Shown one piece after another: positions 1-25,481 of a stretch of 25,481 nucleotides of DNA (position 1 is the stretch's first letter; each line of letters begins with the position of its first letter). The stretch spans positions 1 through 25,481 of the IMG/VR virus record IMGVR_UViG_3300006754_000148. One strand, written 5' to 3'. Both the position numbers and the translations under genes were made by a program. The notes beneath the pieces were generated by a model, which made no database searches, was not told the origin of the DNA, and worked only from the letters and a program-made list of their open reading frames with translations. Source of the DNA: a virus.

Positions 1-1272
1 ATGACGGCAACGACTACTACGCTGGACAAAGCCCTGAAGGAATATTATCTTCCTCCAGCGCGTGAACAGCTAAATAATGAAAATATGATGCTTGCTCAGA
101 TTGAACGAACAACTCAGCATGTTGAAGGTCGCGAAGCGGTCCTCTCTTTGCACGTAGGCCGTAACAGCGGTATTGGTGCAAGAGCGGAAGGCGGAGAACT
201 TCCAACTGCTGGTAACCAGCAATACATTGATGCAAGAGTAGGTCTTGCATACAACTATTTGCGGATTCGTGTATCTGGTCAAGCTATGAAAGCTACTGCA
301 AGTGACTCTGGGTCATTTGTTCGTGCGCTTTCAAACGAAATGACAAACGGTGTCAACGATCTACGTCGTGATATCAATAGGCAAATATTTAATGATGGTA
401 ACGGTACTATTGCTCGATGCGCTAGTAACTCAAGCCAGGTTATTACTTTGCACGCAGATACAACTATCGCTCAAGCAAATCAGATCGAAGTTGGTATGCG
501 AATTGATCTTGGTACGTTAGCTGATCCTGACGAACTTTCAACAGATTCCACTGGTTTAGTGGTTTCTGCTGTAGACAAGTCAAACTTAGCAGCAGTTACG
601 GTTACCGTAACTGGTACAATAGGAGCTTCTGTTGACACAAGCGATTACATCACTCGTTTCAACAGCGGTAAATCTGCTGATGGATCAGGAGCTGACGCTG
701 CTGATAGTCTAGGTACATTGGAACTCATCGGTCTTCAAAAGATCGTAGGAGTTGCAGGAACCTCACTACACGGCACAGATTCAAGCACATACCCTGTATG
801 GGCATCTGTATCTAGTTCAAATAGCGGAACTAACCGAGCTGCAACTGACACTCTCTTTGAGAAAGTCATTGACGATATCGACATAGAAGCAGGCAAAGCC
901 CCTAATCTATGTGTCACCACTAAAGGTGTTCGTCGAAACTACGCAGCACAGTTGAAGAGCATGAAGCGCTTCAATGACGGAGCTTCTCTTACCCTAAAGG
1001 GTGGGTTCAAAGCTTTGACCATTGATTGCGGAGATGTTTCACTTCCACTAGTCGCTGACCGTGACTGTACTGGAAACACAGCATACATGATCAATACCAA
1101 CCACATCACACAACATGAAATGTCTGATTGGGAATGGGCTGATTATGATGGTGCAGTTCTCAGGAACCGTTCCGGTTACGATGAATGGCAAGCATTCATG
1201 TTCAAATATCATCAACTCTGTACTGACCAGAGAAATACACACGGTATAATTTCTGATCTATCGGAGAGTTAA
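1..1272 (+). CDS. Major capsid protein (HK97-fold type)
   Basis: A 423-residue protein that probably forms the icosahedral shell. The N-terminus, a helix beginning LDKALKEYYLPP and followed by a glutamine/asparagine-rich stretch, is typical of a family of phage capsid proteins. Residues about 50-110 hold the glycine-rich GARAEGGELP region followed by NYLRIRVSGQAM, as expected for the extended loop and spine helix region of the HK97 fold. The middle (about 140-230) is Ser/Thr/Ala/Asp-rich and may be a surface insertion. The C-terminal part contains a conserved-looking aromatic stretch (SDWEWADYDG). The ATG is the first base of the window. The N-terminus looks complete, but an upstream extension cannot be excluded. 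It leads a rightward structural operon. The stop is followed 2 nt later by the next ATG, so translation is likely coupled. Assignment rests on family resemblance and position, not on a search. Confidence 0.85.
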   Translation: MTATTTTLDKALKEYYLPPAREQLNNENMMLAQIERTTQHVEGREAVLSLHVGRNSGIGARAEGGELPTAGNQQYIDARVGLAYNYLRIRVSGQAMKATASDSGSFVRALSNEMTNGVNDLRRDINRQIFNDGNGTIARCASNSSQVITLHADTTIAQANQIEVGMRIDLGTLADPDELSTDSTGLVVSAVDKSNLAAVTVTVTGTIGASVDTSDYITRFNSGKSADGSGADAADSLGTLELIGLQKIVGVAGTSLHGTDSSTYPVWASVSSSNSGTNRAATDTLFEKVIDDIDIEAGKAPNLCVTTKGVRRNYAAQLKSMKRFNDGASLTLKGGFKALTIDCGDVSLPLVADRDCTGNTAYMINTNHITQHEMSDWEWADYDGAVLRNRSGYDEWQAFMFKYHQLCTDQRNTHGIISDLSES

Positions 1273-1274
1273 TC

Positions 1275-1580
1275 ATGGCTCTAGCGATATCAGAACAAGA
1301 CCGGCGTATAATGGGAGATCGTGTCGTAATAGATGCGAAGGTAACTTTCAGTGGAACTTATCCAGCAGGGGGAGAAGCTCTTGCAGCTTCTGCTTTTGAT
1401 GGGTTAATCCAAATAGATAGTTGTATACCTCATTCTCAAAGTGCTGCTGGTATTACCGTAGTGTTTGACAGTACTAATACTAAGTTAAAAGTATATGACG
1501 AGAACGATACTTCAGGTGTTGAGGCTGAGTTCAGCGGTACATGTACAATTAACCACTTGGTACAAGTCACAGGTAAATAA
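1275..1580 (+). CDS. Small beta-rich protein, candidate head decoration protein
   Basis: A 101-residue protein starting 2 nt after the capsid gene stop, with GGAG at 1263-1266 as ribosome site. After a short charged N-terminus (ISEQDRRIMG) the sequence alternates hydrophobic and polar residues (VVIDAKVTFSGTY, AGITVVFD, TKLKVYDE, GTCTINHLVQV), suggesting a small beta-sandwich. No transmembrane segment or catalytic motif is visible. The size, beta-rich character and position directly after the major capsid gene fit a capsid decoration or stabilisation protein, or another abundant head component. It is followed by a strong hairpin that could separate its expression from the downstream genes. The function is inferred from context only. 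It could equally be an uncharacterised virion protein. Confidence 0.6.
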   Translation: MALAISEQDRRIMGDRVVIDAKVTFSGTYPAGGEALAASAFDGLIQIDSCIPHSQSAAGITVVFDSTNTKLKVYDENDTSGVEAEFSGTCTINHLVQVTGK

Positions 1581-1588
1581 CCTCTAAA

Positions 1589-1633
1589 CTAGGTCCGGCA
1601 GGGTTTTTATCCTTTCTTCCCTGTCGGACTTAG
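1589..1633 (+). promoter_or_regulatory. 15-bp inverted repeat (hairpin) between head genes
   Basis: The arms 1589-1603 and 1619-1633 can pair over 15 positions with a 15-nt loop (1604-1618). The inner 11 positions are G+C-rich (GTCCGGCAGGG against CCCTGTCGGAC) with a single G-U wobble. The outer positions add C-G, T-A, A-T and another G-U. It lies between the candidate decoration gene and the next gene. No T-run follows the 3' arm, so it is not a standard intrinsic terminator. The T-rich segment is in the loop. The 3' arm ends within the TAGGAG that serves as the Shine-Dalgarno of the gene starting at 1641. It may attenuate transcription, be an RNA-processing or stability element, or mask the ribosome site. 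Confidence 0.75.
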
Positions 1634-1640
1634 GAGTGTT

Positions 1641-2072
1641 ATGGACAAGCGATCAGAATTAACCCGACGTATACGTGAAACCAAACTTATCGGCGGTGAC
1701 CTAACAGATATTATTACTAAAGGTTCACCGGCTATGGGTTGGGAAGGCGATCCCTTTCTCATGGTATGTTGGAATAAAGAACTGAATCGTATCGAAATAT
1801 GGGATGAAAGGAACGGAGCTGGCATGGAAACCCTTGTCGGCTCTGCTCCTTTTGACCCGCTACCAAATCCGTATCAAATGGTTCAATACCTTATGATGCG
1901 GGATATGTCACGAAAATCTATTAACCAGATAGTTCAAGAGATAGATGATCATAACGACAAAATAATAGACGATAAGAAAAAAGAACAGGCTGATCGTATG
2001 GAAGAAGCTGAAGATAGAGTTGCTTTAGCTCACCATCAAACTGTTGGTGGCTATAGAGGAAGATTGTACTAA
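1641..2072 (+). CDS. Hypothetical structural-operon protein
   Basis: A 143-residue protein I do not recognise. It begins with a charged helix (MDKRSELTRRIRETK). A compact region rich in Trp/Gly/Pro follows (GWEGDPFLMVCWNKELNRIEIWDE, written here only as its start WEGDPF and end RIEIWDE). Then come NPYQMVQYLMMRDMSRKSI and a highly charged probable coiled coil from about residue 95 to 130. There is no signal peptide or membrane segment. The ATG at 1641 follows GGAG at 1633-1636, which partly lies inside the 3' arm of the upstream hairpin, so its translation could depend on RNA folding. Its place between the capsid genes and the adaptor suggests a head-assembly or head-completion job, but nothing in the sequence proves it. 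Confidence 0.6.
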   Translation: MDKRSELTRRIRETKLIGGDLTDIITKGSPAMGWEGDPFLMVCWNKELNRIEIWDERNGAGMETLVGSAPFDPLPNPYQMVQYLMMRDMSRKSINQIVQEIDDHNDKIIDDKKKEQADRMEEAEDRVALAHHQTVGGYRGRLY

Positions 2073-2081
2073 GGTAGAAGT

Positions 2082-2486
2082 ATGGTAGATAAACCAAGAG
2101 GAAGTTTGGATAGACAACGAATTGGTGCAGGGCAAGAACGAATAGATCCTTTACGAAGGCAACAACGGCGTGCTAATACAAAACCACGCAAGTCACTCCC
2201 TACGAGAGAGCAGGGGGCGCGGCCTCAAGGAGGTCAGGGGCAGCAGCAACCAAGTAAAGTAAAGGCAGCTCCTGGGCTTGCAGAAAGAATGGGAGAGGTT
2301 GCACAAGGTCCGTTACCGGCGCAAGGGCAGCAACCTACAGGTCCTGCAAGCACTACTCCTGCAAAGTTGGGGCCTTCATTTCCAATAGATTTTGATAATT
2401 TACCGCAAGGAGCTAAGGATATTATCCATGGAGCTATCTTTGCTGCAGCTTTTAAAGAAAGGTTTGAAGATGACCGCAGCATCTAG
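2082..2486 (+). CDS. Gln/Gly/Pro-rich, probably disordered protein
   Basis: A 134-residue protein with strong low complexity. Residues 1-45 are basic (RQRIGAGQERIDPLRRQQRR). Residues about 45-95 are rich in Gln, Gly, Pro and Ala (ARPQGGQGQQQPSK, PLPAQGQQPTGPAS). Only the last 30 or so residues look like a folded element, an amphipathic helix around AKDIIHGAIFAAAFKERF. Nucleotides about 2190-2360 are clearly more G+C-rich than the surrounding genes, a result of the Gly/Pro/Ala codons. It sits 9 nt after the previous gene with AAGG upstream, and its 3' end overlaps the start of the adaptor-like gene by 17 nt. The pattern would suit an assembly or scaffold-like helper whose C-terminal helix binds a partner, but no family was recognised. 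Confidence 0.6.
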   Translation: MVDKPRGSLDRQRIGAGQERIDPLRRQQRRANTKPRKSLPTREQGARPQGGQGQQQPSKVKAAPGLAERMGEVAQGPLPAQGQQPTGPASTTPAKLGPSFPIDFDNLPQGAKDIIHGAIFAAAFKERFEDDRSI

Positions 2487-3105
2487 CTTAATTGTATCTA
2501 TCCGCAATCGAGTTAATTTATCCACAGATGATGCACGTGTAAATGATACTAATTTGCTTGATTTTGTTAACGCAGCTATTCAAGATGTCGAATCTCAAAA
2601 AGAATGGCCTTGGCGAGAAAAGATAGCTAATTTAAGTGTTGCTGCGGATGATAATCAATATACGATTACAAGCCATGCAGCGGATTGGAAGACAACGTTA
2701 TCTCTAACTATTGTTGATCCTCCTGCTGTGTTACAACGTAAGACTTGGAAATGGACACGGCGTATGGCTTGGGATGATTGGAAAGGAACTCCTGCTTTCT
2801 ATACTGAACACGCTGGGGAACTATATCTATTTCCTATCCCTGATAAAGCGATTACGATACAACATCGTTATCTTGAAACAGTCGATGTTCTTGGTAGCAC
2901 AAGCGCTACTGTGGGTAACCCTGATTGGTTTGATCCTATTATAATTACAAAAGCTGCTTCTTATGTTGCTCAAAAGTTGCGTGATACAGAGTTGTATCAG
3001 ATGTTAGAAACTCAGTACAAGCAGCAATTAAAGTCTTTTGCTGATGATGTTAGTCGTAACTATGAGCCTCTTACTGTGCATACTCGTCGTGATTCGGAGT
3101 TCTAA
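2470..3105 (+). CDS. Head-to-tail adaptor (neck) protein-like
   Basis: A 211-residue protein. The ATG at 2470 is preferred because AAAG/AAAGG lies just upstream and the protein then begins MTAASSLIVSIRNRVNLS, a normal adaptor-like start. The open frame extends back to 2392 but would overlap the preceding gene much further. Helical N-terminal region: NLLDFVNAAIQDVESQKEWPW. Central beta-rich segment with GTPAFYTEHAGELYLFPIPD followed by ITIQHRYLE, a pattern I associate with phage adaptor / tail-tubular-A-like proteins that build the ring between portal and nozzle. The C-terminal helices contain KAASYVAQKLRDTELYQMLE and KQQLKSFADDV. It directly precedes the nozzle-like gene (2-nt gap), as adaptor genes do in podoviruses. 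Assignment is by pattern and synteny. Confidence 0.65.
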   Translation: MTAASSLIVSIRNRVNLSTDDARVNDTNLLDFVNAAIQDVESQKEWPWREKIANLSVAADDNQYTITSHAADWKTTLSLTIVDPPAVLQRKTWKWTRRMAWDDWKGTPAFYTEHAGELYLFPIPDKAITIQHRYLETVDVLGSTSATVGNPDWFDPIIITKAASYVAQKLRDTELYQMLETQYKQQLKSFADDVSRNYEPLTVHTRRDSEF

Positions 3106-3107
3106 CT

Positions 3108-4922
3108 ATGCCGGTAGAGGACAAGGATATTGTCACTTATAAAGATTGGCGAAGCGGGCCTTGGCATAGAGTAGGTCCTGATCATGGACCAGGGCAGGGC
3201 TTTAATTATGATTCTTGCAATATGCAAGTTTATGAAAATGGCTCGTTAGGGCCTCGTCCTTGTTTGAAAGAGATCGGGATGGTTGGAGATATTCTAAATC
3301 GGGAAGCTAATCAGAAATTCGTTGGCGGGATTTGGTATCAAGCTACCGATTATGGGATGGGTCCTTTAGGAATTGGTACGGATGATAAAGCAAGATTTCA
3401 TGCTATAGAATCTACAGCTTCAGATCCGTACTATTGGGATGAAACTGCACATGCTCAAGGCGTAATGGGTGGTAGCGACCTGGGTTGGGGTACGTTCAGG
3501 GTATTGGATAAACCTGCTAGGTATTCAGATGCTGCTTGGGATGCTAGTTCTGAAATACTTATTAGCGCTATGCCTTTTCAAAGATTAGGTCATGATAAAG
3601 TTATTGTTGGAGGAGATGGATATCTTAAAGGTTTAGATGATACTGGAGCTGATGGTTTTCAAGCTATTACAGCTAGCGCCGATGGAAGTTTAACAGATAA
3701 CGAATATCCGCAGTTATGGGACCCTGCAGCGTTATTTGCATGGCGAGATAGATTCTGGTCGTGGGGAGATTATGGCCCAGGATCAGGAACATACAATGGG
3801 AATAGAATCCATTACTCTGCTATAGGTGCAATAGAGACATGGGGTGCTACTGACTATATAGATGTAGGAGCTGATTCAGAATTACCTGTTATCGGAGTAT
3901 GGCCAGTATTTGATAATCTGTTAATAGCTATGGCTGATAGCAGGTGGTACAGGTACACGTTTGCAGATAATCCAGATTTTGGTGAGATACGATACATTGG
4001 AACAAAAGTAATCCCTGATTTTATGGTGACAGCAGCTACTACTGGAAGCGCTATTATTTATATAACGCGTCAAAGTGGAGTTGTGGTAGCTTCAAAAGAA
4101 AATATTGATGATCAAAGCTTTAATTATGTTGGTGTTCCTAAAGACGGAGATGATGTTCAAGATGTTTACTTCATGAGAGGAAACACTTCTCATGCTCATA
4201 ATGCTATTTCTTTACCTTATAAAGTTAAGACAGTAAGTGCGACGACTCCAGATAATGTTTATAAAGGTGATAGGTCTTTAGAACTTGTCAATGGGGTTTG
4301 GACTCATCATCTATATTTTGGTCCAGGTGATGATAGCGTTTTAAATCCTGCGATAATTGATGTTATTCCTTTGGGTAATGACCATTTTGGTTATTACACG
4401 ATAGATGAATACAATACTGCTACTGGAGTTAAAGATTGTTTATATACTCGCCCTGTTACTTTAAATAGACCGTCTAATAGTAATGATACGTTTACTTCAA
4501 ATAGTGAGGTAGCTACGCATACAAACGATACGGATAATCGTTTTGAAGGAGTAGTATGGTTAGCAACTTACCGACCTCAGGATAAAGCTACTGCTGCTAT
4601 AGAGAAAGTAATTATTGATTTTGATTACTGGAATTCTTCAGGATTTACTGCCCCAGCGTTTACAGTGAAAGCTAATTGCGTTCATGATGGAGATGAATTA
4701 AATACTATTACTGTAGGTAGCTTGGACGAAAGCGAGTTGAATGATACTGCTGGAACAGTGTATATACCTAAACGTGGACGAGTTGTTTTAAGACCAGCTC
4801 GTATGCCTTTATGTTCTCAAATCAATGTATTTATTGATGGTATTCAGTCAGTAGCATTTAATGAGATAAGTGTTGAATATGCTGTTGAATCACAAACACC
4901 AATAACTAATGTGAACACATGA
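3108..4922 (+). CDS. Tail nozzle / tail-tubular-B-like protein
   Basis: A 604-residue protein without membrane segments and rich in Gly, Asp and aromatic residues. Its early motif NMQVYENGSLGPRPCL resembles the N-terminal strand of podovirus nozzle proteins, in which the gene is read as a beta-propeller/tube that extends the short tail. Many short beta-type segments follow (FVGGIWYQATDYG, RDRFWSWGDYGPG, LLIAMADSRWYRYTF). The start ATG at 3108 is supported by CGGAG about 8 nt upstream and sits 2 nt after the adaptor stop. Its stop overlaps the next start in an ATGA, so translation of the fibre is coupled. Length is in the range seen for nozzle proteins (about 600-800). The call is inferred from pattern, size and gene order. 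Confidence 0.6.
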   Translation: MPVEDKDIVTYKDWRSGPWHRVGPDHGPGQGFNYDSCNMQVYENGSLGPRPCLKEIGMVGDILNREANQKFVGGIWYQATDYGMGPLGIGTDDKARFHAIESTASDPYYWDETAHAQGVMGGSDLGWGTFRVLDKPARYSDAAWDASSEILISAMPFQRLGHDKVIVGGDGYLKGLDDTGADGFQAITASADGSLTDNEYPQLWDPAALFAWRDRFWSWGDYGPGSGTYNGNRIHYSAIGAIETWGATDYIDVGADSELPVIGVWPVFDNLLIAMADSRWYRYTFADNPDFGEIRYIGTKVIPDFMVTAATTGSAIIYITRQSGVVVASKENIDDQSFNYVGVPKDGDDVQDVYFMRGNTSHAHNAISLPYKVKTVSATTPDNVYKGDRSLELVNGVWTHHLYFGPGDDSVLNPAIIDVIPLGNDHFGYYTIDEYNTATGVKDCLYTRPVTLNRPSNSNDTFTSNSEVATHTNDTDNRFEGVVWLATYRPQDKATAAIEKVIIDFDYWNSSGFTAPAFTVKANCVHDGDELNTITVGSLDESELNDTAGTVYIPKRGRVVLRPARMPLCSQINVFIDGIQSVAFNEISVEYAVESQTPITNVNT

Positions 4923-6307
4923 CAAATTGGTCTGACTATATAAATAAATCTGTTGCTGTAGACGATTCCCCTGTTTTCTCTTCTGTGAGTATTAGGACAG
5001 GAATGGTATTAAATGGGAATCTTCGTCAATCAAGAGGAAAAATAGCTTCTTCTAACTTTACTGCAGGTAGTACAGGTTATTCTTTAAACGCAGAAGATGG
5101 AAGCATAGAGGTACAGCATGTTACATCTAATGGCGGTTTGTATGGAGCTACTATTACAGGTGGCGAAATGTCAGTAGGTGAACATTTCTTTGTCACAGCA
5201 TCCTCATCGGGTGGAACAGATGTTGTCTTTGGAGTTGGGGAACATACAGGTATTAAGACCCAAAGTTCGTCAGGTGATTATTCGCTTGCTGGTGTTGCGC
5301 TTACAACTGCTGCTTCTGGCGCTGGAGGAGGTCCCTTTCAGGTAAATAAGAATGGTGCTTTGACAACCACTGGCATAACCATGGACAGTGTTTCTCTGAC
5401 TACCATACAAACAGGTAGCGAATCATTCGTAGATAACGATACGTCTTTAATGACTTCTGCTGCGATACAGGATAAGATTCAAGGGACTACAAGTGTTGGT
5501 ACATTAACTTCTTTAACTGTAAGCGGTGCAGGCACATTTGGTGATGGTAGTGCTGCATCTCCTAGCATTACGTTTACTAACGATACAGATACTGGTTTTT
5601 ATAGTCATGATGCTAATGAAGTAGGTATATCAGTTGGTGGTAATGAAGTTTGGTATGTTAGCACTGCTGGTAACAACGTTTGGAAAACCCATACTAACGC
5701 CACTATGTATAATTATATGCTTGGGGCTTCTCACGCTATCCTTTACATGGGCGGTCACTCCTCTATAACTCAGGGCGGTTTTTACGTAACAAGTTCAGGG
5801 TATTTGTACAGTAGGGCTGGTGGTGCGTGGAGGACAAGACAAAAATCTAACGAGTTCAGACCCTACACTAATAACGTTATGTCTTGCGGTACTGATGCTG
5901 CTGAATGGACTGAAGTTTGGGCCTACGATACATCAGTTAACCATTCTGATGTTAACGCTAAAACAGATATTGTTGACACTACGTTAGGGCTTGACTTTAT
6001 TAAGTCTCTTAGGCCAAGACAATACAAGTGGAAAGACGGTGGTGTCCGTAACCATCAAGGTTTTATAGCGCAAGAAGTTAAAGCTGTGCTTAATTCGCAA
6101 GGTGGAACTGACGCTTCTTCTCAGTCAATGTGGATAGATACTTCTATCAAAAGCGAACCTCAGCTTTTACCTGACCATGACGATCCTGAAACGTTTATTG
6201 AAGTTCCTGCTTCTAATTATCAAGCGTTAAGGTACGGTGAATTGACTGCACCTATCGTTAAGGCTATACAAGAACTTGAAACAAGAGTAACAGCATTGGA
6301 AGGATAA
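4919..6307 (+). CDS. Tail fibre with C-terminal S74 intramolecular chaperone
   Basis: A 462-residue receptor-binding fibre or appendage subunit. Residues 1-230 are Ser/Thr/Gly-rich repeats of short beta segments. They include FVDNDTSLMTSAAIQDKI, a wording common in fibres of aquatic phages, and ITFTNDTDTGFYSHDANEVG at about 217-236. Residues about 343-462 form the peptidase S74 chaperone domain. Its start SDVNAK places Ser343 and Lys348 with the spacing of the catalytic Ser-Lys pair, followed by LGLDFIKSLRPRQYKWKDGG, HQGFIAQEV and a terminal trimeric coiled coil (PIVKAIQELETRVTALEG). In this family the domain helps fibre trimers fold and then cuts itself off before the Ser, leaving here a fibre of about 342 residues. 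The ATG overlaps the nozzle stop by 4 nt. A host-specificity role is inferred. Confidence 0.85.
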   Translation: MTNWSDYINKSVAVDDSPVFSSVSIRTGMVLNGNLRQSRGKIASSNFTAGSTGYSLNAEDGSIEVQHVTSNGGLYGATITGGEMSVGEHFFVTASSSGGTDVVFGVGEHTGIKTQSSSGDYSLAGVALTTAASGAGGGPFQVNKNGALTTTGITMDSVSLTTIQTGSESFVDNDTSLMTSAAIQDKIQGTTSVGTLTSLTVSGAGTFGDGSAASPSITFTNDTDTGFYSHDANEVGISVGGNEVWYVSTAGNNVWKTHTNATMYNYMLGASHAILYMGGHSSITQGGFYVTSSGYLYSRAGGAWRTRQKSNEFRPYTNNVMSCGTDAAEWTEVWAYDTSVNHSDVNAKTDIVDTTLGLDFIKSLRPRQYKWKDGGVRNHQGFIAQEVKAVLNSQGGTDASSQSMWIDTSIKSEPQLLPDHDDPETFIEVPASNYQALRYGELTAPIVKAIQELETRVTALEG

Positions 6308-6309
6308 TA

Positions 6310-6444
6310 ATGGATATTACATTAGAAGAAATAGTAGCAGAGATGGACAAAAGCTTCAGCAAGGAGCTAACCATCTGCGTACAAAAGCTACAAATACAAA
6401 AACTACAACAAATCGTTGATGACAACAAGGGAGAAGAGGAGTAA
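6310..6444 (+). CDS. Small 44-residue coiled-coil ORF
   Basis: A 44-codon frame beginning ATG at 6310, 2 nt after the fibre stop, with GGAAGGA (6298-6304) well placed as ribosome site, and ending at TAA 6442-6444. The predicted peptide begins MDITLEEIVAEMDKSF and continues with a Gln/Lys/Leu heptad-like helix (VQKLQIQKLQQIVDDN), then an acidic tail. It contains no transmembrane segment, so it is not an obvious holin. The strong ribosome site and exact fit between the flanking genes argue that it is real. No family was recognised. It might be a small assembly partner of the fibre or of the LysM protein, but this is guesswork. Confidence 0.6.
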   Translation: MDITLEEIVAEMDKSFSKELTICVQKLQIQKLQQIVDDNKGEEE

Positions 6445-6453
6445 TATACTCAT

Positions 6454-7245
6454 ATGGCATCGTGGACTGTAAAACCTGGCGATACTCTTTGGAGTATCTG
6501 GCAAGAAAACTTACAAGAACATGGAGTTTCTTGGGCTGATTTCCAAGAATTAAACTCTGATCTTGATTTTGGTTATGGTAGCATAATAAATGTCGGTGAT
6601 AGTGTTAATATTGGAAGTTCAGTCCCTGAAGATATCGTTGACTCTATTCCTGATATGTCCCCTGATGACACTGACACTGGGACTGACGATACCTTATCTA
6701 TTAATGCTCGTGAGGAATTACTATCTGATCCTGCATACGCATCTTTTATGGCTTCATTCGGAATGGATCTAGCTACTACTGAAGCTACTTTACAGTCTAC
6801 GTATGAACGTTTATTAGCAGGATCAACAAGAAGTTTTGGACAATGGGGTGGTCCAATGTATCAAGAAGATGATCCAAGTACACCTGAGAACGAAGCTCTT
6901 TATGGAGTTATGGAAGAAGGAGAGCTTAGAGAAGCCACTAAAGAAGAGTTACTTGATCCAAGTCTCCGAAGTGGAGGACAGTACGACATACAATATGGTC
7001 GTTTAATGGAAGATAGTCAGAATCTGTACGGTGGAAAAGGCATGGCATTTGGCGGTGGCGCTAAGAAAGCAAATGTGAGACTCATGGAAGAACGTGATTT
7101 AGGCAAGTTAGATCTACAGCAGGCTTCGCTCGAAGGGTATCAAGGCGCTCAAATGTTGCAAAGAAAAGAGAAAGAAGCTCTTATACGTAGGAAATTAAAG
7201 GAAGAGCAAGAAGCAGCAGAACGACTATCTTTGGATACGGTCTAG
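6454..7245 (+). CDS. LysM-domain virion protein
   Basis: A 263-residue protein. Residues 2-54 form a LysM domain (VKPGDTLWSIWQENL ... SIINVGDSVNIG), a module that binds N-acetylglucosamine in peptidoglycan and related glycans. A short Asp/Thr/Ser linker follows (about 55-80). The rest has no recognised domain and ends in a basic/acidic coiled coil (about 222-258, e.g. RKEKEALIRRKLKEEQEAAE). No hydrolase motif or signal peptide is seen, so it is unlikely to be the endolysin by itself. GAGGAG lies 12 nt before the ATG, a rather long spacing. Its place between the fibre and two large putative internal proteins suggests a virion component that grips the cell wall during adsorption or DNA entry. 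The LysM call is firm, the role is inferred. Confidence 0.75.
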   Translation: MASWTVKPGDTLWSIWQENLQEHGVSWADFQELNSDLDFGYGSIINVGDSVNIGSSVPEDIVDSIPDMSPDDTDTGTDDTLSINAREELLSDPAYASFMASFGMDLATTEATLQSTYERLLAGSTRSFGQWGGPMYQEDDPSTPENEALYGVMEEGELREATKEELLDPSLRSGGQYDIQYGRLMEDSQNLYGGKGMAFGGGAKKANVRLMEERDLGKLDLQQASLEGYQGAQMLQRKEKEALIRRKLKEEQEAAERLSLDTV

Positions 7246-7246
7246 T

Positions 7247-8593
7247 ATGGGGCGTAAAAATTATGGAACGGTTGAAGATTTAGCTCCGAGTTATGATGAA
7301 GCTGCTGCTGAAAGTTTGCATGCTTATGGCGAGTTAGGTTCCTCCGCTAAGGGCGTTGTTGAAGGGATAGGGCAGGCGGTTGAACGTCGAGATGATGCTG
7401 CTAAAACTGAGATAGTCGAGGGAACTCCTGGTAATCAGGATGTTGGTATAGGCGAAGTTGCTGAGTTGATGGATGGTTATGACAGTATGTTGAATGCTGT
7501 TTCGGGTGAGATGGCGTTGTTAGCGCAGTCTTTCAGTAATCAGATCGGCATTATGAATACTAATTACGATAATTTATTGGGTGCTATGGAAGCTAATTTA
7601 CCTAATTTGGAATTGCATTTGGAATCTAAAATGGATGCTTTGCAGGCTGCGTCTTATAGTGGGTATCCTGCTGAAGATCCAATCATAGAGGAAGAGCCAG
7701 AAGATCCAGAGGATGATAATCCTCCGTGGCTTAATTCTGATGTAATCAATGATATTGGTGATCACTATGGGATAGTTCCACAAGATACACCTACTGGTGC
7801 TGTTAACCTTGATCCTCAAAATGATTCCGCAACTTTGGCTGACAGTGTTGCCCAAATATTTGGTCTTGAATCATTTACAGATGTTGAATCCATTTTTTAC
7901 ACATCTGAACCAGAAATTGGCCCTGATGGTATGCCCACAGGAAATACTCTTACAGGTGAACTTCCTGAACATCTTCGAATATATCAAGAACATTATGAAG
8001 AGTTCATTAATGGAAATTATAGTTACGAAGATGCTAAATTTTTAGCCATGAACGCAGTAACAGGTATCTACGAAGATCGTCAGCTTGATGAGATTGATGA
8101 AGCGGAACTTGCTCAGTTAGAAAGTTGGGCTACGTGGCTTGATTATAATACTATGGCAAAAAATCAACAGTTACCTACTGATGAAAGTGGTGCGGTTATT
8201 CCTCCTTCTCAGGATAGTTTAGGAGCTGCAACGAGAAATGAACAAACAGGTGCGCCTCATGGGTTAGGTGCAAAAAGAGAATCGGATAGAGATATTATGC
8301 GTGAAGCAAATCAGCTATACCGGAACCCAGATAGTGCATATTCGATTACTAGTCCCTTCGATACTGAACCAAGAGATCTTAATACTAAGGGTGGTTCTGA
8401 AGATTACTTTGAAACGTTATTAGCTCAGAAAGAGCAGGAAGCTAGAGCTAAGAAATATGAGGAAGAACAACGAAGAAAAGCTGAAGAAGAAAGAAACAAG
8501 ACAGTGAGAAGCAGAAAAAGAGTTTCTGACGCTGAAAGAATGTACGATCAAGATTCTGCTTTGGACGCTTTTGCACGTAGCTTAGGTATCTAA
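7247..8593 (+). CDS. Acidic putative internal virion protein
   Basis: A 448-residue protein not recognised by family. Residues 1-130 are Ala/Gly/Glu-rich and mostly helical (LHAYGELGSSAKGVVEGIGQ, MLNAVSGEMALLAQSF). Residues about 145-162 form an acidic/proline stretch (IIEEEPEDPEDDNPPW). A middle helical domain (about 165-305) contains ELPEHLRIYQEHYEEFI and AELAQLESWATWLDY. The C-terminal 50-70 residues are a strongly charged coiled coil (KEQEARAKKYEEEQRRKAEE) ending in an amphipathic ALDAFARSLGI. There is no signal peptide or catalytic motif. It starts 1 nt after the LysM stop with no strong ribosome site, and its stop abuts the giant gene (TAAATG), so the three are probably translated together. 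By position it is likely an internal core or ejection protein. Confidence 0.6.
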   Translation: MGRKNYGTVEDLAPSYDEAAAESLHAYGELGSSAKGVVEGIGQAVERRDDAAKTEIVEGTPGNQDVGIGEVAELMDGYDSMLNAVSGEMALLAQSFSNQIGIMNTNYDNLLGAMEANLPNLELHLESKMDALQAASYSGYPAEDPIIEEEPEDPEDDNPPWLNSDVINDIGDHYGIVPQDTPTGAVNLDPQNDSATLADSVAQIFGLESFTDVESIFYTSEPEIGPDGMPTGNTLTGELPEHLRIYQEHYEEFINGNYSYEDAKFLAMNAVTGIYEDRQLDEIDEAELAQLESWATWLDYNTMAKNQQLPTDESGAVIPPSQDSLGAATRNEQTGAPHGLGAKRESDRDIMREANQLYRNPDSAYSITSPFDTEPRDLNTKGGSEDYFETLLAQKEQEARAKKYEEEQRRKAEEERNKTVRSRKRVSDAERMYDQDSALDAFARSLGI

Positions 8594-11500
8594 ATGGCAA
8601 TACAGGAAGAAGATTTTAATTGGAGTGATCTTTACGATACTTTAATAGAAGAATCTACTCCACCTGAAGAGCTTCCAGACTTAGAAGGATTCGATCCAGA
8701 AGATCCAGATACTTGGACAAGCCCTACTCCTGTTCCGACAGAGCCAGTTAAAGGTTCTGTAGCGTATGAAAGAAATTTATATTACGAACAGCAATACCAA
8801 GAAAAAGAAGTAGCTAAATGGAACGAAGCTAGAGATGCTGAAATAGCAGCACTGTATAAACAAGAAGAAGAACGGATGCAGGCAGTCTATGAAGACATTG
8901 AAACCTTATCTACTCTCAAAGATATGGATCAGTATGAAGCTTTAAACCATACTGAGCTGGCTAAATTCACATTACAAATGTCACAATCAAGTGATGAAGA
9001 AGTAGTCGAATGGATGCAATACATTCTCCACATGCTGAAAGATTACCAGCCTTTCAAAGATGTAATGTACGCTGTTAGTGACGGCACTCAAACTTTCGAT
9101 AATCTTTATAACCCAGAACTTTTTAAAGAACCCCCTCGATGGCAACGAATGGTTGGTTGGGTTTTTTCAAAAGTTGATGCTCCTCTGCAGGAAGTATTGG
9201 GCATTATCGGGGATGTGGTGGAACTCAATTTTAAGTCAGCATATGCTAGATTGGGTCATTTAGGTGTTGATTTTTACCAGTTGTTAACACCCGACGGAGT
9301 AATGAAAAAGATACTTACCCCAGTTTTGGGTGAGACAGCAGGAAATATCATTAGTGGTGGCGCAATCTTTGAAGCTGCTGAAGATTTTCTGAAAGATCAA
9401 AAAAGCGATGTTCTCCTTACAAGAGATAGAAACCAAGATGGTAGATTAGATGCTTACGAAGCCTTTGGAATACCTGATGATTTCGGAAAAGACATAGGTT
9501 GGGGCTGGGCTAATGCTGGTAATGCTCTGAATCTAGGTATGGAGATAGCATTAGATCCGTTAACCTGGGCAACTTTGGGTGTTGGTCCAGCAGGTAAAGC
9601 TGCTTTAACTTCTATATCTAAAGTAGCGGTACATACTGGTGGTAAACAAGCAGTTAAAAACGTGTTTACTGACGCTGCGCTGAAGAAATTAGGAAAGTTT
9701 AGCAAAGCAGCAAACTTGAGTGATACTCAACTTCAAGCAGCTATAGATGCAATTAATGCTGGTTTAGCTCGTAAAGCACCATGGAAAGTAAATCGTGTAG
9801 AGGAATGGTTGGGGAAGAGTTTATCAGTTACATCAAAACCTGATGGACTCAGTATCGTAGAGAGCGTAATACAAGCGGTAGGGGCAGATGTAGCTGACGA
9901 AGTAGCCGAAGCTATGTTGAGGGCTGCTCCTAAAATAGGTGTTGGTACTAAACAAGTTAAATGGTCAGGTAAAGCAGCAGCAAGGACTAAAAGATATGGT
10001 GCTGATACTCCGTTTGCTCAACGAGCTGCAAAGAAAGCTGATAAGTACGGTGCTTTACGTGAAGGTGTGGAAGGAGCGACAGAGAAAACTGTCGCTAATT
10101 TAGAGAAACGTATAGCTAAGAATTTAAAAATTATACAAAGGCGATCTGGTGGCGGGATGGGATTCGGCCATGGCAGATACACGCGTATGATGCCATTCAC
10201 ACGCCCAATGTATCAACTATGGAGGAGAAAAGGTTGGACTGGATCTAAAGATAAGTTTCTTAACCTTACTAGAGCAACCATGCAATTAGGTAGAACCAGA
10301 TTTGCGGGTAGAAGAGGAACAGCTCCTGTTAGTCATGGATCTGATTTCGCAGCGAAAATGCGTATCGTTCTTGAACTGAGCGCTGATGGGGTAGCAAGAA
10401 CTCCTGCTGAGATGTTGGATGCTTATCGGCAGATGGCTTTAAATGCTTCTCAAGGAAAAGCAACTAAAGTTATTACGGATAATAAAGGTAATAAAGTACT
10501 TAAGCAACTTGATGCAGCAGATAGGCCAGTAGGTCAACCAGAAACACTTTGGTATAATCTCCAAAAACATGGCGTGGATGCGGATGGGTTAACTCCAGGT
10601 GGTAATCAAAGGCGTTTTGTTGGAAGGGAATTTGATGAACAAACTGGTACAGTAGCTCGTCCTTACAATTATGTAGATCCTAATGTAGAAACTGCTGTAA
10701 GATTTTGGGAAGAGATTAATCCTATATTAAAGCAACAATTATCTAGTGTACAAGAGACAGTTTTTCTAAACAAAGCAATTTCGGAAGAGCATCTTGCAAG
10801 GTTAGCAAAGATTAAAGGCGCTCCAAAAAAAGGAACCTATGGAGATCTTGAAGCATGGGTAGTAAAGATCAGCGATGAAGCAGAGCAAGTTACCAAAGAT
10901 CATTTAGATTCTACGCTATTTAAAAATAAGGAAGTTGATGACGCTGGTAACGTTATTGAGACAGATCAAGTTCTTCCTCCACCTGTACAAGTAGCGGGTG
11001 AAGAAATAGATGTTATGCAGAAATGGTTGGATAGCCCTGAAAGTTTTGGGCCTCCTGCTAATACTACAGTTGATGATGCTGTCGATGCTATAGATAAACG
11101 TATAGCTAGCGTTGAAGATACTGGCCCTGCAGGTGTGAATGCTCACCTTGAGAAAGCTAAGGGTGATAAAGAACTGCTTGAAGGTGAGGCAAACTGGTCG
11201 ACATTAACAAATGAGGACAAGCAGCTATCCAAGAATCAAGGCAAGGGGGGTGTCTTAGAGAATCTTGAGAAAGAAATAGATCGGTTAGAGGATGGTATTA
11301 CTGCTAACGAGGCAGCATCAGAAACTGCTCGTCATGGAAATAAATCTGAATGGAATACTTTAGAAGGTGAATACCAGAAAGGTGTACAAGAGTATTTGAC
11401 AATACGAAGTACTCTCAGTCAAGCAGTACATCATCTTGAACTTATCAAATCGCTTAGGGCAAGCATTCGTAAAACAGGAAAGGTTCCTTTATTCGGTAAG

Positions 11501-14500
11501 AATGGTCAGATCGAAGCATTCTATAGAGGTGTGCAAAAAGGGATAACTGATGGCAAGGTAATTGCTTCAAAAGGTAAAGGATTGCCAGATCCTCCTCTGA
11601 ATCGTCAACAAGTTCTTGATCGTAAAGCAGCGATAAAGGAACAACAAGCTCCTCTTGTGGCTAAGAAAGATAATATTACAGAACTTGAAATGTTTGAGTT
11701 AAAGTTCCTTGAATCTGAATGGGAATGGTTAGACAAAGTATCTAAGGCTCATGTCAATGAAGGCAATAAAACAAAGATGACTTCACATATGACCTCTTTA
11801 GAAAAACAAGCACAAGGAACAGTTGACGCAGCAGAAAAAGCATTAGCAAGAATTACTGAAAAATTAGAGAAGTTAAACGTTGAAAAGAATTTAAGACAGC
11901 ATGTAATTAACGCTCATGAAGCAGTTGAAACTGAACGTTTTCTGAATACACCCCTATTCGATAATATTTTTGATGAAGATATTCTTAGAGCAATAGACAA
12001 TGAAATATCAATAGAACATTACCGACCTAGGACAGAAGCTGAAGCAGCTCCTGGTGAAAAGATGGCTACAAAAATGGGTGATGAGCCTGGTCGTAAAGAC
12101 ATTGGACAGCTTAAAGATCCAGATAAGATGCAAAAACTTGCTGATTTAGCAGATAAAAATCCTAAACAAGTTGTGAATACGATTGCTGAAGATGTAGAAA
12201 TTGTGACGTTAGCTCAGCAAATTACTGATTTAAGGAATCGTGCTTTTATTAGTGAGATATGGGATTTAATAGAAGCAGGGAATACTAAGTTAAGACCTAG
12301 GTTTAATAAGAACGGAACGATAGATAAGCGTAGTCTTTTTTATAAACGTGCCAAGAAAGAAGGGCTTGAATTAGGTCATCTTACAAAAGATGATGTTTCT
12401 GTGTTGATAGATGATGCTTCAAAATCAGGTATTAAAGTTAGGGAAGGTCTTGAAACTGATCTAGTTACATTGCAAGGCGAGATTATAGCTAAGCAGAAAC
12501 AATTACAAGAACTTGTGGAAAAGAATCTTAATGATCCGTTACATGATTTCTTTGCCAGAGTAAATGTTGCTGTTGGTAACGATAGGCAAGCTTTATTTGC
12601 TAATGAAGAGTTCACAGCATTTGCTGATAACTTGATTGCGAAAACAGATGACCCAGTTCTAAAAGCAGCAAGCGAAGATTTTATGAAAATACCTGTCCGG
12701 ATGAGGGAAGGTTATCGAATCAATCCTGCTGCTGAAGATTTTAAAGGTGTTTGGATTGACGATACCCATTCGCTTCGCTCTCAAAAAGAACAGCTTAGAA
12801 GGAACTTGAGGAATAAAGAAAAAGATCTTAATGTTCTTGATAGCAAAATTACAAAATTTGAAAAGCGTGTGAAAAACCATGAAGATGGTGTGTACGACGA
12901 TTTGAGAAGTAAGGTAGAAGGCAATAGAGATGTTGCTCGTGTTAGCCCATTGCCATCACAGCTTGAATTAAGTGAATTGACAGAGATACTGTATTTCATG
13001 AGAGAGAACTATAAGGCTTTTAACATTAAGGGTGGTAAATATACTTTAGCTAACGTTAATGCTGACGAAGCGCTTAAAAGAACTCAGTTTGTTTCAGAGT
13101 CAACGGAGAATATTGGGTTGACAGCTCGGCAGGATGTTATGCGAGATCAGATAAAGTCTATTGATGCTCGAATTTCAAGGTTAGAAGAAGACATAATATT
13201 TGAACATGGTGGTCAAGTAATTCCTAAAAATGAATTTGTTGCTTTAACAGCTAATAATAAAGAGTGGATTAACCTTAACAGGCAACGTACGATTATTCGA
13301 GAGAAGCTAGATACTGTATCAGAACTTCGTGCTAATACAGCAAAACAAAAAACTAAATACGATGAGTTTATCGAAGGTACAGCTCCTCCTCCTTTTGAAG
13401 AAGATGTACGTGTGTTGATAGATACTGTAACTGAAGGTATTGAACATAATGATGTTTTAAAAAAACAGTGGATAGAACGCCTTAAAGAAATAGATGCCGA
13501 ATTAGATGGCTATGGCAAACTGGACGAGATTGATGAATCTATTGATGCTATCGATACAACTTATCGATCAGGTCAGTTAGAAGAAATGGATAAAAACTTG
13601 GAGAAGTGGGAAGTTCAACTCAACGAAAGGTACTTAACTCAGGAGAAACATCTTCTTGAAGAACAGATAGCAAACATAAGTGTCCGGCAGAAAGAACTAA
13701 ATGTGCTGGTTGGATGGTGGAACCTCCAAGATACTTTAAAAGTGAAAGACGGAAAGCTCATCACCCCTGGAGGGGAAGTATTATCTCAGCCAAGAGTTGG
13801 TTATAAATGGTCGATAGACGAGAATGGCATGTTAAAGGAAATACCTGATGCTAGTCGAGTACCTGAAGACATGGTTAAGTATGGTGGAACAGGTAAGATC
13901 ACTCAATGGGAAGTAGGTAAAGTAGATGAAGCGCATATACTTCCAGAACATTTTGATGCTGGTAATAAGACTCCACTTATTCATTATGCTGAAGCTCAAA
14001 TTCCATTAGATGATTTTAAAAACTTAGCTCAAGAAATGTATGTAGCAGGGTTAGATCCAGAGCTGCTTATAAGTAGATGGAATGCTGCACAACAATACCG
14101 AATGTTGCAAAAAAGTGATGAGACAGCTACAGCGTACCGAGAGCTATCTGTAACACGAGGCCTATCTGAAGGTAGTATTCCTGAAGGAGTAGGTAAAACC
14201 TTTCTTGATGTTGACTTACATAGTGCTGGTTATAAAGCTAGTAAAGCTGGAGTATCGCATGGGCAAAGTGTTTCTGGCAAGATGCGTTATGCACTTGATG
14301 ATCTTAAACGGAAAAAAGATACATTAGAAAAAAAGATAGCTGATACTCTTGATCCACTTCCATCAGATATAGACAGTTTAAATAAATTAAACAAACAAAT
14401 TGAAGAATTAGAAGATCTTTATAAGCAAGGCATTCCTGTGGAAGGAATGTTAAGTGGTCCAGCAGCGCCAACAAAACCAATAGGTTTAGGGGAACATATC

Positions 14501-17500
14501 CCTGGATCTGGAGTACCTATGCAAAGCGATCTTGTAGCCCGCATGTTCCACGCAATAGATGACTTTGAAGATTTCTTTGTGACAGCAAAAGAAGCTGGTT
14601 ATGGAAATATGCGAAGCGTACTAGATGATATTGAAATGGATTGGGCTTTTGAAGGAGGGCTAAAAGGCAAGCAAGTCTACGACATTGGTGGCGATAGCCA
14701 AATGATGTTGCCAGAAAGCCTCAATAAAGTCAGCGAAGTTGGCCCAAGGGCAGGCCCTTCAGGTGCAGAATTCGGTCCTTCGCGTGTCCCTGATACTTTG
14801 AACATACAAAGAGAAATTGGTTTGGAACAGGGTCGAGAAGCTTGGGCGATGTTTAAACCTTTTGTTAGACCTCATGATTGGGTTGCACGAAAGATGGGAT
14901 TTCTCCGAACGTTCAATGCTTTAGCTGATAAACACGGTAAGGGTTTGGCTGAACATGTTAGGGAAACAACGAACGCTAACGTCGCAGCAGGAACAGCGGA
15001 CAAAGCGCTTCTAGTGAGAACATTAGAAGAATTTCCTGGTGAAATAGTTGATGTTATGAAAACCGTTGATCAAAGCTTTATAGATGCTGCTACACCATTA
15101 ACTCAAAAAAAATTAACTCAAGGGTTACATGAGAAATTAACTGGCTGGGTACGAGAGCTACGAAAAACACAAGGAAGTATGACTAGAAAAGGAGGCAAAG
15201 ACGGAGCTGAACGACTAGCAATTTACGATAGTATCAAAACTGCATTTCCTGGATATCACCCAGTAACAAAAATGCCAGTGTGGAAAATGGTAAAGCGGAT
15301 AGTTGATCAAATAGATGAGTTTTCTTTAGAACAATGGGAATGGATCTCTTCAATAACTAAGGGAGATACCGGATTTAGGCATCCAGTTACCGGAAAAATT
15401 CAACGTATAGCTGACGTAGATCCAACAACATATAATCCAAGGATTATTTCAGCAGAAACATACAATCAAATTGATGAACTCCGTAAAGCTGGGGGAGAAA
15501 ATTGGGATACTTTTGAATCTTTCACAAACCAAGCAATGTTAGCTGAACGATTAGACGCTATGGTTATCGCTGGAGAATTAACACAAGCGGAAGCAGCTCA
15601 AATAGCTAAGAGCATGCCTGGGATTATAGATACAGTAATTAGGCCATCAAAAGCTAAGATAATAGGTCAAGCTCAAACTGCTGATGAGATACAAACAATG
15701 CTTCGTAGTAGCGGACGTTTACAGGCAAGAGATTTCTTTCCTCATGTCAAGAACGTAGCTAGGTTGAATGAAAAAGTAAGAGAAATATTCCAAAGTATTC
15801 TTAAAGATTCAAGCAATAAAGATTGGGTTATTAATAACCTTTATGAACAAGATCCAGTACAAGCATGGATACGTTACGCAGGTGATATAGAACCTAAACG
15901 AATTGTTTACGACACATTAGGTGATTTGCAAGATTTTGTTTTACATGACAGAAAACTTATGGATAATAATGTTGGTAGACCAGTATTTGGGGAACGTCCT
16001 GCTGTTATAGATGGGGATTTAATCGTTAAGTACGACGGTCCAGGAGATCCTATTTTTGAATTTGATTTTATAGATCCAGTTACAGGTACGAAAAAGAAAT
16101 TCAAATCAAACCTTCATGAACCTGAAAAACAATTCCTAGACAGATTAGAGCTTGTACCAGAGTTAGAAGGTAAGTATGTAGCAGTTGAAACAGGAACTGG
16201 AGCCAAATTAGTTGATAGAGATATCGCTGATGAGTTAGTAAATAACATTATCCCTAAAGTAACTGGTGAACTAATGCCAGGGAAACTTGCCCGAAGTCTT
16301 AATGTTTGGACCACAGGCTGGGCTACTTGGGTAACTGTTGTCAAACCAGCATTCCACATACGTAACGAAGTCGGTAACCTTTTTAATATGATTGTTGGTG
16401 GTTTTAAAAATCCTAAGAAACTTATAGATAGCATGAGATTACAATACGTATCTAAGCAAGTACGAACTCACATGCAAAAAGGTGGTTATCTTAAATTCGA
16501 TGATGCTCTCGATGACTTAGCAAGGAATGAAAGATTAATGGACCCTGGTCAGGGTGGTTATGGGCATACTTTTACAAAGATAACGCCAGATGATGTTTTT
16601 AATTTAAATTTAGCAAGAGAACATGGCATTCTTGGAACTTCATTCTTTAACGACATTCAAAAAGATATCTCAATATTTGAACAAAGAAAATTAAGAGAAA
16701 AAGCAACCACAACGAATCGTGGAAGACAGGCAATGAATACTCTGCAAAGAAAATACATAAACAATACCATTACTAGACATGGTCGTGCTATGGGTACGTT
16801 CTTTGAAGACAATGCTCGACTAGCTATGTTCCTCGATGGGTTAGATCAAGGGCTTGCTCCTTCAGCAGCAGCAGTACGTACAAAACAATTCCTATTTGAC
16901 TACGGTGACCTTACTAAAACAGAAGAACATATAAAAAATGTGAGTAGATTCTATACGTGGATGAGAAAGAACACTGTTTTGCAAGCACGTATGCTTACTT
17001 CAAGTCCTGGTTCTGTATGGAAAGCGCAAAAAATGACGCAAGGAATAATGCAGAACTTCTTTGGGTGGGAGAATACGCTTAGTGAAAAATTTGAACCTGA
17101 TTTCTACAGAGATAATGGGTTCATGTTCGGCGCTCACGATTATGATTTTATGGTTCGGATGGAAACCCCATTAATAAGTGCGTTAGAAACCATAGAGAAA
17201 GTAGGTTGGGTCCTTAACCTGGGAGATATCAATCCATTAATTGGTTTCTTTGGTGGGGAAGAATTAGAAAATGTTTTATCCATACGTGACTCTAGGTATC
17301 CAGGTCAGAGAGGTCCTTTAAGAATTGGTCAGCAAATTTCTGGTTTGTTAGATATCTTTGCTAATGGTCCGAAACAAGCTGTTGATCTTACCTATCAATT
17401 AGCTGATGGTAAAAATATGTTTACAGGAAAAAGGATAGAAGAGTGGGGTGTTAAGAATACTTTATTTGAGTTAGTAAATTTGGGCATTCCAGCACTTAAA

Positions 17501-18784
17501 CAATACTTTAAAGATGCTGGGAAATGGGGGTTAGGAGATCCACTTGGATTAGTCCCTCCACACATGGAATTAAATCCGCAAGAAAATGCTGATGGTTGGA
17601 AAATAAGAATGCTTAGTACATTGGGTGGCCTTAATGTTTATGAACTAAACAAAGATCAACAAATGAATATGGTTGGCCAGATCAGACGAGAATGGGCAAA
17701 CATTATTAGCAAGGCAAAAGAGGAAGGACTAGATATCCCATCTTGGTCTGACTTAGTTGATGCTGGCAAACTTGAAAGAGCTAACGATGTGTTAATGATG
17801 CTCATTTTCCAAGGGCTTGATAAAGCTGACTATAAGAATAGGCTGGCAAGTTATCTTCCTGAAGGGATTCGAGAAAAATTTGAGGATGAGATAGGTGTCC
17901 CATATGATGCTATTACAAGGGATCTTGTAAGCGAAGAAGACTATGCAAAGAATGTCGAGTACGCTATTGAAACTTTCCGCATCCTATTAAACGATGGAGA
18001 AGAAACAGGCAAGATTCAAGTAGCCCCTGAGATTAAATTAGAGATAGCTATGGCATTAACTAGTCCGCAAACATTGGCGGACTATGAAGCAGCAGGAATA
18101 CAGCCATTCAGGGAGAACCAGTTTCTGCGGGATGACCCTACAGAAAAGAATGTCGAAAGAGCTAACAAGTACATAGAGATTATGCTTAATGCTGCTGGAT
18201 TAGATAAAGAAACGGCGCGAGCTATGCGTCCTGTTACTACAGAGATAGAACAATTCTATAAGGATGGTGTAAAAGCAGGCTTAGAAGATTGGGAAATATA
18301 CTTAAAGATTGTAGATGAACTTTCTCGTAGAGAGCTGGCAGTCATGTCCGGACTATTGTTTGGAGCTGGGGTAGAAACGTTACCAGAATTTGATAATGAT
18401 AAAAGCAGAACCGTAGAAGAGCTGAAAAAGCTACAAGAAAGCGGTGTGAATCAGCGAGCTAAGTTCTTAATAATAGCTAACCTACTTGGGATAGCAGTAA
18501 CACCTGGGATGATAGATAGTTTTGTTTTGTACGGAAAACGTAACTTAAGTAATGCTGAACTTGCATTCCTAGCATTGGAACCTAACCCTACGATACCTAA
18601 TAGGAAAGACCCTCGAACTGATGAAGAAAAAATACGTGATGCTATGAATGCTCAAAGCGCATTAGGAACATCCATGTCAGGAACTCCAGTACCTCCGGAT
18701 CTTACTCCGTCTGCTCCGCCTGCTCCGTCTGCTCCACCTGCTTCATCGGGATCTTCTTTGGGGCAATGGCAGATTGGGGAATAA
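8594..18784 (+). CDS. Giant 3396-residue putative internal/ejection virion protein
   Basis: One uninterrupted 10.2-kb frame encoding a protein of roughly 380 kDa. The N-terminus is acidic and proline-containing (residues 1-60). Residues 278-289 are a perfect EF-hand loop (DRNQDGRLDAYE). They are followed by GWGWANAGNALNLG and MEIALDPLTWATLG, wording seen in other giant phage proteins. Residues about 850-1750 are dominated by Lys/Glu/Leu helical, coiled-coil-like sequence. Residues about 2580-2800 hold KPAFHIRNEVGN (from K2584), FFEDNARLAMF (2736-2746) and FDYGDLT followed by RFYTWMRKNT (F2786), a block I associate with large polyvalent or injected phage proteins. The last 35 residues are Pro/Ser/Ala-rich. 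No lytic transglycosylase or peptidase motif was found. The ATG abuts the previous stop. The 3' end overlaps an opposing gene by 83 bp. It probably serves as an ejected core protein, in place of several smaller ones, inferred from size and context. Confidence 0.75.
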   Translation: MAIQEEDFNWSDLYDTLIEESTPPEELPDLEGFDPEDPDTWTSPTPVPTEPVKGSVAYERNLYYEQQYQEKEVAKWNEARDAEIAALYKQEEERMQAVYEDIETLSTLKDMDQYEALNHTELAKFTLQMSQSSDEEVVEWMQYILHMLKDYQPFKDVMYAVSDGTQTFDNLYNPELFKEPPRWQRMVGWVFSKVDAPLQEVLGIIGDVVELNFKSAYARLGHLGVDFYQLLTPDGVMKKILTPVLGETAGNIISGGAIFEAAEDFLKDQKSDVLLTRDRNQDGRLDAYEAFGIPDDFGKDIGWGWANAGNALNLGMEIALDPLTWATLGVGPAGKAALTSISKVAVHTGGKQAVKNVFTDAALKKLGKFSKAANLSDTQLQAAIDAINAGLARKAPWKVNRVEEWLGKSLSVTSKPDGLSIVESVIQAVGADVADEVAEAMLRAAPKIGVGTKQVKWSGKAAARTKRYGADTPFAQRAAKKADKYGALREGVEGATEKTVANLEKRIAKNLKIIQRRSGGGMGFGHGRYTRMMPFTRPMYQLWRRKGWTGSKDKFLNLTRATMQLGRTRFAGRRGTAPVSHGSDFAAKMRIVLELSADGVARTPAEMLDAYRQMALNASQGKATKVITDNKGNKVLKQLDAADRPVGQPETLWYNLQKHGVDADGLTPGGNQRRFVGREFDEQTGTVARPYNYVDPNVETAVRFWEEINPILKQQLSSVQETVFLNKAISEEHLARLAKIKGAPKKGTYGDLEAWVVKISDEAEQVTKDHLDSTLFKNKEVDDAGNVIETDQVLPPPVQVAGEEIDVMQKWLDSPESFGPPANTTVDDAVDAIDKRIASVEDTGPAGVNAHLEKAKGDKELLEGEANWSTLTNEDKQLSKNQGKGGVLENLEKEIDRLEDGITANEAASETARHGNKSEWNTLEGEYQKGVQEYLTIRSTLSQAVHHLELIKSLRASIRKTGKVPLFGKNGQIEAFYRGVQKGITDGKVIASKGKGLPDPPLNRQQVLDRKAAIKEQQAPLVAKKDNITELEMFELKFLESEWEWLDKVSKAHVNEGNKTKMTSHMTSLEKQAQGTVDAAEKALARITEKLEKLNVEKNLRQHVINAHEAVETERFLNTPLFDNIFDEDILRAIDNEISIEHYRPRTEAEAAPGEKMATKMGDEPGRKDIGQLKDPDKMQKLADLADKNPKQVVNTIAEDVEIVTLAQQITDLRNRAFISEIWDLIEAGNTKLRPRFNKNGTIDKRSLFYKRAKKEGLELGHLTKDDVSVLIDDASKSGIKVREGLETDLVTLQGEIIAKQKQLQELVEKNLNDPLHDFFARVNVAVGNDRQALFANEEFTAFADNLIAKTDDPVLKAASEDFMKIPVRMREGYRINPAAEDFKGVWIDDTHSLRSQKEQLRRNLRNKEKDLNVLDSKITKFEKRVKNHEDGVYDDLRSKVEGNRDVARVSPLPSQLELSELTEILYFMRENYKAFNIKGGKYTLANVNADEALKRTQFVSESTENIGLTARQDVMRDQIKSIDARISRLEEDIIFEHGGQVIPKNEFVALTANNKEWINLNRQRTIIREKLDTVSELRANTAKQKTKYDEFIEGTAPPPFEEDVRVLIDTVTEGIEHNDVLKKQWIERLKEIDAELDGYGKLDEIDESIDAIDTTYRSGQLEEMDKNLEKWEVQLNERYLTQEKHLLEEQIANISVRQKELNVLVGWWNLQDTLKVKDGKLITPGGEVLSQPRVGYKWSIDENGMLKEIPDASRVPEDMVKYGGTGKITQWEVGKVDEAHILPEHFDAGNKTPLIHYAEAQIPLDDFKNLAQEMYVAGLDPELLISRWNAAQQYRMLQKSDETATAYRELSVTRGLSEGSIPEGVGKTFLDVDLHSAGYKASKAGVSHGQSVSGKMRYALDDLKRKKDTLEKKIADTLDPLPSDIDSLNKLNKQIEELEDLYKQGIPVEGMLSGPAAPTKPIGLGEHIPGSGVPMQSDLVARMFHAIDDFEDFFVTAKEAGYGNMRSVLDDIEMDWAFEGGLKGKQVYDIGGDSQMMLPESLNKVSEVGPRAGPSGAEFGPSRVPDTLNIQREIGLEQGREAWAMFKPFVRPHDWVARKMGFLRTFNALADKHGKGLAEHVRETTNANVAAGTADKALLVRTLEEFPGEIVDVMKTVDQSFIDAATPLTQKKLTQGLHEKLTGWVRELRKTQGSMTRKGGKDGAERLAIYDSIKTAFPGYHPVTKMPVWKMVKRIVDQIDEFSLEQWEWISSITKGDTGFRHPVTGKIQRIADVDPTTYNPRIISAETYNQIDELRKAGGENWDTFESFTNQAMLAERLDAMVIAGELTQAEAAQIAKSMPGIIDTVIRPSKAKIIGQAQTADEIQTMLRSSGRLQARDFFPHVKNVARLNEKVREIFQSILKDSSNKDWVINNLYEQDPVQAWIRYAGDIEPKRIVYDTLGDLQDFVLHDRKLMDNNVGRPVFGERPAVIDGDLIVKYDGPGDPIFEFDFIDPVTGTKKKFKSNLHEPEKQFLDRLELVPELEGKYVAVETGTGAKLVDRDIADELVNNIIPKVTGELMPGKLARSLNVWTTGWATWVTVVKPAFHIRNEVGNLFNMIVGGFKNPKKLIDSMRLQYVSKQVRTHMQKGGYLKFDDALDDLARNERLMDPGQGGYGHTFTKITPDDVFNLNLAREHGILGTSFFNDIQKDISIFEQRKLREKATTTNRGRQAMNTLQRKYINNTITRHGRAMGTFFEDNARLAMFLDGLDQGLAPSAAAVRTKQFLFDYGDLTKTEEHIKNVSRFYTWMRKNTVLQARMLTSSPGSVWKAQKMTQGIMQNFFGWENTLSEKFEPDFYRDNGFMFGAHDYDFMVRMETPLISALETIEKVGWVLNLGDINPLIGFFGGEELENVLSIRDSRYPGQRGPLRIGQQISGLLDIFANGPKQAVDLTYQLADGKNMFTGKRIEEWGVKNTLFELVNLGIPALKQYFKDAGKWGLGDPLGLVPPHMELNPQENADGWKIRMLSTLGGLNVYELNKDQQMNMVGQIRREWANIISKAKEEGLDIPSWSDLVDAGKLERANDVLMMLIFQGLDKADYKNRLASYLPEGIREKFEDEIGVPYDAITRDLVSEEDYAKNVEYAIETFRILLNDGEETGKIQVAPEIKLEIAMALTSPQTLADYEAAGIQPFRENQFLRDDPTEKNVERANKYIEIMLNAAGLDKETARAMRPVTTEIEQFYKDGVKAGLEDWEIYLKIVDELSRRELAVMSGLLFGAGVETLPEFDNDKSRTVEELKKLQESGVNQRAKFLIIANLLGIAVTPGMIDSFVLYGKRNLSNAELAFLALEPNPTIPNRKDPRTDEEKIRDAMNAQSALGTSMSGTPVPPDLTPSAPPAPSAPPASSGSSLGQWQIGE

Positions 18785-19187
18785 CCTCAGCTTCAATATA
18801 CCTATCCTTACGTGCCTGTAACGTACCAATAAGTTCACGAATAGTATTATCCGCTTCAAGAATATGAGTATGCGTAGACTCAACCTCAACCTTAGACGTT
18901 CGAGCTTCACGAGCCTCACGCCTACGCTTTAAAGAACGATACTCTTTAATCATAGAAGAATCACCAGCAACAGCCATCTCACGCATACGTCTTTCAACCT
19001 GATCAAACGCAGCCTCCTCAGCATCAAGTAACTGTTCAGCAAATTCAGGGTCACGTTTCTCATGACGACGTAAAGTCTGAACAGTTATACCCGCATCACT
19101 ACAAGCTTCAGCTCTAGTCTTACCCACAGCAATAGCCATAAGTAACGCACTTCTTGTAGCAGCATCTTCTAAAGCAATCTTAGGCAT
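18702..19187 (-). CDS. Small terminase-like helix-turn-helix protein
   Basis: A 161-residue protein. Residues about 15-45 (IAVGKTRAEACSDAGITVQT then LRRHEKRDPEF) form a helix-turn-helix of the kind found in phage small terminase subunits, which bind the packaging site. A long helical region follows, with EAAFDQVERRMREMAVAGD and EYRSLKRRREAREART, then KVEVESTHTH, similar to the segment that ends the oligomerisation core in several small terminases. The last 40 residues are low-complexity and end in EQ/TEQ repeats. The ATG lies 8 nt inside the end of the primase-helicase gene, with AAAGGG upstream. It is the last gene of the leftward operon and its tail overlaps the opposing giant gene by 83 bp. 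A transcriptional regulator is the main alternative. Small terminase is favoured moderately. Confidence 0.5.
   Translation of the reverse strand: MPKIALEDAATRSALLMAIAVGKTRAEACSDAGITVQTLRRHEKRDPEFAEQLLDAEEAAFDQVERRMREMAVAGDSSMIKEYRSLKRRREAREARTSKVEVESTHTHILEADNTIRELIGTLQARKDRYIEAEVIPQSAIAPKKIPMKQVEQTEQAEQTE
18705..18740. repeat. Four-copy 9-bp tandem repeat coding on both strands
   Basis: Four tandem units, CTCCGTCTG, CTCCGCCTG, CTCCGTCTG and CTCCACCTG, differ at one or two positions each. Rightward they give the Pro/Ala/Ser repeats near the giant protein's C-terminus (SAPPAPSAPPAS). Leftward they give the VEQTEQAEQTE tail of the small-terminase-like protein. Because the period is a multiple of 3, copy-number change keeps both frames open. 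Confidence 0.85.
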
Positions 19188-21684
19188 TATCTATCACCCT
19201 TTCATAGTCTATAACATACACACGTTTCTGTTTACCAAGATGGAAAACTCTTTCTTTCTTCGCCCCCATATGATCCTCTAACCACCTACCAAAAGCAGTA
19301 TGTTTCTCAAAAGGTAACGGTAACCTTGGACCCCAAGGAGCATTCTGTATACGCATCAACTCAATAGTAGAGATACCTAACTTGTCTTCTTCTTCCAAAG
19401 CAAAGACAGCACGCTCCTCAGATTCATAAGCCCAACGTATCAGTTCAAGTATAGGATTCTCAGCAGAAGCTGTCTTAGCATCATGTATCACAAGATCCCA
19501 TGACTTATCAGGGATAACCAAACCGTTATCTAAATACTCTGCAAAGTCCTGCAACAAATTGTAACCATACTGTAACACTCTAAAGTTATTCATTTGCCTA
19601 CCACTCAAATGATCAGGCAAATGATTAACCTTAGGAAGAACAACCTCATTAGTTAAATAACTCTTATGCAACCAACTCAAATAAAGATACGCCATAGGCT
19701 GCTCCCACTCAAAGAACTCCATAGCCTCACGATTCTTCCCCTCCATAGGGATATTAATCATAATAGATCTATCAACATGAGACTTCTCAGACAACGTATC
19801 CTCACCAGTAACAATCACCGGCGTGTCCGTAAGAATCTGCGTAACCTCCGCACGATTCTGATTCATAGAACCCTTCGTAGATACCTGACCAGTATACGTA
19901 TCACGAAGTAATTGATCCAAAGTCTTCTTAGCATCATCCCTAGCGCCAGGCCGGTATTCGTCAAACCATACAGGGAAGGCATTGGAGGCCATGAAGTGAG
20001 ATGATATGGCGAAGGGGGTGGTGGTGGTCAGGTTGGAATTAATACGAGAGCCGGAAAACATGTAAGTAAGGATCTGCGTGAGGGTAGTCTTACCAGATCC
20101 ACTAGTACCAGACAGGTGCAAGATAGGAAACTCGTGTAGCAGGGGACGTAAAGGAGCAACAGCTAACCAACAAAGCATAGGCATAGTAACCTCATGCTTA
20201 TGCAAGTTAATCAAATTCTCTAAGATTTTACTAGCCCGCTCCTTAGTAACCTGTGTAGGTAACATAGTTAAACTGTCATCAATTTTAATACCAGTTTCTT
20301 TAGCTATGTACCGCCACTCCTGATCACCAATAGAACCATTAGACCAAACAAAATCTCCACGATGAAGACCCACTCTTGTAGTCATCCTACCCACAGGTTT
20401 CATTGTAGCTTCATTAAGAAGATACGAACCTAACTTCTGAGCATCTGTAGTGTTACCATAAAATTGACGAGCATGTGCCTGCGACCAATCAATAAGTTTC
20501 TGAACCGATCTAAAATGAGAACCAGTGATCGTCACCTGTCTTCCTGTAGGAGCAATACGACCTTCAACAGCCCATGTATCAGAACTCTCACCAATTAAAA
20601 ACCGTTCAATATCTATAGCCCAGTTAGTAATCTCAGCACCTTGTTGGTTATCAGAAGTTAACCTCCGATACAAATTACCAACACGTAAAATTTTCTGCGC
20701 TTCACCGAAAGGCATCTGCCACTTGTCAAACAAATCACGGATATCTTTCTCCTGCATATCAGCAACATCTTTATTGTCAGGCAAAGGAGTGATACTAACA
20801 TCAGCTCCACGAGCTGTAAGCCACTGAGCTACCTGAGTCCTACCCGAAGTACCCGCTGCATCCCCATCAAAGACAATAGAAATATCACGCTCAAGCCAAA
20901 CACTCGGATCATAAATACCTAACAGCTCTTGAATGTTTTGATTAGCACCAGGGAAACCAACAACAACATACCTATCCCCATACAAATAATCCATAACCCA
21001 AGTATCTGATTCTCCCTCACAAATAATTATAGGATCATCATTTTCCTGAAGCATGCGTAAAGATTCCCTTGACCCATACAAAGTCATCTTAGAACCAGCA
21101 CCAGCTCTTTTGCCACCACTCTTAGATAACGTCTTATACCCTACGACACGACTATCCTGATCATAGTAAGGAGTCCAAACCATTTCGTTCTCCATCACAT
21201 GAATATCAAAATTGTTTCTAAGATAACCAACAGGAGGCAAGCAAGGATGGTTACGAGAGTAGTAATAATGCCATCGTTCAGCAGCAGCCTCATTATGTTT
21301 AGGGTTAGGCCAACGAAAAGCACTTGACTTCTCCATGGTTTCATAATCAACGCCGGACTCTAACTGTGTAGCATAGAGCTGGCGAGCTAACTCAACAGCT
21401 TGATCGACAGACCACTCTGATTTAAAACGAAGGATGAGATCAAGGACAGAACCTTGCCACCCTTCAGCGAAATCGCCAACCCTCCACTCTTGTAACCTAC
21501 TCCTGAATACGTCGAGTGAAGGGTTGGCATCTTTTCTAAAAGGGGAAGAGTAACTAAGGCGTAACCTTCCCACAACTTGAGGTTCATGGTTGAAATAACT
21601 TAGAACAATGGCTGGATGCAATTCCCTTCTTATTACTTTGGCATTCGCCTGCCGAGCTATGGAATTAGCGACATCCGGTGTCAT
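19180..21684 (-). CDS. Primase-helicase (TOPRIM plus P-loop ATPase) without zinc ligands
   Basis: An 834-residue replication protein that probably primes and unwinds phage DNA. Residues about 40-90 match the shape of the DnaG-type CHC2 domain (SSPFRKDANPSLDVF, then WRVGDFAEGWQGSVLDLI), but the usual Cys/His ligands are replaced and no Cys occurs in the first 110 residues. The TOPRIM domain follows, with catalytic-type E223 in CEGESD and D273/D275 in VFDGDAAG, then PDNKDVADM. The C-terminal half is a P-loop ATPase, with Walker A GTSGSGKT (526-533, K532) and Walker B VWFDE (572-576), like the DUF927/superfamily-3-type helicases fused to phage primases. The start is fixed by AAGGAGG four bases upstream of the ATG. 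It sits 13 nt after the ssDNA-binding-like gene and overlaps the next gene by 8 nt. Confidence 0.8.
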   Translation of the reverse strand: MTPDVANSIARQANAKVIRRELHPAIVLSYFNHEPQVVGRLRLSYSSPFRKDANPSLDVFRSRLQEWRVGDFAEGWQGSVLDLILRFKSEWSVDQAVELARQLYATQLESGVDYETMEKSSAFRWPNPKHNEAAAERWHYYYSRNHPCLPPVGYLRNNFDIHVMENEMVWTPYYDQDSRVVGYKTLSKSGGKRAGAGSKMTLYGSRESLRMLQENDDPIIICEGESDTWVMDYLYGDRYVVVGFPGANQNIQELLGIYDPSVWLERDISIVFDGDAAGTSGRTQVAQWLTARGADVSITPLPDNKDVADMQEKDIRDLFDKWQMPFGEAQKILRVGNLYRRLTSDNQQGAEITNWAIDIERFLIGESSDTWAVEGRIAPTGRQVTITGSHFRSVQKLIDWSQAHARQFYGNTTDAQKLGSYLLNEATMKPVGRMTTRVGLHRGDFVWSNGSIGDQEWRYIAKETGIKIDDSLTMLPTQVTKERASKILENLINLHKHEVTMPMLCWLAVAPLRPLLHEFPILHLSGTSGSGKTTLTQILTYMFSGSRINSNLTTTTPFAISSHFMASNAFPVWFDEYRPGARDDAKKTLDQLLRDTYTGQVSTKGSMNQNRAEVTQILTDTPVIVTGEDTLSEKSHVDRSIMINIPMEGKNREAMEFFEWEQPMAYLYLSWLHKSYLTNEVVLPKVNHLPDHLSGRQMNNFRVLQYGYNLLQDFAEYLDNGLVIPDKSWDLVIHDAKTASAENPILELIRWAYESEERAVFALEEEDKLGISTIELMRIQNAPWGPRLPLPFEKHTAFGRWLEDHMGAKKERVFHLGKQKRVYVIDYERVIDNA

Positions 21685-21688
21685 TGTT

Positions 21689-21695
21689 CCTCCTT
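21689..21695 (-). promoter_or_regulatory. Consensus ribosome binding site of the primase-helicase
   Basis: On the minus strand the sequence reads AAGGAGG, then AACA, then ATG. It is the only near-perfect Shine-Dalgarno I noticed in the leftward operon and fixes the start at 21684. The upstream gene's stop (21698-21700) is 3 nt before it, so ribosomes finishing that gene can restart here. Confidence 0.8.
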
Positions 21696-21697
21696 AT

Positions 21698-22117
21698 TTA
21701 GAATTCAACCTTTTGGTCCTCGATTGGTATGTATGTACAACGTAGCCAAGGGCGATCACCATCACGGTTCTCTTCAAAAGTTGTTTGAACCTTGAACTTA
21801 GAACCCATCAAAGCATTTTGAATTGCTACATCATCAGGATCTTTAGCCCAGAAAGGCTCATCCAAATTACTATTAGCTGCTTGAAGTTTAGCGAAGGCCA
21901 TTGAATTAGCACGCTTGTTAGCTGAGAAATAAGTCCCATCCCAGAAACGTTCTCCACTATCTTGTTCACCTACGACTTCAAGCCATAAGTTCACGGAAGG
22001 ATAACCATTCCGTGTTTCTCCATTACGACATTCAACAACGATGACAGTATATTGGCCACCTTCTTCGGGTTGCCACCTCTCTTCCGCTCCTGAACGTAAG
22101 TCACTAAATGACGGCAT
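21698..22117 (-). CDS. DUF669/OB-fold-like putative ssDNA-binding protein
   Basis: A 139-residue protein that resembles the small phage proteins (DUF669-like) thought to coat single-stranded DNA beside recombinases. The N-terminus has the family's typical order: a short acidic start (MPSFSDLRSGAEE), then GGQYTVIVVECRNGETRNGYPSVNLWLEVVG (cited here from 20 to 50 by its key parts GQYTVIV and LWLEVVG). GERFWDGTYFSANKRAN follows, then a strand pair near the C-terminus (KFKVQTTFEEN, RPWLRCTYIP). The strand-rich layout fits an OB fold. Start ATG has AGGAG upstream. The gene lies between the Sak4-like ATPase (12-nt gap) and the primase, which supports a DNA-binding job in replication or recombination. 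The family assignment was made by eye, with moderate confidence. Confidence 0.6.
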   Translation of the reverse strand: MPSFSDLRSGAEERWQPEEGGQYTVIVVECRNGETRNGYPSVNLWLEVVGEQDSGERFWDGTYFSANKRANSMAFAKLQAANSNLDEPFWAKDPDDVAIQNALMGSKFKVQTTFEENRDGDRPWLRCTYIPIEDQKVEF

Positions 22118-22129
22118 AATATATTTCTC

Positions 22130-22861
22130 CTATTCTTCTCTATTTATTATTGAGATTATTTCTTTTATAGTTGGGTCTACAATATAACCCTTATCGTGAG
22201 CTTCTGCAATCTGCCAAAGCCTACACTTTGCATCTATCAAATCAGTCGGTTCAAAATGCAAGACAGTATGAGGTTTCCCATCGTTGTCACGTTGCATTTT
22301 CATAAACCCATGCACATCTACAAGACCAGGCAATCGTTTCCTAATCTGTCCCTCCAGAAGAGGACGCATAAAATGAGCCTCCCTATCTGTAGCTGAGATC
22401 AAACAAACATTAATAGGTTTAATAGCGTTAGGTTCAACTAACGATAGCAAATCCTCACATTGCATAAGCATGTGATTAAGCACACGATTCCAAGCATGAA
22501 AAGTAAACTCAGCATCAGGATTAAACTTCTGATTAGGTTGCTGCAGTTCACGCTTCAACTTTGTTTGGTACAGCGTAAGGCTGTCCACTGTAAATGTTTC
22601 AAACGGATGATCACCTAACTTAAGGTAATCAATAAGAAACTTAAGGTCATCCTCTTTCTTTATAGGATACACAACAGTCTCAGGTATACTCTCTTGATCC
22701 CAATCAGACCAGAGTTGTTTATACCCGCCATGTTTTGATTTGAAAGCCGCGCCTTCAACGTCAGCTATCAATGTAGGTGATGGACCAGTCAACCCAAAGG
22801 CTGTTTTACCTGATCCAAAGACACCATGTATATGTAAGTAAACTTTTAAATCACTCATCAT
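22130..22861 (-). CDS. Sak4-like RecA-family ATPase
   Basis: A 243-residue single-domain ATPase. Walker A is GVFGSGKT at residues 13-20 (K19). A second motif, VEGAAF, follows near residue 35, and a Walker B-like TFTVDSLTLYQ has D93 after the hydrophobic strand. A later strand, KPINVCLISATDREAHF, fits the sensor region of RecA-type folds. This pattern, the small size and the neighbours (ssDNA-binding-like protein and Cas4/RecB-like nuclease) fit the Sak4 group of phage single-strand annealing/recombinase proteins (AAA_24 in domain terms). Two ATGs are adjacent at the start, with AAGGAA upstream. The first one overlaps the nuclease gene end by 11 nt. It probably acts in recombination-dependent replication or repair. 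A replicative helicase loader is a less likely alternative. Confidence 0.75.
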   Translation of the reverse strand: MMSDLKVYLHIHGVFGSGKTAFGLTGPSPTLIADVEGAAFKSKHGGYKQLWSDWDQESIPETVVYPIKKEDDLKFLIDYLKLGDHPFETFTVDSLTLYQTKLKRELQQPNQKFNPDAEFTFHAWNRVLNHMLMQCEDLLSLVEPNAIKPINVCLISATDREAHFMRPLLEGQIRKRLPGLVDVHGFMKMQRDNDGKPHTVLHFEPTDLIDAKCRLWQIAEAHDKGYIVDPTIKEIISIINREE

Positions 22862-23759
22862 TTCCTTTCTTATGATCGATTGACATTACATATTCCCAAT
22901 CTTGGTTAGCACTCTTCGCCTCACATGCATCATAAAAGTTACACATAGAGGGACAAGTCCAAGTAGGTGAAGGTAAGTGTACTACGTCGTTACTTATCTG
23001 CCACATCAAATGATTAATTTCATCCTCAGCAATCTGAATTCTTTCAGGATCAAAACGCATCTGATTCAACTGCACATAAGGGGGCTTACCTTTCGTAGAT
23101 TTAATTTTCTTAATACGAAGATGACCACCAAAAGAAACAGGTCCATGTTTCGCCTCCATGATGATAGCCATAGCACGCATCTGCCAATCAGAATTCATCG
23201 GAGCTTGATCAACAGACGTACCAGTCTTGTAATCAATGATCCCTATCTGGTTAGTGACCCGATCAAGTACAATAAGGTCAGGACGACAGCGAAGCTCCCA
23301 ACCCAAGTCAAGCATGTGAGCATAATCTTCCTCCATAGAAATAATCTCATAACGATCAAAAAACTTTTCTTGCTCAAACCAAATGAAAGTTTGTGTCGCC
23401 ATGAACTTAGCGTAAGGAACTATATCAGTATAGATTTGTGTTTGAACCATCTCATTATCTGTGTAAGCAGCTACCCAAGAATCAATCTCTCTACTAGCTA
23501 CAGTAATAGCAGACATAGAACCACACTCAGGCTTCATAAAGGTAGGCAACCCCACCTCTATAAGAAAATGGACAAGAGAACCAAGGCACATAGCGTTAGC
23601 TTTCTTCGGCCCATCATATTCCCAACTAGCTTCACGCTGCCACTTAAACTTACGAGCGCATTGGCTATAAGCAACAAGCCCAGTAGCAGACACACTCATC
23701 TCTGCAGGATCAAGGCGTTCACCCTTATCATTAAACCTTTTTACTATTGTCAGCGACAT
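22851..23759 (-). CDS. Cas4/RecB-like PD-(D/E)XK nuclease with Fe-S cysteines
   Basis: A 302-residue nuclease probably processing DNA ends. I place the start at the ATG 23759 because GGGAG lies four bases upstream. The frame continues to a GTG at 23819 without a ribosome site. Key residues: H64 in CLGSLVHFL (motif I), D161 in CRPDLIVLD, D176 and K178 in IIDYKTG, and Q193 in SDWQMRAMA (QxxxY-like motif). C34 (YSQCARKFKW) plus C269, C273 and C279 (WTCPSMCNFYDAC) have the one-plus-three arrangement that in Cas4 and AddB/RecB-like nucleases holds a 4Fe-4S cluster. With the neighbouring Sak4-like ATPase and ssDNA-binding-like protein it looks like the exonuclease of a recombination set. No CRISPR array or cas1 is present, so a CRISPR role is not supported. 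Confidence 0.8.
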   Translation of the reverse strand: MSLTIVKRFNDKGERLDPAEMSVSATGLVAYSQCARKFKWQREASWEYDGPKKANAMCLGSLVHFLIEVGLPTFMKPECGSMSAITVASREIDSWVAAYTDNEMVQTQIYTDIVPYAKFMATQTFIWFEQEKFFDRYEIISMEEDYAHMLDLGWELRCRPDLIVLDRVTNQIGIIDYKTGTSVDQAPMNSDWQMRAMAIIMEAKHGPVSFGGHLRIKKIKSTKGKPPYVQLNQMRFDPERIQIAEDEINHLMWQISNDVVHLPSPTWTCPSMCNFYDACEAKSANQDWEYVMSIDHKKGNDE

Positions 23760-23931
23760 GTTTCTCCCATTCTTTTTTTGCGTAGGATTCTGTATCTTCC
23801 CAAGCTTCACGTTGTCCACATTCAGAACACACGATTGTTTTATTATCTCTTCTACTCAATGCCACAAATGGGTGGTTCATTTCACCACCACATGCAGGGC
23901 AATACTTAAATTCAAACGTCATATCTCTCAT
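23731..23931 (-). CDS. Small zinc-ribbon protein
   Basis: A 66-residue protein. Two CxxC pairs, C11/C14 in YCPACGG and C35/C38 in VCSECGQ, form a zinc ribbon. A charged helix follows (WEDTESYAKKEWEKHVA). I use the ATG at 23931. A TTG one codon upstream and an ATG at 23922 are alternatives, none with a strong ribosome site. It overlaps the preceding gene by 20 nt and the following nuclease by 29 nt. The layout recalls the small phage 'Lar-like' zinc-ribbon proteins, but the match is too short to assign that role. It may be a nucleic-acid- or protein-binding accessory. Confidence 0.65.
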   Translation of the reverse strand: MRDMTFEFKYCPACGGEMNHPFVALSRRDNKTIVCSECGQREAWEDTESYAKKEWEKHVADNSKKV

Positions 23932-24214
23932 CAACCCATTTCTTTAAACGATCATTCATCGCTATAACACACTCATCATACTGATCATAAACAGGGCTAC
24001 CTGCCATCACACAACTACTACTAGATGTTGCATTACTAGGAATATCCATCATCATGGAATAAAAATACTCAAATTCGCCAGGCACTCCCTCAACAGGGCG
24101 CTTAATAACCTCAGCATTTACAATGAGCTTCTCCCCATGATCATAATCAAGAGTTCTCTTCATCGTTTCTCTTGGCATATCATCCGATGAATACGGTTCT
24201 CTAGTCATTTCCAT
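23912..24214 (-). CDS. Hypothetical protein
   Basis: A 100-residue protein not recognised. The first 35 residues are charged (MEMTREPYSSDDMPRETMKR). Residues about 25-60 look like strand segments (KLIVNAEVIKRP, GEFEYFYSMMMDI). A Ser/Thr patch follows (NATSSSSC), then a C-terminal helix (ECVIAMNDRLKKWVDERYDV). It starts at an ATG with AAAGGA about 8 nt upstream, and its end overlaps the zinc-ribbon gene. It has no catalytic motif or membrane segment. As a member of the leftward operon it is presumably an early accessory protein. Confidence 0.55.
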   Translation of the reverse strand: MEMTREPYSSDDMPRETMKRTLDYDHGEKLIVNAEVIKRPVEGVPGEFEYFYSMMMDIPSNATSSSSCVMAGSPVYDQYDECVIAMNDRLKKWVDERYDV

Positions 24215-24256
24215 TTCATTTTCCTTTCTCTTTTACTTTCTTTTTTATTTTTATTT
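24215..24256. other. Short T-rich intergenic gap
   Basis: A 42-nt gap between two leftward genes. On the coding (minus) strand it is nearly all A and G, ending in GAAAGGAAAATGAA before the ATG of the 100-residue gene, so it mainly serves as its leader. I see no hairpin or clear promoter. Confidence 0.5.
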
Positions 24257-25012
24257 TTACGGCACTATCTCAGGCCCATTTCTTTTATCAGCTAAACGCA
24301 ATCGCGAATAGCCACGACAACTTTGACATTGCATCTGAACATATCGCATAGTCTTAGTCACCTTATACCCACGACGCATCATACGATTACTGCCACAAGT
24401 AGGACAACCATTCTCTTCTGTATACATATTATGGTTAGGATGATTCGTCATCCAAGGACGCAAAGCCAAGTACACATCATACAAAAGATTAATATCCTGC
24501 TTGTTGTACTTAACCATGATCTTCCAAGACTTAGGATCACCACGCATACAACCAGCCCAGGTTTTAAAGCCACCAGTATCAGTCTTTACACCAATGTCAA
24601 GGAACTTACCAAGACTATTCAAATGATTAGTAGTGAACTTAAAATACTTACGAGCTACTTTCAGCGTATCAACAGAACTAACAGGTGAAGCTGGACCAAG
24701 CCCATGCTTCACAAACCTAGCGTTAGCTTTCTTATAATCAAAAGCATCACCATTATGAGCAACAATAACATCAGCCTCATCAAACAATTCATGCAGCTTC
24801 TTAACTACATGGTAATCATTCTCAGGATCTTCAGCATAAGCCTTCTTAAAGTCAGGCAAAGCACAAGCATTCACTCGCTTCTGATGACCCCAACGCCAAG
24901 CAAAACATAACATGTACCACTCACGCTCATGCGCTATGACATCTTGTTGATAATGACCCCATACATACGATAAGTTAGGGGCCGTTTCTATGTCATAGAA
25001 TAATATCTTCAC
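24257..25012 (-). CDS. DnaQ-like 3'-5' exonuclease with C-terminal zinc ribbon
   Basis: A 251-residue protein. The DEDDy exonuclease motifs are visible in order. Exo I is D7 and E9 in FYDIETAP, Exo II is around HNGDAFDYKKAN (D92, or D89), and Exo III is YNKQD (Y169, D173), matching YxxxD. A zinc ribbon follows at 203-232 with C203/C206 (CPTC) and C229/C232 (CQSC), embedded in a basic region (MMRRGYKVTKTMRY). No polymerase domain is fused, so it may proofread for a separate polymerase or degrade DNA or RNA. The start is a GTG (25010-25012) with no clear ribosome site, chosen because Exo I lies only 6 residues in. The upstream gene stops 8 nt earlier, so restart after it is plausible. Confidence 0.75.
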   Translation of the reverse strand: MKILFYDIETAPNLSYVWGHYQQDVIAHEREWYMLCFAWRWGHQKRVNACALPDFKKAYAEDPENDYHVVKKLHELFDEADVIVAHNGDAFDYKKANARFVKHGLGPASPVSSVDTLKVARKYFKFTTNHLNSLGKFLDIGVKTDTGGFKTWAGCMRGDPKSWKIMVKYNKQDINLLYDVYLALRPWMTNHPNHNMYTEENGCPTCGSNRMMRRGYKVTKTMRYVQMQCQSCRGYSRLRLADKRNGPEIVP

Positions 25013-25020
25013 GTTACAGT

Positions 25021-25206
25021 TTAATCATCTTCTGCCAGTGTACGCAATCTTACTATAGGCCAACAGAAATCTCGACCATCATACTCTTCCATAAGATCAT
25101 GAAAAAGCTTCTCATCCTCATAAGCATGAGCTTGATGATTCTCACAATACCTATCAGTACAATAACCCTGGTCAATACCGTATCGAAGCCAAGCTCCGAA
25201 CGTCAT
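25021..25206 (-). CDS. Small actinophage-type WLxYGxxxGYC protein
   Basis: A 61-residue protein of the pattern MTFGAWLRYGIDQGYC-TDRYCENH ... DFCWPIVRL. Small proteins with this order (FG-WL-G at the start, Cys pair and His, then C-P-VR at the end) recur in actinobacteriophage genomes. Their function is unknown to me. I choose the ATG at 25206, preceded by AGGA six bases upstream, over the ATG at 25221, which would lie inside the next gene's end. The Cys/His spacing (CTDRYCENH) might bind metal. It is followed by the exonuclease gene after 8 nt. Confidence 0.6.
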   Translation of the reverse strand: MTFGAWLRYGIDQGYCTDRYCENHQAHAYEDEKLFHDLMEEYDGRDFCWPIVRLRTLAEDD

Positions 25207-25214
25207 ATTCTTTC

Positions 25215-25481
25215 CTACCATCTATCACTCGGCTCTATGAACTTAATAGTCAATGAGGATACACGACCATCATCATACTCCACATACACAGGGTAAGAAC
25301 CATCGCCATAGCCAGTACTAGATACTGCACCAAGATCAATAGTTCCAGCCATATTATCGCTACAAGTAACGTCAATACACTTTTCGTATAACTTATTAAG
25401 CTTCTCATCCTTAGTGTTATTATCAGCCAAGATATAACAAGGATCTATCAACATCATCTGCCCCGAATCAACAGGGATATG
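25215..25481 (-). CDS. DUF4241-like protein, 5' end cut by window edge
   Basis: The frame runs open to the last base of the window: codons for HIPVDSGQ precede MMLIDPCYIL without a stop, so the gene begins beyond 25481 and only its C-terminal 88 residues are here. The order VDSG-Q-MMLIDPCYI, then STGYGDGSYPVYVEYDDGRV and a final strand LTIKFIEP, matches the DUF4241-like family of small proteins seen in many phages, where these motifs recur. The function is unknown to me. Its TGA stop (25215-25217) precedes the small Cys protein. An internal ATG at 25457 would give a shorter protein but would discard the conserved VDSGQ part. Confidence 0.6.
   Translation of the reverse strand, partial: HIPVDSGQMMLIDPCYILADNNTKDEKLNKLYEKCIDVTCSDNMAGTIDLGAVSSTGYGDGSYPVYVEYDDGRVSSLTIKFIEPSDRW

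Follow-up and report, generated by a model that had tools for sequence, protein, structure and literature searches.

An 83-bp convergent gene overlap carrying an in-frame tandem duplication in a metagenomic phage

Introduction

Convergent overlaps, in which two genes on opposite strands share their 3' ends, are commonplace in the genomes of prokaryotes and phages. They are well accounted for by mutation of stop codons (PMC2174442), and some long overlaps are possible in the convergent orientation only (PMC2478687). Among the prokaryotic convergent overlaps of more than 60 bp, 54 of 178 might be real (PMC2478687). Opposite-strand overlaps of more than 50 nt were found in 84 of 1,079 Siphoviridae, 82 of 544 Myoviridae, and 21 of 347 Podoviridae reference genomes, which amounts to 6-15% of the reference genomes in these three classical tailed-phage families (PMC7017920).

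The end of transcription at such junctions has also been described. An intrinsic terminator is present in only 20% of the Escherichia coli genes in convergent overlaps, and terminators may lie within coding sequence (PMC2174442). Convergent transcription in E. coli was shown to be terminated by head-on collisions (PMC13082048), and in Rickettsia convergent read-through yields antisense RNA without evident harm (PMC3027695).

Here we describe a junction of this kind in a viral DNA fragment of 25,481 nucleotides, hereafter the window (IMG/VR virus record IMGVR_UViG_3300006754_000148, positions 1 to 25,481), and its counterparts in related phages.

The convergent gene pair

The features around the junction are as follows.

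8594-18784, + strand: giant gene, 3396 aa, stop codon TAA, last gene of the + strand structural block
18702-19187, - strand: small-terminase-like (TerS-like) gene, 161 aa, stop codon TAA
18702-18784, both strands: tail-to-tail (convergent) overlap, 83 bp including both stop codons, frame 2 (83 mod 3)
18705-18742, within the overlap: tandem array of two 18-bp units, 18707-18724 and 18725-18742, identical at 17 of 18 positions
19180-21684, - strand: primase/helicase-like gene, 834 aa, directly upstream of the TerS-like gene, with PHROG primase matches

The original prediction placed the ends of the two open reading frames at 18784 (+) and 18702 (-), each C-terminus lying inside the other gene, and these coordinates are exact. 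The two genes lie on opposite strands and share 18702-18784 at their 3' ends; TerS residues 136-161 and giant protein residues 3371-3396 fall wholly within the overlap. Both genes are real, being conserved outside the overlap, with 71-83% identity to relatives for the TerS-like protein and 23-31% for the C-terminal 599 aa of the giant protein. Because of this conservation each gene should be translated to its first stop codon, and a separate coding test of the overlap is unneeded. The 83-bp overlap is genuine, and it is an ordinary convergent gene overlap.

Frameshifts and mispredicted ends are often behind long overlaps in public genomes (PMC2478687), and a sequencing or assembly error might have made or extended one of the two tails. 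The contig L015 (IMGVR_UViG_3300025096_001700) differs from the window at 8 sites over 9,833 bp aligned, none of them in the overlap. An assembly error, which the original prediction had named as one of the things that could undo it, is unlikely, since this contig has an identical junction and yet differs at eight other sites. Other lineages overlap too, in different sequence, and for practical purposes we regard the error reading as refuted.

The two proteins and their tails

The giant protein had no match by sequence in Pfam, PHROG, NCBIfam, or the PDB; judging from the position and size of its gene, it is probably a large internal virion protein. Its length varies from 1959 to 3396 aa among related phages, as in the following two relatives.

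L017, 10389-16268: giant gene, 1959 aa
L026, 10445-18583: giant gene, 2712 aa

The structural model of the C-terminal part (mean pLDDT 39) was too poor for use. The tail is short and rich in Pro, Ala, and Ser in several lineages, often with a PPxSL-like end (PSAPPASL in L019, QSPPASL in L024, GAPPPSSL in L026, and EVPSSL in L004).

The TerS-like protein showed profile matches to PHROG 4044, terminase small subunit (E 7e-9), PHROG 309 (E 1e-5), and PHROG 1482 (E 8e-5), while its match to Pfam Sf6_terminase (E 4e-5) was below the cut-off. The top five PDB matches of its model were all Sf6 TerS chains, although weak (E 0.12-0.68, TM-score 0.33-0.43). Its gene neighbor is the primase/helicase-like gene and not a large terminase gene, and no large terminase gene was identified in the 25-kb fragment; a place beside the gene of the large subunit is usual for TerS genes, but not obligatory.

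The N-terminal part of the TerS-like model is confidently helical, and residues 133-161 have a pLDDT below 50, from which the acidic, Gln-rich tail beginning at residue 133, where the overlap falls, is predicted to be disordered. Conservation fades after the EAEII region of the alignment. The TerS tails end acidic also in lineages with a short overlap or none (L016, L020, and L026).

Relatives and overlap lengths

A search with the TerS-like protein found 13 viral contigs. Repeat scans with the TerS alignment, the C-terminal region of the giant protein, the alignment of that region, and the alignment of the neighboring primase returned the same contigs and a few fragments ending before the junction. 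No relative was found in bacterial genomes, and tblastn found no TerS or giant protein relative in annotated phages. Near-identical contigs were each counted as one, as were L020 and L023 (92% identical), which gives eight lineages with a readable junction.

The overlap measures 83 bp in the window and L015, 59 bp in L017, 55 bp in L004, 49 bp in L019, 44 bp in L024, 32 bp in L016, and 8 bp in L020, L021, and L023; L026 has no overlap, its two genes being separated by 3 bp. The expectation that the overlap would be kept in relatives is thus borne out in seven of eight lineages, tail to tail, the eighth missing by 3 bp; relatives ending both genes well before the junction, which would have spoken against it, were not seen among these lineages.

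The relative frame of the two genes is 2 in five of the overlapping lineages and 1 in the other two (L004 and L019). L004 (frame 1) and L024 (frame 2) cluster in the primase tree with a support of 89/89; as these two differ in frame despite their grouping, the frame relation is not preserved. Conserved dual-coding tails, with one frame throughout and conserved residues in both proteins, were not found among the relatives: both frames occur, and the TerS tail is unconserved. The primase/helicase-like neighbor is about 70-73% identical across the complete relatives. The TerS-like gene lies downstream of it on the replication strand, an order which holds in the relatives.

Length and tightness of the overlaps

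The lengths were compared with a run-on null, under which each overlap reaches to the next stop codon in the antisense frame of each giant gene, taken in its own frame. The probability was 0.13 for the window, whose 83 bp is the longest overlap of the set, and 0.27-0.92 for the others (Fisher p = 0.62, seven lineages). The overlap lengths are unremarkable and agree with what is expected of a gene that has lost its stop codon and runs on to the following one.

A first null, in which the DNA between the last conserved parts was shuffled, was set aside because it destroys the conserved tail sequence; for judging length, the run-on null is fairer. The shuffle null gave a 6-36% chance of any overlap per junction; that all eight lineages overlap or come close to contact exceeds this expectation, though the null discards the conserved tail sequence. 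The tightness of all eight junctions is slightly unusual; it fits compact genomes and leaves room for mild selection for tightness.

The tandem repeat within the overlap

The array at 18705-18742 is the top-scoring tandem array of the whole window, scored either as 4.2 copies of 9 bp (86% match) or as 2.1 copies of 18 bp (95% match). Its 9-bp periodicity (25/29) and its 18-bp periodicity (19/20) are beyond chance, the best values in 300 window shuffles being 21/29 and 16/20, respectively. Each 18-bp unit consists of two 9-bp half-units. The array is translated as PSAPPA-PSAPPA on the + strand and as QVEQTEQAEQTE, made of Gln, Thr, Ala, Val, and Glu residues, on the - strand. The original prediction counted four 9-bp units translated on both strands; these are the half-units of the two 18-bp units, which differ at a single base and describe the repeat better than four independent 9-bp units would.

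The giant protein ends in TPSAPPAPSAPPASSGSSLG in the window and in SMPSAPPASLIAG in L019, where PSAPPA occurs once; the ends are SMPQSPPASLVPRQ in L024 and GGAPPPSSL in L026. Among the eight lineages the array is found only in that of the window (the window and the near-identical L015), and an exact scan with the array and adjacent sequence matched L015 alone. The simplest reading of these sequences would be one 18-bp (PSAPPA) tandem duplication within a pre-existing overlap. With a length divisible by three, such a duplication would have given both proteins six extra residues and shifted neither frame. The idea that the repeat lengthened both tails together is right for this duplication, which lies wholly inside the overlap. 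A copy number varying in steps of 9 bp was not observed: the array occurs in one lineage, and none of the four same-frame differences in overlap length from the window (24, 39, 51, and 75 bp) is a multiple of 9.

That the repeat caused the overlap is not supported; the overlap did not need it, as relatives lacking the repeat still share as much as 59 bp.

The doubly translated repeat might itself have been selected, if both tails need to be long and the duplication became fixed for extending two useful disordered tails in a single step. Such selection would suit a duplication that lies wholly in the overlap with both frames still open, as well as the Pro/Ala/Ser-rich giant tails of several lineages and the acidic ends of the TerS tails in lineages with little or no overlap. 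However, the repeat is found in one lineage only, and the TerS tail is unconserved. The sole difference between the 18-bp units (CCG/CCA) leaves the giant protein unaltered and replaces Ala with Val in TerS, a weak hint, from one site, that the giant tail may be the constrained one; this suits constraint on the giant tail alone. We consider selection on the repeat very unlikely.

Elsewhere in the window, a pyrimidine-rich imperfect repeat (TCATTT/TTTTAT units) lies at 24205-24260 between two - strand genes. Read on the - strand, this stretch is rich in purines and immediately precedes the gene at 23912-24214.

Transcription at the junction

The region 18000-19600 of the window holds no terminator-like hairpin with a T-run, and none was seen around the junctions of most relatives; a bidirectional intrinsic terminator (G+C-rich hairpin and T-run) between the operons is represented by 0 sites. 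RNA folding at the junction was no better than in shuffles on either strand, and no known RNA family or tRNA was found in the window. The original prediction held that there is no room for a terminator between the two blocks. None is seen at the junction, as it stated, but "no room" is too strong in view of terminators placed inside genes (PMC2174442). Terminator-like sites number 7 and 5 in the two halves of the window, where shuffles give 7.8 and 8.5, and since no part of the window is enriched in them, their absence at the junction is uninformative and not specific to it.

The overlap has also been proposed as a regulatory device, in which late transcripts enter the terminase/primase operon and early ones the giant gene, antisense RNA or collisions helping an early/late switch. 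The lack of an intrinsic terminator-like site at the junction, the head-on collisions of E. coli (PMC13082048), and the antisense RNA of Rickettsia (PMC3027695) are consistent with such a device. The first of these loses its force in a window where terminator-like sites are nowhere enriched, and read-through or collision is possible at any convergent junction, overlapping or not. Moreover, the length, frame, and sequence of the overlap are all unconserved. Antisense RNA and early/late switching at this junction are speculation, and which block is early is an assumption. We consider a regulatory device very unlikely. A broader version, in which the junction in this phage group is kept overlapping and terminator-free, collision balances the replication and structural blocks, and the repeat tunes both protein tails together, seems to us highly improbable.

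Origin of the overlap

We favor, with a probability of roughly 85%, an ordinary convergent overlap of a compact phage genome, made and remade by shifts of both stop codons. In most relatives the TerS-like gene reads on through the antisense of the end of the giant gene until it meets a stop codon. In the lineage of the window, the 18-bp PSAPPA block would then have been duplicated in tandem within the overlap, both frames staying open and each protein gaining six residues. The terminase tail past residue 133, being disordered and poorly conserved, may tolerate lengthening. Transcripts from both sides would end by polymerase collision, Rho, or diffuse termination, and some antisense RNA may arise, probably harmless and serving no dedicated switch.

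This junction is a clean example, backed by orthologues, of a convergent overlap that is long and yet no artefact of annotation, and of a single in-frame duplication able to lengthen two unrelated proteins at once. Because the length and frame of such overlaps shift from one relative to another, a lone striking overlap should not count as evidence of regulation.

Comparison with known systems

Pseudomonas phages tf, LUZ24, and PaP3 have, like the window, two convergent transcription units covering the genome (PMC3517423). In phage tf these units are parted by a predicted bidirectional intrinsic terminator (PMC3517423), while none is seen in the window.

The podoviruses MW202795 and MW202554 (metagenomic, Manatee Spring) have a major capsid protein 26-28% identical to that of the window. 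As in the window, the structural block ends in a giant gene that runs into a convergent gene, the annotated overlap being 118 and 44 bp, respectively; the opposing gene is not TerS-like, being annotated as an HNH endonuclease in the former and a hypothetical protein in the latter. A motif region links the giant protein of MW202795 to those of the window's relatives (E 9e-5, hhalign probability 60%), and no match was found between the giant proteins of MW202554 and the window. The matching region of MW202795 holds a DYG.LTK.E ... FYTW.RK-like motif.

The major capsid protein of the window (1-1272) is about 29% identical over its full length to those of Arthrobacter and Microbacterium phages (Jasmine and Shocker), a likeness which ties these metagenomic phages to cultured actinobacteriophages. 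Microbacterium phage Shocker differs from the window at this point: endolysin genes follow its large gene, and the opposing gene comes only after a gap of ~110 bp.

Compared with the antisense overlaps reported for double-stranded DNA phages (PMC7017920), the same junction is traceable here across eight lineages, with shifting length and frame. Prokaryotic convergent overlaps (PMC2174442; PMC2478687) resemble that of the window in their opposite strands, shared 3' ends, run-on lengths, and, mostly, lack of intrinsic terminators. The 83 bp of the window contrasts with the prokaryotic modal length of 4 bp and exceeds the 60-bp level above which most annotated overlaps are doubtful (PMC2174442; PMC2478687). 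The overlap of the window is backed by orthologues, and it also carries an in-frame tandem duplication.
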